The notes beneath the pieces are model-generated. The model had not been told where the DNA came from. It searched no databases and saw only the letters and a list, made by a program, of their open reading frames with translations. DNA of 64,000 bases from Lachnospiraceae bacterium (GTDB taxonomy: Bacteria > Bacillota > Clostridia > Lachnospirales > Lachnospiraceae), in contig CAJTDD010000007.1 of assembly GCA_910574885.1 (NCBI GenBank), positions 1 to 64,000 of the forward strand. The letters are read 5' to 3'. The translations under genes and the position numbers were made by a program. Shown here one piece after another: positions 1 through 64,000 of this stretch (position 1 is the stretch's first letter; every line of letters starts with the position of its first letter).

Positions 1-67
1 AGTTTTCAAGGTACATTATTTTTATGAAAATCACTCGCTTAATTTGCGAATGCATCTACCTATTAGA

Positions 68-157
68 TTAATTCATCAACTTATTAGTTTTCGGACAGTC
101 TCCCCCGAATGCCGCCAAAAATGTCATTGCACGCTAAAGCAATAACATTCGTTTCAT
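68..157 (-). pseudogene. possible AgrD-like autoinducer peptide ORF with in-frame amber stop
   Basis: The ATG at 157 overlaps the TGA of the LytTR regulator (ATGA) and has a GGAG site 8-9 bases upstream. The frame reads MKRMLLL, then a TAG at 134-136, then RAMTFLAAFGGDCPKTNKLMN to a TAA at 68-70. A short hydrophobic lead, then a cysteine-containing segment and polar tail, right after an AgrA-type regulator, recalls AgrD-type cyclic peptide precursors. That resemblance is inference: the peptide is short, the stop breaks it, and no agrB is visible inside the window. It could also be chance. Confidence 0.25.
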
Positions 158-864
158 ATATTTTTCTCCGTCATATACCGAAAGTACGCCTCCCGCATAG
201 CCCGGCGTTCCCTGACGCGAATGGGAACGATATCTCCCGTTTCCATCCGGAACACATCTTCCGCCGCATAGACCCGATCCATATTCACAAGAAAGCTCTG
301 GTGACAGCGCAGAAATGATTTCTCCGGAAGTCGGCTTTCCATCTCATCCAGCCGCCCATAGTATAGAATGTTTTCCTTTACCGTATGAATCGTCAGACGA
401 TTTCGGTTGCTTTCAATGTACACGATTTCAGATGGGGCGATCGTATATACTTTACTCCCCTGACGCAGGGTGAGCATAATCGGTTCCTCCCGCGTAAACA
501 GACGTTGTAATAACTGCCGCAGTTTCATCCTCTCCAACGGCTTTAGCAGATAGCCTGCCGCATCCACCTCATACCCCTCTATTGCGAAATCCTGTGTTGT
601 CGTTAGAAAAATAATCGCCGCTCTGTATCCCAAAGCTCGCAGATGGCGCGCCGTCTCGATACCATCTTTCCCTTTCATATAGATATCCAGGAAGACCAGA
701 TGAAAATCTATTTTCTTTTTTTCCCAAGCATTCAATAAAGCATTCCCGCTTCCGAATTTTAGAAACCTGGCATCTGCATCAAAAGCTCCCAGTTCCTTTT
801 TTAAGACAAGACATAATTCCTCTCTGTCCTTTTGTACATCATCACAAATTGCAATGTGGAACAT
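154..864 (-). CDS. LytTR-family response regulator (AgrA-like)
   Basis: A 236-residue two-component regulator. The N-terminal receiver domain (about 1-120) has the acidic pair in AICDDV, the phosphoacceptor Asp60 in VFLDIYMKGKDG and the conserved lysine in YLLKPLE. The C-terminal LytTR DNA-binding domain (about 135-232) carries IVYIESNRN and FLRCHQSFLVN. Regulators of this class are phosphorylated by AgrC-type sensor kinases and bind paired direct repeats, usually at peptide-signal, bacteriocin or virulence genes. The start at 864 follows a strong GGAGGAGGT site. A sigma-A-like promoter lies at 901-929. No sensor kinase is in the window; it may lie to the left of base 1, where a possible remnant peptide ORF follows directly. 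Confidence 0.9.
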   Translation of the reverse strand: MFHIAICDDVQKDREELCLVLKKELGAFDADARFLKFGSGNALLNAWEKKKIDFHLVFLDIYMKGKDGIETARHLRALGYRAAIIFLTTTQDFAIEGYEVDAAGYLLKPLERMKLRQLLQRLFTREEPIMLTLRQGSKVYTIAPSEIVYIESNRNRLTIHTVKENILYYGRLDEMESRLPEKSFLRCHQSFLVNMDRVYAAEDVFRMETGDIVPIRVRERRAMREAYFRYMTEKNI

Positions 865-900
865 GCAACACCTCCTCCTTCGTTTAGCGTAATCTTGTTT

Positions 901-929
901 ATTATATAATTTTTCTTTACTTCACAAAA
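901..929 (-). promoter_or_regulatory. putative sigma-A promoter of the LytTR regulator
   Basis: Minus-strand TTTTGT (924-929), 17-base spacer, TATAAT (901-906), about 37 bases upstream of the start at 864. The -35 box is weak. Confidence 0.45.
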
Positions 930-991
930 CAATACGGGACAATTTTCAGGCTTTTGGGGAGAATCAGCATTGACCTATAGATGGAAGGAAA

Positions 992-1019
992 GGGACACAG
1001 CAAAATCTGCCGTGCCCCC
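992..1019 (-). terminator. terminator after nfnB
   Basis: On the minus strand GGGGCACGGC pairs with GCTGTGTCCC around a short loop and is followed by TTTCCTT, 13 bases past the nfnB stop. Confidence 0.6.
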
Positions 1020-1031
1020 TATCATATCGTC

Positions 1032-2417
1032 TTATTTACTCAACAACTCATGAATCCCCTTCGCGCCGGCTTTCCCAGCGCCCATGGCAAGGATAACCGT
1101 AGCCGCGCCCGTCACGGCGTCTCCGCCTGCGAATACAGCCGCCTTGGAAGTCTGCCCGTTCTCTTCCTCCGCAACGATACATTTTCTCCGGTTTGTCTCC
1201 AATCCCTTAGTCGTAGATGCAATCAGCGGGTTCGGGGAAGTTCCCAGGGACATGATTACCGTATCAAGCTCAATCTCATACTCAGACCCTTCAATCTCTA
1301 CCGGGCGTCTTCTGCCGGATGCATCCGGCTCTCCAAGCTCCATCTTGATAACCCTCATGCCCTTCACCCATCCGTTCTCATCCACAAGGATCTCCTTGGG
1401 GTTGGTCAGCAGGTCAAAGATAACGCCCTCTTCCTTCGCATGATGCACTTCCTCTACTCTCGCCGGAAGCTCTGCCTCGCTTCTGCGGTATACGATATGT
1501 ACCTCCGCGCCAAGGCGAAGAGCCGTTCTTGCGGCATCCATCGCCACATTACCGCCGCCCACAACGGCAACCTTCTTGCCAGCCACAATCGGCGTATCGT
1601 AAGAGTCGTCAAACGCCTTCATCAGGTTACTTCTGGTCAGATACTCATTGGCAGAGAACACACCGTTGGCCGTCTCCCCAGGAATACCCATGAACATCGG
1701 AAGCCCTGCGCCGGAACCGATGAACACTGCCTCGAAATCCTCCTCTTCCATCAACTGGTCGATGGTGGTGGACTTACCGATGACAACATTCGTCTCAAAC
1801 TTAACGCCTAACTCTTTTACCTTCTCAATCTCCTTCTTAACAACCTTATGTTTCGGAAGACGGAACTCGGGAATTCCATATACCAACACCCCGCCAAGCT
1901 CATGAAGCGCCTCAAATACCGTCACTTCATACCCCAGCTTCGCAAGGTCGCCCGCACAGGTAAGGCCGGACGGACCAGAACCGATAACCGCAACCTTATG
2001 CCCGTTGGTCTTCTCTGCCTTCACCGGCTTAATGTCATGCTCCAGCGCATAATCCGCAACGAACCGCTCCAGCTTACCGATAGAAACCGGATCGCCCTTG
2101 ATTCCGCGGATACACTTGCACTCACACTGGGACTCCTGCGGGCATACACGGCCGCAGATTGCCGGAAGTGCGGAAGACTCTCCGATTACCTTGTAAGCCT
2201 CCTCAATATTCCCCTCTTTTACCTGGGAAATGAATCCCGGAATATTGATGGATACAGGACATCCTTCAATACACTTCGCATTCTTGCAGTTCAGGCAGCG
2301 GGTAGCCTCTTCCATCGCCTCTTCTTTGTTATATCCATAGCAAACTTCCTCGAAGTTCGTCGCTCTTACCTTCGCATCCTGCTCTCTTACAGGAATTCTC
2401 TTTAATACATCAGCCAT
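1032..2417 (-). CDS. nfnB: NADH-dependent ferredoxin:NADP+ oxidoreductase, large subunit (NfnB; GltA/SudA-like)
   Basis: A 461-residue iron-sulfur flavoprotein of the glutamate-synthase small-subunit family. N-terminal cysteine clusters CLNCKNAKC...GCP and ICGRVCPQE...CECKC fit two [4Fe-4S] sites. Two Rossmann folds follow: GSGPSGLTCAGDL (about residue 147) for FAD and VVGGGNVAMDAARTA (about 288) for NADPH; GGDAVTGAATVILAM closes the FAD site. No large glutamate synthase subunit is nearby. The gene instead overlaps, as TAATG, the FAD/[2Fe-2S] subunit gene upstream, which is the NfnAB arrangement. NfnAB couples ferredoxin and NADH oxidation to NADP+ reduction by electron bifurcation in the cytoplasm of anaerobes. 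Automatic annotation often calls it glutamate synthase small chain (gltA). Confidence 0.85.
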   Translation of the reverse strand: MADVLKRIPVREQDAKVRATNFEEVCYGYNKEEAMEEATRCLNCKNAKCIEGCPVSINIPGFISQVKEGNIEEAYKVIGESSALPAICGRVCPQESQCECKCIRGIKGDPVSIGKLERFVADYALEHDIKPVKAEKTNGHKVAVIGSGPSGLTCAGDLAKLGYEVTVFEALHELGGVLVYGIPEFRLPKHKVVKKEIEKVKELGVKFETNVVIGKSTTIDQLMEEEDFEAVFIGSGAGLPMFMGIPGETANGVFSANEYLTRSNLMKAFDDSYDTPIVAGKKVAVVGGGNVAMDAARTALRLGAEVHIVYRRSEAELPARVEEVHHAKEEGVIFDLLTNPKEILVDENGWVKGMRVIKMELGEPDASGRRRPVEIEGSEYEIELDTVIMSLGTSPNPLIASTTKGLETNRRKCIVAEEENGQTSKAAVFAGGDAVTGAATVILAMGAGKAGAKGIHELLSK

Positions 2418-3304
2418 TAGTTGTCACCTCCGCAATTACCGCATCCACCATGATGGGTGTCACCCTCTTGTAGTTTCAGAATCGCACGGCCTTCCTCGGT
2501 CCTGTACATCTGCTGTCTCTTCATCGCATTGTCAAAATCAACCAGATGCCCGTCGAACTCCGGTCCGTCTACACATGCAAACTTCACTTCTCCGCCCACA
2601 ATTACACGGCAGGCTCCGCACATACCCGTACCATCCACCATGATTGGGTTCATGCTGACAATCGTAGGAATCTCAAGCTTCCTGGTCAGAAGACAGGTAA
2701 ACTTCATCATTATCATCGGCCCGATGGCAACACAGACGTCATATTTATTCCCCTCTTCCACCAGCTTCTCAATCTTCGTCGTAACCATACCCGCATGTCC
2801 ATATGTACCATCATCCGTACATGGGTAGTAGTTCCCGGCTACTGCTTCCATCTCTTTTTCCAGAATCAGCATGTCCTTGGTCTTGGAACCAACGATAACA
2901 TCAACGTCAACCCCATGCTCCTTCAGCCATTTTACCTGAGGATAGACCGGAGCCGCCCCCACGCCGCCGGCTACAAAGAGCATCTTCTTATTCTTCAAGG
3001 TTTCCAGATCTTCTTCTACAAATTCAGACGGACATCCCAGAGGCCCGATAAAGTCGCGGAAGGAATCTCCTGCCTTCATTTCTGCCATCTTCATGGTAGA
3101 AGCCCCAATCTCCTGGAACACAATCGTAACCGTTCCGGATTCCCTGTCGTAGTCACAGATGGTAAGGGGGATTCTCTCGCCTTTTTCATCCATCTTAACG
3201 ATTACAAACTGTCCCGGCTCACAATGCTTGGCTACACGCGGCGCTTCTACATCCATAAGATAAATCTTATCAGCCAGTTTTTCGGCTTTTAATATCTTGT
3301 ACAT
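2417..3304 (-). CDS. nfnA: NADH-dependent ferredoxin:NADP+ oxidoreductase, small subunit (NfnA; SudB-like)
   Basis: A 295-residue member of the sulfide dehydrogenase/PyrK-type ferredoxin reductase family. An FAD-binding barrel (about 1-100, GQFVIVKMDEKGERIPLTI) is followed by a nucleotide-binding fold (FVAGGVGAAPVYPQ, about 112-125). A [2Fe-2S] ligand set DGTGMCGACRV...FACVDGPEF lies near 225-250. The C-terminus is Gly/Cys rich (GGCGNCGGDN), an extra cysteine pair of unknown use. It is the first gene of a two-gene operon with nfnB and overlaps it by one base. The start has AGGAGGA just upstream, and a TTGATA-17-TATGAT promoter lies at 3336-3364. Confidence 0.85.
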   Translation of the reverse strand: MYKILKAEKLADKIYLMDVEAPRVAKHCEPGQFVIVKMDEKGERIPLTICDYDRESGTVTIVFQEIGASTMKMAEMKAGDSFRDFIGPLGCPSEFVEEDLETLKNKKMLFVAGGVGAAPVYPQVKWLKEHGVDVDVIVGSKTKDMLILEKEMEAVAGNYYPCTDDGTYGHAGMVTTKIEKLVEEGNKYDVCVAIGPMIMMKFTCLLTRKLEIPTIVSMNPIMVDGTGMCGACRVIVGGEVKFACVDGPEFDGHLVDFDNAMKRQQMYRTEEGRAILKLQEGDTHHGGCGNCGGDN

Positions 3305-3335
3305 CCTACGTTCCTCCTAAAAATATTATATGACT

Positions 3336-3364
3336 ATCATAATCCATCTTCACGCAAATATCAA
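3336..3364 (-). promoter_or_regulatory. sigma-A promoter of nfnAB
   Basis: Minus-strand TTGATA (3359-3364), 17-base spacer, TATGAT (3336-3341), about 32 bases before the nfnA start. Confidence 0.65.
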
Positions 3365-3445
3365 GTGCCTGCCTTTTATTTTATCATCATCCCCATAATA
3401 TAAAGGTCAACGTGATGCACTTAGCCCATACAAATGCAAAGCAAA

Positions 3446-3465
3446 AAGGGAGCCGGCGCCCCCTT
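3446..3465 (-). terminator. terminator after the sigma/anti-sigma operon
   Basis: Minus-strand AAGGGGGCGCCGGCTCCCTT hairpin followed by a T run, about 15 bases beyond the anti-sigma stop. Confidence 0.7.
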
Positions 3466-3480
3466 CCTGCAGTCCAATCT

Positions 3481-4698
3481 CTATTCTACTTGAAAACTTA
3501 CATCATTGACAATAATTTCCGCAATCTCGTCCGTATCCACCAAACGGTTAAATACTGTCTTATACCATGCGCCGACTCCTCCGGTCAGCCCTAACACATA
3601 TCCGCTATTTTCAATCAACTCTTCCGAGTCCGAAACAACATAACTGCTCCCGTCCTTATACTTAATCTCCATATGCTTCATGTAATAAGGGTCTTGCGCC
3701 TCATCTTCGGAAAGCCCCATTCCCTTGGACATATCTACGCGGATGGATATGGGAGAGTATACCAGACAGCCATTCGCTCCCATATCAATCGTCTTGTCAG
3801 GAACCTGTCCTTTCCCTGATAAGTCTGTGATTTCCGTCTCGGCCTTAGCCATCGCCTCGTTATATTCCTTCCACAGCGATTCATCCTTCATTTCTTCCTC
3901 TGACAAACCGTTCACATCCGGCAGAAGCTTTTCGATTTCCTTTAATTTATCCGGATATTTCGTAATTACCAGCTTAGGAATATCTCCCGCTTTCAGATTA
4001 TCCGACCAAAGCATGTAGGAGGTACAGTATAACAGCTCATTCGTACTCTTCTCCATATCAACATAAGTGTTCTCCCCTGTGAAAATGAAATTTTCATCTT
4101 CCGGCATCCCGCACTGGACATCGAACCGGAAATCCGCTTCATCCGTGAACACGGCTCCTTTTGCCATATTGGTATCCTCATCGCCTCTTAATGCAGTCAC
4201 GCCCCCTTTACGGCCCAGCGTATAATACATCACGGCCCCGCTGCTGTCATAGACAAAGCTCTCAATCGTCAGCGTGTGTTCCCCAAGCTGCTTTACCAGC
4301 GGTTCGTCCATTACCCACTTTCCAATCTGTTCATTGGCTTTTTCTTCATCCACGGCCACAAATTCCTTGGACGGAATGTCTACCGCAGTCGTACCGCCTT
4401 TTCCGTTATCAACCTCCTTATGGACGACGTCCCAGGATTTCTTCGTCGTATTTCCAAACATTCCCTCGAAAAATCCCGCTTTCACCGACGCATACACAGC
4501 GCTTGGCACCGCAAGGCAGACGATTGCTGCCACTGCCGCCGCGACACGCAGATTTTTCCCATAATATTTTCTTTTTCCCGAAGATTCCTGCTTTCTCTCC
4601 AAAATCTTATACGTATCGCAAAGCCGCTGGTTCACCACATCCGATACCTGAACGTCCTGCCTTAATATATCCCGCATCTGCTTCTTAGTGTCTCTCAT
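3481..4698 (-). CDS. membrane-anchored anti-sigma factor-like protein (DUF4179 type)
   Basis: About 405 residues. A cytoplasmic N-terminus (about 1-50, rich in charged residues) precedes one transmembrane helix (LRVAAAVAAIVCLAVPSAVY, about residue 53) and a large extracellular domain of the DUF4179 type. This layout, directly after an ECF sigma gene, marks a transmembrane anti-sigma/sensor that would hold the sigma factor at the membrane until a surface signal releases it. The longest frame begins at 4725, but an AAGGAGGT site at 4706-4713 serves the ATG at 4698, which I chose; it lies about 27 bases past the sigma stop. The signal sensed cannot be read from the sequence. Confidence 0.75.
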   Translation of the reverse strand: MRDTKKQMRDILRQDVQVSDVVNQRLCDTYKILERKQESSGKRKYYGKNLRVAAAVAAIVCLAVPSAVYASVKAGFFEGMFGNTTKKSWDVVHKEVDNGKGGTTAVDIPSKEFVAVDEEKANEQIGKWVMDEPLVKQLGEHTLTIESFVYDSSGAVMYYTLGRKGGVTALRGDEDTNMAKGAVFTDEADFRFDVQCGMPEDENFIFTGENTYVDMEKSTNELLYCTSYMLWSDNLKAGDIPKLVITKYPDKLKEIEKLLPDVNGLSEEEMKDESLWKEYNEAMAKAETEITDLSGKGQVPDKTIDMGANGCLVYSPISIRVDMSKGMGLSEDEAQDPYYMKHMEIKYKDGSSYVVSDSEELIENSGYVLGLTGGVGAWYKTVFNRLVDTDEIAEIIVNDVSFQVE

Positions 4699-4725
4699 CT
4701 TCACGACCTCCTTCATAAAAATCAC

Positions 4726-5220
4726 TCAATAACACAACACCTGTTTTAATCTTTCCCTGCCTCTTCTCAGCTTACTCTTCACAGTATTCTCATTGATATC
4801 CAGAATCTGGGCAATCTCCCGGGTATGGAAGCCTTCTCCGTAAAACAGTAAGAATATCGCCCGGTAATCTTCCGGCAGCTCGCCCACAAGCCGATAGAAC
4901 TCCCGGTCATCCTTAGGAACTTCCTCGGGCCTGTCAGGCAGTTGGTCTGAAACCATGCAGCGTCTCTGCTGTTTGAGAAGATCCTTGCAGTGGTTAATCA
5001 GGATTCTGGTAATCCATGTCTTGAAATACGAAACTGTCTTCAACTCCTGTATATGTTCATACGCGGATAATACCGTTTCCTGCATCACATCTGCCACATC
5101 CTCCTCACTGCGTAAATAACTCTTAGCCACCTTATATAGCCCTGTCTTATGCTTCTCCATCAACTCCACGAACGCTTCAATATCCCGCCGCTGCGCCCGC
5201 TTTACAAGCAAAACATCCAT
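4726..5220 (-). CDS. ECF-type RNA polymerase sigma factor
   Basis: A 164-residue sigma-70 family protein with only regions 2 and 4. Region 2 (about 20-85) includes DVADVMQETVLSAYEHI and the promoter-melting segment SYFKTWITRILINHCKD. Region 4 (about 110-160) has LPEDYRAIFLLFYGEGF and the helix-turn-helix TREIAQILDINENTVKSKL. It directs RNA polymerase to stress or envelope promoters and is presumably held by the anti-sigma protein encoded just downstream. An ECF-style promoter (TGCACC-17-CGTCTA) upstream suggests autoregulation. The start is supported by AAGGAGG upstream of 5220. Confidence 0.93.
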   Translation of the reverse strand: MDVLLVKRAQRRDIEAFVELMEKHKTGLYKVAKSYLRSEEDVADVMQETVLSAYEHIQELKTVSYFKTWITRILINHCKDLLKQQRRCMVSDQLPDRPEEVPKDDREFYRLVGELPEDYRAIFLLFYGEGFHTREIAQILDINENTVKSKLRRGRERLKQVLCY

Positions 5221-5256
5221 CTTCTGTCCTCCTTCCTGCTGTTACGTTTCATCTAT

Positions 5257-5285
5257 TAGACGGACCAGCCGCCCAAATGGGTGCA
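5257..5285 (-). promoter_or_regulatory. candidate ECF-type (autoregulated) promoter of the sigma operon
   Basis: Minus-strand CGTCTA (5257-5262) matches the -10 core common to many ECF promoters. TGCACC (5280-5285) lies 17 bases upstream, a weaker match to the usual TGAAAC-type -35. Self-activation is inferred. Confidence 0.4.
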
Positions 5286-5312
5286 TCTATTTTTATTTTT
5301 TTAAATGAAAAA

Positions 5313-5334
5313 GGGCAGGCGCTTTCGCCTGCTC
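5313..5334 (-). terminator. strong terminator hairpin without an obvious gene
   Basis: Minus-strand GCAGGCG-AAAG-CGCCTGC stem followed by CCTTTTTC. It sits over 200 bases past the spore-protein terminator, so it may end a small RNA or shield the ECF operon. Confidence 0.65.
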
Positions 5335-5546
5335 TCCAAGATGTGCCGCCCGCCATGGGGGTATGTAGAAAACGGAATGACCGGACAGGAAACCCGGACA
5401 GAAACATTCCCATTTTTCTTCTCCGAAAATTCTCTCATGTAACTCTGGAAATATAATATCACTTTCTGACGGAAGACGCAAGAATTTGTCTGATTTTATT
5501 TGCAGAACCGTTTTACCTTTCTCGACACCTTTTTACAAATACCACA

Positions 5547-5595
5547 TGAAATTTGGGGCAAAGCAAATCCCAAGACCTGCCCGCCCCAATTTCAT
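5547..5595 (-). terminator. terminator after the spore protein gene
   Basis: Inverted repeat TTGGGGC (5553-5559) / GCCCCAA (5583-5589), extended by AT pairs, about 25 bases past the stop. The T run is poor. Confidence 0.45.
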
Positions 5596-5615
5596 TTCAC
5601 ATCAATGGCAAGATG

Positions 5616-5819
5616 TTATTTGCCTGCCATCTGCTTCTCCTGCTGCTCAATCATCTTCTTAACCATATAACCGCCAACAGAACCGTTCTGTCTGGAAGTC
5701 AGGTCTCCGTTGTACCCGTCTGTAAGCGGTACGCCCAACTCGCTTGCGACCTCATATTTGAACTTGTCTAATGCTCCCTTTGCCTCTGGTACTGCTGCTC
5801 TGTTTGATGAACTTGTCAT
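5616..5819 (-). CDS. alpha/beta-type small acid-soluble spore protein
   Basis: A 67-residue protein of the alpha/beta SASP family, which coats and protects DNA in the dormant spore core and is degraded by the Gpr protease at germination. The two family signatures are present: KYEVASELGVPL with the Gpr cleavage region, and DGYNGDLTSRQNGSVGGYMVKKMI, the DNA-binding helix-turn-helix half. An AAGGAGGAG site precedes the start. The gene is monocistronic between recG and the ECF operon. Expression is expected late in the forespore under sigma-G, but I could not assign a clear sigma-G promoter. A perfect palindrome lies upstream at 5860-5886. Confidence 0.95.
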   Translation of the reverse strand: MTSSSNRAAVPEAKGALDKFKYEVASELGVPLTDGYNGDLTSRQNGSVGGYMVKKMIEQQEKQMAGK

Positions 5820-5859
5820 AGTTTTCTCCTCCTTTTTGTAACTCTAACTTTTTGTTTCT

Positions 5860-5886
5860 TGCGTAACATTTAATTTTTGTTACGCA
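5860..5886. repeat. perfect inverted repeat between recG and the spore protein gene
   Basis: TGCGTAACA and TGTTACGCA (9-base arms, 9-base AT-rich loop). It lacks a T run, so it may be an operator for the spore gene or a weak recG terminator. Confidence 0.5.
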
Positions 5887-5903
5887 GATAGTATATGGAG
5901 GAT

Positions 5904-7934
5904 TTAAATTATTACACTAGAAGTTCCTTCATAATCTGGAAGATTCTTCATCCAGTCATTTTCTGAATTTAAAAGCTCGTCCGCGGCTTCATTTGCCATC
6001 TGCAAAAGCTTCGCATCCTGGTACACATCCCCAAGGCGGAAATCCAAAAGCCCGCTCTGGCGGATGCCGAACAAGTCTCCGGGTCCCCGAAGCCTTAGAT
6101 CCTCGCTGGCAATCTTGAATCCGTCGTTGGTCTTATTTAAAATAGCAAGCCGCTCCTTCGTCTCTTTTGATTTTGAACCGCTCATGAAAATGCAATAGGA
6201 CTGGAACTCTCCTCTTCCGACCCTTCCCCGAAGCTGGTGGAGCTGTGCAAGACCGAAACGCTCCGCATTTTCCACCATCATGACCGTGGCGTTGGGCACG
6301 TCGATTCCTACCTCGATGACCGTGGTAGAGACAAGGACCTGAATCTCATTTTTCCCGAAGCGCTCCATGATATCGTCCTTCTCCGTCTGCCGCATCTTGC
6401 CGTGAAGATAGGAAACGGCAATCTCTTCGCCCAGTTCCTCCTGAAGCATGGATGCGTAATCAATGACATTCTCCGCCTCCATGCTCTCACTCTCCTCCAC
6501 CATGGGGCAGATCACATAGCACTGTCTCCCCTGGGCTACCTGTTTCTTCATAAATGAATAAGCCGTCTTCCGGTATCCGGTATCCACCACACAGTTCTTG
6601 ATAGGAAGGCGGTTCGCCGGAAGCTCATCAATCACTGAAATGTCCAGATCGCCGTACAGGATGATTGCCAGCGTCCTAGGAATCGGCGTCGCGCTCATGA
6701 CCAGCACATGGGGAACGCTTCCTTTTTTGGCAAATGCTTCCCGCTGCTTTACCCCGAACCTGTGCTGCTCATCCGTCACCACAAGGGCAAGGCAGTCATA
6801 ATTTACGCCGCCCTGAATCAAGGCGTGGGTGCCCACAATGATTCTGGCGTACCCGCACTCAATCCGGTCATAGGCCCTGCGCTTCTCCTTCGCCGTCATG
6901 GAACCAGTCAGAAGCTCTACCTTGATCTTGATTCCATATGTATCAAATAATCTGGTGATGGATTCATAATGCTGCCTTGCCAGCACCTCCGTCGGGGCCA
7001 TCATCGCGCCCTGATACCCGTTTTGCGCAGTATTCATGAGCGCCAGCACAGCAACGATGGTCTTGCCGGACCCCACGTCGCCCTGCACCAGCCTGGACAT
7101 GGCAGTCTCCCCCGCCATATCCTTCGCAATTTCATTCCATACCTTCTTCTGTGCCTCCGTCAGCCGAAAGGGAAGCCCTTGCAGAAACGCCTCCGTCTCC
7201 GGCTTCATCCCAATCACATATTCATTGGCAAGTTTCTCGTTCTTATCCTTTAACTTACGGATAGACAGGATGAATGCAAGAAATTCCTCGAACACCAGAC
7301 GGTCCCTGGCATGATAAAATACTTCCTTGTCCTCCGGAAAATGGATTCCCCGCACGGCGTAATTATATTCTGCCAGCCCGTAACGCAGCCTAATCCTGCT
7401 TGGCAGAAGGTCTGACGCAAGGTCCATCCCGTCCAATGCCTGGCGCACCGCCTTCGCAACGGCGTTGTTGGTAAGTCCAGAGGTCAGCCCGTAGAGCGGC
7501 TGCAAGGTATTGAGTCTGTCCGCATACTTATCGCAGGGATAGAAAATCTCCGGATGTTCCATCACAAGCCCGTCCCGCTTCCTTACGATTCTCCCCCTAA
7601 GCGTGACCGCACCGCCCTTGGCAAAGGTACTGCGAAGGAAGGGCATCCGAAACCAGATTACCTTCATCGTTCCCGTCAGATCCTTGACATACATGGTCGT
7701 CACCTGCATCTTTGTACTTCCCGATACCTGGACTCTCCCGTAAATCGCCCCGCTGATGGTCTGGGTCCTTCCCTCCTCCGCTTCGCTTACCGGCACTGGG
7801 TCTTCGTAGATGTCATAACCTCTGGGATAATAACGAATCAGGTCGCCCACCGTACTCACACCGACCTTTTCAAATAATTTCTGCGTCTTATCCCCGATTC
7901 CTTTCAATTCTCTGATGCTCGTCTTATCAATCAT
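5904..7934 (-). CDS. recG: ATP-dependent DNA helicase RecG
   Basis: A 676-residue superfamily 2 helicase that drives branch migration and fork regression at stalled replication forks. The N-terminal OB-fold wedge domain (about 50-150) contacts branched DNA. The helicase core has Walker A QGDVGSGKTIVA (about 283), a DEQH box in VTDEQHRFG, SATPIPRTLA, and motifs V/VI in TTVIEVGIDVPNATVM and QLRGRVGRG. The C-terminal RecG motif RLRGPGDLFGIRQSG is present. Length is normal for the family. It lies in the conserved Firmicute order rpmB - asp23 - DAK2 - recG, but a hairpin at 8017-8051 suggests at least partial separation from the DAK2 gene. Confidence 0.97.
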   Translation of the reverse strand: MIDKTSIRELKGIGDKTQKLFEKVGVSTVGDLIRYYPRGYDIYEDPVPVSEAEEGRTQTISGAIYGRVQVSGSTKMQVTTMYVKDLTGTMKVIWFRMPFLRSTFAKGGAVTLRGRIVRKRDGLVMEHPEIFYPCDKYADRLNTLQPLYGLTSGLTNNAVAKAVRQALDGMDLASDLLPSRIRLRYGLAEYNYAVRGIHFPEDKEVFYHARDRLVFEEFLAFILSIRKLKDKNEKLANEYVIGMKPETEAFLQGLPFRLTEAQKKVWNEIAKDMAGETAMSRLVQGDVGSGKTIVAVLALMNTAQNGYQGAMMAPTEVLARQHYESITRLFDTYGIKIKVELLTGSMTAKEKRRAYDRIECGYARIIVGTHALIQGGVNYDCLALVVTDEQHRFGVKQREAFAKKGSVPHVLVMSATPIPRTLAIILYGDLDISVIDELPANRLPIKNCVVDTGYRKTAYSFMKKQVAQGRQCYVICPMVEESESMEAENVIDYASMLQEELGEEIAVSYLHGKMRQTEKDDIMERFGKNEIQVLVSTTVIEVGIDVPNATVMMVENAERFGLAQLHQLRGRVGRGEFQSYCIFMSGSKSKETKERLAILNKTNDGFKIASEDLRLRGPGDLFGIRQSGLLDFRLGDVYQDAKLLQMANEAADELLNSENDWMKNLPDYEGTSSVII

Positions 7935-8016
7935 GATTACCTCAACTCATTTCTTTCATTCACATTATACTGAACGAAACCTACAAACTGTCATTGGAAC
8001 AAAAATAAACAGAAAC

Positions 8017-8051
8017 GCCAGACTCTGTACGAATTCCCACAGAAATCTGGC
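8017..8051 (-). terminator. terminator between the DAK2 gene and recG
   Basis: Minus-strand GCCAGA...TCTGGC outer stem with TTCTGT/ACAGAG inside, followed by GTTTCTGTTTATTTTTG, about 30 bases past the DAK2 stop. Confidence 0.6.
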
Positions 8052-8079
8052 TCAATGATTCATCTATTCTAAATCCCTC

Positions 8080-9762
8080 TTACTCTACCCCAAGCACATA
8101 ATAGTAAATCGGCTGGCCTCCGTAATGGGCGTCCACATCCACATCCGGATAAATCCCTTCAATCTCCGCAATGAACCTCTGGGCATCCTCTTCCTTCACT
8201 TCCTCGCCATAATACAGGCTAATCAGCTCAGAATCTTCATCCACCAGCCGACCAAGCAGTTCCTTCGTCGTCTCCTCCACGCTTCTGCCAACCGCCAGGA
8301 TTCCCGCATCTCCGATTCCCATGATATCGCTCTCATGAATCTCCTTATCATCAATATGGGTATCCCTGACCGCATAAGTCACCTGGCCGGACTTCACATT
8401 CTTGATTCCTTCCAGCATGGCTTCCTCATTCTCCTTCACATCGGCATCCGGCATAAAATTAATGACCGCCGTAATTCCCTGGGGAACCGTCTTCGTCGGA
8501 AGCACCACAATCTCCTTATCCTCCACCAGATCCTTCGCCTGGTTCGCCGCAAGTACGATATTCTTATTATTCGGAAGGATGAACACACAATCCGCATTCA
8601 CCTGTTCAATGGCATTCAACATATCCTCCGTACTTGGATTCATGGTCTGCCCGCCTTCAATAATATAATCCACGCCAAGCTCTTTAAAAATCTCATTGAG
8701 CCCTTCCCCGATGGAAACCGCTATAAACCCAATCGGCTTCCTCGGCCCATCGGCCTTCTTTCCGTCTTCCGGTTTCTTTGCGCCAGCCTCCTTTGCCGCC
8801 AGCCTCTCGGCGTCCTTGATCAGCTTCTCCTGATGCTCCTCACGCATATTGTCAATCTTCATCCGTGATAGCTGCCCGTACATCAAAGCCCTCTGAATCG
8901 CAAGCCCAGGGTCATTGGTATGCACATGTACCTTCACCACGTCGTCATCCGCCACACAGACAATGGAATCCCCGATGGAAGACAGATAACCCTTGAAATC
9001 CCGCTCCTGCTCATCCGAAAATTCCTTTTCTGTCAGAATAATGAACTCCGTACAGTATCCGAACTTGATATCCGCCGCTTCCTGCGCGCTGACCTTCGTG
9101 ACATTGACACTCGCCTTTGGCGTAATTGCACTGTAATCCACCTCTTTCCCAAGAAATGCATCATAAGCGCCCTTAATAACCTCCAAAAGCCCCTGCCCGC
9201 CGGAATCCACAACCCCGGCTTCTTTCAATACCGGGAGCATATCAGGCGTCTTTTTAAGCACCTCCTCGGCATGCTCAATCACCGCCGGAAGAAATACTTC
9301 CAAATCATCCGTCTCCTCCGCCATCTCGGCCGCCTTCTTTGCAATGCCGCTTGCAACCGTAAGGATCGTGCCTTCCTTAGGCTTCATAACCGCCTTATAC
9401 GCCGTATCCCTCGCCCTGGCACATGCCGCCGCAAGTCCCTGTACATCAATCTGTTTCTCCTCCCGGATCGACTTGGTAAACCCACGCAATAACTGAGAAA
9501 GGATCACGCCGGAATTGCCTCTGGCGCCCCGCAGGGAACCGGATGAAACCGCCTTAGCCAAATCCCTGATACCCGGATTGTTAAGAGACGTTACCTCCTT
9601 TGCCGCCGCCATAATGGTAAGGGACATATTCGTCCCCGTGTCGCCGTCCGGCACAGGAAATACGTTCAGTTCATTGATATACTCTTTCTTCGCTTCAATA
9701 TTCTGCGCACCTGCCAAAAACATCTTTGCAAGCATATCCACATTTATAGTTTTCGTAGCCAC
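8080..9762 (-). CDS. DAK2/DegV-fold kinase, YloV/FakA-like
   Basis: A 560-residue protein of the YloV/FakA family. The N-terminal DhaL (DAK2) ATP-binding domain (about 1-200) has LNVFPVPDGDTGTNMSLT, the aspartate triad that binds Mg-ATP, and SGSLRGARGNSGVILSQ. The middle and C-terminal regions (IGFIAVSIGEGL, VDYIIEGGQTMNPSTED) are typical of FakA. FakA phosphorylates fatty acids held by a FakB/DegV carrier so that they enter phospholipid synthesis; no FakB is in this window. The start is GTG at 9762, with GGAGGAG 8 bases upstream. It follows asp23 by 19 bases, so the two are probably co-transcribed. Confidence 0.9.
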   Translation of the reverse strand: MATKTINVDMLAKMFLAGAQNIEAKKEYINELNVFPVPDGDTGTNMSLTIMAAAKEVTSLNNPGIRDLAKAVSSGSLRGARGNSGVILSQLLRGFTKSIREEKQIDVQGLAAACARARDTAYKAVMKPKEGTILTVASGIAKKAAEMAEETDDLEVFLPAVIEHAEEVLKKTPDMLPVLKEAGVVDSGGQGLLEVIKGAYDAFLGKEVDYSAITPKASVNVTKVSAQEAADIKFGYCTEFIILTEKEFSDEQERDFKGYLSSIGDSIVCVADDDVVKVHVHTNDPGLAIQRALMYGQLSRMKIDNMREEHQEKLIKDAERLAAKEAGAKKPEDGKKADGPRKPIGFIAVSIGEGLNEIFKELGVDYIIEGGQTMNPSTEDMLNAIEQVNADCVFILPNNKNIVLAANQAKDLVEDKEIVVLPTKTVPQGITAVINFMPDADVKENEEAMLEGIKNVKSGQVTYAVRDTHIDDKEIHESDIMGIGDAGILAVGRSVEETTKELLGRLVDEDSELISLYYGEEVKEEDAQRFIAEIEGIYPDVDVDAHYGGQPIYYYVLGVE

Positions 9763-9781
9763 TTCTCATGCTCCTCCTTAA

Positions 9782-10141
9782 CTAATCGATGACTCTGACG
9801 CCTTCAATATAGATATTGATCTTATCCACCGGCATTCCTGAAAATCCCTCGACTTTATACTTCACATTGCTGATCAGGTTATCCGTAACGGCTGAAATAC
9901 TTACTCCATATGCGACAACTATATGAAAGTCAATACTGATATGGTTCTCATCCGATATCGACACTTTGATTCCCTTCGTCAGGCTCTCCCGCCTAAGCAA
10001 ATGTACCAGCCCGTCCTTCACATTCACGGCAGCCATTCCCACGATCCCGAAACACTCCACTGCGACCGTCCCGGCATACTTCGCAATCACCTCCGGATCG
10101 ATCGTAACAATCCCAAGATCCGTACTCATACATCCCTTCAT
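9782..10141 (-). CDS. Asp23/Gls24 family envelope stress protein (YloU-like)
   Basis: A 119-residue Asp23/Gls24 domain protein. The family core is visible in GIVTIDPEVIAKYAGTVAVE at the N-terminus and VAYGVSISAVTDNLISNVKY in the second half. Family members are small cytoplasmic or membrane-associated proteins linked to envelope stress; the YloU branch always neighbours the DAK2 kinase gene and probably works with it, though the molecular role is unclear. The start at 10141 has an AGGAGGT site, and a TTGTAA-17-TATAAT promoter at 10184-10212 would drive this gene and the kinase. Confidence 0.9.
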   Translation of the reverse strand: MKGCMSTDLGIVTIDPEVIAKYAGTVAVECFGIVGMAAVNVKDGLVHLLRRESLTKGIKVSISDENHISIDFHIVVAYGVSISAVTDNLISNVKYKVEGFSGMPVDKINIYIEGVRVID

Positions 10142-10183
10142 ACCTGAATACCTCCTATCATTCTATGGATTCCCTATCTTGTT

Positions 10184-10212
10184 ATTATACCCTGTTTTAC
10201 CATATATTACAA
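10184..10212 (-). promoter_or_regulatory. sigma-A promoter of asp23-DAK2 operon
   Basis: Minus-strand TTGTAA (10207-10212), 17-base spacer, TATAAT (10184-10189). Confidence 0.65.
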
Positions 10213-10214
10213 TA

Positions 10215-10247
10215 AAAACTCAGATTCCGTACCGAAATCTGAGTTTT
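10215..10247. terminator. terminator after rpmB
   Basis: Perfect 12-base arms AAAACTCAGATT (10215-10226) and AATCTGAGTTTT (10236-10247), with T runs on both strands, about 40 bases past the rpmB stop. Confidence 0.75.
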
Positions 10248-10288
10248 AAATTAGGAATCGTATGAACAAAACCGTACACTTCCTCACA

Positions 10289-10477
10289 CTATGCACGCTC
10301 AACTTTTCCTGACTTCAAGCAAGAAGTACAAACATACATTTTCTTTGTCGCACCGTTCTCTGTCTTAACGCGAACTGATTTTACATTGGATTTCCACATC
10401 TTCGGTGTCTTTCTATGAGAGTGGCTTACATTATTTCCAAAGTGAGCACCCTTTTCACAAATAGCACATTTAGCCAT
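10289..10477 (-). CDS. rpmB: 50S ribosomal protein L28
   Basis: A 62-residue ribosomal protein L28 starting MAKCAICEKGAHFGNNVS and ending TSCLKSGKVERA. Four cysteines in two CxxC pairs (CAIC near the start, CTSC near the end) mark the zinc-binding form. It sits in the large ribosomal subunit near the E site. The longest frame extends to 10495, but AGGAGGTG at 10482-10489 sets the ATG at 10477, and MAKC is the usual family start. Placement ahead of asp23 and the DAK2 gene matches other Firmicutes, with a terminator between. Confidence 0.97.
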   Translation of the reverse strand: MAKCAICEKGAHFGNNVSHSHRKTPKMWKSNVKSVRVKTENGATKKMYVCTSCLKSGKVERA

Positions 10478-10530
10478 GACTGCACCTCCTAACATCCATA
10501 TATAGTCTGTCCCACAGACTCACAACACTG

Positions 10531-11134
10531 TTATCTTACCAGATGATGGGAGGAATTGCAAGTGCTATTTGTGGTTTTTCGAGTTTTTTCTATATTTTCC
10601 AGTGTCACCGTGAAAATATTCTTATCCTCACGCCGGGCATACTGCAATTTTCCCCCATGTTTCTCCACAATCTTGCCCGCAATGGCAAGCCGTGGCTGAT
10701 GCAAAGATCAAAAACCCCGGAACACTCCTTAACACCACTTCTGCCTCCCCCTTGGCCAGGGCAAATATCACCACGCCTGCATACAAAACCAACAGAGCCG
10801 CCACAGAACTGATGACATTTGCCAGCGCAAGCTGCCCGTGGTAATTCCACTGGCTGATTCCACGCATCCACACCAGATGGCTGGTCTTCCGTTCATATTC
10901 GTTGGGAATGGTGCGAAGGCTAAGCGCCACCGCCATCGCCCCTCCGATGACTGACGCCACATTCAGGACAAATGGCAGCAGCATCCGAATTTCTGTCACC
11001 GGAACCCCGTCAATGGACAATGTGACCGTACCGCTCATGCATAGAAGCACGATGAATAGTCCGATAACCATAACCACATAGATATCTTTTCTGCGAATCC
11101 TCTCCCGCAGCGCATTCTTCATAATTCCCATCAT
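10531..11134 (-). pseudogene. ABC permease fragment joined out of frame to the C-terminus of a histidine kinase
   Basis: From the ATG at 11134 the frame encodes about 150 residues of an ABC-2 type permease: IRRKDIYVVMVIGLFIVLLC as the first membrane helix, then FVLNVASVIGGAMAVALSLR and ANVISSVAALLVLYAG. It then ends in unrelated residues (CHCGQDCGETWG, stop near 10628). In the +1 frame, from about 10692 to a TAA at 10531, the same DNA reads RLAIAGKIVEKHGGKLQY followed by TVTLENIEKT. That is the G2 box and tail of a HATPase sensor kinase. A deletion has fused the two genes, so neither product should work. The start overlaps the ATPase pseudogene stop as ATGA. Confidence 0.75.
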
Positions 11135-11807
11135 TGTCCCATACCTCCGATCTGCTCTACGAAAATCTCTTCCAGGCTCTTTTCGCTCTCACCGTTCTCC
11201 CACTCATAAACCAGCCTTCCCTTCTTCATGATGATCCCACGGTCACAGACCCTCTCGATGTCATTTAGGATATGGGAATTGATCAGAATCGTCTTCCCTT
11301 CCTTTTTTAACGCCTGAATCGTATGCATCATCTCAAGCCTCCCCATGGCGTCAAGCCCTGCCGTTGGTTCGTCCAGAATCAAAAACTCCGGATCTCCCAG
11401 AAGCGCCTGGGCAAGCGCCAGTCTTTGCAGCATTCCCTTTGAATAGTGTTTCACTTTCGTACTACTGTCCTCAAGACCTGCCCGCTGCAAAAGATTGGGG
11501 ATCTCCTGTCTCAGTTGTTCCTTTGGGATTCCCTGCAGACCTCCGTAGAACTCTAAAACCTCCCGCCCGGTAAGAAAGGGATGGAAGTAGGGCGTTTCCG
11601 GAGAATAACCGGCCGAAACCTCCTTTGCCCTCTCCACACTTCCTCCATCTCTTGGAATCAGATTCAGGAGCATCTTAATGGTCGTCGTCTTCCCAGCCCC
11701 GTTGCTTCCTAACAGAGCAAATACCTCCCCCGCTTTACAGAAAAACTGAGATCGTCAACCACACATTTTTTCCGATATATTTTTCTCAGATGGTTACATT
11801 TCAACAT
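11131..11807 (-). pseudogene. ABC transporter ATPase with a frameshift
   Basis: An ATG at 11807 with AGGAGG at 11815-11820 starts MLKCNHLRKIYRKKCVVDDL and reaches a stop after about 32 codons. At 11734-11736 a run of three A bases (minus strand) appears to have lost one base; the next frame then continues AGEVFALLGSNGAGKTTTIK (Walker A) into HYSKGMLQRLALAQALLGDP (signature) and EFLILDEPTAGLD (Walker B), ending at 11131. One base would restore a normal ATPase of about 225 residues. With the broken permease downstream this is a dead bacitracin- or lantibiotic-type exporter locus. A sequencing error could explain the shift, but the damaged neighbour argues for real decay. Confidence 0.75.
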
Positions 11808-11895
11808 ATTCTTTCCTCCTGCCTTCTGGGAGACTACCTCTGTCAGTTTCCCTATTCTTCAAAACAAAATTTGTTCATACAAATATTTTAACTGA

Positions 11896-11907
11896 CCTTA
11901 ATTAAGG
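11896..11907. repeat. 12-base palindrome upstream of the decayed ABC locus
   Basis: CCTTAATTAAGG, perfect, about 90 bases before the ATPase start. It could be an old operator of the exporter. Confidence 0.3.
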
Positions 11908-12017
11908 CATACTAAAAAGAACCTTAAACTAACCTAAAGATATCACGGAACCTCGACTCTACATAAGAGCTCATATCCAAATGGCACACCGTAACGCATA
12001 CCCGTCAAACTAGAAAA

Positions 12018-12041
12018 AAGGGACTGCCGCAGCAATCCCTT
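12018..12041 (-). terminator. terminator of the carboxyltransferase/Na+ pump operon
   Basis: Minus-strand AAGGGATTGCTGC/GGCAGTCCCTT hairpin followed by TTTTTC, just past the oadA-like stop. Confidence 0.8.
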
Positions 12042-12054
12042 CTCAATTCTTTTA

Positions 12055-13464
12055 TTAAACTGGATAACTCCCATTCTTCGTATCAGCCATGGTCTGGTCG
12101 ATCTTGGTCTGCTGCGCCTCCCTGTACTTAAAGAAGTCCGTAGCCACCTGGGGGAACAGTGCATAGGAAAGCACGTCCTCATCCTGCTGGCTCCACTGCT
12201 CGCACTCTTTGCGCAAGGTATCCAGCTCATCTGGAATCAGATCCGCCGGACGGCAGGTGATAACCTCCGGATTCTCTCCTAAGACCTTCTTCTTCACCTC
12301 TTCGTCGAAAGGCTTCACCGTTGCACCGTACTTACCGCTCAGGATATCCTTCGTCTCCTTGGTCGCCATCTTATAACGCTCGCCCATCAGCACATTGAAT
12401 ACTGCCTGCGTACCCACGATCTGAGAAGACGGGGTAACAAGCGGCGGTTCTCCAAGGTCTTTGCGCACTCTCGGCACCTCTTCTAACACGTCATAGTACT
12501 TATCTTCCGCATTCTGCTCCTTCAACTGGGAAGTCAGGTTAGACAGCATACCGCCCGGAACCTGATAAAGCAGAGTCTTGATATTCACGCCCATGTTCTT
12601 AGGGTTCAAAAGCCCGCTCTCAAGAGCCTGGTCGCGAATCGGACGGAAATGATCCGCAATCTCCGAGAGAAGCCCCTGATCAAATCCCGTATCATACGGC
12701 GTACCCTTGAACGTCTCCACCATAACTTCCGTCGCTGGCTGTGAAGTTCCAAGGGCAAAAGGTGACATCGCTGTGTCGATCACATCCACGCCTGCCTCCA
12801 CTGCTTTCAGGTAAGTCATAGAAGCAACTCCGGAGGTATAATGAGTATGAAGCTGAATCGGAAGGCTGGTGGCCTCTTTAAGCGCCTCGATCATCTCCGT
12901 AGCCTTATACGGAACCAAAAGCCCTGCCATATCCTTGAGACAGATAGACGTAGCGCCCATATCCTCAATCTTCTTCGCAATATCCACCCAATATTCCAGC
13001 GTATAAGCATCCCCCAATGTATAGGACAATGCCACCTGGGCATCCGCTTTCTCTTTTACTGCCGCCGTGACCGCCGTCTGTAGGTTACGCAGGTCGTTCA
13101 GGCAGTCAAAGATACGGATCACATCGATTCCGTTTGCCACAGATTTCTGAACAAAATATTCTACCACGTCATCCGCATAGGGACGATATCCCAGAATGTT
13201 CTGCCCACGGAACAACATCTGGAGTTTCGTGTTCTTGAACCCGTCGCGGAACTTACGAAGACGCTCCCACGGATCTTCCTTCAGGAAACGGAGAGACGCA
13301 TCAAAAGTCGCGCCGCCCCAACACTCTACGGAATGGTATCCCACCTTATCCATCTTCTCGACGATGGGAAGCATCTGTTCCGTCGTCATACGTGTGGCGA
13401 TCAGAGATTGGTGCGCATCACGCAGAATGGTTTCTGTTATTTTAATTGGTTTTTTCTCTGCCAT
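12055..13464 (-). CDS. oadA: oxaloacetate decarboxylase alpha / transcarboxylase 5S-type carboxyltransferase
   Basis: A 469-residue biotin-dependent carboxyltransferase of the OadA/5S/PycB family. It has a metal-binding TIM barrel with ETILRDAHQSLIATR (about 12-26), MLFRGQNILGYR, DVIRIFDCLND, the biotin-accepting lysine region ICLKDMAGLLVPY, and HTHYTSGVAS. The conserved C-terminal domain (about 300-460) follows, but there is no biotinyl domain: biotin is carried by the separate 15.0 kb gene. The enzyme moves CO2 between oxaloacetate/pyruvate and biotin. It is the last gene of a five-gene operon that also encodes a 12S-type acyl-CoA carboxyltransferase and a Na+ pump, so a transcarboxylase role is as likely as plain oxaloacetate decarboxylation. 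Confidence 0.85.
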   Translation of the reverse strand: MAEKKPIKITETILRDAHQSLIATRMTTEQMLPIVEKMDKVGYHSVECWGGATFDASLRFLKEDPWERLRKFRDGFKNTKLQMLFRGQNILGYRPYADDVVEYFVQKSVANGIDVIRIFDCLNDLRNLQTAVTAAVKEKADAQVALSYTLGDAYTLEYWVDIAKKIEDMGATSICLKDMAGLLVPYKATEMIEALKEATSLPIQLHTHYTSGVASMTYLKAVEAGVDVIDTAMSPFALGTSQPATEVMVETFKGTPYDTGFDQGLLSEIADHFRPIRDQALESGLLNPKNMGVNIKTLLYQVPGGMLSNLTSQLKEQNAEDKYYDVLEEVPRVRKDLGEPPLVTPSSQIVGTQAVFNVLMGERYKMATKETKDILSGKYGATVKPFDEEVKKKVLGENPEVITCRPADLIPDELDTLRKECEQWSQQDEDVLSYALFPQVATDFFKYREAQQTKIDQTMADTKNGSYPV

Positions 13465-13511
13465 TTTCTATCCTCCATATTTTTAAAATACCTTGCCAAG
13501 GTCCATTTCAC

Positions 13512-14663
13512 TTACATCACTCCGAAAATCGCCATGAAGGTTCCCGCTGCAACTGCCGTGCCGATGACACCGGCTACGTTTGGCCCCATGGCGTGCATCA
13601 ACAAGAAGTTAGTCGGATCAGCCTCCGCGCCTACTTTCTGGGATACCCTTGCCGCCATCGGAACCGCAGATACGCCCGCAGAACCAATCAGAGGATTCAC
13701 CTTGCCACCGGTAGCGACACACATGATTTTACCGAACAGGACGCCTGCAGCCGTACCGAACATAAACGCAATTAAACCAAGAGCTACGATTTTCAGCGTA
13801 TCCCAGTTCAGGAATGCCTCCGCGCTGGTCGTTGCGCCTACGGAAGTACCAAGCAAAATAACGACGATATACATCAATGCATTACTAGCCGTCTCCGTCA
13901 ACTGCCTTACCACGCCGGACTCACGGAACAAGTTCCCAAGCATCAGCATACCTACCAGCGGAGCCGTCGTAGGAAGGATCACACAGACTACAATGGTAAC
14001 GATGATCGGGAACAGGATTCTCTCTAACTTCGTGACCGGCCTTAACTGCTCCATCTTGATCTTACGCTCTTTCTCTGTCGTCATCAGCTTCATAATCGGA
14101 GGCTGGATGATCGGCACCAGAGACATATAGGAATACGCAGCGACCGCAATGGGTCCCATGATCGCCGTCTGCGACAGCTTGCCCGCAAGGAAAATAGAGG
14201 TCGGCCCGTCCGCACCACCGATGATTGAAATCGCAGCAGCAGCCTTGTCCGAGAACCCCATCCACATAGCGCCTAAATACGCCGCAAAGATACCGAACTG
14301 CGCCGCCGCGCCCAGGAGAAAACTCTTGGGATTCGCAATCAGCGGCCCAAAGTCTGTCATGGCCCCTACCCCAAGGAAAATCAGGGACGGCAGGATAGAC
14401 CACTCATCCAGCATATAGAAATAATACAGCAGGCCGCCCGTCCCGTTCGCAGCGTCCTCTGCATGCAGCATGATATCCGGGAAGATATTCACCAGCAGCA
14501 TACCAAATGCAATCGGCACAAGGAGCAGAGGTTCAAACCCATGCCGGATTGCCAAATACAGGAAAAAACATGCAACCCCAATCATTACCAGATTTTGCCA
14601 GGTAAGACTGAAAAACGCCGTCTGATGCATGAGGTTTCCTAATGTCGTTGTTATATATTCCAT
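13512..14663 (-). CDS. oadB: Na+-translocating decarboxylase beta subunit
   Basis: A 383-residue integral membrane protein of the OadB/MmdB/GcdB family with about nine to ten helices. The conserved segments [15 protein letters not shown] (about 172) and [19 protein letters not shown] (about 327) carry the aspartate and serine that bind Na+ and protons. It takes carboxy-biotin from the carrier protein, decarboxylates it and exports Na+ across the cytoplasmic membrane. Length is somewhat below the usual 430, which is common in this family. It lies 42 bases after the biotin carrier gene and 47 before the oadA-like gene. Confidence 0.93.
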
Positions 14664-14704
14664 CTTTTAACCTCCAGTCGTGTCAGATAACCCTAATGAT
14701 TATC

Positions 14705-15076
14705 CTAATTTAATGTCGCAAGAACAGCGCCTGATTCAATCGCATCTCCAACTGCCACATTGATGCTTGCCACGGTTCCATCCTCTGGCGCCACAACTGG
14801 AATCTCCATCTTCATCGCTTCAATGATCACTACGGCATCGCCCCTCTTGACGCTCTGCCCGACACTTGCCTCAAGCTTGAACACCTTGCCTGCCGCTCCT
14901 GCCTTGACTTCAATAGAACCTGCTCCTGCAGGAGCCGCAGCCTTTGGCGCTGCCGGGGCTGCCTTTGGCGCTGCCGCCGCTCTTGGCGCTGCCGCCTGTG
15001 CCGGCGCTCCCGCACCGTTTTCTTCTACCGTAACATCATATACATTGCCATTCACCGTAATCGTATAATTTTTCAT
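14705..15076 (-). CDS. biotin carboxyl carrier protein of the decarboxylase
   Basis: A 123-residue carrier. It has an N-terminal anchoring segment (KNYTITVNGNVYDVTV), a flexible Ala/Pro-rich linker (about 30-55) and a C-terminal biotinyl domain with VIIEAMKMEIPVVAPEDG. The lysine in AMKM is the biotin attachment site. The carrier swings between the carboxyltransferases and the membrane decarboxylase. The longest frame starts at 15112 inside the oadG gene, but AAGGAGG near 15087-15093 serves the ATG at 15076, which gives the standard MKNYTITVNG family start and removes the overlap. Confidence 0.93.
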   Translation of the reverse strand: MKNYTITVNGNVYDVTVEENGAGAPAQAAAPRAAAAPKAAPAAPKAAAPAGAGSIEVKAGAAGKVFKLEASVGQSVKRGDAVVIIEAMKMEIPVVAPEDGTVASINVAVGDAIESGAVLATLN

Positions 15077-15099
15077 CTTAAATAATCCTCCTTTGGGTA

Positions 15100-15888
15100 T
15101 TATGCTTTCCATTTATTTGCCGGGCGGCGTCTGATGCTTCTCACAAAAAATCCTCCTGCGCTGGCTTCATCCATGCCGTCCGCTTCCCTTGCCGCCGCAA
15201 TCGCCGCCGCAATAACCGCAATCAGTTCCGTATCGTCCGTCTCCGGCGCCGCTTCTGGGACGCTCACAGGCGCGCTTACGGCCGGAGCGCTCACAGGCTC
15301 CTCTTTCTTCTTAGGTCCGAACAGCGTCGGGATAATCTTGAACCGGGCAATCAGGAACGAAATAAAGATCAAGACCACAAACACGGTTCCCATTCCAAGA
15401 AGGGTATTCATTCCCGCTTTCGCCAGGATCTCCTTCGTGGAATACTTCGCATCCACCGTCATAGTCTCCATGTAAGACTGCTCGTCGAAGATGAACGTAA
15501 TCGTCGCTTCCCTCTCCGAAAACTTGGCGTCTGCAGATACCTTGTATCCGTCGTTCGTGACTTCGGAAGTAAATTCGCCGTGGCTTTCATACTCCCCGCA
15601 TTCGTCAACAGCCGCTTCCCATGCGTTCAATGCGCCAAGGAAACTTTCTGCCGTGACCGGAATCCCTGTCTGGATCAGTTGAAAGTCCAGAGTCAGCTCT
15701 TTCATATTCCGGAACTCTTTCAACATCTCTTCGTCAGCATTGGTGCAATATTGAATCATGAACTCCGTGGTCTGCTCGATAGCCGCATCGTTATACTCAG
15801 CATCCTCGGCCTTCTGGCTACTCCCACATGCGGTAAAACAAAGCATCACAGCGACAGCACAGAGTAATAAGCTAATTTTTTTCCTCAC
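15100..15888 (-). CDS. OadG-like gamma subunit with lipoprotein-type N-terminus
   Basis: A 262-residue protein, much longer than a typical 80-100 residue OadG. It begins with a lipoprotein signal peptide (KKISLLLCAVAVMLCFTAC, lipobox FTAC, then GSS). An extracytoplasmic domain of about 130 residues follows. A single membrane helix (GMGTVFVVLIFISFLIARF, about residue 165) and an Ala/Pro-rich charged tail are the OadG part. Gamma subunits tie the soluble carboxyltransferase and biotin carrier to the beta subunit at the membrane. The added outside domain is found in related Lachnospiraceae loci as far as I recall, but its role is unknown. The gene sits 23 bases before the biotin carrier gene. 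Confidence 0.75.
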   Translation of the reverse strand: MRKKISLLLCAVAVMLCFTACGSSQKAEDAEYNDAAIEQTTEFMIQYCTNADEEMLKEFRNMKELTLDFQLIQTGIPVTAESFLGALNAWEAAVDECGEYESHGEFTSEVTNDGYKVSADAKFSEREATITFIFDEQSYMETMTVDAKYSTKEILAKAGMNTLLGMGTVFVVLIFISFLIARFKIIPTLFGPKKKEEPVSAPAVSAPVSVPEAAPETDDTELIAVIAAAIAAAREADGMDEASAGGFFVRSIRRRPANKWKA

Positions 15889-15902
15889 TTTGCCTCACCT
15901 CT

Positions 15903-17342
15903 CTAAACCGATCCGTGTTTTTTCATCGGACGGTCTTCTCTCTTCGTGAACAACATCTCGAATGCCCCGATTACATATTTCCTTGTCTCGCCTGGCTCGA
16001 TGATGGTATCCACATAGCCTCTTCTAGCAGCAGATAACGGGCTTGACTGCAATTCACGGTACTGTGCAGTTTTCTCTTTTAATGTGTCGGCGTCTGCTCC
16101 TGCATACATGATCTTGGCGGCAAGACCTGCCTCCATCATGCCAATCTCAGCCGTCGGCCATGCATACACCATGTCTGCGCCGATGGACTTACTGTTCATA
16201 GTGACATACGCGCTCCCAAACGCCTTGCCGATGACCACATTCACCTTAGGCACGGTGGCATTGGCAAATGCATAGGTAAGCTTTGCCGCCTCCCTTGCAA
16301 GGTTCTTCTCCTCATACTCACATGCCGCAAATCCAGTCACATTGGTAAGCGTCAGCACAGGGATGTTAAAAGCGTCGCAGAAATTCACGAACTCGGCCGC
16401 CTTCTTTGCGCCGTCCGCAGATAAGGAGCCGTCGAACTGAGCCGTAACTTCCGACTCTTCGTCATATACCTTAGAACGGTTCGCCACTGCTCCCACCGTC
16501 ATGCCGTTCAGACGGATGAATCCTGTCACCATATCCTTTGCATAATCACGCTTCGTCTCGAAGAATACATTGTCATCTGCAATCATGGAAAGTGCGATCG
16601 AAGTATCCTCCGCCGCATTCTCAATACCCTCGCAGAGGCGGTTCAGGCTGTCCGTACATTCTTCATAAGCGCCATTCTCTTCATTGTTGCCGGGAATCAT
16701 GCAGACCAGCGCGCGGATATTCGCAAGAATCTCCTCCTCGCTCCCCACTGCGTCCACAAGCCCTGCTTCTTCGCTCTGGAATTTTGCCGAAGAAGTATCA
16801 AGTTTCGATACGTTGTTGCCTGGCAGGGCATTAGGGGAGTTCACGAACAATTTCGCCTTAACAGCCTCCATGAATGTAAAGTCCGTCAACGCAGGAATCA
16901 CGGATAAGCCGCCGCCGCATGTCCCAAAAATTGCCGTGATCTGCGGAATTACCCCGGAAGCCATGGTCTGCTTCATGTAAAGGTTCCCAAACGCATGCAG
17001 CGCATCCGTCGCCTCCTGAAGCCTGAGCCCCGCACAGTCCACAAGACCGATGACAGGCGCTCCCATCTTCATTGCCATATCATAGATATTCGCAATCTTC
17101 TTCGCATGCATCTCGCCCACTGCCCCGTTCAGGACAGACACATCCTGGCTGTACACATACACCAAATTCCCGTCAATTACTCCATAGCCGGTGATCACGC
17201 CGTCGGCAGGAGTCTCTTTTTCCTGCATGTTGAAATCCGTGTTCCTGGCAGTTACAGCCCCGCCGATCTCAACAAAGCTTCCTGCATCAAGTAATGATGT
17301 TACTCTCATACTTGCCGCACTCTCTGTTGCCATGTTGCCCAT
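15903..17342 (-). CDS. acyl-CoA carboxyltransferase (MmdA/12S/GcdA-like)
   Basis: A 479-residue carboxyltransferase with two crotonase-like halves. The N-half has VSVLNGAVGEMHAKKIANIY, VDCAGLRLQEATDALHAFG and IFGTCGGGLSVIPALTDF. The C-half has VTGFAACEYEEKNLAREAAK and NVVIGKAFGSAYVTMNSKS. Family members move CO2 between biotin and an acyl-CoA such as methylmalonyl-, glutaconyl- or acetyl-CoA. The start was moved to 17342: GGAGG at 17351-17355 lies inside the longer frame and serves ATGGGC. It is the first gene of the operon, with a TTGCAG-17-TATAAT promoter at 17402-17430. The acyl-CoA substrate cannot be read from sequence. Confidence 0.85.
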   Translation of the reverse strand: MGNMATESAASMRVTSLLDAGSFVEIGGAVTARNTDFNMQEKETPADGVITGYGVIDGNLVYVYSQDVSVLNGAVGEMHAKKIANIYDMAMKMGAPVIGLVDCAGLRLQEATDALHAFGNLYMKQTMASGVIPQITAIFGTCGGGLSVIPALTDFTFMEAVKAKLFVNSPNALPGNNVSKLDTSSAKFQSEEAGLVDAVGSEEEILANIRALVCMIPGNNEENGAYEECTDSLNRLCEGIENAAEDTSIALSMIADDNVFFETKRDYAKDMVTGFIRLNGMTVGAVANRSKVYDEESEVTAQFDGSLSADGAKKAAEFVNFCDAFNIPVLTLTNVTGFAACEYEEKNLAREAAKLTYAFANATVPKVNVVIGKAFGSAYVTMNSKSIGADMVYAWPTAEIGMMEAGLAAKIMYAGADADTLKEKTAQYRELQSSPLSAARRGYVDTIIEPGETRKYVIGAFEMLFTKREDRPMKKHGSV

Positions 17343-17401
17343 AGTCAAGTCCTCCATTTTCTTACATATTAAAATAGTAAAACCAAATTTTTGCCAATTA
17401 T

Positions 17402-17430
17402 ATTATATCCCTTTTGCCGGTTTCCTGCAA
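17402..17430 (-). promoter_or_regulatory. sigma-A promoter of the carboxyltransferase operon
   Basis: Minus-strand TTGCAG (17425-17430), exact 17-base spacer, TATAAT (17402-17407), about 60 bases before the start. Confidence 0.75.
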
Positions 17431-17460
17431 CAATTTTCTAAAATTTTGTTAATCCTTTCA

Positions 17461-17495
17461 CATAGAAAAAAGGAGCCTCCCCGCCCCTTTCTATG
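17461..17495 (-). terminator. terminator after the YcxB-like gene
   Basis: Minus-strand CATAGAAA...TTTCTATG arms with GG/CC inside and an internal T run, just past the stop at 17502. Confidence 0.6.
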
Positions 17496-17501
17496 TTCCT
17501 A

Positions 17502-18110
17502 TTATAATTTCTTGATCTTCCCATTCAACTGCGGGCATTTCTCAAGCAGAAACTCCTTCCATTCTTCAATCCCCTCGCCCGCAAGGGCTTCCTTGGGGAA
17601 TCCGATCATGGCTCTCGGGCTTCCTACCATATCTTTGTCTCTCTTAACGACCAGCCCAAGCCCACGCTCTGACTCAAGCAGCCTTACGACCTGCCCGTAT
17701 TCAAACGCCTTTTTTTTGATCTTGGTCACACTCTCAAAACGCTCTTCGTAGAAATCAATCTGGGCAATGACCGCATCCCCATTCTTTGCTTTCCTGCGCC
17801 GATACATCTCCTGGGCATCCCCGGCGGCGGTAGCGCGCACTGCCTTTCTCCATACCGTCCTGTTAATGAACATGGCAGCGGCTGCAAGGACCGCCCACCC
17901 AGCAAGATACTTGACCAGAAAAAACAGAAGTCCCGGCAGGGTTCCCCCGCCCGGCTCCCCGTAGATGAAGATGAACACCAGCACCAGGATTCCCGCCCCC
18001 ACGGAAATAAACTTCATCGTCAAGTCACTGCTGTCTGAATCATACAGCTCACAGACCGCCTCCAGCGTTTCGATTGTCTCCTCATATACTACACGGTAAT
18101 TATATGCCAT
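17502..18110 (-). CDS. YcxB-like membrane protein
   Basis: A 202-residue protein of unknown function. Two membrane helices lie at about 31-50 (KFISVGAGILVLVFIFIYG) and 59-83 (LFFLVKYLAGWAVLAAAAMF). A soluble C-terminal domain (FYEERFESVTKIKKKAFEYG, then GFPKEALAGEGIEEWKEFL) resembles the YcxB-like family. The longest frame starts at 18176, but that stretch overlaps the terminator of the upstream peptide transporter (18165-18207). The ATG at 18110 with GGAAAGA upstream gives a natural MAYNYRVVYEET start. Single gene with its own terminator. Confidence 0.6.
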   Translation of the reverse strand: MAYNYRVVYEETIETLEAVCELYDSDSSDLTMKFISVGAGILVLVFIFIYGEPGGGTLPGLLFFLVKYLAGWAVLAAAAMFINRTVWRKAVRATAAGDAQEMYRRRKAKNGDAVIAQIDFYEERFESVTKIKKKAFEYGQVVRLLESERGLGLVVKRDKDMVGSPRAMIGFPKEALAGEGIEEWKEFLLEKCPQLNGKIKKL

Positions 18111-18164
18111 ATATCTTTCCCTTCCATAAAAATCAATCTCCGGACAGCCTTTTATAAAAAGCGA

Positions 18165-18207
18165 GGGTATCGCCAAATAGCTAATTGTTAACTATCTCAC
18201 GATACCC
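18165..18207 (-). terminator. terminator after the POT transporter
   Basis: Minus-strand GGGTATCG...CGATACCC stem with an inner ATAG/CTAT pair, followed by TCGCTTTTTAT. Confidence 0.75.
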
Positions 18208-18264
18208 AGTCCTATCCCTTATCGGACGTAATCTGTCTGCCCGCAGGGCATACATATGTAAGAA

Positions 18265-19614
18265 TTATTCTCCTTCAACCATTTTATCGACCTTGCCGGA
18301 GAAGACAAACATGATGACTCCACAGGCAATAATGACAACTGCAACTCCGCCGTATCCTTTGATAAAGTCTATCTTGGAAAGCCAGTTGTAGAGCATCGCG
18401 CTTCCCTGAGAAGCGAAGAAGATTGCCAGCGGCCAGATTCCAAGCAGCGTACCAAGCAGCTTCTTAGGAGCATACTTGCTGATGAAAGAATTCCCCAGAG
18501 GCGAGAAAATAACTTCGCCCACTGTCATAAATACCGCCGCAAGGACGATGATCCAGATACCTACTGGATCCTTTGTTCCGGAACCCGCAAGGATTGCTGC
18601 AAATACCATCGTCGCAGGAGTAAGCCCAAGGATAATGATTCCGAGAGCCGTCTTCTTGAACATTCCTAAATCTCCCTGAGGCCTCTGCCTTAACTTCGCC
18701 CAGATTCCAGCAAATACCGGACACAAGACGATACAGAGCAGACCATTCATAGAGTCGAACCACGCCGTCGGCATCGTAAAGGAACCGATGTTCCAGTTCG
18801 CCCATCCAAGACCTGCCTCGCTGGTAGGACCGAACTCGAAGTATACCGGATTGTATACCATGTACCAGATCAGCCAGAAAATACCGGAAAATGCTGTTAC
18901 GATTAAAATTGCAATAACACGTTTCTTCTCAAGTTTCGTAAGAGGAGCCGTATCCTTTTCTGCCTTCTCAACATTCTCAACACGGTTATCAACAAGGAAT
19001 GGTTTCTTTCCGGCATCGCCGAAGAACTTCATTCCAAAGATCCACCATACGCAGTCAACAAAGAGCGCGATCGCACACACAAGGAACAACACACGGTATC
19101 CGGCCACTTTTGCAAGAAGCGAAAGGAACGTCGTACCGCTGAAAGAACCGATGTTTACAAACGTATACTGCAGGCTGAATACGGTATCCAGCTCATCCTC
19201 GTCGGCAAGCGGGAATAAACGTCCGTTAATACCGGAAACGTTTCCTTTGAAGAAACCTGTACCTACAGCAACCAGAATAACCATCGCCCATACCATTCCG
19301 ATTCCGTTCGCTTTCCATGCGCACAGATATCCCAGACCCATTAAGATCTCACCGATCGGAACAAGAAGACGGGGGCTGACCCAACGGTCGGCAATATATC
19401 CACCGATGATCGGCGTGATATAAGTAAGCGCCACCAGGTTCGCAGCCATTGTCGTCGCCACGGACTTATCCATCCCAAGTCCGCCCTTCACTGCCTCTGC
19501 GGCAATGAAAATCGTGAGTCCCCACTTGGCAGCGTAGTATGCGAGTCGTTCAAATGTAAAGGAAAGACAGCACACATAAAAGCCAAATGGAAAACTCTTT
19601 TTTGTTTTTCCCAT
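18265..19614 (-). CDS. proton-dependent oligopeptide transporter (POT/PTR2 family)
   Basis: A 449-residue major facilitator with about 12-14 helices. The POT N-terminal signature is clear: SFTFERLAYYAAKWGLTIF (with the conserved E-R pair) and TPIIGGYIADRWVSPRLLV. It imports di- and tripeptides with protons across the cytoplasmic membrane. The longest frame begins at 19716, but a GGAGGG site just upstream of the ATG at 19614 gives the natural MGKTKKSFPFGFY start; the extra N-terminal residues would run into the promoter. A good promoter lies at 19688-19716, and a strong terminator follows, so it is a single-gene unit. Confidence 0.9.
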   Translation of the reverse strand: MGKTKKSFPFGFYVCCLSFTFERLAYYAAKWGLTIFIAAEAVKGGLGMDKSVATTMAANLVALTYITPIIGGYIADRWVSPRLLVPIGEILMGLGYLCAWKANGIGMVWAMVILVAVGTGFFKGNVSGINGRLFPLADEDELDTVFSLQYTFVNIGSFSGTTFLSLLAKVAGYRVLFLVCAIALFVDCVWWIFGMKFFGDAGKKPFLVDNRVENVEKAEKDTAPLTKLEKKRVIAILIVTAFSGIFWLIWYMVYNPVYFEFGPTSEAGLGWANWNIGSFTMPTAWFDSMNGLLCIVLCPVFAGIWAKLRQRPQGDLGMFKKTALGIIILGLTPATMVFAAILAGSGTKDPVGIWIIVLAAVFMTVGEVIFSPLGNSFISKYAPKKLLGTLLGIWPLAIFFASQGSAMLYNWLSKIDFIKGYGGVAVVIIACGVIMFVFSGKVDKMVEGE

Positions 19615-19687
19615 AAGTTTTACCCTCCAATGATTTAATTTGCTTTCGTTTGGCAAAATATACAAACAAAAGCCTCCAATGGAATAT

Positions 19688-19716
19688 ATAATAGCATGAT
19701 ATGACCAAAAACACAA
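19688..19716 (-). promoter_or_regulatory. sigma-A promoter of the POT transporter
   Basis: Minus-strand TTGTGT (19711-19716), 17-base spacer, TATTAT (19688-19693) with an extended TGC just before it. Confidence 0.6.
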
Positions 19717-19781
19717 TACAAACTTTTAAGAAAAGTTTAAGTAAATCTGGAAAATATTTTATAGTTTTTTTATAATCTCCC

Positions 19782-20531
19782 TTACAGGTCTGCCATGCGC
19801 CCCAGGATCTGCTGGTAGAACTGCTCCTGGCCTTGCTTTTGTTCCAGCACGTCCAAGATTACTCCGTCCTTTAAAAAGAGAATCCGGCTGCAGTTGCTTG
19901 CCACCTGCGGGTCATGTGTTACCATGACGATTGTCTTTTTGTACTCCTGATAGATCCGGTTCAATGCCTCAATTACGATCTTCCCCGACTTGGAGTCCAG
20001 ATTGCCCGTAGGCTCGTCCGCCAGAATCAGATCTGGCTCATTGATAAGGGCGCGGCAGATAGCGACTCTCTGCCTTTCTCCGCCGGACAATTCATAGGGA
20101 TACTTCTTGGTCAGATGGTCGATCCGGAAATGCTCGGCATGCTTCCTGGCGCAGGCAAAACACTTTTCTTCCTCCGCCTTGTCAAGAATCATGGGAAGCA
20201 TGATATTTTCTTCCACGGTCAGGCTGTCCATCAGGTAAAAATCCTGAAAAACAAAACCGATTTCCCGGCGGCGGATATCCGCAAGCTCATCCATCCACAG
20301 TTCGTTTACCTTTCTGTCTTTAAAATACAGTTCGCCCTTCGTCGGACGGTCAATCAACCCCAAAAGCTTTAAAAGCGTCGTCTTTCCGCACCCGGACTTT
20401 CCCATGATTCCCACAAACTCATTTTCTTCAATCTGGAAATCCAGTCCCTTCAATACCTTGACCACACCATCCTCTGCCGTGGGAAGCTTATAATTACGCA
20501 CCAGCTCTTCTGCTTTTAATATACTGCCCAT
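19782..20531 (-). CDS. ABC transporter ATP-binding protein (MacB/LolD type)
   Basis: A 249-residue ATPase with Walker [20 protein letters not shown] (about 43), Q-loop [11 protein letters not shown], signature [17 protein letters not shown] and Walker [18 protein letters not shown]. The [15 protein letters not shown]-type signature and GNLDS are hallmarks of the MacB/LolD/FtsE group that pairs with FtsX-fold permeases. Such exporters often handle antimicrobial peptides or act as peptide-sensing resistance pumps. The permease gene ends 2 bases upstream, so the pair is one operon with the permease first. Confidence 0.93.
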
Positions 20532-20533
20532 AC

Positions 20534-23194
20534 CTACACCTCGCCTACCTTTTTCTCAATCTGCCGGATATCCCATTCCGTCAAAAGCCACGCCAGGATA
20601 CCGAACATTATCAATTCACCTGCCGCCGAAGGAATCAGCATCCTAAGAAACCTCTCCTGGACATCCTCTTCATAGAGCCTTGCCCGCAGGCTTCCGTACA
20701 CCAGTCCCGCGCTTAACGTTCCTGCCACAAGCGCCGTCAGGATATAGTATACTCTAATTTCACTTCTTATAAGCGCAGTCCTCTCCTGGCGCTTCATCCC
20801 CATACAGTTCAAGAACTGTGCCTTGCGGACATTTCCTTTCTTCTCCGTCATCATCTTAATTCCAAGAAGCAGTATGGAAGCGGCAAAAAACGCTCCCCCA
20901 AGAAGCGCTGCCATGGTCTTTCGCATCCTGAGTTCTGCGTCTGCGCGCTCCTTTACCTCTGTTTTCAGATAATGGCTTTTTACCTTGGTATCGTATCTAT
21001 CCTCCTGCCTGTGCCGTTCTTTGAACGCCGAAAATTCCGGTTCCAGCCTCTTTAACGCCTCCTCGTCTCCATTGATCAGCACAAGCCTTGTAGGTCCCTG
21101 GTTCGGTTCCCATCCTTCCATTTGCATCTCTTCCAAGGTCTGGATCTCACCCGTGAGGGGATTCGTCACCTTCCACTCATCCCTCGCCTTCTCAAAATAG
21201 GCATCGGAAAAAACCACCAGGTTCTCCCGCTCCCCCTGACATAAGATCCCCGTCAGGCTGTCCATCTCTTCCCCAACAATCTGCCGCACATAGTAAGAAG
21301 TCACCGTCAGGGAATGGGCGAATTCAGCCGGAAAATTATCCGGGCTGTATCCCTCGCACACAGGACCGGTATAGAGTACCGGCGTTTCCATCGGCACATA
21401 GGTATCATAACGGTCGATGGGCTGCGCCTCCGTCCCCAGATCCTGCTGGTGTACAATGTAGATTTTCTCTCCCTGGCTGTCAAGCCCTAGCTCCCGCTTT
21501 TGGTAAGCCGGATTTTGCTTCTTTTTCAGCATATGGTAGGTAGACTCGGAAATCCCGATATTCTGGCTTCCGATTCCCGCTGTATCCGACTCGCTTCCCG
21601 ATACCCGTACCATGGGATACACTTCCGCCTCCACTCCGTCCGTAACATTAAGCTTCTCAAGGAGGGCATCATCCTCCTTTCCTTCCCCGGCAATCAATAC
21701 CAGATCATAGGGGAACAAAGCTTCCGTATCCGTTACCAGGCGCGCCGAGAAGAACTGCACCCCGAACAGGGCGATGATGCAGGTATGCAGCACGCAAAGT
21801 CCGAAAATATACCACACCGCACTCCTGGACCGATGGTAAAAGGGATGGTGCTTTAACAGCTTTGGCAGCGCGCCCTTTCTTTTTTTTCTGTGGATCAGAT
21901 ATCCTGCGATCCCATATCTGAGGATCAGATAAACGCCCAGAAAGCAGTTCAGTATAAATTCTACATCCTCTGCGTTCACGTTCTTCTGGTATTCCTTTAG
22001 CCCTACCGCTATCAAATAGATTCCCGCCGCCACGAACACGATGTGGAAGCGTCTGGGGATACGCTCCTTCATCATCTGGAGATCCGTAGAACTTCCCATC
22101 CGCAAACCCACGAACAGGTCATGGGTCACAAAAAACGTTGTCAGATAGATCAGCAGCATGACAGGAACCGTCTTTACGAAAAGAAGGGGTGAAAACCAAC
22201 CTGCAGGGCCGCCCGCAGTTTCCCGGAACAGCGTCACAAGCGCCACTCCAAGGATACCGCCAAAAACCAAGGAAACCAGGGCGCCGATGCCAAGCTCCAG
22301 CCCCATGCAGGAATACATGGTCTTTGTACGGATTCCAAGGGTCTTAAACACGTCATATTCCGGAAGCCGCTTTCTCAGGTAATAGAGGAGCAGCAAAACA
22401 AGCATCATAAGCCCCACCAGCCCCAGTTCCACCAGCCCCCGGAACAGAATCTCCCCAGCGCCTGCCGGATAACCAGCCCTATAGCTCATATCTCCTGCCT
22501 TTATCAGCGACTGCATCCCGAACCCTGCCACCACAAAAGCAAACACCAGTCCGTTACAGGTAAGAAGCACCGAATATTCTTTCAGGTTTCCCACGAAATT
22601 CTTCCAGATAACGACGAAAAACAGGCGGCTATACTTTCCCGGAAAATACAGGCGCCTTTTACGCTCTGCCTTCTCAAGCTTCTCCTTTTTCTCGTACTCG
22701 ATCTTATCCCCCAGCTCCCGCTCCCAGATTTCTATCATCTTGCGTCCGATACATTCCACTCCTGAAAGCAGCATAAGGACGCCCGGATACAAAATTGCCT
22801 CAATCGCATTGGAGCAGACTGACCCAATCATATACTCCCACGCATTCACATAGGTAAATACGATTGCCATCAGAATCACGGCTACGTTTATATGCCAGTC
22901 CTTTCCCCAAAACATTGCCGCCAGATATATCACGCACATGACGGCAAAAATTAAATAGAACCCAAGGCTCGCCCACAGGCCTCCTGCATAGGACGGGTCC
23001 GGCAAAAGCCCTGCCCGCTCCACAATACTTTCCGCCCCTTCCGCCTTCAGACATAAGGCAAAAGAAATCAGATTATAGCGTTTCTCCCCTATCATAATCC
23101 ACGGATAACACAATGCCGCAAAAATCAGCAGATACATGGTGAACGAAAATCGCCGCTGTATGCGTCTCTGCCGGTCGGAAATCTCCTTTTCCAT
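20534..23194 (-). CDS. FtsX-fold ABC transporter permease
   Basis: A permease of about 886 residues. It has a long N-terminal membrane part (about 15-190 with four to five helices), then FtsX-type core helices around LVGLMMLVLLLLYYLRKRLP and ELGIGALVSLVFGGILGVAL. A large extracytoplasmic domain (about 540-750) follows, and three C-terminal helices (TMAALLGGAFFAASILLLGI, then YYILTALVAGTLSAGLVYGS, then AAGELIMFGILAWLLTEW). The size and big external loop fit BceB-like or related peptide-detoxifying permeases. The start at 23194 is preferred over 23257 because GGAAG lies just upstream and MEKEISDRQRR is a normal cytoplasmic start. No dedicated two-component system is adjacent. Confidence 0.85.
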   Translation of the reverse strand: MEKEISDRQRRIQRRFSFTMYLLIFAALCYPWIMIGEKRYNLISFALCLKAEGAESIVERAGLLPDPSYAGGLWASLGFYLIFAVMCVIYLAAMFWGKDWHINVAVILMAIVFTYVNAWEYMIGSVCSNAIEAILYPGVLMLLSGVECIGRKMIEIWERELGDKIEYEKKEKLEKAERKRRLYFPGKYSRLFFVVIWKNFVGNLKEYSVLLTCNGLVFAFVVAGFGMQSLIKAGDMSYRAGYPAGAGEILFRGLVELGLVGLMMLVLLLLYYLRKRLPEYDVFKTLGIRTKTMYSCMGLELGIGALVSLVFGGILGVALVTLFRETAGGPAGWFSPLLFVKTVPVMLLIYLTTFFVTHDLFVGLRMGSSTDLQMMKERIPRRFHIVFVAAGIYLIAVGLKEYQKNVNAEDVEFILNCFLGVYLILRYGIAGYLIHRKKRKGALPKLLKHHPFYHRSRSAVWYIFGLCVLHTCIIALFGVQFFSARLVTDTEALFPYDLVLIAGEGKEDDALLEKLNVTDGVEAEVYPMVRVSGSESDTAGIGSQNIGISESTYHMLKKKQNPAYQKRELGLDSQGEKIYIVHQQDLGTEAQPIDRYDTYVPMETPVLYTGPVCEGYSPDNFPAEFAHSLTVTSYYVRQIVGEEMDSLTGILCQGERENLVVFSDAYFEKARDEWKVTNPLTGEIQTLEEMQMEGWEPNQGPTRLVLINGDEEALKRLEPEFSAFKERHRQEDRYDTKVKSHYLKTEVKERADAELRMRKTMAALLGGAFFAASILLLGIKMMTEKKGNVRKAQFLNCMGMKRQERTALIRSEIRVYYILTALVAGTLSAGLVYGSLRARLYEEDVQERFLRMLIPSAAGELIMFGILAWLLTEWDIRQIEKKVGEV

Positions 23195-23274
23195 CTTCCC
23201 CACTTCCTCTCCTACGCTGCTTTTAGTCGCCGCAAGCCTGCCTGCTTTACGGCACAATTGTCCTGTATTTTATT

Positions 23275-24906
23275 TCAGAGTACTTCCACTTTACAGGCAT
23301 GTTCTTTCGTCTTTCTGCAATAGCTGATCCCGACTGCCAGAATCCTTCCGGTAAACTTTGGCGTTTCCCCAAGTTTCCCTCTAAAACGCAATTGATATCC
23401 CTTTGCTTTGATCTGTTCCACCGCATCCTTTGGCGTACTGTCTATCTTTAATTCAAGGATGATCCCATCGTTGTTCCTTTGATCCGGATAAAAGATAAAA
23501 TCTACAAATCCCTCCCCCGCCTTATCTTCCCGTTCCACACGGTAATTGTTCCTCGCTGACAGATAGACAAGATTCACGACTGCCGACAATTCCGCTTCAC
23601 TGTTATAAGAAAGGATGGGGGACTCTGTGTCATGGGCATACTTTAATATCTCTGCCATCGTCCGGACATCGCCTGCAAGAGTGGCTTTCACCATTCTTTC
23701 TGATTCTTTCGCCAGGCGATGAACGTATCCCAGAGAATCTTTGGACAACAGCAGCTTCTCATACTGTAACATTAGCTCCCTGTTGGGAATATAGACTTTC
23801 CCATCTTTATAAGTCAGCAGGCCATAGACCACCATGGCTGAGTAAACCTCATCCTTCGTCTCCAGATTCATTGACACTGCCGCATAATTCTGAACCTCTG
23901 CCCTCACCCCTTCTCCTGCAACCATCAGGACAAGATCGTCCTGGATTTCCTCAATATCGTTACGGATATAATAGAAAATCTCATCATACGGACCGGAGCT
24001 GGTCCAGTAACATGCCAGCTCATCGTCTGTTAATGCACAGACGACCGATCGCGGATTATAGATTCTGCTTCCTTTTCCCGTGTAATAACCATCATACCAG
24101 ATACGTAAGTCCTCTCTGGTAATCTCTGGCTCTTGGGTATCCCGCAGATAGACCTCAAAAAGCCTGTCAACTTCATTTTCCAGAAACCCGAAATATTCAC
24201 TGAATTTTTTCCGATTCGTCATATCGTATTCCAGAAACATATTCAATTCCGAACCACTGGAATATTTGGCGATCGGAAGCACTCCCGTCATATAGGCAAG
24301 TTCCACGTATGCCTTGTCCTTCAACAGAGCTTTCAAAAAGCGAAGATATTGCGCCCTGTCTTCCTCCGTAATAAAGGGCAGATGAAATACCGCATCCCAC
24401 TCATCCATTACAAAAATAAACTTTTGGTTCGTTTTTTGGAAAATGCAGTTAAGGACATCCCATAAGGCATCTTCCATCCCAAGCCCCAGCTCCGGATATG
24501 CTTCTTTCAGATCTTGGTTGATTCCATCCTGTATACGTTCAATATACTGCATATACTCCATACTTTGCCTTGGAAAGTCCGTCTCACTGAAATCAATATA
24601 AATAACGTTATGTTGATTTAAATGTTTACGGTAATCCGGATTTTCTTTCCCATTGTTATCTCTTGCAATCCTAAGTCCGTCAAACAGTCTGTCGCTCTTG
24701 GCCGCCCTTCCAAAAAACGCATCCACCATATTCGCCATGACACTTTTTCCGAACCTTCTCGGCCTTGTGATGCAAAAATACCTGTTCGGTTTTCCGAGGG
24801 CTGCGATCAAGTCCCTGAGTAATTCTGATTTGTCAACAAAATATGGGTCTGAAACAATCCCGCAATATTTCTCATAAGAATTCCTGCTGTTCAGGAATCT
24901 CCCCAT
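23275..24906 (-). CDS. AAA-ATPase-like protein with C-terminal PD-(D/E)XK nuclease domain
   Basis: A 543-residue protein. The N-terminal AAA-ATPase-like domain (about 1-230) has PRRFGKSVMANMVDAFF as the nucleotide loop, VIYIDFSET and IFVMDEWDAVF as Walker B. The C-terminal PD-(D/E)XK nuclease-like domain (about 430-530) has EGFVDFIFYP and IILELKIDSTPKDAVEQI. These proteins (AAA-ATPase_like plus DUF1703/PDDEXK_9) occur in many copies in gut Clostridia and Bacteroidetes; their function is unknown, and a role in mobile-element biology or defence has only been guessed. It is in line with pepP (35-base gap) but unrelated in function. Confidence 0.85.
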   Translation of the reverse strand: MGRFLNSRNSYEKYCGIVSDPYFVDKSELLRDLIAALGKPNRYFCITRPRRFGKSVMANMVDAFFGRAAKSDRLFDGLRIARDNNGKENPDYRKHLNQHNVIYIDFSETDFPRQSMEYMQYIERIQDGINQDLKEAYPELGLGMEDALWDVLNCIFQKTNQKFIFVMDEWDAVFHLPFITEEDRAQYLRFLKALLKDKAYVELAYMTGVLPIAKYSSGSELNMFLEYDMTNRKKFSEYFGFLENEVDRLFEVYLRDTQEPEITREDLRIWYDGYYTGKGSRIYNPRSVVCALTDDELACYWTSSGPYDEIFYYIRNDIEEIQDDLVLMVAGEGVRAEVQNYAAVSMNLETKDEVYSAMVVYGLLTYKDGKVYIPNRELMLQYEKLLLSKDSLGYVHRLAKESERMVKATLAGDVRTMAEILKYAHDTESPILSYNSEAELSAVVNLVYLSARNNYRVEREDKAGEGFVDFIFYPDQRNNDGIILELKIDSTPKDAVEQIKAKGYQLRFRGKLGETPKFTGRILAVGISYCRKTKEHACKVEVL

Positions 24907-24941
24907 AGCCGCACACTCCTTCCGTCAGGGCTTTCCTGTTA

Positions 24942-26729
24942 TTAAATGGGCCGCGTATATCCTTTCAGCCACTCCCGTTCTTCCTCTGTAAGGCGCGGCC
25001 CAATCTTTTCATACACCTGCTCATGGTAATGGTTCAGCCATTCCCGCTCATCCCGGCTCATCTCCTCCGGGTCGATTCCGTCCAGATCGATGGGGGCAAA
25101 TGTTATCGTCTCGAAATACATGAACTGCCCGTACTTATTCTTCACGCCTTTTCGCACCACGAATTCATTTTCGATACGGATGCCGAACTTCCCGTCCTCA
25201 TAAATCCCAGGCTCGTCCGTAATGACCATTCCCTCTTCCAGCTTGTGGTGCTCGTTCTTGCTGGGGACCACATACCAGCGGAAGCCCGTAGGCGACTCAT
25301 GGACATTGGCAAGATAGCCTACGCCATGCCCCGTACCGCACTGGTAATCCAAATCCAAGTCCCAAATCGGTCCTCTCGCCAGCACGTCAAGGTTATAGCC
25401 GTAGCATCCATAAAGGAAACGCGCCCGGGACAGGCGCATCATCGCCCGCACTACCGCCGTAAAGTACCGCTTCATCTGGGCATCCACAGAACCAAGCACA
25501 AACGTCCTGGTGATATCGGTAGACCCCTCGTAATAACCGCCGCCGGTATCATTTAAGAAGAACGCCCCGTGCGACAGCGTTACGTCCGACTCCTCGCTGG
25601 GAGAATAATGCATCATCGCCGCATGGTCAGCAAATGCACATAACGGCTCAAAACTGTCCCGGATATACCCCTCCTGGGCGGCGCGCAGTTCCGTAAGCTT
25701 CTCTGCGGAACTAAGCTCCGTAATCGTCTCCTTATCGTAGCGGGTCTTGACCCAGTACATGAACTTGGTGACAGCCACGCCATCCTTAATATGCGCCTCC
25801 CGAATATTCCCAAGCTCCACCTCGTTCTTCATAGCCTTCATGAGAATGGTAGGGTTCGCCGCTTCTACAATCTTGCAGGGAATGCTCTTATAGAGGGCGT
25901 AGTTCATCATCATCGGGTCGATTAACACCGTCTCGGAAACATCCAGCGTCTTGATGTCCTCATAAATTCCATTGTAAGGATGTATCCTCACCTGATTCTT
26001 TTTAAGCTCCTCATGAATGCGGCCATCCAGTTTGGAATCATCCACATAAAGCTCTACGGTATCCTTTCTCACAATCGCATAAGAAAGCAGGAGCGGGAAG
26101 AAATCAATATCGTCTCCCCGGACATTCAAAAGCCAGCAGATATCATCCAAAGATGCGATAATATGGGAATCTGCCCCGTACTCTTCCATGGCCTTGCGCA
26201 CACGGAGCAATTTCGATTCCGTACTCTCGCCGGAGTATTTCTCCTCCAGGAAAAATGCCGGTTTGTCGGAAAGGGGCGGCCTCTCCTCCCAGATAGCGTC
26301 AATCAAATCAACGGAATACTCGATGCGGATCTGTTTCTTCGCCAGCTCTTCTTCATATTCCTTTCCTTCCTCCACAGAGAGTACACGTCCGTCAAAGGCG
26401 ACCGTCCCGCCCTCCGGAACGCATCCGCACAAATATTCCGTAATCGACGGCGTCTCTCCCACGAACATCTTCATCAGCCGGATACCGCTGCCTTTCAGTT
26501 CATTCTCTGCCTGGAAGAAATATCTCCCGTCCGTCCACAGCCCTCCGTCGTCTCTGGTAATGACTACCGTTCCGTAAGAACCGCTGAATCCGGAAATATA
26601 CTTTCTTGCCTTAAAATGTTCCCCCACATATTCACTCTGGTGAAAGTCTGCAGTCGGCACAACATAGGCGTCAATCCCTTTTTCTGCCATAAGCGACCTA
26701 AGCGCAATAATCCTTTCTGCTACGTTCAT
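24942..26729 (-). CDS. M24B family Xaa-Pro aminopeptidase
   Basis: A 595-residue three-domain aminopeptidase P. Two creatinase-type N-terminal domains (about 1-310) precede a pita-bread catalytic domain (about 320-540). The dimetal ligands are visible: two Asp in GAFFLNDTGGGYYEGSTDIT, His in TGHGVGYLANVHESP, and Glu residues in VITDEPGIYEDGKFG and IRIENEFVV. It removes N-terminal residues before proline from peptides in the cytoplasm. Length is close to eukaryotic XPNPEP1-type enzymes, which are also common in Clostridia. The start has GGAGG upstream. It may use the peptides brought in by the nearby POT transporter. Confidence 0.95.
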   Translation of the reverse strand: MNVAERIIALRSLMAEKGIDAYVVPTADFHQSEYVGEHFKARKYISGFSGSYGTVVITRDDGGLWTDGRYFFQAENELKGSGIRLMKMFVGETPSITEYLCGCVPEGGTVAFDGRVLSVEEGKEYEEELAKKQIRIEYSVDLIDAIWEERPPLSDKPAFFLEEKYSGESTESKLLRVRKAMEEYGADSHIIASLDDICWLLNVRGDDIDFFPLLLSYAIVRKDTVELYVDDSKLDGRIHEELKKNQVRIHPYNGIYEDIKTLDVSETVLIDPMMMNYALYKSIPCKIVEAANPTILMKAMKNEVELGNIREAHIKDGVAVTKFMYWVKTRYDKETITELSSAEKLTELRAAQEGYIRDSFEPLCAFADHAAMMHYSPSEESDVTLSHGAFFLNDTGGGYYEGSTDITRTFVLGSVDAQMKRYFTAVVRAMMRLSRARFLYGCYGYNLDVLARGPIWDLDLDYQCGTGHGVGYLANVHESPTGFRWYVVPSKNEHHKLEEGMVITDEPGIYEDGKFGIRIENEFVVRKGVKNKYGQFMYFETITFAPIDLDGIDPEEMSRDEREWLNHYHEQVYEKIGPRLTEEEREWLKGYTRPI

Positions 26730-26805
26730 AAATGAAACCTCCTCAGATAAAAAATCGTATATGGATACTGTAACATAAATCCATACTAAAGTACAATTTT
26801 TTATC

Positions 26806-26834
26806 TTGAATAGGGTAAAAAATTATGCTATGAT
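26806..26834 (+). promoter_or_regulatory. sigma-A promoter of the MATE transporter
   Basis: TTGAAT (26806-26811), 17-base spacer ending in an extended TGC, TATGAT (26829-26834), 48 bases before the start. Confidence 0.65.
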
Positions 26835-26881
26835 TTGCTAGAAACTCTTTGATACTTTGAAGACTAGAATGAGGTGATACC

Positions 26882-28243
26882 ATGGCAGCACGCATCAAAA
26901 ACATGACCCAGGGGAAGCCCGCTTCCCTGATCTTTGCATTCGCCCTCCCCCTAATGGTGGGCAATGTATTCCAACAACTGTATACCGTCGTAGACACTAT
27001 GGTCGTAGGAAAAGCCCTCGGCGTTGCCGCCCTTGCCGCCCTTGGCGCCGCAGACTGGCTGAACTGGATGATGCTGGGAATCATCCAAGGCTTTACTCAG
27101 GGTTTTGGAATCCTGATGGCGCAGGAGTTCGGCGCCGGCAGATACGATAACCTGCGCAAGTCCATCGGAAATGCAGCCGTCCTGTCGCTGGTATCCTCCA
27201 TGGTACTGCTCCTGGCCGGGCAGTTGTTGACGCGCCCGGTCTTGAACCTCTTGCAGACACCACCGGAAATCCTTGCAGATACCTTGCTGTACCTGCGCAT
27301 CATGTACCTTGGCGTCCCGGTGGTCATGGCATATAACCTGCTGGCTTCGATCCTGCGCTCCCTCGGGGACGGCAAGACGCCCTTAAACGCCATGATCGTT
27401 GCCGCTCTCACCAACATTGCGCTGGATCTTCTGTTTGTGCTGGTCTTTGGGCTCGGGATTGCCGGGGCCGCCGCCGCAACCTTAATTGCCCAGATGATTT
27501 CCAGCCTGTTCTGCCTGTACCATATCCGCAAAATCGAGCTGTTAAGCTTCACACCTTCGGATTTCCGGATGACCGGCCGACAGCTCCCCTTGCGTCTGCT
27601 GATGCTTGGATTTCCCATGGCTTTCCAGAATGCCATCATTTCCGTAGGCGGTATGATCGTACAATTCGTGGTAAATGGATTCGGCGTCATCTTTATTGCC
27701 GGTTTCACCGCCACCAACAAACTGTACGGCGTATTAGAAGTCGCCGCCACCTCCTACGGCTATTCCATGGTCACATATGCCGGGCAGAATCTTGGGGCAG
27801 GAAGGACAGACCGCATCCGCAAAGGAGTAAAATCCGCAATCCTGATTGCACTTTTGACCTCTCTGGTGATTGCAATCCTGATGCTTTTTGGCGGGAAGAT
27901 AATTCTTTCGTGGTTCATCTCCGGAACGCCGGAGGAATTCGAGCAGACATTGAAGATCGCCTATTCCTATCTGGCAATCATGAGCGTCTGCCTGCCGATT
28001 CTATACACCCTGCACATTACACGTTCCGCAATCCAGGGAATGGGCAATACCGTCCTCCCTCTGGTCTCCGGCATTGCGGAATTTATCATGCGTGCCGTCA
28101 CAGCCATCTTCCTTCCTATGCTAATCGGGGAAAACGGTATCTTCTATGCGGAAATCATGGCGTGGACAGGGGCCACTGTCATACTGGTAATCAGTTATTT
28201 TGCAGTGATACGGAAAATGGAAAGAATGCTCCGCAGATATTGA
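26882..28243 (+). CDS. MATE family multidrug/toxin exporter
   Basis: A 453-residue MATE-family transporter with 12 helices in two homologous halves. The family start GKPASLIFAFALPLMVGNVF and VDTMVVGKALGVAALAALGA are visible, as is the second-half counterpart QNAIISVGGMIVQFVVNGFG. Such proteins expel cationic drugs or metabolites using Na+ or H+. The start has a GAGGTG site. The 3' end overlaps the convergent MerR-like gene by 123 bases, with no terminator visible between them. Confidence 0.92.
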   Translation: MAARIKNMTQGKPASLIFAFALPLMVGNVFQQLYTVVDTMVVGKALGVAALAALGAADWLNWMMLGIIQGFTQGFGILMAQEFGAGRYDNLRKSIGNAAVLSLVSSMVLLLAGQLLTRPVLNLLQTPPEILADTLLYLRIMYLGVPVVMAYNLLASILRSLGDGKTPLNAMIVAALTNIALDLLFVLVFGLGIAGAAAATLIAQMISSLFCLYHIRKIELLSFTPSDFRMTGRQLPLRLLMLGFPMAFQNAIISVGGMIVQFVVNGFGVIFIAGFTATNKLYGVLEVAATSYGYSMVTYAGQNLGAGRTDRIRKGVKSAILIALLTSLVIAILMLFGGKIILSWFISGTPEEFEQTLKIAYSYLAIMSVCLPILYTLHITRSAIQGMGNTVLPLVSGIAEFIMRAVTAIFLPMLIGENGIFYAEIMAWTGATVILVISYFAVIRKMERMLRRY

Positions 28244-28849
28244 TAATTCTGCACCCGGTGCTGATTGCATAGTAACGGTTGAAATTTTTTCTACCGCAAA
28301 CGCATCCTTCCAGACCGTCCCGATATATAGCGTAAATGCAAAAAATGCGGCAGCCGCAAACAGCCATTTTCCCCACACCAATCCAAACAAAGCTGTCATG
28401 ACTGCCGTATAAGCGGCAGAAAGAGCGGCAATATGGATATCCTTTAAATATGCGCCCCACTTTTGGGCCAAACAGAAAAAACATCCGACATATACAAGCA
28501 GCATTGCCCAAAACACCAGCATTTGCATCCTTCCCATAGTTTGGACCGGCATTTCAGAAGAATTTAACAGCATTTGCACAAATCCATATAGGCTTATGAC
28601 AAACGGGGTCAGAATGAGCGCCGACGCATGAAAGAGCGCAAGGTGTATCCTCATATCTGCCGTAAACATTACGGCTATGTTCCGGTTAAACTGATTGGGG
28701 GTCAGCTCAAGGCTCCTTACATCCTCCAGGGTATATTCCCGGTAGTTATTCTCTTCGTTTCGCTTGGGATTCAGCAGCCCCTCTTTTTCATAATATCTGA
28801 TGTTCGCTTTTGTAATTCCAACTAGGTCTTCTACTTCTTTTATTTTCAT
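28121..28849 (-). CDS. MerR-type DNA-binding domain joined to a membrane domain, probably altered
   Basis: About 242 residues from the ATG at 28849 (AAGGAGGAG upstream). The N-terminus is a MerR winged helix (IKEVEDLVGITKANIRYYEK, then YREYTLEDVRSLE). The usual dimerisation helix is missing: after SLE the chain goes to LTPNQFNRNIAVMF and then four membrane helices (such as LALFHASALILTPFVISLYG). MerR proteins with membrane tails exist in Lachnospiraceae, but the abrupt junction suggests an in-frame deletion. The last 40 residues are antisense to the end of the MATE gene, so the original 3' end may be lost. It could regulate the MATE gene, but nothing shows this directly. Confidence 0.55.
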   Translation of the reverse strand: MKIKEVEDLVGITKANIRYYEKEGLLNPKRNEENNYREYTLEDVRSLELTPNQFNRNIAVMFTADMRIHLALFHASALILTPFVISLYGFVQMLLNSSEMPVQTMGRMQMLVFWAMLLVYVGCFFCLAQKWGAYLKDIHIAALSAAYTAVMTALFGLVWGKWLFAAAAFFAFTLYIGTVWKDAFAVEKISTVTMQSAPGAELSISAEHSFHFPYHCKITDYQYDSGPCPRHDFRIEDTVFPD

Positions 28850-28958
28850 GACGACTCCTCCTTCCCTCATGGGTACATACTGTAATGCTTCCCGTGTTCC
28901 TGACCCTATCTTAAAGGATAAAGTGGGTTGAATGTCAATCTATTTTATGGAAATTTTG

Positions 28959-28987
28959 TTGACATCACTTATTTTTTGTACTAAAAT
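28959..28987 (+). promoter_or_regulatory. strong sigma-A promoter of the TetR gene
   Basis: TTGACA (28959-28964), 17-base spacer, TAAAAT (28982-28987). The likely start of transcription falls inside the operator that follows. Confidence 0.8.
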
Positions 28988-28988
28988 C

Positions 28989-29036
28989 ACAGATGTAACA
29001 GTTGTAACATACAGATGTAACAGTCGTTACATCTGT
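28989..29036 (+). promoter_or_regulatory. tandem/palindromic operator of the TetR regulator
   Basis: ACAGATGTAACAGT occurs at 28989-29002 and again at 29011-29024, 22 bases apart. The second copy is part of a perfect palindrome, ACAGATGTAAC (29011-29021) / GTTACATCTGT (29026-29036), with a 4-base centre. Placement over the transcription start suggests autorepression. Confidence 0.75.
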
Positions 29037-29058
29037 ATTTCTTTACTGGACAAAATCA

Positions 29059-29092
29059 CCCACAGAGCATCCCGTAATTCATGCCCTGTGGG
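29059..29092 (+). repeat. hairpin repeat, copy 1 of a dispersed element
   Basis: CCCACAG (29059-29065) pairs with CTGTGGG (29086-29092). The sequence between, with CCCGTAAT, recurs at 54518-54544 with few changes. It lies in the leader of the TetR gene. Confidence 0.5.
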
Positions 29093-29115
29093 TATAGATA
29101 AGGAGCAAGCACAGA

Positions 29116-29616
29116 ATGGACAACGCAGAAAAAAATCGATTTGTAAAAAGGCAGATTACGGCTGCTCTCCTGGCAGCCCTCGAAACAAAAGAATTAAAAG
29201 ACATTTCCGTCAGCCAGATTGCCGCTGACGCAGGGGTGAGCCGTATCTCGTTTTACCGGAATTTTCAGAATAAAGAAGGCGTACTGCGAGCATACATGGC
29301 GCAATTAATGAACGGCCGGATAAATGGCCCAAAGCCGGACAAAACGTATCCTGAGCCGGATATTCTTGGAGAAATATTTGCCTGTCTTGTCGAATACAAG
29401 GATTTCTTCCTCCTGCTTAGAAAACGGAACCTGCTCTATCTCCTGAAAGATATCATCATGGAAATCTTAGGGCCAAAACCAGAATCTCCGAATTTCAGTG
29501 CCTATACGTCAGCGTTCCTTGCCTATGGGCTTTATGGGTGGATTGAAGAATGGTTCGCCAGAGGCATGAAGGAATCTGCATGGGAGATGAAGGAACTTCT
29601 CAAAATCGGGATTTAG
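29116..29616 (+). CDS. TetR/AcrR family regulator
   Basis: A 166-residue regulator. The N-terminal helix-turn-helix (about 10-55) reads LKDISVSQIAADAGVSRISF followed by YRNFQNKEGVL. The C-terminal ligand domain is short (about 60-166), of the kind common in Clostridia. It is preceded by a near-ideal promoter overlapped by a 26-base perfect palindrome plus an extra half copy, so it almost certainly represses itself. No other gene shares the operon; regulated targets elsewhere should carry ACAGATGTAAC sites. A convergent terminator at 29631-29659 separates it from leuA. Confidence 0.9.
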   Translation: MDNAEKNRFVKRQITAALLAALETKELKDISVSQIAADAGVSRISFYRNFQNKEGVLRAYMAQLMNGRINGPKPDKTYPEPDILGEIFACLVEYKDFFLLLRKRNLLYLLKDIIMEILGPKPESPNFSAYTSAFLAYGLYGWIEEWFARGMKESAWEMKELLKIGI

Positions 29617-29630
29617 GCTTACATGGCAAA

Positions 29631-29659
29631 GGGCATTCCCAAGACCTTTGGAAATGCCC
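29631..29659. terminator. bidirectional terminator between TetR and leuA genes
   Basis: GGGCATTCCC...TTGGAAATGCCC hairpin between the convergent stops at 29616 and 29670, with short T runs on both sides. Confidence 0.7.
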
Positions 29660-29669
29660 TCATTTTCAC

Positions 29670-31658
29670 TTATTTCTGGTTCCGGAACTGCATCGGCGTC
29701 GTATGATAAGCCTTCTTAAACATCCGATTAAAATGCTCCACATTCTGGTATCCCACCGACAGAGCAATATTCTCCACCGTCATATTACTGCTCTTTAAGA
29801 GCGCCTTCGCTTTTTTCATCCGAATCTTCTTCACCAGCTCCCCAAACGTCAAGCCAGATTTCTCCTTAATATACTTAGATATATAAGGCTTTGACAGATA
29901 AAACTTCTCCGCCAAATCATCCAGCGTAATGTCGATATAATTTGTCTGGATATAATTCAAAATCTCAATCATCCGCTCATCCTTGCACCCTTCTGCGCTC
30001 CCAATCTCCTCAATCTTATTCACAGCCACCGTCAGGGCCTCCATGGAGGACTTGATAATATCCGCGTCAATTCCCACGCCCCAGAAGGTCTTGCCGTTGC
30101 AGACAATCCCTACATAGGCGACGGCCTTGGAGGAAGAACCTCTGGTCAGGGAATGTTCCTCATAGAAACGAAGTTCATAGCTGATATTAAAATACTGCTT
30201 AATGGCATTGCTGACCGCATCCAGACGCCCATTCCCCATTGCCGTGATGACTCTTGCCTCACCGCCATGGTTGATGGTCACGTCAGCCGTAATTCCTTCC
30301 ACCTGCTTAAAATGGCACTCGTCAATATGGAACACAGGCCTGGTGTTAATATAATGATCCGAGAAAATCTGATATACCCAGTCTGGCGTCAGTTCCTTGT
30401 GAGCCTTATCCGAGACATCCTTCACCAGATATCCCACCTCTTCCCGCATCTTCTGCGGCAGATTGATGCCATGGCTCTGTTTTAGGATGTAGTTCACGCC
30501 GCCCTTGCCGGACTGGCTGTTGATACGGATGACGTCGGAGTCATATCTCCTTCCCACATCCTGAGGATCAATGGGAAGATAAGGAACCGTCCATGTATCA
30601 CATTCCTTCTCCTCCCTCCAAGTCATACCCTTGGCAATGGCATCCTGATGTGAGCCGGAAAATGCAGTGAACACCAAATCCCCAGCGTATGGCTGCCGTT
30701 CATACACATGCATCCTTGTCAGCCGCTCATAGGTCTCACGGATATGCTTCATGTCTGAAAAATCAAGCCCCGGGTCTACGCCATGGGAGTACATATTCAT
30801 TCCCATAGTCACGATATCCACATTCCCGGTCCGCTCTCCGTTGCCGAACAGCGTCCCTTCGATACGGTCTGCCCCGGCAAGAATCCCAAGCTCCGCCGTC
30901 GCAACGCCGCATCCCCGGTCATTGTGGGGATGCAGACAGAGAATCACGTTATCCCTGTAGTCCAGATGCTTATTCACATACTCAAGCTGGCATGCAAATA
31001 CATGGGGCATGGCATTCTCCACCGTGGTAGGTATATTGATGATTGCCTTGTTATCCGCCGTCGGCCTCCACACATCCAGAACCGCATTGCAGACCTCCAC
31101 GGCATAATCTACCTCCGTCCCCGGAAAACTCTCCGGGCTGTACTGGAAGGTAAAATTCCCGTCTGTCTCAGATGCAAGCTCCAGCAGAAGCTTCGCCCCT
31201 TCGATGGCAATCTGTTTAATCTCTTCCTTGCTCTTTCTGAACACCTGCTCCCGCTGCGCAACCGACGTGGAGTTATACAGATGAATCACCGCATGGGGCG
31301 CGCCCTTGACCGCCTCGAACGTCTTCTTGATGATATGTTCCCGGGCCTGGGTCAATACCTGCACCGTCACATCATCCGGAATCATATTCTTCTCAATCAA
31401 CGTGCGCATGAACTGATATTCCGTCTCCGAGGCCGCCGGGAATCCCACCTCAATCTCCTTGAAGCCAATGTCCACCAACATCTGGAAGAACTCCAGTTTC
31501 TCCTCCAGGCTCATTGGCTCGATTAACGCCTGATTCCCGTCACGCAGATCGACGCTGCACCAAATCGGCGGCCGATCCACATACTCCTTCTTCACCCAGT
31601 CGTAAGTAATCTCTGGAGGCATAAAATACGCTCTCTCATATTTCTGGCAATTCTTCAT
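29670..31658 (-). CDS. leuA: 2-isopropylmalate synthase fused to a C-terminal AraC-type DNA-binding domain
   Basis: 662 residues in one open frame. The HMGL-like barrel (about 30-310) has the catalytic/metal motif CSVDLRDGNQ, metal ligands in CLHPHNDRGCG and the EGTLFGNGERTGNVD loop. A linker region and the LeuA allosteric dimer domain follow (about 430-555, including HGGEARVITAMGNGRLDAVS and SLTRGSSSKAVAYVGI), where leucine inhibits the family. Residues 560-662 are a complete AraC/XylS double helix-turn-helix: ITLDDLAEKFYLSKPYISKY and TVENIALSVGYQNVEHFNRM ending in TTPMQFRNQK. The enzyme condenses acetyl-CoA and 2-ketoisovalerate in leucine synthesis. The added domain implies DNA binding. 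It is monocistronic here, with no other leu genes nearby. Confidence 0.93.
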   Translation of the reverse strand: MKNCQKYERAYFMPPEITYDWVKKEYVDRPPIWCSVDLRDGNQALIEPMSLEEKLEFFQMLVDIGFKEIEVGFPAASETEYQFMRTLIEKNMIPDDVTVQVLTQAREHIIKKTFEAVKGAPHAVIHLYNSTSVAQREQVFRKSKEEIKQIAIEGAKLLLELASETDGNFTFQYSPESFPGTEVDYAVEVCNAVLDVWRPTADNKAIINIPTTVENAMPHVFACQLEYVNKHLDYRDNVILCLHPHNDRGCGVATAELGILAGADRIEGTLFGNGERTGNVDIVTMGMNMYSHGVDPGLDFSDMKHIRETYERLTRMHVYERQPYAGDLVFTAFSGSHQDAIAKGMTWREEKECDTWTVPYLPIDPQDVGRRYDSDVIRINSQSGKGGVNYILKQSHGINLPQKMREEVGYLVKDVSDKAHKELTPDWVYQIFSDHYINTRPVFHIDECHFKQVEGITADVTINHGGEARVITAMGNGRLDAVSNAIKQYFNISYELRFYEEHSLTRGSSSKAVAYVGIVCNGKTFWGVGIDADIIKSSMEALTVAVNKIEEIGSAEGCKDERMIEILNYIQTNYIDITLDDLAEKFYLSKPYISKYIKEKSGLTFGELVKKIRMKKAKALLKSSNMTVENIALSVGYQNVEHFNRMFKKAYHTTPMQFRNQK

Positions 31659-31717
31659 AACAATTATTCTCTCCTTGCATAATATTAATCAAAAATATTG
31701 TACTTTTTTAACACCCT

Positions 31718-31733
31718 CTTATCCTAACATAAG
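31718..31733. repeat. small inverted repeat upstream of leuA
   Basis: CTTAT-CCTAAC-ATAAG, 60 bases before the leuA start. It could be an operator for the LeuA-AraC fusion, but a 5-base arm is weak evidence. Confidence 0.25.
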
Positions 31734-31742
31734 AACAGCAAA

Positions 31743-31773
31743 AAGGAAAGTGCTAATTTTAATCACTTTCCTT
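31743..31773 (-). terminator. terminator after the sodium symporter
   Basis: Minus-strand AAGGAAAGTG...CACTTTCCTT perfect 10-base arms followed by TTTGC, between the symporter stop and leuA. Confidence 0.75.
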
Positions 31774-31796
31774 GATATATTTTAATCTATTTTATT

Positions 31797-33383
31797 TTAC
31801 TCCTGAAGCGAAGACTTTTTGGTAATCGTTACCCTTTCCTCATAGCAGGCAAAAATCTTATCAAGCTCTTCCCCGTCCTGCTTTTTCGTGAACAGGCTAA
31901 TGACAGGAACAATCGCCAGCCCGCCGACCATGGCAATTACGCCGGAATTAATCGAAGACTTGAAAATATATCCAAGTACCGTCCCCCATCCAGAAACGTC
32001 TACACCTCCCAGAGTCACAAATAACTGCAAAAGTGCAATCCCGCACCCCCAGACAAAGCAGACCACCACAGAAATCTTTGTAATCCCTTTCCAGTACAGA
32101 CCATAAAGGAAAGGCGCCAGGAACGCGCCGGCAAGGGCTCCCCAAGACACACCCATCATCTGGGCAATAAAAGTCACTTCCGGATGTGCGTCCTTGAAAA
32201 TAGCAATCACAGCAGACACCAGAATAAAGAATACGATGAAAATCCGCATGATAGACACCTGTTTCTTATCCGACATCCCCTGTTTCGCTGCCGGCTTAAT
32301 GACATCCAGAGTGAACGTAGAGCTGGACGTCAGCACCAATGACGACAAGGTGGACATGGACGCCGATAACACCAGAACGATAACCACAGCAATCACGATT
32401 GACGGCAGCGTAGACAGCATGGTAGGAACAATCGTGTCAAACAACGGCTTGCCAGTCGCCTCGTTCATCACCACTTTATCGCCGTACAGACGCCCGAAAC
32501 CGCCCAGAAAATAACATCCTCCCGCTACGATAATGGCAAATACCGTTGAAATCACCGTACCTTTATGTATATCCTTTTCGCTCTTGATGGCATAAAACTT
32601 CCCGACCATCTGGGGAAGCCCCCATGTACCTAGAGAAGTCAGAACCACCACAAACAGCAAGGCAAGTGGATCTGGACCAAGGAAAGCCGAATATGCGCCC
32701 TGCCATCCGGCATCCCCTGTGATTGATGCCAGCGATTTCGTCGCCTCTAAAAGCCCGCCGTTCTCAGATAAGACCGCCCCGATTACGGCACAGATTCCAA
32801 ACAGCATAATAATCCCCTGAATAAAGTCATTGATTGCCGTCGCCATATATCCGCCGAAAATGACGTAAAATCCCGTGAGTACAGCCATCACTGCAATTAC
32901 CATCCAATAGGGGATATCGAAGACCAAACCGAACAGGCTGGATAACCCGTTATAAAGGGACGCAGTATAAGGAATCAGGAAAATAAATACAATGACGGAA
33001 GCCGCAACTTTAAGGGGAACAGAATCAAACCGCTTTCCAAAGAAGTCCGGCATGGTCTTTGCGTCGAGGTGCTGAGTCATGACACGGGTTCTTCTTCCCA
33101 GAATATTCCAAGCCAGAAGCGAGCCGATAAATGCATTGCCAAGCCCCGCCCAGGTAGCAGACATGCCGAAATTCCATCCAAACTGTCCGGCATACCCCAC
33201 GAAGATGACCGCCGAAAAGTAAGACGTTCCGAATGCAAATGCAGTCAGCCAGGGACCTACGCCTCTGCCTCCCAATACGAACCCATCTACGTCCGTTGCA
33301 TGTTTCCTTGAGTAGAACCCTACATAGATCATGACGGCAAAGAATACGACCAGCATGATCAGACATAATATTTCTTTTGACAT
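31797..33383 (-). CDS. sodium:solute symporter (SSS family)
   Basis: A 528-residue transporter of the SSS/SLC5 family with about 13 helices. The family core is visible: DVDGFVLGGRGVGPWLTAFA near the N-terminus, FGTSYFSAVIFVGYAGQFGW (helix 1-2), FGGYMATAINDFIQGIIMLF, and the Na2-site region ASMSTLSSLVLTSSSTFTLD. Substrate could be proline, pantothenate or another small organic solute; the sequence alone does not decide. The start at 33383 is served by GGAGGAAAGAG, so the five upstream codons are dropped. A TTGACA-17-TAAGAT promoter lies at 33476-33504, followed by three 15-base repeats in the leader. Confidence 0.88.
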   Translation of the reverse strand: MSKEILCLIMLVVFFAVMIYVGFYSRKHATDVDGFVLGGRGVGPWLTAFAFGTSYFSAVIFVGYAGQFGWNFGMSATWAGLGNAFIGSLLAWNILGRRTRVMTQHLDAKTMPDFFGKRFDSVPLKVAASVIVFIFLIPYTASLYNGLSSLFGLVFDIPYWMVIAVMAVLTGFYVIFGGYMATAINDFIQGIIMLFGICAVIGAVLSENGGLLEATKSLASITGDAGWQGAYSAFLGPDPLALLFVVVLTSLGTWGLPQMVGKFYAIKSEKDIHKGTVISTVFAIIVAGGCYFLGGFGRLYGDKVVMNEATGKPLFDTIVPTMLSTLPSIVIAVVIVLVLSASMSTLSSLVLTSSSTFTLDVIKPAAKQGMSDKKQVSIMRIFIVFFILVSAVIAIFKDAHPEVTFIAQMMGVSWGALAGAFLAPFLYGLYWKGITKISVVVCFVWGCGIALLQLFVTLGGVDVSGWGTVLGYIFKSSINSGVIAMVGGLAIVPVISLFTKKQDGEELDKIFACYEERVTITKKSSLQE

Positions 33384-33417
33384 CTCTCTTTCCTCCAAAT
33401 CCTATATTCTTTCTTTA

Positions 33418-33462
33418 CTTTAAACCGTAAAACTTTAAACCGTCACGCTTTAAAGCACTAAA
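33418..33462. repeat. three 15-base tandem repeats in the symporter leader
   Basis: CTTTAAACCGT begins at 33418 and 33433, and a diverged CTTTAAAGC at 33448, so the units are spaced exactly 15 bases apart. They lie between the predicted transcription start and the ribosome site of the symporter. Confidence 0.6.
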
Positions 33463-33475
33463 TTTCTACTTGCTT

Positions 33476-33504
33476 ATCTTATCACTTCTGTTTTTACATG
33501 TCAA
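33476..33504 (-). promoter_or_regulatory. sigma-A promoter of the sodium symporter
   Basis: Minus-strand TTGACA (33499-33504), 17-base spacer, TAAGAT (33476-33481). Confidence 0.75.
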
Positions 33505-33667
33505 TATTTTTTATAATTATGAATAAAAAAATAGAGATAAAAAACGGATGATAATAATCTTGAAAAAAACACAATATTTTCAAATAAATTGCATTGAAAC
33601 TCTTTACTCTTTTGCAAATGAATGATATCTTTATAGTGTAAATAAATAATTATGGAGGACGTTTAAA

Positions 33668-33916
33668 ATGGCAAGAAGAAAGGTAGAAGAGAAAAATTAT
33701 CCAGAATTAATTGAGTTGGCAGAGGAAAGAATCGAAGCGTTATCCGCAGAATTAAAGCAGGAAAAAGCGAACCTCAAACAATTAAAAAAAGACCAGGTTC
33801 GTTATGATGCAATGGTTGAAAAACAAAAAAAACAGGCAGAGGTACAAAAGGCTGCCGAGATGCTGGTTGCATCCGGAAAAAGCCTGGAAGAGATCGAACA
33901 ATTTCTTGCAAACTAG
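33668..33916 (+). CDS. small coiled-coil protein of unknown function
   Basis: An 82-residue, highly charged protein. Residues 12-65 look like one long coiled coil (ELAEERIEALSAELKQEKAN, then LKQLKKDQVRYDAMVEKQKK), and the end forms a short amphipathic segment (AAEMLVASGKSLEEIEQFLA). It starts MARRKVEEKN with a GGAGG site 8 bases upstream and is followed by a perfect 15-base-arm terminator, so it is a genuine single-gene unit. I do not recognise the family. No cysteine, signal peptide or membrane helix is present. Confidence 0.75.
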   Translation: MARRKVEEKNYPELIELAEERIEALSAELKQEKANLKQLKKDQVRYDAMVEKQKKQAEVQKAAEMLVASGKSLEEIEQFLAN

Positions 33917-33965
33917 TATCACATACCAACATTGGACAAAGCCTTTTTAGGGTATCAGAGTATCA

Positions 33966-34008
33966 ATAAAACCTGCCTTGTATTCGTCATTATCAAGGCA
34001 GGTTTTAT
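33966..34008. terminator. bidirectional terminator, small coiled-coil gene and gdhA
   Basis: Perfect 15-base arms ATAAAACCTGCCTTG (33966-33980) and CAAGGCAGGTTTTAT (33994-34008) between two convergent stops. Confidence 0.88.
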
Positions 34009-34026
34009 GCTTCATTCATCTAATTT

Positions 34027-35367
<1,341 letters not shown>

Positions 35368-35398
35368 CTACCTCCTAAATCTAATTTTCTTCTCTATT

Positions 35399-35427
35399 AT
35401 TTTAAATGTTTTTTATCCGGAACACAA
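35399..35427 (-). promoter_or_regulatory. sigma-A promoter of gdhA
   Basis: Minus-strand TTGTGT (35422-35427), 17-base spacer, TAAAAT (35399-35404). Confidence 0.6.
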
Positions 35428-35595
35428 GGTTTTTTTCATCATTTTTTTGATTTTATGCAACTTTGCTTTTGTTTTCTTTCATTTCTATTCAAATATTGTA
35501 GATTTTACACGACTCGAAACCGCTATTTCTGCAATAGAGCACACTCTAAATTTCATTTCTTAGTCTTGTCATCCATTGTTGTGAACTACAAAAAT

Positions 35596-35643
35596 ACGCC
35601 CGGCATACTGTCCCATATCATAAACAGACAGTATGTCAGGCGT
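35596..35643 (-). terminator. terminator of the c-di-GMP phosphorelay operon
   Basis: Minus-strand arms near ACGCCTGACATACTGTC and GACAGTATGCCGGGCGT, then ATTTTTG, just after the Hpt stop. Confidence 0.8.
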
Positions 35644-35648
35644 ACCCA

Positions 35649-36002
35649 TTATGCAAGCTGACGGATACAATCCATCGCCAGCGTATAATCCTTCTTTACC
35701 CGCTCTAACAACGGCGCCACGTCTTCACCATACTCCTGACCATCTCTCAAACGGTCGGCAAGTTCAGCCGATGAATGATAGAGAGCCGTAATCGACAAAT
35801 TCTGGCACACACCTTTCAGCGTATGCGCCGCCCGGAACGCCTCGGTCATATCTCCTGCTTCCATGGAATTCATCAGTAGCTCATAGCTCTTGTCGTTCAG
35901 CAGTTTCAGTACGAACTTCTGGATTCTCTCATCCTTTCGAAGCCTACCCAATACATCCTCGTAGTCTGCACCCATCGCCTCATAGCATTCTCTTACAGTC
36001 AT
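35649..36002 (-). CDS. histidine phosphotransfer (Hpt) domain protein
   Basis: A 117-residue protein that is all Hpt domain. The phosphoacceptor histidine is in FRAAHTLKGVCQNLSI (about residue 61), with the typical LADRLRDG helix after it. Hpt proteins relay phosphate between receiver domains. Its place 32 bases after the REC/HD-GYP/GGDEF gene, in the same operon as a hybrid kinase with two receivers, gives the relay: kinase His - kinase Asp - this Hpt - receiver of the c-di-GMP enzyme. AGGAGGAG precedes the start. Confidence 0.9.
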   Translation of the reverse strand: MTVRECYEAMGADYEDVLGRLRKDERIQKFVLKLLNDKSYELLMNSMEAGDMTEAFRAAHTLKGVCQNLSITALYHSSAELADRLRDGQEYGEDVAPLLERVKKDYTLAMDCIRQLA

Positions 36003-36034
36003 TTTTATTCTCCTCCTTTCTTTCTAAGAACACG

Positions 36035-38062
36035 CTATTTATGATAAAAACAATAGTTATTCCTTCCGCCTCGCTTAACCTCATACAACGCCTCGTCCGC
36101 CATATGGAATAACGTATCATAACTGCCTCCGCAATCCTTCGCACACGAAATTCCCATGCTGACACTGATGTTAAACTTCTCATACCTCGTGGACAACAGA
36201 CGGAAAATACGCTTCACAGGAGGCTCTATCTCATCCTTATAAGGCATGAAAATCAGGAACTCATCACCGCCCATCCGTGCAACAATGTCAACCGGTCTGG
36301 TGTTGTTCCTAAGCTTATCGGATACGAATTTCAGCACCTCGTCTCCGAACAGATGTCCATAGGTATCATTCGCCAGTTTGAAATGATCCAAATCAAATAT
36401 AAGGAGAAGGAACTTCTTTTCTTCATCCTCGTTAAGCCGTGCGATAATCTGGGCTTTCGCCGCTTTATGGTTCAGAAGTCCGGTCAGGGAGTCATGGGCA
36501 GCCATCACTTCCAGATGGTTCATCTTCTCCATGTCCTCATGGATATCCACAATCTTGCCGATTGCCCCCACATACTCCGGCGGCTCCCAACTTCCCCACA
36601 TGGACCGGGCAATCACCTTGCTCCACCGTTCCTGCCCGTTAATGTTCAGTACATATTTCTCCTCCACCACAGGCTCCTGAGGCGACGTCTTCTCAAGCCT
36701 GTTCAGCAGATGCTCAAAATCATTCTGCGTAAATACATCCGTGCCGAAATTATCTTTCCGGGGATTCATAATTGTCTCCGGCATATTCAGGTAATTCGCT
36801 CCCCACTCTGACAGGATCAGCATTTCCGGAGATACCGTATACTCAAACTGGATCTCTTGGGACAGCTCTGCAAAGAACTGGTATTTTACCCGCTCACGCT
36901 CCAGAAGCTTTAATGTACGGTCTGAAACATCCAGTTCTCCCTTCTCTACCATCTGCTCCACAGCATCCAGGACCTCTTCCTGCATCTTCTTGCCCTCGGA
37001 GCGCATCCGCATCTCTTCCTTGAGCGCGCCTGAGATATCCTTGAGACACTCCATAAGAGTCGGGTTAAATACGCCGCATTCGCCGTTCAGGATCATCTCA
37101 ACGGCCTTGTCGTGGGAATACGCATCCTTATACACACGCTTGCTGGTCAGTGCGTCATAGACGTCCGCCAACGCCACGACCTGCGCTGCAATTGGAATCT
37201 CATCACCCTCCAAACCATCCGGATACCCTCTCCCGTCATATCTCTCATGATGCCACCTACAGATCTGGAATCCCAAGCGGATCAGCGGTTCATTTTCCCG
37301 GAACGGGATATTACTCAGAAGCCTGGCGCCTTCCGCCGCATGCTCCCGCATAATCTCATACTCCTCGTCTGTCAGCCGTCCCGGCTTATTCAGCACCTCG
37401 GACGGTATAGAAATCTTACCGATATCATGGAGCGCCGACGCATTGCAAATCAAAGAAATATCTTCCGTAGAAATCCCATACAGGTTCTTTTTAATCAGCC
37501 ATTTCAGGATCAGCTCTGTCAGCATCCGGATATGTAAAACATGCAGGCCGCTCTCACCGTTACGGAACTCCACGATATTAGACAGAATCTCAATCATGAG
37601 CTTGTTGTCATTCTCTTTTTCCATAATCTGGTTTGTCACCATATGGGACAATTCTTTCTGTTTGGTAAAAAGAATGATCGTATTAATGACCCGCCGCCGC
37701 ACAGTGCGCTCGTCAAACGGGCGGCTGATATAATCCTGTACCCCCAGGTCATAAGCGCGGTCCACATATGACGGGACATTCTCCGCAGAGATCATGATAA
37801 CCGGAACATCCTTAATCCATCCGTTTTTATTCATAACCACCAACGTCTCAAATCCGTCCATAACCGGCATCATAATATCCAGGAGGACCAGCGCAATCTC
37901 CTGCTCCCTGTCATGCAGGATTGCCGACGCCTCCATCCCGTTTTCCGCCTCTAATATCTCATATTCATCCGAAAGCATATCCGATAACAGCGAACGGTTA
38001 ATCTCCGAATCATCAACGATCAAAATCTTTTTCATTTCAAAAATATTCTTCTTTTTACTCAT
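36035..38062 (-). CDS. REC/HD-GYP/GGDEF cyclic-di-GMP enzyme
   Basis: A 675-residue regulator. The receiver domain (about 10-130) has ILIVDDSEINRS and the Asp in LVLLDIMMPVMDGFE. The HD-GYP phosphodiesterase domain (about 170-350) has SALHDIGKISIPSEVLNKPG and HHERYDGRGYPDGLEG. A PAS-like segment (about 410-510) follows, then a GGDEF cyclase domain (about 515-675) with RMGGDEFLIF intact and an RPVD inhibition site five residues before it. Both making and breaking of c-di-GMP are therefore possible, with the balance presumably set by receiver phosphorylation. It lies between the hybrid kinase and Hpt genes in one operon. Confidence 0.92.
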   Translation of the reverse strand: MSKKKNIFEMKKILIVDDSEINRSLLSDMLSDEYEILEAENGMEASAILHDREQEIALVLLDIMMPVMDGFETLVVMNKNGWIKDVPVIMISAENVPSYVDRAYDLGVQDYISRPFDERTVRRRVINTIILFTKQKELSHMVTNQIMEKENDNKLMIEILSNIVEFRNGESGLHVLHIRMLTELILKWLIKKNLYGISTEDISLICNASALHDIGKISIPSEVLNKPGRLTDEEYEIMREHAAEGARLLSNIPFRENEPLIRLGFQICRWHHERYDGRGYPDGLEGDEIPIAAQVVALADVYDALTSKRVYKDAYSHDKAVEMILNGECGVFNPTLMECLKDISGALKEEMRMRSEGKKMQEEVLDAVEQMVEKGELDVSDRTLKLLERERVKYQFFAELSQEIQFEYTVSPEMLILSEWGANYLNMPETIMNPRKDNFGTDVFTQNDFEHLLNRLEKTSPQEPVVEEKYVLNINGQERWSKVIARSMWGSWEPPEYVGAIGKIVDIHEDMEKMNHLEVMAAHDSLTGLLNHKAAKAQIIARLNEDEEKKFLLLIFDLDHFKLANDTYGHLFGDEVLKFVSDKLRNNTRPVDIVARMGGDEFLIFMPYKDEIEPPVKRIFRLLSTRYEKFNISVSMGISCAKDCGGSYDTLFHMADEALYEVKRGGRNNYCFYHK

Positions 38063-38111
38063 CGAAATCTCTTCCTCAATCTTCAGCCTTCCAATTTATT
38101 GATATAGATTT

Positions 38112-40652
38112 TTAATTTAAATATGTTTTCAAAAGTTTCATTAACTTCTGTATGTCGATTGGCTTCGCTACATGTTCATTCATGCCGCACTCAAGACAAT
38201 GCTGGATATCCTCCGAGAACGCATCTGCCGTCATGGCAATAATCGGCAGGTTTGCATCCGGCCTGTCAAGTGAGCGCAAAGCTTTTGCCGCCTCATATCC
38301 GTTCATGACCGGCATCCGGATATCCATCAGGACCACGTCGTAATACCCCGGCTCTGACTGACTGAACTTATCTACACAGATCTTTCCGTCCTCCGCCCAG
38401 TCAACCTCAAATCCGACTTCCGTAAGAATCTCATGGGCAATCTCCCAGTTCAGCTCATTATCTTCCGCTAACAAGATATGAAGCCCCTCGAAATGCAACT
38501 GCTCCGCCTCCTGTTTCTCTTCCGGGACGCTGCCTCCCATGTACTTGCTAAGCCCAAGATAGAGATTGGACTTGAATAATGGCTTGGAGATAAATCCATG
38601 TGCCCCTGCGGCGCGGGCCTCATCTTCAATATCGCTCCAGTCATATGCGGAAATGATGAGAATCGGAAGCTCATCGCCCACAATCTTGCGAATCTCTTTG
38701 GTCGTCTCCAAACCGTTCATCCCTGGCATCTTCCAGTCTAACAGCACAACGTCATAAGCCGTATGTTTCCTATAATGCTCCTCAACCATCCGGACTGCAC
38801 ACTCCCCGTCCAGCGCCCATTGGGCATCCACGCCAATCTCCTTCAATGCCGACGCCGCGCTGCGGCACAAGTCCTCATTATTATCCACAACCAACAGACG
38901 CCATGGCGGCAGGATCATATCTACCTCTTCAACGGCCGCCTTCTCAAAATCCACTACAATATGGAACTCACTTCCCACGCCCTGTTTGCTCTCAACCCCG
39001 ATGGTTCCTCCCATCATATCCACAATTACCTTGGTAATCGACATGCCAAGCCCAGTACCTTCTATCTTCTGTACCTTAGAGTCCTCCCTGGAAAACGTGT
39101 CAAATATCTTGTTCTGGAATTCCTGGGACATTCCGATTCCCGTATCCTTCACACGGAAATGGCAGCGTACATGGCTGCTTCCTAACGGAGAATCTTCCTG
39201 CTCCAGATACACATTAATTCTGCCATCCGTCGGCGTAAATTTAATCGCATTAGACAGAAGATTGATAAGCACCTGATTCAGGCGCACACTGTCACAGTAT
39301 ACATTCTCTGCCTGGATATCCCTGATAAAGATATCAAAATGCTGTCCTCGCTCCCGAATCTGAGGCTGTACGATATTCACAATACTTTCCATTGTCTCCC
39401 GCAGCGAGAGTACGTCAATATTCAGCGACAGTTTCCCACTCTCAATCTTAGACATATCCAGCACGTCATTGATCAATCCCAGCAAATGTCTGCTTGAAAG
39501 GCCAATCTTTTTTAAACAGTCCCGTACCCTGTCCGGATCTTCCACATTTGCCAGCGCAATTGCCGTCATTCCCACAATCCCGTTCATCGGAGTCCGGATA
39601 TCATGACTCATGCTGGACAAAAACTCACTCTTTGCCTGACTTGCCCGGAACGCCTTCTTCTCTGCCTTCTCAAGCTCCCGCAGCTGCTGCTGTGACAAAT
39701 TATAATACCGGATAAAGATAATTGCCAACGCCAGCAGAATCACACCGCATGCCGCCAACACCGTAATCTGCTGTACGCGGTTCAGCTTCATGATGACTCC
39801 ATCCAGGACACCATAAGGCATGACGGACACCAGATACCAGTCCGTCCCTTCCAGAGGAGCCGCATACATATGCTGGTGGATTCCGGTCTTATCAATCATC
39901 AGCGCGGAATAATTCACGCCATGTTTAATGGAACTCTTAAACTGACTGATGTATTCCTCAGGGGTAGACGGGCTCTTATCCGAAACAGTCTCATCAATAC
40001 GTGTAAAATAATTCTCACGGAAAGCATTGCCCGAACGTACCACAAACTCCCCGTCCTTGCGGATAATATGGGAATAGACCATAGTTCCGTCCCCTTCCAG
40101 GACCAGGGCATTCTCCAGATATTCCATCGGTATCCCTGCTACCACTACGTCGCTTTGCCCCCCATCTCCCATCGGGTAGGACGCATCCACCACCAAAAGA
40201 AGCAGCTTCGTCCCGTTCTCGTCATAACCGCTTGTAATAATCTTCTCTTCTATATTCAAGGTATCCTGGAATTCCTCTTCACTTAGGAATTCCACTTCTC
40301 CGCCGTAAATGGTCTCATGCCCGCCATCTTTCCGGTAGATGCCAAAATGTACGAACTCGCGGACCTCTGCGCTTAAACGCAGCTCCGCAAGCATCTCATC
40401 GCCGTAAACCGCCTCTTGCGGCGGAGTACGCTTAATCACAGCACGCACCCTTGATACCTGAAGATCGATTACAGCGTTAAATTTCTGCTGCAACTGGACG
40501 CTCATCTCAGACATATAAAGCTGGCCGACCTCATTAATCGCATCATAACTCTTTTGGCTCATTGCCGAACCAAGCCAGAGAAAAATGACGATACACAATA
40601 CAACCAGCCCACACACACTGCTTATTAGAAACTTTTTTGTCTTTTTAAACAT
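38112..40652 (-). CDS. hybrid sensor histidine kinase with two receiver domains
   Basis: An 846-residue membrane kinase. Two helices (FLISSVCGLVVLCIVIFLWL at about 8 and ITVLAACGVILLALAIIFIR at about 295) flank an extracytoplasmic Cache-like sensor. HisKA has the phosphoacceptor in FLSSMSHDIRTPMNGIVGM (about 350). The ATPase domain has N-box LINLLSNAIKFTP and G-boxes VKDTGIGMS and GTGLGMSITK. Receiver 1 (about 590-710) has VVLLDWKMPGMNG, and receiver 2 (about 725-845) has VVLMDIRMPVMNG. The relay continues through the Hpt and REC/HD-GYP/GGDEF genes downstream (gaps 49 and 32 bases). Promoter TTGATT-17-TATAAT at 40767-40795. Confidence 0.94.
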   Translation of the reverse strand: MFKKTKKFLISSVCGLVVLCIVIFLWLGSAMSQKSYDAINEVGQLYMSEMSVQLQQKFNAVIDLQVSRVRAVIKRTPPQEAVYGDEMLAELRLSAEVREFVHFGIYRKDGGHETIYGGEVEFLSEEEFQDTLNIEEKIITSGYDENGTKLLLLVVDASYPMGDGGQSDVVVAGIPMEYLENALVLEGDGTMVYSHIIRKDGEFVVRSGNAFRENYFTRIDETVSDKSPSTPEEYISQFKSSIKHGVNYSALMIDKTGIHQHMYAAPLEGTDWYLVSVMPYGVLDGVIMKLNRVQQITVLAACGVILLALAIIFIRYYNLSQQQLRELEKAEKKAFRASQAKSEFLSSMSHDIRTPMNGIVGMTAIALANVEDPDRVRDCLKKIGLSSRHLLGLINDVLDMSKIESGKLSLNIDVLSLRETMESIVNIVQPQIRERGQHFDIFIRDIQAENVYCDSVRLNQVLINLLSNAIKFTPTDGRINVYLEQEDSPLGSSHVRCHFRVKDTGIGMSQEFQNKIFDTFSREDSKVQKIEGTGLGMSITKVIVDMMGGTIGVESKQGVGSEFHIVVDFEKAAVEEVDMILPPWRLLVVDNNEDLCRSAASALKEIGVDAQWALDGECAVRMVEEHYRKHTAYDVVLLDWKMPGMNGLETTKEIRKIVGDELPILIISAYDWSDIEDEARAAGAHGFISKPLFKSNLYLGLSKYMGGSVPEEKQEAEQLHFEGLHILLAEDNELNWEIAHEILTEVGFEVDWAEDGKICVDKFSQSEPGYYDVVLMDIRMPVMNGYEAAKALRSLDRPDANLPIIAMTADAFSEDIQHCLECGMNEHVAKPIDIQKLMKLLKTYLN

Positions 40653-40766
40653 GCTTATATCCCTCTTCTTAGTTCCTATCTTCTACGGCGCGCCGTGCTT
40701 TTGGACTTCGCCTTACATAATTTTATCTCAAAATGAAAGCATAAATATCTGCATCTTACCAGATTC

Positions 40767-40795
40767 ATTATAAACAATCCTACCTGTGAAATCAA
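40767..40795 (-). promoter_or_regulatory. sigma-A promoter of the c-di-GMP phosphorelay operon
   Basis: Minus-strand TTGATT (40790-40795), 17-base spacer, TATAAT (40767-40772). The leader would be about 110 bases. Confidence 0.6.
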
Positions 40796-40888
40796 TTCCT
40801 TTCTGAAATTTCTCTGTTTCTTATCTATTTCTTATGATTTTCCCACGGTTTCACCACCACAATTCGTCACCATTATTTTAAAATGCCA

Positions 40889-40917
40889 TTGCAATTCACG
40901 AATCATCATGATAGAAT
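40889..40917 (+). promoter_or_regulatory. sigma-A promoter of the PilZ gene
   Basis: TTGCAA (40889-40894), 17-base spacer, TAGAAT (40912-40917), 48 bases before the start. Confidence 0.65.
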
Positions 40918-40965
40918 AGGTCTAGTCAAATGGATTTACTTCTATAAGGAGGAATTTTTCAAGTC

Positions 40966-41577
40966 ATGATCCTAAAGAATTGTAACTCATGCATCGTCTA
41001 TGAACCAGGGTCCGATACGGAGATCCTGCTGAAAGCCAGGGTCAAGTGCGCAGAGGATAAGATTACGCTTCATTTTGAGGATGAGAGCGGTCTGGACGAA
41101 CATATCGATCGGCTTAGGATTGATTTCTGCGACAGCCAGGTTGGTTATGTTAAGACGTTCAGCGAACTTGAAGTGAGGAAGAATACAGACCCTTACATAC
41201 TGGAGCCATGGATTGCCGACTGCAAGATTCTGGAGTTGATTGAGATTCTGCAACGTCAGGAGGAACTTAGGGTACGGATGGCGAAAGAGGTGTCTTTACT
41301 ATCCGAAAACCATGGTCCTTTCACCGGTGTTATCCAGAATATCAGCGTGGGCGGCGTCTACCTGACGACGAACCAACACCTGGACATAGGGGAACATATT
41401 GAATTCGAGTACAGCTTTATGAAGAAACCTCAGGAGGTGCAGGCTTCCATCTTACGCGAGACCATCATCCGGGATAATTATTTCGGTTATGGATGTCAAT
41501 TTGAGAATATGCATAAGAATGCCGAGCGAGATATCCGCCAGTTTGTATACCGGCAACAGCTTAACAAGATGTGGTAA
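40966..41577 (+). CDS. PilZ-domain c-di-GMP-binding protein
   Basis: A 203-residue protein. An N-terminal YcgR-like region (about 1-95) precedes a PilZ domain (about 96-200). The c-di-GMP ligands fit the arginine pair in RQEELRVRM and the NISVGGVYLTT loop (usual form D/NxSxxG). The domain ends GYGCQFENM. It should sense c-di-GMP and act on a partner such as a motility or surface-polysaccharide machine, none of which is in the window. It is transcribed away from the GGDEF/HD-GYP operon, which suggests that it reads that operon's output. AAGGAGG precedes the start, and a terminator at 41581-41604 closes the unit. Confidence 0.85.
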   Translation: MILKNCNSCIVYEPGSDTEILLKARVKCAEDKITLHFEDESGLDEHIDRLRIDFCDSQVGYVKTFSELEVRKNTDPYILEPWIADCKILELIEILQRQEELRVRMAKEVSLLSENHGPFTGVIQNISVGGVYLTTNQHLDIGEHIEFEYSFMKKPQEVQASILRETIIRDNYFGYGCQFENMHKNAERDIRQFVYRQQLNKMW

Positions 41578-41580
41578 TTA

Positions 41581-41604
41581 AAAAACTGCTTCAGGCAGTT
41601 TTTT
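41581..41604 (+). terminator. terminator after the PilZ gene
   Basis: AAAAACTGC-TTCAG-GCAGTTTTTTT hairpin with T run, immediately after the stop. Confidence 0.85.
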
Positions 41605-41644
41605 TGTTTGCTTAAAACCAAACTTACAGGTATGGTGAAAAAAA

Positions 41645-41690
41645 GGGCAAAGCACAGCCTCATGCCTTCTTTGTGTGCTGTGCCTTGTCC
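41645..41690 (-). terminator. terminator after purL
   Basis: Minus-strand GGACAAGGCACAGC pairs with GCTGTGCTTTGCCC, followed by a run of seven T. Confidence 0.85.
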
Positions 41691-41700
41691 TGATTCCCTT

Positions 41701-44700
41701 CTATCTAAAATATGCAACTCCCGACTCAAAGAGTTTAAGATCCTGTTCCCCGTATATATTCATTGCTACAGACCTTGCACGTCTCTCCGAGTGCGCCATC
41801 TTGCCGAATACCCGTCCGTCCGGGCTGGTAATCCCTTCAACCGCACAGTAAGAGCCATTCACATTCCACTCCTCGTCCATGGAGATATTTCCATCCGGGT
41901 CACAATACTGTGTCGCCACCTGCCCATTGGCAAATAACTTCTCAAGCCACTGCCCATTGGCTACGAAACGCCCCTCTCCATGGGACGCCGGGTTCGTATA
42001 GACGCCGCCCAGCTCCGCCTTCTGAAGCCATGGCGACTTGTTCGTCACTACCTTCGTATACACCATCTTTGAGATATGACGTCCAATGGTATTATAAGTC
42101 AGAGTCGGCGAATCTTCCTTCTGCCCTGTTATCTCTCCTCCCGGAACCAGCCCCAGTTTTACAAGAGTCTGGAAACCGTTACAGATTCCAAGCACAAGAC
42201 CGTCGCGCTCATTCAGAAGCTTCTCTACGGCTTCCTTCATCTTCGCATTCTGGAACGCCGTTGCAAAAAACTTCGCAGAACCGTCCGGTTCATCTCCTGC
42301 ACTGAATCCTCCTGGGAACATAATAATCTGCGACTGACCGATAGCCTTCTCAAAGACACTCACAGAGTCCAGGATATCCTCTGCATTCCTGTTCCGGAAC
42401 ACCCGGACTATCGTCTTCGCACCTGCCCGCTCAAATGCCTTCGCGCTGTCATACTCACAATTCGTTCCCGGAAAGACCGGAATAAAAACGGTGGGCTGTG
42501 CAATCTTATGGGTGCAGATATGGACGTCTTTCGTCTCATAAAGCCCCTTCTCAATCTTCACATCCTGCCCCTTTGCGCCCGAGTTCGTCGGAAATACCTT
42601 CTCAAGAGTTCCCTTCCATGCCGCTTCCGCTTCTGATTCGGCAATCCTGACGTCACGGTAGGAGAACGCAGCGTCATCCGTCACCTCTCCGATTACCGTA
42701 TAAGTAATCCTAAGCTCCCCTACCTTTTCTGCCGGCACCTCTGCAATGATATCACCAAATGCCGGTGTAAACAAATCCCGTTCATCCACATTATGTTCAA
42801 TCTTTACGCCCATCCGGTTGCCGAACGCCATCTTGCTGACTGCGGCTGCAATCCCATGCCTGTCAAGGGCATACGCAGATAAAATCCTTCCCTCACGGAT
42901 ATCTTGCGTAAACTTCCCGTACTGTTCCATTACCTGTCCGTAAACCGGGATATCATACTCGTCCGTCATTGTGCGCAGCCATACCAGCTTACTGCCCGCA
43001 CGTTTTAACTCCGGCGTAATGACATCCTTTTCCTGCGCCACGTCTACGGCAAAAGATACCAGTGTGGGCGGTACGTCAATATCCTCAAAAGTTCCTGACA
43101 TACTGTCCTTGCCTCCGATAGATGGCAGCCCAAAACCAAGCTGCGCATCATACGCACCCAGAAGTGCGGCAAACGGCTGGCTCCATCTGTGAGGGTCTTC
43201 TGTCATACGCCGGAAATACTCCTGGAACGTAAACCGGATCTTGCTGTGGTCGCCGCCCGCTGCGACAATCTTCGCCACAGATTCCGTCACGGCGTAAATT
43301 GCCCCATGATATGGGCTCCAGGTTGAAAGGTACGGATCAAAGCCATAACTCATCATCGTCACCGTATCACAGTCGCCCCCAAGCACCGGAAGCTTCGCTA
43401 CCATCGCCTGCGTCTCCGTCAGCTGATACTTGCCTCCATGAGGCATGAACACAGACGACGCCCCAATAGAACCGTCGAACATCTCCACAAGCCCCTTCTG
43501 GGAACAGACATTCAAATCCCCAAGCGCCGACATCCAGCGTTCTCTTACGTCACCAACCTCTTCTCTCACAAGGATATTGTCCTTCCTGCTTGGGATATCC
43601 ACTGCAACCTTCGTTTCCTGATGCGCCCCGTTTGTATCCAGAAATGCGCGGGAAAGATTCACAATCTCCTTTCCCCTCCATGACAGCACAAGCCTCGGTT
43701 CCTCTGTTACGACTGCGACACAGGTAGACTCCAGATTCTCTTCTTTCGCATATCCCATGAACTCATCCACATTTTTCGGGTCCACAACCACAGCCATACG
43801 CTCCTGAGATTCTGAGATAGCGATCTCCGTGCCGTCAAGGCCTGCATACTTCTTAGGAACTTTATCCAAATCCACCCTAAGACCGTCTGCGAGCTCCCCA
43901 ATCGCCACGGACACTCCGCCGGCGCCGAAATCATTACACTTCTTAATCAGTCTGCTGACTTCCTCACGGCGGAACAAACGCTGGATTTTACGTTCTGTCG
44001 GCGGATTTCCTTTCTGCACTTCGGCTCCGCAGGTCTTCGTGGATTCCTCCGTATGCACCTTTGAAGAACCGGTTGCGCCGCCGCAGCCATCCCGACCGGT
44101 ACGTCCGCCAAGCAGAATGATGATATCTCCCGGGTCGGAAGTCTCACGGATTACGGCACGTCTGGGCGCAGCCCCTAACACAGCTCCGATCTCCATGCGC
44201 TTCGCTACATAATTTGGATGGTAAATCTCCTTCACTGCTCCGGTGGCAAGCCCTATCTGGTTTCCGTAGGAGCTATAGCCATGGGCAGCCTCACGGACAA
44301 GCTTTTTCTGAGGCAGTTTCCCCTTCATGGTGTCGCCCACAGATACGGTAGGATCTGCCGCACCGGTCACACGCATCGCCTGATAGACATAGGTACGGCC
44401 TGACAACGGGTCGCGAATTGCCCCTCCAAGACAGGTTGCCGCACCTCCGAACGGCTCAATCTCCGTCGGGTGGTTATGGGTTTCATTCTTGAAGTTTACA
44501 AGCCACTCTTCCTCTGCGCCGTCTACCTTGACAGGCACAACGATACTACATGCATTGATCTCGTCAGACTCTTCCTGGTCATTAAGCTTCCCTTCCCGCT
44601 TCAGCTTACGCATCGCCATCAATGCCAGATCCATCAGACATACGAACTTGTCCTCTCTCCCTTTGAAGATCTCACTGTGATCCGCCAGATACTTCCGATA

Positions 44701-45468
44701 GGTCGCTTCCATCGGCTCCCTGTAATCCCCGTCTCCAAAGGATATCTCCGTAAGCTCCGTCGAAAATGTGGTGTGTCGGCAGTGGTCAGACCAATAGGTA
44801 TCAAGAACACGGATTTCCGTCATGGTCGGATCTCTATCTTCCTGTCCGTTAAAATAATTCTGAATATGCAGGAAATCCTTGAAGGTCATCGCAAGCCCCA
44901 GAGAATCATATAATTCCTTTAATTGATTCTCCTCCATATCCTTAAACCCGCCGAACACTTTCACATCCTCCGGCTCGTCAAACTTAGCGACCAGCGTATC
45001 CGGCTTCTCCATCCCAGTCTCTCTGGAATCAACCGGATTGATGCAGTGTGCCTTTATCCTCTCGAATTCTTCATCTGAGATCATTGCGTCCTTTCCCTGG
45101 ATCACATACGTCGTCGCCGTCTGAATCACAGGCTGCTCATCTTCCTTGATGAACTGTACACACTGAACCGCCGAATCCGCCCTCTGGTCAAACTGTCCCG
45201 GCAGGAACTCCACCGAGAACGCCCGACAGGATTCAGTCATTGGGAAATCTTCCTGATACAACATATCCACCGGAGGTTCCGCAAAGACACCCCGGCATGC
45301 TTTCTGAAACGTCTCATCCGAAATATTCTCCACGTCATAGCGGATCAGGACACGCACATTCTCTACATCCCGGATACCGAGATAACTGCTGATCTCATGC
45401 CGCAGCTCCTTCGCCTGCACTCCAAAGCCTTCTTTCTTCTCTACATACACTCGTCTTACTTTGCCCAT
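41701..45468 (-). CDS. purL: phosphoribosylformylglycinamidine synthase, single-chain (PurL with fused amidotransferase)
   Basis: About 1255 residues, the large one-chain form otherwise usual in proteobacteria but also found in Clostridia. The N-terminal PurS-like part, the FGAM synthase core (SDHCRHTTFSTEL, NHPTEIEPFGGAATCLGGAI, GGRTGRDGCGGATGSSKVH, GGKDSMSGTF) and a C-terminal glutamine amidotransferase domain follow in order. The amidotransferase has FPGTNCEYD and the nucleophile Cys in LGICNGFQTL. It performs the fourth step of purine synthesis. The start at 45468 has CTCCTCC (minus-strand GGAGGAG) just upstream. No other pur gene is near; it is the last gene of a run that begins at the SOS-type promoter at 51 kb. 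Confidence 0.97.
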   Translation of the reverse strand: MGKVRRVYVEKKEGFGVQAKELRHEISSYLGIRDVENVRVLIRYDVENISDETFQKACRGVFAEPPVDMLYQEDFPMTESCRAFSVEFLPGQFDQRADSAVQCVQFIKEDEQPVIQTATTYVIQGKDAMISDEEFERIKAHCINPVDSRETGMEKPDTLVAKFDEPEDVKVFGGFKDMEENQLKELYDSLGLAMTFKDFLHIQNYFNGQEDRDPTMTEIRVLDTYWSDHCRHTTFSTELTEISFGDGDYREPMEATYRKYLADHSEIFKGREDKFVCLMDLALMAMRKLKREGKLNDQEESDEINACSIVVPVKVDGAEEEWLVNFKNETHNHPTEIEPFGGAATCLGGAIRDPLSGRTYVYQAMRVTGAADPTVSVGDTMKGKLPQKKLVREAAHGYSSYGNQIGLATGAVKEIYHPNYVAKRMEIGAVLGAAPRRAVIRETSDPGDIIILLGGRTGRDGCGGATGSSKVHTEESTKTCGAEVQKGNPPTERKIQRLFRREEVSRLIKKCNDFGAGGVSVAIGELADGLRVDLDKVPKKYAGLDGTEIAISESQERMAVVVDPKNVDEFMGYAKEENLESTCVAVVTEEPRLVLSWRGKEIVNLSRAFLDTNGAHQETKVAVDIPSRKDNILVREEVGDVRERWMSALGDLNVCSQKGLVEMFDGSIGASSVFMPHGGKYQLTETQAMVAKLPVLGGDCDTVTMMSYGFDPYLSTWSPYHGAIYAVTESVAKIVAAGGDHSKIRFTFQEYFRRMTEDPHRWSQPFAALLGAYDAQLGFGLPSIGGKDSMSGTFEDIDVPPTLVSFAVDVAQEKDVITPELKRAGSKLVWLRTMTDEYDIPVYGQVMEQYGKFTQDIREGRILSAYALDRHGIAAAVSKMAFGNRMGVKIEHNVDERDLFTPAFGDIIAEVPAEKVGELRITYTVIGEVTDDAAFSYRDVRIAESEAEAAWKGTLEKVFPTNSGAKGQDVKIEKGLYETKDVHICTHKIAQPTVFIPVFPGTNCEYDSAKAFERAGAKTIVRVFRNRNAEDILDSVSVFEKAIGQSQIIMFPGGFSAGDEPDGSAKFFATAFQNAKMKEAVEKLLNERDGLVLGICNGFQTLVKLGLVPGGEITGQKEDSPTLTYNTIGRHISKMVYTKVVTNKSPWLQKAELGGVYTNPASHGEGRFVANGQWLEKLFANGQVATQYCDPDGNISMDEEWNVNGSYCAVEGITSPDGRVFGKMAHSERRARSVAMNIYGEQDLKLFESGVAYFR

Positions 45469-45512
45469 ACCTTCTCCTCCATACCTGATTTTTCTGCTGT
45501 TTTTGCCATATA

Positions 45513-46271
45513 TCACCAGCCAACCGACTGTACTAACCTATTGTACCATATTTTTGTATAATAGAAAATGGACTTCCGCCAGATTATGAATACAATCCCT
45601 AAAGCCGCAGTCATCCCAAGAAACGTCACCCCAATCCTTATCACCATATCGGAAAAGAAACCTTCCGGGAGCATCCGTATCATATAGTCTTCACTGGGGT
45701 TAAACATCCACAGATCATTGTCGAAAAAAATCTCATGGAAAATAGTAAAACACCGTGTAAAATCTACGGTAAATGCAACGGCAAGCAGACTGCCCCAAGC
45801 AAGCCATATGAGGACTGCCCTAAGATAAGCCTTAGGGAGGAGCCTCTTAAAGTCCGCCTTCCAAAAAACCGCTCCAAGAAGCAGCAATAATGCAGCCGCG
45901 GCACACCCATTCCTAAGCCGCAATCCTCCGAGAAACAGGTCGCGTACTTCTCCCATATGAAAACGGTCCTGCTCATTAAAAAAATCCTGCTCCCTGCCGT
46001 CCACTTCCGTCACAATGGACAGCTCCTCCTCCCTTCCAATCAGATAATCCATCATATAGTCCGTCACCTTCATGACATCGTCAAGCTTCATGCCAAGCGA
46101 ATCTGTAACATGATATTTCTGATATTCTTTCTCATAGAATTTATAATCCGGATCTCCATAGATCGCCAGTTGAAAACTGGTCAGAAGCATTGCAAAGATT
46201 ACCAGCATCATCCCAAAACATGCCAAACAATCTGCTGCAAAGCCCCTTCTGGTCCCTTCCCTTGTTATCAT
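45513..46271 (-). CDS. TIGR01906 family integral membrane protein
   Basis: A 252-residue membrane protein of the TIGR01906/DUF1461 family, function unknown. Helices lie at about 14-37 (LACFGMMLVIFAMLLTSFQL), 120-136, 148-168 and 210-232. The family signature FTIFHEIFFDNDLWMFNPSE and MIRMLPEGFFSDMVIRIG is clear in the third external loop. It lies 14 bases after the helicase gene and 44 bases before purL, so it is co-transcribed at least with the helicase. Confidence 0.85.
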   Translation of the reverse strand: MITREGTRRGFAADCLACFGMMLVIFAMLLTSFQLAIYGDPDYKFYEKEYQKYHVTDSLGMKLDDVMKVTDYMMDYLIGREEELSIVTEVDGREQDFFNEQDRFHMGEVRDLFLGGLRLRNGCAAAALLLLLGAVFWKADFKRLLPKAYLRAVLIWLAWGSLLAVAFTVDFTRCFTIFHEIFFDNDLWMFNPSEDYMIRMLPEGFFSDMVIRIGVTFLGMTAALGIVFIIWRKSIFYYTKIWYNRLVQSVGW

Positions 46272-46285
46272 TCTTCCACTATCTC

Positions 46286-48679
46286 CTATTCCGTCTCACT
46301 CTGTTTCTTCCAGAACTCCTCCATCTGCCCCGCCACCGTATCTACAGAACAGACGCCATACTCCCTCCACTCTCTCGGGAATGTCTCCTGATACCTTCCA
46401 TCGCCGAACCGCTCGTCCAACAGAAGAATCACACCCCGGTCCTCATCCGTGCGGATTACCCTCCCCGCTGACTGAAGCACCTTGTTCATACCTGGATAGA
46501 GATATGCATAATCAAATCCCCGGTATCCAAGGGCGTCAAAATAGGATTTCAGCAATTCCCTCTCCCGGCACACCTGCGGAAGCCCCGTACCGACAATCAC
46601 GGCTCCGATTAACCGGTCCTGCACAAGGTCTATGCCTTCAGAAAAAATCCCGCCCATCACACAGAACCCTATCAAGCTGTTCCTGCGGGTTTCCTCAAAA
46701 TTTTCAAGGAAAATCTCCCGTGCCTCCTCCGTCATATGACGGGACTGCATCACGTATTCAATCTCATCTCCCGCTTCTCCCTCCCTAAGAATTCCAAGAA
46801 ATTCCTCATACACTTCCTCCATGAATTGGTAGGATGGGAAAAATGCCATATAATTCCCCGCTTTTGCCTGAGCGACACGAATCAGGTATCTTGCATACCG
46901 CCGGTACATCTCCCCGCACCGCCTGGTATACTTCGTACTGACGTCCATCCCAAGAAGAAGCCTTCTGTTCTTGGGATCAAAAGGAGATTCTGCATAAATC
47001 GCATAATCCTCCTTCGATGTACTGAGAAGCTTCCTATAATAATGGATTGGGAGAAGTGTTGCAGAAAAGAACACGGTACTGTTCCCCTTATCCAGAAATT
47101 CCTTCAGGCAGTTCGCCGGATTCACGCAGAACAGGCAGAGTTTGAATCTCCCTGTATCCTCAAGTTCTGAGTAAATCATGTAATTTTCATCCAGCCTGTC
47201 ATGGATATCGAGAAACATTCTTACTGTGAAATACAAATCCAGCGTCTCTTTGTGAATCTCCTCATCCCTGCACTCTTCCAAAAACCGCTCCAGCTCCGTC
47301 ATCAGCGACATTAATTTCATATAAACATGTGAGACACTGTTCAATACCTGACATCCCTCACACTCTCTTTTCAGGGCAAGCAACTGCCGGTTGCATTCTT
47401 CCAGCCTTCCCGCCAGCTTTTTGTCTCTCAGCTTGACCAGTTTCTTAATCTTCAGGAAATCCTCCTTGTAAATATCGGCGCTATACATCTTCCTGCCCCG
47501 CTCCACAAGATTATGGGCTTCGTCAATCAAAAACAGATATTCTCCTTTATTCCCCTCTCCAAAAAATCTCCTTAGATGGGCATTGGGGTCAAATACATAG
47601 TTGTAGTCACAGATAACAGCATCCGCCCACTCCGATACGTCCAGGCTCATCTCATGGGGGCATACCTTCCACTTTCTCGCCTGTTCCTCTAAAATCTCCC
47701 GATTCAGTTCATCGGAAGCCGTAATCAACTCATATACTGCATCATTCACCCTATCATAATGTCCTTTTGCATAGGGACAGGCATCCGGGTTGCAATTCGT
47801 CTCCTCACAGAAACAGATCTTCTCCTTCGCCGTAAGGACAATGACCTTCATCCGCAAGCACTGTTCCCTAAGCGTCTCGAATGCCTGCCACGCAACCGTC
47901 CTGGTAATCGTCTTCGCCGTCAGATAGAATATCTTTTCTCCAAGCCCTTCCCCCACTGCTTTCACAGCCGGGAAAACGCTGGAAATCGTCTTGCCTACCC
48001 CTGTAGGAGCCTGGATAAACAGCTTCTTCTTCCGTAAAATCGTCCGGTATACGGAAGATACCAATTCCTTCTGTCCCTCCCGGTACGAAAACGGAAACTC
48101 CACCTTCTTAATCGAAGCATCCCGCTTCGATTTCCACTCAATCTGGTATCTCGCCCACTTCTCATAGCGTCCCAATATATCCAGAAACCATGCCTTCAAT
48201 CCATCGAATCCATAGACACTTTGGAATCGCTTAATCTCCTCTGTCTCCAGATTGCAGTACGTCATCTGCACCCCAATCTCTTCCAGGCCATGGCTGCATG
48301 CATAGATATATGCATAACACTTGGCCTGTGCCAGATGTACTTCCACCGGTTCTTCCAGATACTCCAACTCCCTGAAAATCCCCTTAATCTCATCAATCAC
48401 GATTCCTTCCGGACACCGGATCACCCCGTCTGCACGTCCCTCTACCAACAATGAAAAACCATTGCAGGCTTCCTCATGTTTGAGAGGCACCTCCGCCTGG
48501 TATTCTGCCCCCATCTTCCTTTGAATCTTCCTGTGAATCTTCCCGCCAAGCAGCATGGCATCCCGATCTGCCCCTGCTGCCCGATTGTCAATATCACCGC
48601 TCCTAAGAACAAATTCCACCAGATTCCTCACGGAAATTCTGATTAACGGCTGCTCCTTGTCCATATGCACCAATTCCAT
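46286..48679 (-). CDS. XPD/DinG-type DNA helicase with N-terminal PD-(D/E)XK nuclease domain
   Basis: About 797 residues. The N-terminal nuclease-like domain (about 15-170) has LVEGRADGVIRCPEGIVIDE followed by IKG, and AQAKCYAYIYA, the D...ExK and QxxxY motifs of the RecB/Cas4 group. The superfamily 2 helicase core has Walker A IQAPTGVGKT, DEAH in FLIDEAHNLVERG, and the C-terminal motif QSAGRVIRTDEDRG. Cysteines in CFCEETNCNPDACPYAKG fit the XPD-type [4Fe-4S] cluster, so it unwinds DNA 5'-3' and may cut it. The start is uncertain: GTG 48688, ATG 48679 and ATG 48664 are all possible. It follows the TIGR03915 gene by 92 bases and may also use an extended -10 promoter there. Confidence 0.88.
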   Translation of the reverse strand: MELVHMDKEQPLIRISVRNLVEFVLRSGDIDNRAAGADRDAMLLGGKIHRKIQRKMGAEYQAEVPLKHEEACNGFSLLVEGRADGVIRCPEGIVIDEIKGIFRELEYLEEPVEVHLAQAKCYAYIYACSHGLEEIGVQMTYCNLETEEIKRFQSVYGFDGLKAWFLDILGRYEKWARYQIEWKSKRDASIKKVEFPFSYREGQKELVSSVYRTILRKKKLFIQAPTGVGKTISSVFPAVKAVGEGLGEKIFYLTAKTITRTVAWQAFETLREQCLRMKVIVLTAKEKICFCEETNCNPDACPYAKGHYDRVNDAVYELITASDELNREILEEQARKWKVCPHEMSLDVSEWADAVICDYNYVFDPNAHLRRFFGEGNKGEYLFLIDEAHNLVERGRKMYSADIYKEDFLKIKKLVKLRDKKLAGRLEECNRQLLALKRECEGCQVLNSVSHVYMKLMSLMTELERFLEECRDEEIHKETLDLYFTVRMFLDIHDRLDENYMIYSELEDTGRFKLCLFCVNPANCLKEFLDKGNSTVFFSATLLPIHYYRKLLSTSKEDYAIYAESPFDPKNRRLLLGMDVSTKYTRRCGEMYRRYARYLIRVAQAKAGNYMAFFPSYQFMEEVYEEFLGILREGEAGDEIEYVMQSRHMTEEAREIFLENFEETRRNSLIGFCVMGGIFSEGIDLVQDRLIGAVIVGTGLPQVCRERELLKSYFDALGYRGFDYAYLYPGMNKVLQSAGRVIRTDEDRGVILLLDERFGDGRYQETFPREWREYGVCSVDTVAGQMEEFWKKQSETE

Positions 48680-48750
48680 CCTCTCCACTCAGGGGTACCG
48701 CGTATGCCATGAAACACACTCCCTATCCTTTGAGTAGTATAACTCTGACT

Positions 48751-48758
48751 ATTATACC
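48751..48758 (-). promoter_or_regulatory. possible internal extended -10 promoter before the helicase gene
   Basis: Minus-strand TGGTATAAT-type element (TATAAT at 48751-48756) without a clear -35. It would let the helicase be expressed apart from the SOS promoter. Confidence 0.3.
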
Positions 48759-48771
48759 ATGGCGTTGCGGT

Positions 48772-49557
48772 TTACAGTGCATTTTTTTTCATCCCTTGAA
48801 ACTCAACCATATCTTCCCGGTACCGGTAAGGAAGATTCTGCCTCTGGCATCTGGGATTTATACGGGATTCAATGGCAATCGTCTGGCAGAATCCCGTCCA
48901 CAGCCTTGCATATTCCTCTTCTTTGTCGGAGACATTCTCAAAAACCTCTGCATCAAACTTCTCTCCCCATACCAGAACCCACTTTTTCCCTGCCTCGTGG
49001 ACTGCGAACATCTTATGGTTCTTGTCATGGATCATCCAGTTCTCTACCGGGAGCCGGTCTTCAAAATGTGGCGCCAGACAGGTTAAAATCTGGTTCTTAG
49101 GCGCTATCTCAGCGTACAGGACACCATTTCTCAATTCCCGGAACCTTAGAAATCCCTTGTAGCTGTGGGCCTCTCCAAACACATTCCTGCTAAGTTCAAA
49201 TACCCTCTCCACCTTGGGATGGCCGAGATGATCCATGATCTTCGTACTGTCCGGAAGACCTCTGGCGGCAAGCATCGTTCCTAAAACCGCATCTCCCTTC
49301 CCCTTATCCTCCGACATTACCGCATGGTAAATTGCCCCATATGCATGTTCTCCCAGATGCTTCTTAATCAACGCCTCCACCGCGCAAGCCTTGCGCTTTG
49401 TCTCTTCCACTTCGACATAATCGCAGAACAACTGGAAATCCAGCATGCCGCGCAGAGCAATCTCACAGTCGTCTTCTCCCTTTCCTGCTTTCCAGGCATC
49501 ATAAATCCCGGAAAAAATCCCCGTTACCGTATCGTTACACACATAAACTGTTTTCAT
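48772..49557 (-). CDS. TIGR03915 family putative DNA repair protein
   Basis: A 261-residue protein of the TIGR03915/DUF4130 family. Family members are nearly always encoded beside, and presumed to act with, the radical-SAM protein of family TIGR03916; in some genomes they are fused to a uracil-DNA glycosylase-like domain, absent here. Visible family segments are YVCNDTVTGIFSGIYDAWKA at the N-terminus, FLRFRELRNGVLYAEIAP and HFEDRLPVENWMIHDKNHKM in the middle. The ATG at 49557 with GAGGTG upstream is preferred over the GTG at 49563. Biochemical activity is unknown. It lies 84 bases after the radical-SAM gene in the same run. Confidence 0.85.
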   Translation of the reverse strand: MKTVYVCNDTVTGIFSGIYDAWKAGKGEDDCEIALRGMLDFQLFCDYVEVEETKRKACAVEALIKKHLGEHAYGAIYHAVMSEDKGKGDAVLGTMLAARGLPDSTKIMDHLGHPKVERVFELSRNVFGEAHSYKGFLRFRELRNGVLYAEIAPKNQILTCLAPHFEDRLPVENWMIHDKNHKMFAVHEAGKKWVLVWGEKFDAEVFENVSDKEEEYARLWTGFCQTIAIESRINPRCQRQNLPYRYREDMVEFQGMKKNAL

Positions 49558-49641
49558 ATCCACCTCTATATCAAATCACAACTTGCCTGAATTTCCATCT
49601 GCCGCGTTGGATTAGGTCATATAAATGTGTCAGTACACTAA

Positions 49642-50961
49642 TTACAATGCCATCTCACGGCAATTTCCGAACCGTACATCGTCGAACAGCGAAATCTGGC
49701 GGTATCCCATCCCCGTCACCTCCGCAGGCAGTTTTTCCCCTGCACTCAACAGGTTCCTTGTGATATAATCCTCGTCCATCTTCGTAGGATACATCATCCT
49801 GCCGTTACAAGTGATAAAATACAGCGCCCGTTTCAGGACGACTCCAATCTTCTTTAAATCTGCAAAATCCAGCATCCCCAGCCGCCTTGCCTTCACAATC
49901 CGCACGGCCGACTTATAGCCGATACCCGGTACGCGAAGCAGCATCTTATAATCCGCCCGGTTCACCTCCACAGGGAACTCCTCCAGATGCGTTAGCGCCC
50001 AGTTACACTTGGGGTCAAACACCACATTAAAATTCGGATTCTCCTCCGACAGCAGCTCGTCTGCCTGAAAATGGTAATATCTTAACAGCCAGTCTGCCTG
50101 ATACAGACGGTGTTCCCGCAAAAGCGGCGGTCCTTCTCCCGTCTTCGCAGGGAGGGCGGCGTCTTCGTTCACATGAACGAAAGCCGAATAGAATACCCGC
50201 TTTAGCTCAAACTTCTGGTATAAAGATTCTACCACCTGTATAATCTGGAAATCCGTCTCCGGCGTCGCGCCTATAATCATCTGGGTACTCTGCCCTGCCG
50301 GGACAAACCGGGGAGCATTCCGGTATAGCTGTAGTTCCTGCTTATTCTCCGTCATCCGGTTCTGAACCAGACGCATAGGCGTCAGGATATTCTTTCTGGA
50401 CTTGTGGGGCGCAAGAACTCTGAGACTCTCCGCCGTAGGAAGTTCCAGATTCACGCTCATCCTGTCTGCCAGAAATCCCGTCCGCTGGATTAGTTCCTGA
50501 CTTGCGCCGGGTATGGCCTTCACATGGATATACCCTTGAAAATGGTGTTCCCGCCTTAGACGGTAAAGCGTGGCATAGAGCAATTCCATCGTATAATCCG
50601 GGCTGTGCAGGATGCCGGAGCTTAAAAACAATCCTTCAATATAATTCCTGCGATAGAATTCCATCGTAAGCATACACACCTCATCCGGCGTAAACGAAGC
50701 CCGTACCACATCATTACTCCTGCGGTTGACGCAATACTTACAGTCATAGATACACTCATTCGTAAAAAGAATCTTGAGCAGGGAGATGCATCTTCCGTCG
50801 GCCGAGAAACTGTGACAGATTCCCGAAAGTTCGCAGCTCCCGATTCCCGTCCCGTCACTCTTACGCTCTGTCCCGCTGGATGTGCATGCCACATCATACT
50901 TAGCGGCATCCGTCAGAATATTCAGTTTTTCATACATTGTCATAGATTCCTGAATTCTCAT
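49642..50961 (-). CDS. radical-SAM putative DNA modification/repair protein (TIGR03916)
   Basis: A 439-residue radical-SAM enzyme. The iron-sulfur motif CIYDCKYC (CxxxCxxC form, about residue 70) is intact, in the context ILFTNECIYDCKYCVNRR. A helix-hairpin-helix-like DNA-binding segment, LRVPGIGYKSAVRIVKARRL, lies near 345-365. This matches the TIGR03916 family (putative DNA modification/repair radical-SAM proteins linked to TIGR03915). The substrate is unknown. It is the first gene after a TTGACA-17-TATAAT promoter carrying two LexA-type boxes, which gives independent support for a DNA damage role. GAGGGAG precedes the start. Confidence 0.9.
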   Translation of the reverse strand: MRIQESMTMYEKLNILTDAAKYDVACTSSGTERKSDGTGIGSCELSGICHSFSADGRCISLLKILFTNECIYDCKYCVNRRSNDVVRASFTPDEVCMLTMEFYRRNYIEGLFLSSGILHSPDYTMELLYATLYRLRREHHFQGYIHVKAIPGASQELIQRTGFLADRMSVNLELPTAESLRVLAPHKSRKNILTPMRLVQNRMTENKQELQLYRNAPRFVPAGQSTQMIIGATPETDFQIIQVVESLYQKFELKRVFYSAFVHVNEDAALPAKTGEGPPLLREHRLYQADWLLRYYHFQADELLSEENPNFNVVFDPKCNWALTHLEEFPVEVNRADYKMLLRVPGIGYKSAVRIVKARRLGMLDFADLKKIGVVLKRALYFITCNGRMMYPTKMDEDYITRNLLSAGEKLPAEVTGMGYRQISLFDDVRFGNCREMAL

Positions 50962-50990
50962 ATTGTCTCCCTCATAAATGATAACAAAAA

Positions 50991-51004
50991 AGAACGCTTG
51001 TTCT
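50991..51004. promoter_or_regulatory. LexA-type SOS box 1
   Basis: AGAAC-GCTT-GTTCT, a perfect palindrome of the Gram-positive LexA type (GAAC-4-GTTC), over the predicted transcription start of the repair operon. Confidence 0.75.
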
Positions 51005-51010
51005 TTTTAT

Positions 51011-51039
51011 ATTATACAAACAAGCGTTCTTTCTGTCAA
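51011..51039 (-). promoter_or_regulatory. consensus sigma-A promoter of the repair operon
   Basis: Minus-strand TTGACA (51034-51039), 17-base spacer, TATAAT (51011-51016): both boxes match consensus exactly, as expected for a promoter kept off by a repressor. Confidence 0.9.
51017..51030. promoter_or_regulatory. LexA-type SOS box 2
   Basis: Minus-strand AGAAC-GCTT-GTTTG fills most of the spacer between -35 and -10. It has one mismatch in the right half-site and lies 26 bases from box 1 centre to centre. Confidence 0.7.
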
Positions 51040-51085
51040 TATATAATTTAGCAAATCTTTCCTTCAACCGGAAACGAACACCTCA

Positions 51086-51934
51086 TCATAACGTTTTGCT
51101 ATACAAGACATACTGCCCTACACACTTGAATCCGAGTTCAGCCAAAATGTGCTTTTCTTCCTCTTTGCACAAGTATGTCATATACTTTGCCCCCAAACGT
51201 TTACACTCGCCCAGAGAAGATGTAAGCAGTTCACGGAACACTTTCTCTTGAAACACTCCGTCAGCAAATTCTATTCCGTAGATTTCAAAATATCCGTCAT
51301 TTCCTATCAAAAAAATCGCTGCAGCAGGAGCCGCATCCTGGTTATAAACGAAGATCACCCCATCATCAATCCTTTCAAAGATACGCTCACAGTTCCAATA
51401 GGTTTCGGGATCTGAGTGATATACAGCCCGAAACTTATGGAAGTTCTGACGGGAAACTTTTTCAACGGCCGGAACACATTTTGCCGGCACATAGCCATCA
51501 AAGAAGAAAGAATGGTTCCAAGCCTGCTCAATACATTTGAAGTCATGCGCTTGCAGAAACTCGATTGCATCACGGTTTTCACCCGCATAACCGAAATACG
51601 CAGTATAGCCGGTGAACCGGGTTCCGAGCATATCCATAAGCTCTGTTAATGCCTGATGCGTTCCGCGATTGATACAAAATCCATCCAGTTGAAGATATTT
51701 GTCCTCCGAAATCCAAAAATACGAAAGCCATCCCTCTACATTTCCATCCATACGAAACATCAATAATTCAGATGTTTCGCCTGCCACAGCACGTTTGGCG
51801 GCGTCAAGGAAATCTGCTTTTGTTTTAATGCCGTCTCCGTAAGTGGGATAGCCTGACTTTATAGGGTTCAGGGCAAGGCTATAAGCCCATTCTCCATATT
51901 TCTTTATATCTTCAGCCGTAGCTTTCATTAGCAT
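51086..51934 (-). CDS. GNAT-family acetyltransferase-like protein
   Basis: A 282-residue protein with two GNAT-like halves. The C-terminal half shows the fold best: AAPAAAIFLIGNDGYFEIYG, then CKRLGAKYMTYLCKEEEKHI and AELGFKCVGQYVLYSKTL, the typical end of a GNAT domain. The N-terminal half (WLSYFWISEDKYLQLDGFCI) also resembles a degenerate GNAT domain. No substrate can be assigned. It follows the TetR gene by 21 bases on the same strand, so it is probably under that regulator. GGAGGAG precedes the start at 51934. Confidence 0.65.
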   Translation of the reverse strand: MLMKATAEDIKKYGEWAYSLALNPIKSGYPTYGDGIKTKADFLDAAKRAVAGETSELLMFRMDGNVEGWLSYFWISEDKYLQLDGFCINRGTHQALTELMDMLGTRFTGYTAYFGYAGENRDAIEFLQAHDFKCIEQAWNHSFFFDGYVPAKCVPAVEKVSRQNFHKFRAVYHSDPETYWNCERIFERIDDGVIFVYNQDAAPAAAIFLIGNDGYFEIYGIEFADGVFQEKVFRELLTSSLGECKRLGAKYMTYLCKEEEKHILAELGFKCVGQYVLYSKTL

Positions 51935-51955
51935 ATTCTTTCTCCTCCCCTTCGT

Positions 51956-52498
51956 TCAATGCCGTTTCTCATACACCTCTTTCACCACTTCCGTAATATC
52001 CCCAATCACCTCAATCAGCGTGTTCATATCCCCTTCCCGGTTTCTCTGAAATGTATGGTAGGCTCCCTGAATGCAATAGCTCAGTACAATATTCCAGACC
52101 GAGTCCCCCCTGTAATCCGGGTATTTCCGGAACACCATCTCTTTAATGCTCGTCTCAATCCGGTCCACCAGATTATTCCTTTGGCTTCCGGAGAACAAGA
52201 TCATCGTCAAAGCATTCTGCGACAGATACGCCAGAAACAGCTCCTTCGTAAATTCTGCCGGATTCTCCATAATATATTCGGGATGGGAAATACTGTTCGT
52301 AATCGACCGTACCACTTCATCTTCCATGCTGTCCGACAAATCATAAATATCCCTGTAATGGGCATAAAATGTAGACTTATTGATACAAGCCAGCCCGCAG
52401 AGTTCCCGAACCGTAATCTTCTCTAATGGCTTTTTCGCGCGCAGCCCGATAAACGCATTCTTAATTTCCCGCTCCGTCTTCTCAATCCGCAGATCCAT
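51956..52498 (-). CDS. TetR/AcrR family regulator
   Basis: About 180 residues. The helix-turn-helix (about 15-55) reads KPLEKITVRELCGLACINKS followed by TFYAHYRDIYDL. The C-terminal ligand-binding domain has NALTMILFSGSQRNNLVDRI. The start at 52498 is set by GGGGGAGG at about 52504-52511; the longer frame to 52543 has no such site. It is divergent from glgB (170-base gap) and co-directional with the GNAT gene. It could regulate either or both. I did not find a convincing palindrome in the gap. Confidence 0.9.
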   Translation of the reverse strand: MDLRIEKTEREIKNAFIGLRAKKPLEKITVRELCGLACINKSTFYAHYRDIYDLSDSMEDEVVRSITNSISHPEYIMENPAEFTKELFLAYLSQNALTMILFSGSQRNNLVDRIETSIKEMVFRKYPDYRGDSVWNIVLSYCIQGAYHTFQRNREGDMNTLIEVIGDITEVVKEVYEKRH

Positions 52499-52667
52499 AT
52501 CTTTCCTCCCCCTTACAGATCTATTTCCCGACATTTTCTGCAAATCGTCGCTTATCCGCCTATCCGTCTGGATTGTCGGTAGATGCCTGCCCGGATTACC
52601 AGTATAATAATTATAAAACAGATAAACAACTGCTGTCCATTATTTTTTACATTTCGGAGGAAACATT

Positions 52668-54473
52668 ATGGATTTTTATGGATTTTACACAGGAAAAATA
52701 TTTGACGCCTACCAGTTTCTCGGGGCTCACCCGGAAGCAGAAGGCGTTACCTTCCGCACATTTGCACCGGGAGCGGCAAGGATATCCCTAATTGGAGAAT
52801 TTACCGGCTGGCAGGAATGGGAGATGCACAAAATCTACGACGGTAATTTCTGGGAATGTTATGCAAGAGACGCAGAACCCGGGATGATGTACAAGTACCG
52901 CATTTACAAACAAGACCAGTCCTATATCGACCACTGCGATCCCTATGGTTTCGGAATGGAACTCCGTCCAAACACGGCTTCCATCGTACGCGACCTTACT
53001 GCCTATCCTTTTCAGGATGTTTCCTGGATGCAGAAGCGTTCGGTCTGTAAAGACAAACCGCTGAACATCTATGAGATCCATTTCGGCTCCTTCCGAAAGC
53101 CGTCGGCAGAGGCAGACGACTGGTATACCTACCCGGAGATGGCCGAAATCCTGATTCCATATCTGAAAGAAAACGGATACAACTACGTGGAAATTATGCC
53201 CCTCAGCGAACACCCCTGCGACGAATCCTGGGGATACCAGAATACCGGATTTTTCAGTCCCACCGCCCGTTACGGCACGGCGTTTGGACTGATGGAATTC
53301 GTAGACCAGTGCCACCAAAACGACATCGGCGTAATCCTTGACTTCGTACCGGTTCATTTCGCCGTAGATGGTTACGCATTGGCAAACTACGACGGAACCG
53401 CACTCTACGAGTATCCTCACCATGACGTGGGAGTCAGTGAATGGGGAAGCTGTAATTTCATGCATTCCAGAGGTGAAGTCCGCAGTTTCCTACAGTCCGC
53501 CGCCAACTATTGGCTCACGGAATACCATATTGATGGAATCCGTATGGACGCCATCAGCCGGATCATTTACTGGCAGGGCGAGCCGGCAAGAGGCGTGAAT
53601 AACACAGCCGTTGACTTTATCCGCGAGATGAACCGGGGCCTGAAAGAACTGCACCCCGCCGCCATGCTGTCTGCCGAGGACTCCACTTCCTACCCAGGCG
53701 TCACCCGTCCGGTCAATGAAGGCGGACTTGGATTCGACTACAAATGGGACATGGGGTGGATGAATGACACGCTGGATTATTTTCGTACCGGCCCAGAATA
53801 CCGCCCGGAGAGCTACCACAAGCTGACTTTTTCCATGATGTACTATTATAATGACGCCTTCCTGCTGCCCCTCTCCCACGACGAAGTCGTCCACGGCAAA
53901 GCGACCATCATGCAGAAAATGCATGGAGACTATGACGAGAAATTCCCTCAGGCAAGGGCTTTCTATATGTATATGTACGCCCATCCAGGCAAGAAACTGA
54001 ATTTCATGGGCAATGAATTCGGACAGCTCCGGGAATGGGACGAAAAACGGGAGCAGGACTGGGATATCCTCTCCTTTCCGATTCACGACGCCTTCCATCG
54101 GTTTATGAAAGATTTAAACCAGATCTATCTGGAACATCCGGCATTGTACGAGAAAGACTACGAGACAGAAGGTTTCCACTGGATTGACTGCCATCAGGAA
54201 GCGCGGTGTATCTATGCCTTTGAACGGATTGGGGAAAAAGAACGGATTCTGGCTGTTTTTAATTTTTCTGACCAGGAACAGGAAGAATATGAGATTGAAC
54301 TAAAAGAAGCTGAAAGGCTGACCCTCTTATTGGCAAGCGATGCACAGGAATATGCCGGCACACAGCAATATGATTTAACAGACATTGAATTAAAGGACGG
54401 TAAGGCTGTCTTATCGCTGAGCGCATATTCGGCAGTTTATTATAAAATCCTATGCCCTAAGAAAATTCTGTAA
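52668..54473 (+). CDS. glgB: 1,4-alpha-glucan branching enzyme
   Basis: A 601-residue GH13 branching enzyme. The N-terminal carbohydrate-binding domain (YQFLGAHPEAEGVTFRTFAP) precedes the barrel with VPVHFAVDGYALANYDG, the nucleophile Asp in IDGIRMDAISRIIYW, the acid/base Glu in AMLSAEDSTSYPGV and the third acid in LPLSHDEVVHGK. It adds alpha-1,6 branches to glycogen, allowing storage before sporulation. Length is close to the short GlgB class. No other glg gene is in the window, so glycogen synthesis genes must be elsewhere. AGGAGGA-type site precedes the ATG at 52668. Confidence 0.96.
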   Translation: MDFYGFYTGKIFDAYQFLGAHPEAEGVTFRTFAPGAARISLIGEFTGWQEWEMHKIYDGNFWECYARDAEPGMMYKYRIYKQDQSYIDHCDPYGFGMELRPNTASIVRDLTAYPFQDVSWMQKRSVCKDKPLNIYEIHFGSFRKPSAEADDWYTYPEMAEILIPYLKENGYNYVEIMPLSEHPCDESWGYQNTGFFSPTARYGTAFGLMEFVDQCHQNDIGVILDFVPVHFAVDGYALANYDGTALYEYPHHDVGVSEWGSCNFMHSRGEVRSFLQSAANYWLTEYHIDGIRMDAISRIIYWQGEPARGVNNTAVDFIREMNRGLKELHPAAMLSAEDSTSYPGVTRPVNEGGLGFDYKWDMGWMNDTLDYFRTGPEYRPESYHKLTFSMMYYYNDAFLLPLSHDEVVHGKATIMQKMHGDYDEKFPQARAFYMYMYAHPGKKLNFMGNEFGQLREWDEKREQDWDILSFPIHDAFHRFMKDLNQIYLEHPALYEKDYETEGFHWIDCHQEARCIYAFERIGEKERILAVFNFSDQEQEEYEIELKEAERLTLLLASDAQEYAGTQQYDLTDIELKDGKAVLSLSAYSAVYYKILCPKKIL

Positions 54474-54517
54474 TATATGCCTCTTCGAGGCAGACGGTTT
54501 CTGTCCATTAAGGGATA

Positions 54518-54544
54518 CCCACAGGGCTTCCCGTAATGCATGCC
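54518..54544 (+). repeat. dispersed repeat, copy 2 (partial)
   Basis: CCCACAG at 54518-54524 and CCCGTAATGCATGCC up to 54544 match copy 1 at 29059-29085 with about three changes, but the right hairpin arm is missing. Confidence 0.5.
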
Positions 54545-54555
54545 AGATACAACAT

Positions 54556-54601
54556 TTCAGCCGTCACAAACCTGCTTAGAAAGCCGGTTTGAACGGCTGA
54601 A
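54556..54601. terminator. bidirectional terminator between glgB and the SleB-like gene
   Basis: TTCAGCCG (54556-54563) / CGGCTGAA (54594-54601) with AAACC/GGTTT and GCTT/AAGC inside, between convergent genes. T runs are short. Confidence 0.65.
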
Positions 54602-54618
54602 TTCTAAAATGTACATGT

Positions 54619-55272
54619 TTAATGGAAATAATGCGCCCCAATCCTCATCCCGTATCCACCCTGATCGAAATACAGGCATCCGCCGATGGGATTCGCCCCT
54701 GCCAATGCATCGTTTGCCGCCTGCATGGCTGTCGCCGTATACCCGCGACTGCTTCTGACCCTGTCAAGCCAGCCGGTAGACGCCGGGCCGAACTGCCCTG
54801 CCTGATAGATCACTGCTTCGATACTGTTTGGATAAGCGCTGCTCCTTACTCGATTCATGATTACCGCACCTACTGCAACCTGACCTTCATAGGGCTGGTT
54901 TCCTGCTTCACAGAAGATAATGGACGCCATCAATTCCTGATACTGTGACTGAAGCTCTGCCGCTTCCCGTTCTGCTTTCTCCTTTGCTTCCCGTTCCGCC
55001 TTCTCTTTTGCTTCCCGTTCCCTACGCTCAACCTCCTCAATCTTCTGCCTCTGTTCTGCCTCTATCTTATCCTTCGTTGAAACCATAAGCGTATCCGGCG
55101 TAACCTGAAGGGTGTCCCGATGCATCTTCACAATCTGCTGCGCATCCCTCATACTCATTGCCAGACTGGCCTCCGGCTGCGCGGATGCCGCCTCACTGGT
55201 AAATCCCACCGTCATCAGAGAACACGCGGAAACCACTGCAATCACCGAATTAATTTTTTTGTTTTTTATCAT
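54619..55272 (-). CDS. secreted SleB-like cell wall hydrolase
   Basis: A 217-residue exported protein. The signal peptide is KKINSVIAVVSACSLMTVGF with a likely cut after SEAASA. A charged coiled-coil linker (about 75-115) is made of repeated AKEKAEREA units, encoded by 24-base DNA repeats near 54960-55030. The C-terminal Hydrolase_2/SleB domain (about 120-217) has MASIIFCEAGNQPYEGQVAV with the catalytic Glu, AVIMNRVRSSAYPNSIEAVI and CLYFDQGGYGMRIG. Relatives cut spore cortex or vegetative peptidoglycan. The start at 55272 has AGGAGGG 8 bases upstream. Confidence 0.9.
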   Translation of the reverse strand: MIKNKKINSVIAVVSACSLMTVGFTSEAASAQPEASLAMSMRDAQQIVKMHRDTLQVTPDTLMVSTKDKIEAEQRQKIEEVERREREAKEKAEREAKEKAEREAAELQSQYQELMASIIFCEAGNQPYEGQVAVGAVIMNRVRSSAYPNSIEAVIYQAGQFGPASTGWLDRVRSSRGYTATAMQAANDALAGANPIGGCLYFDQGGYGMRIGAHYFH

Positions 55273-55491
55273 AAATACTACCCTCCTATTGTTACAATAC
55301 ATGAACATTGTTTTAATAAAGTATATTCAATAATTTCAACTTTATTACAATTATTACAAATTTGTTACATGTATTGTGCAACGAAGGGTATGGTATCACA
55401 ACTTCATAAGTCTGTCAACAAAATATCAACTATGGATGTAAGTCCCATAATTGCGCTTTTTTTCAAAAAAATCCTCAAAAAGGAATGTTTA

Positions 55492-56733
55492 TCAAAACAT
55501 ATGTATGAATAATCCGCTCCTTAATTTGGGTTCAAACCAAGTAGATTTGGGCGGCATCAGCCTTGCGCAATCCGCTACGGCAAGCAGTTCTTCCATAGAA
55601 GTCGGATACATGGAAAATGCAACCGCCATATCCGCCGCTTCGTCGGAAAGCCGCTCCAATTCCCTAAGTCCACGGATTCCCCCGACAAATGAAAGCCTCG
55701 GGTCTGCCTTAGGATTTTGGATTCCAAACAGCGGTTCCAAAATCTTATCCTGCAAGATAGACACATCTAAATCATCCACCGGATCCCCTGTATACAGATT
55801 CTCGTGGGCCGTCAGCCGATACCATTTTCCGCCGCCGTACATTCCAATCTCACCCTTACGCCTCGGCCGGAAAACAGTGGGATTTTCTTCTATATAAAAA
55901 TGCTTTCTAATGCCTTCCAGAATGTTCTCAAGCGATACCCCATCCTGCGCCCTCACGACACGGTTATAGTCAAATATCCTAAGTTCTTCTGCCGGAAACA
56001 ACACCGACAGAAAGTAGTTGAACTCTTCCGTCCCGTCATACCCCAAAGATTCCTTACGGCGCTTGAGCGCCACCTTAACAGCCGATGCCGCCCGGTGATG
56101 CCCGTCTGCAATATAGACGCACCCTATATGAGAAAAAGCCTCCTTAATCCTCAAGGCTTCCTCAGAATCCGCTCCAATCTTCCACACCTGATGTAAAATA
56201 CCGTCCTCCGACGTAAAATCATAAAGCGGTTTTTCTTCCTTCGTTTTCCGGATTATCCGCTCAAGCTCTGGCAAACTGCGGTAGGCAAGAAAGATTGGCC
56301 CGGTCTGGGCGTTCATCGTATCCACATGGCGAATCCGATCCTGCTCCTTGTCTTCCTTCGTATTCTCATGCCTGCGGATCACCCCGTTAAGATAGTCGTC
56401 AACCGACGCGCATCCCACGATTCCCGTCTGACTCCTTCCTTCATAGGTCAAAGCGTACAAATAAAAACAGACTTCCTCATCTGCCACAAACGAGCCATCC
56501 CCTATCATCTCCTCAAGCGTCTGTCTTGCACGGACGTACACCTCCGGGGAATACATATCCACATCGTCCGAAAACTGCGTCTCCGGGCGATCTATCTTCA
56601 AAAATGAGAGAGGGTTGTTCTTAACAACCTCTTTCGCTTCTTTTCGGTTATACACGTCATAAGGAAGCGCGGCAATGGCAGAAACCTTGTCCTTCGCCGG
56701 ACGCACACATTTAAAAGGTCGGATTACCGGCAT
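55492..56733 (-). CDS. DUF1015 family protein
   Basis: A 413-residue DUF1015 protein of unknown biochemical role. The family signature is at the N-terminus (MPVIRPFKCVRPAKDKVSAI, then ALPYDVYNRKEA) and later YIADGHHRAASAVKVALKRR, a histidine-rich site that looks catalytic. In other Firmicutes the gene is often next to serA/serC of serine synthesis. Here it follows the serine-racemase-like gene after a 165-base gap with a hairpin, so it may be a separate unit. The start context is a weak site upstream of 56733. Confidence 0.9.
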   Translation of the reverse strand: MPVIRPFKCVRPAKDKVSAIAALPYDVYNRKEAKEVVKNNPLSFLKIDRPETQFSDDVDMYSPEVYVRARQTLEEMIGDGSFVADEEVCFYLYALTYEGRSQTGIVGCASVDDYLNGVIRRHENTKEDKEQDRIRHVDTMNAQTGPIFLAYRSLPELERIIRKTKEEKPLYDFTSEDGILHQVWKIGADSEEALRIKEAFSHIGCVYIADGHHRAASAVKVALKRRKESLGYDGTEEFNYFLSVLFPAEELRIFDYNRVVRAQDGVSLENILEGIRKHFYIEENPTVFRPRRKGEIGMYGGGKWYRLTAHENLYTGDPVDDLDVSILQDKILEPLFGIQNPKADPRLSFVGGIRGLRELERLSDEAADMAVAFSMYPTSMEELLAVADCARLMPPKSTWFEPKLRSGLFIHMF

Positions 56734-56812
56734 ATCATCACTCCTGTCTCCATAAAATTTGAATCCGGAACCCTACAGAAGAAAACCTTCCTGATGATTC
56801 CTCACACTATAA

Positions 56813-56837
56813 TGCAGCCGCAGAAACTACGGCTGCA
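56813..56837 (-). terminator. hairpin after the van-type operon
   Basis: TGCAGCCG (56813-56820) / CGGCTGCA (56830-56837), followed on the minus strand by TTATAG. Probably a terminator between the racemase and DUF1015 genes. Confidence 0.5.
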
Positions 56838-56897
56838 CTTAGATAACAGTATAACACAAAAATCTATGAAATGCGATGAAAACTTACGCCGCACACT

Positions 56898-58082
56898 CTA
56901 CACACTCAAAACCCGCTCCACCCTGTTTCCCAGCCTACTCAAGATCTCATTGGAAATCGTCCCCGCACACTCTGCCACCTCACAGGCTGATATCGTTTGC
57001 TCCCCACTCTTTCCGATAAATACCGCTTCGTCCCCGGCAGACACATCCCTGATCCCTGACACATCCAGAAGCAGTTGATCCATACAAACACGTCCGATGA
57101 TATCTGCCCGGTATCCATGTATCAACGCATATCCCTTATTGGACAATTCTCTCGGAATCCCATCCGCATATCCTATAGAAACGACAGCAATCTTCATCTC
57201 CCGCTTTGCTGTAAAAGAAAGTCCATATCCAGCCGGCTCTTTCGCATGAAGCTGCTTCACACAGGCAACCCTCGCTTTCAGGGACAACACAGGCTTTAGT
57301 GTTACCTCAGCCCCAATCCTGTCTCCCGGCAGACTTAGAACGCCGTAAAGCGCAATCCCAACCCGGGCATAGTCAAACCTATTAAGCTCCGGATAATTTA
57401 GGACACCATAGCTCCCTTGCAAGTGGGTCTGGAAACCACCGATTCCGTTCCTGTGAAGCGCCGACACCACGGTCTCAAATTCTGCAATCTGTTTTCTGGT
57501 AAACGCAATCTCTTCCCTGGAAATTCCATCCGGTACGCTCAGATGAGAATACACCCCTCTAATGTCCAGGTTCCCAAGTTCCCAAATTTTAAAGATATTT
57601 TCCATATCCTCACTGCGCTCCCCGAGACGGCGCATCCCTGTGTCAATTCCCACATGAACCAAAACCGGACGCCCAAAGTCGTTCAATAACCGTCCATACG
57701 GCAGATCCACTACCGTCTGTGTCAGATGATAATGCACCAAATCTTCAAACTGGCAAGGCGGCGTATATCCCAAGATCAAAATCTGTCCCGTAATCCCGGC
57801 ATTCCTAAGTTCCACAGCCTCACCGGCAGACGCCACGCAAAAATCCTGAATTCCTATCTCTGCCAATGCCTGCCCGATCTGTCTCACGCCATGGCCGTAT
57901 GCATTCGCCTTGACTGCCGGCATTAACGCACAGCCCTTAGGCAGAATGTTCCGAAACTCCTTCACATTATGGGCAAGATTGTCCATATTTAACTCAATCC
58001 ACGCACGTCCTTTCTGTCTATCCGTATTTTTTCCTGCAACAGAACCGTTCTGTTTGAAAACCATATTTTTGCCGTAACACAT
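56898..58082 (-). CDS. PLP-dependent serine/alanine racemase, VanT catalytic-domain type
   Basis: A 394-residue alanine racemase fold. The PLP lysine is Lys58 in CALMPAVKANAYGHG, and the second base is the Tyr in PAGYGLSF. The motif GRVCMDQLLLDVSG marks the substrate side. Near the C-terminus, where alanine racemases have Tyr (TINYE), this protein has Asn378 (TISNE). As I recall, the same Asn is characteristic of VanT serine racemases, so D-serine production is likely. In VanT this domain is fused to a membrane acyltransferase-like domain; here that part is the separate gene just upstream (78-base gap). Alanine racemase activity may remain. GGAGGG precedes the start. Confidence 0.8.
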   Translation of the reverse strand: MCYGKNMVFKQNGSVAGKNTDRQKGRAWIELNMDNLAHNVKEFRNILPKGCALMPAVKANAYGHGVRQIGQALAEIGIQDFCVASAGEAVELRNAGITGQILILGYTPPCQFEDLVHYHLTQTVVDLPYGRLLNDFGRPVLVHVGIDTGMRRLGERSEDMENIFKIWELGNLDIRGVYSHLSVPDGISREEIAFTRKQIAEFETVVSALHRNGIGGFQTHLQGSYGVLNYPELNRFDYARVGIALYGVLSLPGDRIGAEVTLKPVLSLKARVACVKQLHAKEPAGYGLSFTAKREMKIAVVSIGYADGIPRELSNKGYALIHGYRADIIGRVCMDQLLLDVSGIRDVSAGDEAVFIGKSGEQTISACEVAECAGTISNEILSRLGNRVERVLSV

Positions 58083-58159
58083 ACTGTCCCTCCTCTATAT
58101 TTGCGGCACGAATACTCTGCCCACATTCTCCGAACCACGACTGTCCAGCTCTACACATT

Positions 58160-59248
58160 CTAAGACTTTCTTAGTCTGCCGCCGACTGAAGCAGACAATT
58201 TTACGAACACAAACGCCGCCAATAACGACACTGCGCAGACCGAAACATATTGTACAAATGTATTGGCAACCAACAGCTTCGTAAGACCCAGCCGCTCAGC
58301 GATTCCCCTGAGAACCACAATCACAGCCGGATGAATCACATACAGAACAAGCGACCCCTTCCGGGTGAATGCAGGCGCTTTTCCCTGAAACCGCAGCAAC
58401 AACTGAAACAGAAAAAACATGACCGGCGCCAGACAAACATACATACTGTTATGTCTCTGCCATTTAAGGCTGTAAGTAAGGAATCCCTCCCCCGCCAATA
58501 ACACCGCCGACGCCGCAAGTCCCCATACGCATACCCTCTTAGGGTACAATTCACGCATAAATGCAATCCCCATTCCAAGCATGAGAAATAGCGGCGCAAA
58601 AAAGATACCGTTCCGGGTGTAACTGCTGACGCGAAAAATCCCTGCGTACACAGCTTTCAGCCAATCCACACCTTCGACAGCCCCATAATAACTATCGCCA
58701 AATAGCCCAATCACATAGGCAGCCGTCACACAGAGCATTGCCATCCAGGCACATCCTACACCTGAAAGCCGCACAAGCAATATACATCCAACTAAAACAG
58801 CCGGAAAATACCACAGATGATAGAACGTCCCATCGAACGCCAGCGCCTTTCCCCATCCGAAAATATCCTTAGGCATATTCCCGGAGTAAATCGTAAGAGG
58901 CATGTACAGCGCCGTGACTGCCAGATACACCGCTGTATTCTTCACCATAAATCTATAAAATGAACGTTTTTTGCGAAATCCGCTCCTCACGTAAGGCGCA
59001 AGGACAAAGTATCCCGTAGTCATGAAGAAAAACGGCACAGCCACCCGTCCAAAGCAATAGGTCAGCAGAAAATCCACATTTTTATTCCATATAGAAAATG
59101 GCGCTGTATGAATCGCAATCACCAGAAACGCCGCCGCTATCCTAAAATAATCGATTCCCGCCGAGGGCGCCGGACGAAACTTATCCTCCCTGCCAGAAAG
59201 CAGCCGCCCCTCCCTGCCGGAAGGCTTCCGCTTCTCCCTGTTTCTCAT
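58160..59248 (-). CDS. acyltransferase-3-like membrane protein, VanT membrane-domain type
   Basis: About 362 residues. After a charged start (RNREKRKPSG), about ten membrane helices follow, beginning with IDYFRIAAAFLVIAIHTAPF. That motif and RVAVPFFFMTTGYFV are typical of acyltransferase-3 proteins and of the N-terminal half of VanT, which is thought to import L-serine. It overlaps the vanXY-like stop as ATGA, with TTCCTCC at about 59255-59261 (minus-strand GGAGGAA), so it is translationally coupled. With the racemase gene next, this is a split VanT. A cell-wall acyltransferase role cannot be excluded by sequence. Confidence 0.75.
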   Translation of the reverse strand: MRNREKRKPSGREGRLLSGREDKFRPAPSAGIDYFRIAAAFLVIAIHTAPFSIWNKNVDFLLTYCFGRVAVPFFFMTTGYFVLAPYVRSGFRKKRSFYRFMVKNTAVYLAVTALYMPLTIYSGNMPKDIFGWGKALAFDGTFYHLWYFPAVLVGCILLVRLSGVGCAWMAMLCVTAAYVIGLFGDSYYGAVEGVDWLKAVYAGIFRVSSYTRNGIFFAPLFLMLGMGIAFMRELYPKRVCVWGLAASAVLLAGEGFLTYSLKWQRHNSMYVCLAPVMFFLFQLLLRFQGKAPAFTRKGSLVLYVIHPAVIVVLRGIAERLGLTKLLVANTFVQYVSVCAVSLLAAFVFVKLSASVGGRLRKS

Positions 59249-60030
59249 GCGGTTTTCCTCCACACACTGACGACGGCACATCCTTCGTTGGTTCCCGATA
59301 CCTGATACACTGCCGTATCCGGCATTTCAAGGACTCTCTCCTGCCCATTTTCCAAAGAAAGGCAGGATATCTCAATCCAATCTGCACCGTCCCGGAAAAT
59401 ATAGGGATACCCCCAACCCGTCTCTTTTCTCAGGAGCCCGATATATTCCTCCAGCGCAATGCCCCTGTCAGCCATAATCACGGAATGGGGATAGCCCACA
59501 TAACGGAAATGCCAAGGCTCAATCCCAATCCCTGTAATCATTTCCTTCCCCGAGACATAGCGTTCCACAAACCCAAAATCCGCCATCCTCTCCCGGAATT
59601 TCCGAAAAATCCCAAAATTGGGGAACTCAGGGCAGATAAAATCAATTTCCTCCCCATTCTCCGCCAAATCTATGGCATATCCGCTCTGATGCTCACTGTG
59701 TCCGGGTACTGCAACGAATTTCCGGGTAAATGCTTCCCCGTTTTGTTTGACGGAACCATTCCATATCTCTTGCTGCTCCTTCTGGGTCCGAAATCCGCTG
59801 ACCGCGGCAATTTCCTCCTTACATCCAATGTCGGCAAGCAGTCTTAGTAATGCAATTACAACCTCTTTCCTAAGCAGGACGTCCGGCTGTCCGGAAGCAG
59901 GACGCAGTATCCTGCCAAAAACAGACTTCATCTCCCACATTTCCGGCTCCTTTTGCAAAGAGAAATCCGGCGTCACCAAAATTAGGCTGCCGCTGTATGT
60001 ATGTTCTTTTGTTAATACAATTTTTCCCAT
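59245..60030 (-). CDS. vanXY: VanXY-type D,D-peptidase/D,D-carboxypeptidase
   Basis: A 261-residue zinc peptidase of the VanY/VanXY family. Zinc ligands are in the SxHxxGxAxD motif (GHSEHQSGYAIDL) and in EPWHFRYVGYPHS, with the catalytic Glu in the latter. The motif SGFRTQKEQQEIW is also conserved with VanXY of the G type. It cuts D-Ala-D-Ala and removes terminal D-Ala from wall precursors. There is no signal peptide, so it acts in the cytoplasm, as VanXY does. The start at 60030 is favoured by GGAGAG six bases upstream. The gene follows the ligase, after a 69-base gap holding a hairpin. Confidence 0.88.
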   Translation of the reverse strand: MGKIVLTKEHTYSGSLILVTPDFSLQKEPEMWEMKSVFGRILRPASGQPDVLLRKEVVIALLRLLADIGCKEEIAAVSGFRTQKEQQEIWNGSVKQNGEAFTRKFVAVPGHSEHQSGYAIDLAENGEEIDFICPEFPNFGIFRKFRERMADFGFVERYVSGKEMITGIGIEPWHFRYVGYPHSVIMADRGIALEEYIGLLRKETGWGYPYIFRDGADWIEISCLSLENGQERVLEMPDTAVYQVSGTNEGCAVVSVWRKTA

Positions 60031-60044
60031 CTTCATCTCTCCGT

Positions 60045-60076
60045 GTAACAGTTCAGCCTTCCGGCTTCACTGTTAC
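60045..60076 (-). other. intercistronic hairpin between ligase and vanXY genes
   Basis: GTAACAGT (60045-60052) / ACTGTTAC (60069-60076) with AGCC/GGCT inside. No T run, so RNA processing or translational tuning is more likely than termination. Confidence 0.5.
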
Positions 60077-60099
60077 CTCTCCGTCCATCATCAGGATAC

Positions 60100-61266
60100 T
60101 TACATAAACAAACGCTCCACCACTTCACCAAACGCCATCCCCGCTTCTTTCAGCATATTCGGATATCGGCTGTGGGACGTAAACCCCGGTATGGTGTTCA
60201 CCTCGTTAAAATAGAGCTCCCCCTCCGGCGTAAGGAACATATCGACCCTTGCAAACCCGGTACACCTAAGCATACGGTAAATCCTAAGCGCCGTCTCCTG
60301 AATCTCCTTCGCCTTCTCGGGCGTAATCCGCGCCGGAACATGGATGCTTGATGTCTTCAATGTATATTTCTCCGTGTAGTCAAAGAAACCATCGGACAAT
60401 TCAATCTCATCCACCTCGCCAATCACCAGTTCATCCGTGCCAAGTATGGCGCACCCCACCTCGAACCCATCAATCATTTCCTCCAAAATTACCGAGGAAT
60501 CATGCCGGAACGCTTCCCGAATTGCCGGAATCAACTGTTCCTCACGCTGCACTTTCGTAATCCCAAAAGAAGACCCGGATCGGACAGGTTTTACGAACAG
60601 AGGATACCCTATCTTCCTTGCTTTCTCACAGATTTCCTCTTTCCCTGCAGGTTTACGAACATCTCCCGCCCCATCGCTCTGCCAAAGCCCGTCTGCAAAG
60701 AGACTTTTTTGTTCCTTTCCCTCTGCTTCTTCTGCCCGTTCCTGTGGGAATTTCCCGAAATACCCGATTACTGCAGACTTTGCCGCCCGAATCCCGCCCA
60801 TCCGGACAATCTGGTGAGCCAGCTCTTTATCCATGCATAACGCGGAGCTTAACATGCCGCATCCAATCACAGGGACGCCCATCAGTTCCAGCATCCCCTG
60901 AAGCGTCCCGTCCTCACCGTTCTTCCCGTGGAGAATCGGAAGCGCCCCGTCCAAAGGAATGTTTTTTAATTCCGCTCCCTCCAGATAACAGACGCCATGG
61001 ACTGTCCGGTCAACGGACGGGAATACCGGCGTACAGTCCTCCTTCGTCTGCCAGCAGTCTCTCGAAATCGCATCGACACTGCCACGATACCAGAACCATT
61101 TCCCCGTATCACGGTCAATTCCCACCAGAACCAGATGATAGTTCTCTAAATTAATATTTTGAATCACGGAACACGCCGATTGCAAAGAAACTTCATACTC
61201 AGTGGAACATCCTCCGAAGAATACTGCTATCGTTTTGCCCTTTAAAGCTGTCTTAGAATTACTCAT
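60100..61266 (-). CDS. vanG: VanG-type D-alanine--D-serine ligase
   Basis: A 388-residue ATP-grasp ligase. It matches enterococcal VanG in long stretches that I recall: GGCSTEYEVSLQSA, ILHGKNGEDGTLQGMLEL, FVKPVRSGSSFGITKV, DEIELSDGFFDYTEKYTLK and EVNTIPGFTSHSRYPNM. The EKYTLK substrate loop is of the D-Ser ligase type. The product D-Ala-D-Ser in peptidoglycan precursors lowers vancomycin binding. It is about 39 residues longer than VanG because of an insertion at about 172-210, just before the ATP-binding loop. It is the first gene of the operon, with GGAGGAA upstream of the start; no vanR/vanS is within the window's 3 kb upstream. Confidence 0.88.
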   Translation of the reverse strand: MSNSKTALKGKTIAVFFGGCSTEYEVSLQSACSVIQNINLENYHLVLVGIDRDTGKWFWYRGSVDAISRDCWQTKEDCTPVFPSVDRTVHGVCYLEGAELKNIPLDGALPILHGKNGEDGTLQGMLELMGVPVIGCGMLSSALCMDKELAHQIVRMGGIRAAKSAVIGYFGKFPQERAEEAEGKEQKSLFADGLWQSDGAGDVRKPAGKEEICEKARKIGYPLFVKPVRSGSSFGITKVQREEQLIPAIREAFRHDSSVILEEMIDGFEVGCAILGTDELVIGEVDEIELSDGFFDYTEKYTLKTSSIHVPARITPEKAKEIQETALRIYRMLRCTGFARVDMFLTPEGELYFNEVNTIPGFTSHSRYPNMLKEAGMAFGEVVERLFM

Positions 61267-61413
61267 TTATTTTTTCCTCCCTCTTTTGTTCTTGTCTTTT
61301 ATCATAATCGATGATCCTTTTTTATACTTTGCTATTCCGTTGATTTTTTCCTAAGATATCATGAACAGTTATTAAGAATTTCTTGGGATATTGGTGATAT
61401 ACTTGCTTTATTA

Positions 61414-61435
61414 GAGCCTGCCCTATTGCAGGCTC
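61414..61435 (-). terminator. terminator after the ABC-2 permease
   Basis: GAGCCTGC (61414-61421) / GCAGGCTC (61428-61435), six bases past the permease stop, with TAATAAAG after it on the minus strand. Confidence 0.6.
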
Positions 61436-61440
61436 TCTAC

Positions 61441-62679
61441 CTACACGCTCTCCCGCCTGCAATAACTCCTCACAGCAAGAAACAAGAACAGCGGAATCTC
61501 CACCAAAGCCGCTCCAAGTACCAGATAGGGCGTCCAGATCACAGCAGGCCCCAGATGTACGAACTGTGTCCCAAGCAAATCAAACAGAAAGGAATCTGTA
61601 AACCCAATCCCTCCTGAGGGAAGGATGCACCGGACTAGCTTTGCCGGGTTTGACGATGACATCACGCTGATGATAATGGGCAGCAGTCCGACCAGAATGG
61701 CAATTTTCAGGGAATCCTGGACATTCTTACACCTTGCGGACACAAATAATATAAAGCTGACCATGGCAAGAATGGACAAAAACTGTCCCGCCGCGACTGC
61801 CGCCTGAGTCTGTCCAGCCGTAAACGCCGGAATCTCGAAGACTCCCCACACCGTCTGTATGGACGCCTTTAATCCCTCCACGCCAAACACCAGATCTGTA
61901 ATCCCAAGGAACACTCCCATCCCGATGAAAAATGTCACTGCAAATACCATTAACGACGTCACAATCTTCGCCGCAGCCAGATTCAGCCTTCCAAACTTCG
62001 TACAGCGCAGGATACTATCTGCCCCTGTCTGGTATTCCGCTGAGAATACAGGCGAAATAATTACCACAAACGCCATCATCATCAACAGCGCATAGAGGGT
62101 CAGGTATTCAAAAGAGGATATCTCATATCCCGAAATATAGGTAAAGGGCATCTTGATATCTTTGCTCATTTCCCGGATCTTCTCCTGCTCGGCATCCGTT
62201 TTCCCTTGCCATGCCAGCCTTTCCCGATACTGTTCATAAAACCGGGACGCATCCTTTAACGCAAGATCCGCGTCTGTCATGGTATACAGGCCGACACCCT
62301 CCGGCGTCAACACAGCCGCTGCCAGATTCAGCACAGGAAGAACCGGTTCTATCCTCCTTACATATTCCTCCCTTGGCATCTCCGGCGGAAAGATCGCGCC
62401 ATATTCCCGGTAACATTCCTGAAACACCGTGATTGCCTGACAAAACTCCTCCTCAGTAATCTCCCCGTTGATTCCCGCTTCCTTCTGTTTCAGGCATTCG
62501 ATCGCCGCCTTTCCTTCCAATAAATGTAAATTCCCCTCTTCATCTATCTCCTCCGTTTTAACAAATGATATGGGGAAATATGCCATCACTGCCGACAAAA
62601 GTATGATCACTGCCAGCAAGACCCAAGTAGTCCTGGTCGTGATGATACGCTTCCACTCCAAATATATTAATCGTCTCAT
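61441..62679 (-). CDS. ABC-2 type exporter permease
   Basis: A 412-residue permease. An N-terminal helix (TTWVLLAVIILLSAVMAYFP, about 17-36) is followed by a large external loop (about 45-195). Five more helices follow, including LYALLMMMAFVVIISPVFSA, ILRCTKFGRLNLAAAKIVTS and FAVTFFIGMGVFLGITDL. It is the membrane part of the transporter with the ATPase gene 51 bases upstream. Cargo is unknown. Position before vanG in the same direction might be chance, since a terminator lies between. Confidence 0.85.
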   Translation of the reverse strand: MRRLIYLEWKRIITTRTTWVLLAVIILLSAVMAYFPISFVKTEEIDEEGNLHLLEGKAAIECLKQKEAGINGEITEEEFCQAITVFQECYREYGAIFPPEMPREEYVRRIEPVLPVLNLAAAVLTPEGVGLYTMTDADLALKDASRFYEQYRERLAWQGKTDAEQEKIREMSKDIKMPFTYISGYEISSFEYLTLYALLMMMAFVVIISPVFSAEYQTGADSILRCTKFGRLNLAAAKIVTSLMVFAVTFFIGMGVFLGITDLVFGVEGLKASIQTVWGVFEIPAFTAGQTQAAVAAGQFLSILAMVSFILFVSARCKNVQDSLKIAILVGLLPIIISVMSSSNPAKLVRCILPSGGIGFTDSFLFDLLGTQFVHLGPAVIWTPYLVLGAALVEIPLFLFLAVRSYCRRESV

Positions 62680-62730
62680 CTTTGTTTCTCCTTAATTTGT
62701 ATACTACTGAATCAAATCGTTTATTTCAGA

Positions 62731-63612
62731 TTATGCATCCTCCCCGGAACTCTCCGGAAACAGCCACAGATACAAATCTTCCATCCGGGGCTCCTCGCCC
62801 ACAGAGCCGGGAATCACCGGTTTGTCAGCAAGATACCGCACCTTCACATCACCATTTTCTTCATTATAGACATTTACCACGGAAACCCTGTGTTCATACA
62901 CCCCAAGCTCCCGCCCGTCCATACTTGTTGACCAGACCTTTCCCGCCACCATCCGGACAAGTTCCTCCGTCTTTCCTGTGGCAATAATCTTCCCGTCTTT
63001 CATAATCGCATTGCAGGTTGCGATATACTCAATATCCGACACAATGTGGGTAGAAATCAGCACAATCCTGTCATGGGCAAATTCCGACAAAAGGTTGCGG
63101 AACTTCACCCTCTCCCCTGGGTCTAACCCGCTGGTAGGCTCATCCAGCACCAACACCTCCGGTTCATTGAGCAGCGCCTGTGCAATCCCGACCCGCCGTT
63201 TCATGCCGCCAGATAGCCTGGATATCTTCTTGTTCCTGACTTTGGAAAGGGATACCCGCTCAAGAAGCGTCCCGATCCGTTCCTTCGTCTCTTCCTTCGT
63301 CAATCCCTTTAACGCGGCAATGTATTCCAGATAATCCTGTACACAAAATCCCGGGTAAAATCCGAATTCCTGAGGCAGATATCCGAAAATATCCCGGTAA
63401 GCCTCCTTTAACGTGCCAATCTCGATTCCGTCATACCGAATGCTCCCGGATGTGGGGCGCTGGATTCCGGCAATCATACGCATTAACGTCGTCTTCCCTG
63501 CCCCGTTGGCGCCCAGAAGTCCCCATACTCCGGGGGTAAGGGTAAGCGTCACGCCGTCAACAGCGCATTTATCCTTATATTGTTTCGTAATTCCACAAAT
63601 TTCCAGTTCCAT
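62731..63612 (-). CDS. ABC transporter ATP-binding protein (ABC-2 exporter class)
   Basis: A 293-residue ATPase. Walker A is LLGANGAGKTTLMRMIAGI (about 33), Q-loop YLPQEFGFYP, signature RLSGGMKRRVGIAQALL and Walker B EVLVLDEPTSGLDPGERV. A C-terminal extension of about 70 residues (GKVWSTSMDGRELGVYEHRV) is typical of drug or polypeptide exporters. It pairs with the permease downstream and with the partial membrane gene upstream. The start has GGAGGG upstream of 63612. Confidence 0.92.
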   Translation of the reverse strand: MELEICGITKQYKDKCAVDGVTLTLTPGVWGLLGANGAGKTTLMRMIAGIQRPTSGSIRYDGIEIGTLKEAYRDIFGYLPQEFGFYPGFCVQDYLEYIAALKGLTKEETKERIGTLLERVSLSKVRNKKISRLSGGMKRRVGIAQALLNEPEVLVLDEPTSGLDPGERVKFRNLLSEFAHDRIVLISTHIVSDIEYIATCNAIMKDGKIIATGKTEELVRMVAGKVWSTSMDGRELGVYEHRVSVVNVYNEENGDVKVRYLADKPVIPGSVGEEPRMEDLYLWLFPESSGEDA

Positions 63613-63626
63613 ATAACCCTCCTACT

Positions 63627-64000
63627 TTACATTAATCTTTCTCCGACTTCCCCGCTCTCCTTCACCCACCTGCCGACTGACAGGATAAACAGCGGAAACA
63701 GGCCTGACATAAGCAGCATCCATAACCTGACATTGCCGTAAAGAAACGGCTTCATGCCATACAAGACAATGAATACAGCCCCAAGGCAGACACAGTACCC
63801 CTCACACGCACCGACTCTTCCGGCCACTTCCTCCCATCCCTCCGTATGCCTGATAATCTGCACGCATCCCGTACATGCCGCAAGCAAAGGAAAGACAAAA
63901 TACACGGCAAGGCTCACGGCAGGCATGCCCGCCATACCCACTGACAGGCCTACGCAGAATACAAAAACCGCCAGGTATTCCACAGCAAGGATTATCAGCT
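63627..64000 (-). CDS. membrane protein of the ABC exporter locus, 5' end outside the window
   Basis: The frame is open to the window edge, so only the C-terminal 124 residues or so are visible. Four hydrophobic helices are seen (LAVFVFCVGLSVGMAGMPAV, SLAVYFVFPLLAACTGCVQI, YCVCLGAVFIVLYGMK, LWMLLMSGLFPLFILSVGRW). It ends 14 bases before the ATPase gene on the same strand, so it probably belongs to the same transporter, perhaps as an accessory membrane component. Confidence 0.6.
   Translation of the reverse strand, partial: LIILAVEYLAVFVFCVGLSVGMAGMPAVSLAVYFVFPLLAACTGCVQIIRHTEGWEEVAGRVGACEGYCVCLGAVFIVLYGMKPFLYGNVRLWMLLMSGLFPLFILSVGRWVKESGEVGERLM

Follow-up and report, generated by a model that had tools for sequence, protein, structure and literature searches.

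The leuA-araC gene and its product

The window, a stretch of 64,000 nucleotides from a Lachnospiraceae bacterium, carries on its minus strand a leuA-araC fusion gene of 662 codons (29670..31658) that starts with ATG at 31658, stays open to the stop at 29670 and is preceded by the ribosome-binding site AAGGAG at 31671..31676 (minus strand). Searching the 662-amino acid protein against Pfam returned, in this order and each above its cut-off, HMGL-like (residues 32-308), IPMS_D2 (327-393), LeuA_dimer (422-549), HTH_18 (582-661, 75.3 bits) and HTH_AraC (621-660). The catalytic HMGL-like barrel, which is also marked by residue conservation, is encoded at 30735..31565, the LeuA_dimer domain, leucine-sensing by family, at 30012..30395, and the AraC-type DNA-binding domain (residues 561-662, with recognition helices at about 590-601 and 640-651) at 29673..29978, all on the minus strand. 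The top NCBIfam model was the 2-isopropylmalate synthase model NF002991, which covered residues 5-548 with 802.6 bits against a curated cut-off of 455. With the HMGL barrel, IPMS_D2 and LeuA_dimer in order and a score above the curated cut-off, the window protein is, judged by sequence, an intact 2-isopropylmalate synthase, and the two helix-turn-helix motifs within a seven-helix domain (Pfam and AlphaFold2 prediction) place its C-terminal part in the AraC/XylS family. The frame, Pfam and NCBIfam confirmed what the sequence-only reading had described as one uninterrupted 662-codon frame joining a full LeuA to a full AraC double helix-turn-helix. The structure prediction that the same reading had suggested as a check gave an AlphaFold2 monomer model with seven helices at 561-660 (block pLDDT 81-89), in agreement with an AraC domain; the model had a pTM of 0.50 and low confidence at 321-386, so that the relative placement of the domains is unreadable from it. 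In the own genome, the fusion protein had 30 matches, namely one full LeuA, 28 AraC domains and one weak barrel, and its closest named record was from Sporofaciens musculi (97% identity).

The 2-isopropylmalate synthase of Mycobacterium tuberculosis (1sr9, 3fig) has the same barrel, linker and leucine domain as the fusion (E 5.6e-156), but it has no DNA-binding domain, and the match stops at fusion residue 548. In a study of that enzyme (PMC10464499), R80, N83, E218 and Y410 are residues whose mutation matters, and the Tyr410 Phe mutant is reported to be leucine-insensitive. By alignment these residues correspond to R39, N42, E176 and Y360 of the fusion, and all four, together with HxHND, were invariant in 34 diverse fusions. 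AraC/YesN-type regulators (3lsg, 6swi) share the C-terminal double helix-turn-helix domain with the fusion, but where they have their usual sensor part, the fusion has a whole enzyme.

The same 34 fusions were invariant in the barrel motifs R39-D40-G41-N42 and H243-P244-H245-N246-D247, in Y592 and S594-K595-Y596 of the first recognition helix, and in N639-V640-E641-H642-F643, R645 and F647-K648-K649 of the second. In comparisons with the window gene, the barrel had a median dN/dS of 0.015, LeuA_dimer one of 0.046 and the DNA-binding domain one of 0.022, each from 14 to 35 pairs in which dS was usable; these values are rough because dS was mostly near 1. Median dN in the same comparisons was 0 in both recognition helices. 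Purifying selection on the DNA-binding part is strong. The key helix-turn-helix residues, whose loss the sequence-only reading had considered as evidence against a working domain, have not been lost, being invariant in the 34 fusions with a recognition-helix median dN of 0.

The operator, its promoter and their co-occurrence with the domain

An upstream alignment of 36 relatives revealed a conserved block that persists though the upstream gene differs. The block reads approximately TAAAATANATCAA-N6-TGATTAAA-N5-TCACT and is followed by an extended -10 element with the consensus TGNTANNAT. In the window, this operator (TAAAATATATCAAGGAAAGTGATTAAAATTAGCACT) occupies 31749..31784 on the minus strand, has two half-sites 22 bp apart and has a core pattern that is unique in the window; the extended -10 element (TGTTAGGAT) is located at 31721..31729 on the minus strand, 47 nt downstream of where the operator ATCAA begins, and transcription is predicted to start near 31714. 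The small inverted repeat at 31718-31733, which had been proposed from the sequence as a possible target, turned out to be the extended -10 region, and the conserved operator is at 31749-31784 instead. A consensus promoter scan listed four weak other promoters and did not list the extended -10 promoter of leuA. The half-site of the predicted direct repeat is approximately WTAAAWWWATCAM, and when 35 periods were tested, the best internal repeat period was 22 bp with an identity of 0.50, the next reaching 0.43.

The spacing between operator and promoter is rigid. The distance from ATCAA to TG was 47 in 74 of the 75 loci with a -10-like match after the first operator hit (in five others there was no -10-like match), and among 101 non-redundant operator promoters, selected with a criterion that admitted 46-48 only, it was 47 in 90, 46 in 10 and 48 in one. 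When the -10 hexamer is placed at -12 to -7, the operator block covers about -70 to -35. Class II activator sites of the AraC family are direct repeats next to the -35 element, as for AraC at araBAD, and by analogy the place and arrangement of the operator match such sites; our literature search on AraC site geometry returned nothing. A TTGACA-like -35 element matching at 4 or 5 of the 6 positions was found in 35 of the 101 promoters compared with 12% of shuffles, so an activator may be dispensable at some of them.

To score operator and domain together, 200 leuA loci were examined, of which 159 were left after near-copies and short ones had been dropped. Of 115 non-redundant loci that have the DNA-binding domain, 101 carried the operator-promoter unit, against none of the 42 domain-free loci. 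The 115 loci, each with at least 300 bp upstream, comprised 112 fused genes, two split genes and one ended by a contig end; two more loci with the domain were left out of the count because their upstream DNA was short. Among the 14 domain-bearing loci lacking the operator at the criterion, 11 had looser hits of doubtful value, some in unlikely places, and three had none; loose hits were found in 0 of the 42 LeuA-only loci. Because the motif was derived from fused loci, the fair test is provided by the loci fetched after the criterion had been fixed (L191-L270), where the operator occurred in 42 of 54 fused loci versus 0 of 26 LeuA-only loci; with L184-L190 added, the former count became 49 of 61. 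A reversed-sequence control yielded 0 of 84. Phylogenetically independent pairs changed in the same direction in 5.6 of 6 cases on average and never in the opposite direction (median p 0.031, range 0.031-0.125), and a smaller first tree gave four independent pairs with a p value of 0.25. Both split genes (L059, identical with L151, and L159) retain the domain adjoining leuA as well as the operator.

Proposed mechanism and its alternatives

We propose, with a probability of roughly 0.7, that the fusion is a LeuA that also serves as a single-target regulator of its own gene, most likely as an activator, and that leucine is most likely the off-switch for both functions. LeuA forms a dimer, and each subunit of the fusion dimer would end in an AraC-type domain. 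The pair of domains would occupy the two direct half-sites with their 22-bp spacing, from about -70 to -35 and beside the -35 position, and the bound fusion would most likely activate the extended -10 promoter from a class II position. Leucine would bind LeuA_dimer, directly before the DNA-binding domain, and would most likely stop both catalysis and activation, so that one domain would set enzyme activity as well as enzyme amount. The putative control of DNA binding by leucine fits the domain anatomy. The earlier idea that the enzyme may be its own regulator gains support from the sequence comparisons, in which the operator tracks the DNA-binding domain and, within the genus, occurs in its exact form nowhere but ahead of leuA.

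A rather less probable alternative is that the fusion represses its own promoter with leucine as the co-repressor, for example through the operator together with a downstream inverted half-site in a PutA-like manner. End-product repression is a common logic of biosynthesis, and PutA is described as a repressor (PMC8249747). The downstream element (ACAA-N5-TTGAT) lies past the predicted transcription start, at 31688..31701 on the minus strand of the window, and was present at this place and at a nearly fixed distance in 43 of the 101 operator-bearing promoters and in 49 of 60 in a closer set. However, the element is absent from 58 of the 101 promoters, the constant operator ends beside -35 and leaves the -10 element and the transcription start uncovered, and the rigid spacing to -10 is typical of contact with RNA polymerase.

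It is improbable that the DNA-binding domain controls other genes and that control of leuA is secondary or absent, even though AraC proteins often regulate their neighbours and a sodium:solute symporter gene lies upstream in the window clade. The neighbours of leuA vary between lineages while the operator remains constant, and the exact sites in the genus stand only before leuA. Pattern TAAAANANATCAANNNNANTGATTAAA, with up to two mismatches allowed, gave 12 hits in 12 genus genomes, 10 of them exact, one per genome and all ahead of the fusion; the other two hits carry two mismatches, and a reversed-pattern control gave one hit. Two genus genomes had no hit: no leuA was matched in G009, and in G011 the gene is broken at a contig start. 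A looser pattern with three mismatches gave 13 hits in the own genome (the leuA site, one with one mismatch and 11 with three mismatches) versus 23 for the reversed control, so weak secondary targets are neither demonstrable nor dismissible at this level. The site with one mismatch (C30) was rejected as a second operator of the own genome, since it sits inside an open frame. At leuC (L126-L137) and leuB (L149), the DNA examined contained no operator.

We assign a slightly smaller likelihood still to the view that the domain is a structural tail that does not bind DNA and that the upstream block works at the RNA level, as a terminator or attenuator. In the window clade the block does fold as a hairpin with a T-run (31740..31773, minus strand; -12.8 kcal/mol, z -3.84), which overlaps the operator and may end upstream transcription. 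However, the second hairpin arm is gone in other clades while ATCAA, TGATTAAA and TCACT remain, the block sits upstream of the -10 element, the recognition helices hardly vary, and the block is absent wherever the domain is absent. It appears that operator and terminator overlap in the window clade, although a pattern scan for terminators found none at 31740..31773. The hairpin arms of this clade co-vary (GGAAAGTG/CACTTTCC and GGGAAGTG/CACTTCCC), as seen at 31740-31773 on the minus strand of the window and at L020, L022 and L035. We also considered the conserved upstream block as merely the terminator of the symporter gene and rejected this, since the block stays where the neighbours differ; it may double as a terminator.

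Distribution, T-box leaders and related systems

The fusion occurs in many Lachnospiraceae. At least 91 of 396 Lachnospiraceae genomes, including the own genome and several single-contig ones, have an uninterrupted fusion match to residue 659 or beyond, a lower bound obtained by hand count among the matches listed, at about 850 bits and above. A match to the fusion protein at E 1e-60 or better was found in 366 of the 396 genomes, and among the 396 there were one fusion ended by a contig end (G161) and two split genes (G065, G081). The source genome is assembled in 126 contigs and its contamination is estimated at 7.9, which might suggest that an assembly or frameshift artefact joined leuA to its neighbour; this notion is refuted by the recurrence of the fusion, in single-contig genomes too, and the stop or frameshift between the two parts that the sequence-only reading had allowed for has not appeared. 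In other records, 63 loci (L009-L071) hold the whole or part of the fusion at 64 to 97% identity, L059 being split and L057, L062 and L070 incomplete at contig ends; record titles with the fusion include Dorea, Faecalicatena, Merdimonas, Extibacter, Hespellia, [Ruminococcus] faecis and many Lachnospiraceae. Across the order (294 genomes), the matches listed included 32 full-length fusions, all in Lachnospiraceae, and 12 matches from other families that stop at residue 560 or earlier, at a threshold (E 1e-200 or better) that diverged fusions outside Lachnospiraceae could escape. Several Lachnospiraceae genomes, such as G018, G029, G110 and G144, have a second leuA-like match alongside the fusion.

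Presence of the DNA-binding domain requires nine changes on a tree of 159 LeuA parts, which could mean that it was gained once or a few times and lost repeatedly, or that it was gained repeatedly. We looked for decayed AraC remnants behind LeuA-only genes (for example, G150 and G239) and rejected this idea, since none were seen by eye at 18 loci. At the split locus L151 (L059), leuA ends at a stop and is directly followed by a separate domain-only AraC frame of about 105 amino acids (2740-3065, minus strand) with its own likely ribosome site, the operator being kept. At L159, where the operator is also kept, the reading frame shifts by -1 behind eight consecutive A on the way from leuA to the AraC domain (about 2509-2533, minus strand); slippage, a split or an assembly error may explain this shift.

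The T-box, an RNA that senses tRNA charging, is the control device of leuA in most of the LeuA-only relatives tested; the window fusion would control the same gene as a protein. A T-box leader (RF00230) was found in 31 of the 38 LeuA-only loci tested (14 of 18 and 17 of 20), a set that left out L265-L270, six of the 26 later loci, and in which L256 and L261 are near-identical. The tally for fused loci was 10 of 48 distinct ones, which were chosen rather than sampled at random (5 of 10 chosen, 2 of 19 and 4 of 20 by set, with L198 identical to L069). Nine of these ten T-box-bearing fused loci also have the operator (L045, L048, L051, L056, L069, L194, L218, L219 and L229). The fusion thus often stands without a T-box, and sometimes both control layers are present on one gene. 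The window had no T-box, with 0 Rfam matches at the gathering score, and none was found at the two split loci or at the own leuC or leuB. Between T-box and leuA, a Clostridiales-1 sRNA (RF01699) was observed at two LeuA-only loci (L152, 2458-2616; L251, 2189-2352).

We consider the chances about evenly balanced for a fuller proposal, in which a feedback-inhibited biosynthetic enzyme activates its own promoter only, catalysis and expression are both set by leucine at a single domain, and this protein loop has replaced the T-box in a large part of the family. If true, one polypeptide in common gut bacteria would be enzyme, sensor and regulator in a compact feedback circuit, and at leuA a protein would seem to have taken the place of an RNA switch. 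Fused, split and domain-free forms occur in nature, some with the operator and some lacking it, and they allow a direct test of how enzyme-based gene control evolves; such a part could also be used as a leucine sensor.

The DNA-binding fold of PutA is ribbon-helix-helix. E. coli PutA is a trigger enzyme with a DNA-binding domain and a single-target regulator of its own gene (PMC8249747). PutA differs from the fusion in being catabolic and a repressor, whereas the fusion is biosynthetic, belongs to a feedback-inhibited family, has an AraC-type domain and has its operator in an activator position. The fusion is probably a trigger enzyme of the PutA kind, in which the enzyme and the pairing are new and activation probably takes the place of repression. 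Ada, likewise an enzyme joined to an AraC-type domain, is a methyltransferase and an activator of its own gene. It differs from the fusion in being a suicide protein of DNA repair, in the position of the domain and in its signal, which is DNA damage instead of an end product. Titles and abstract starts in PubMed Central, a scope mostly outside subscription journals, yielded no LeuA-AraC protein. The earlier remark that no characterised enzyme of this layout is known fits the PubMed Central literature, but many genomes have the layout.

The nearest free-standing AraC proteins (L072-L085) were found through the second recognition helix, and their protein likeness there is by selection. In 7 of these 14 loci, ATCAA-N6-TGA and a -10-like TGNTANNNT at 44 nt are located between araC and the next gene; this arrangement was absent in the other seven and occurred once in 782,571 bp of fusion loci. 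At seven AraC loci of the own genome there was no intergenic site of the ATCAA-N6-TGA type. At L075, L076, L079 and L081-L084 (between 3636 and 6713), which have in common an ATCAA-N6-TGA site and a -10-like element at 44 nt, large AraC proteins of 607-782 amino acids stand ahead of what seem, from gene lengths only, to be sugar-ABC gene sets.
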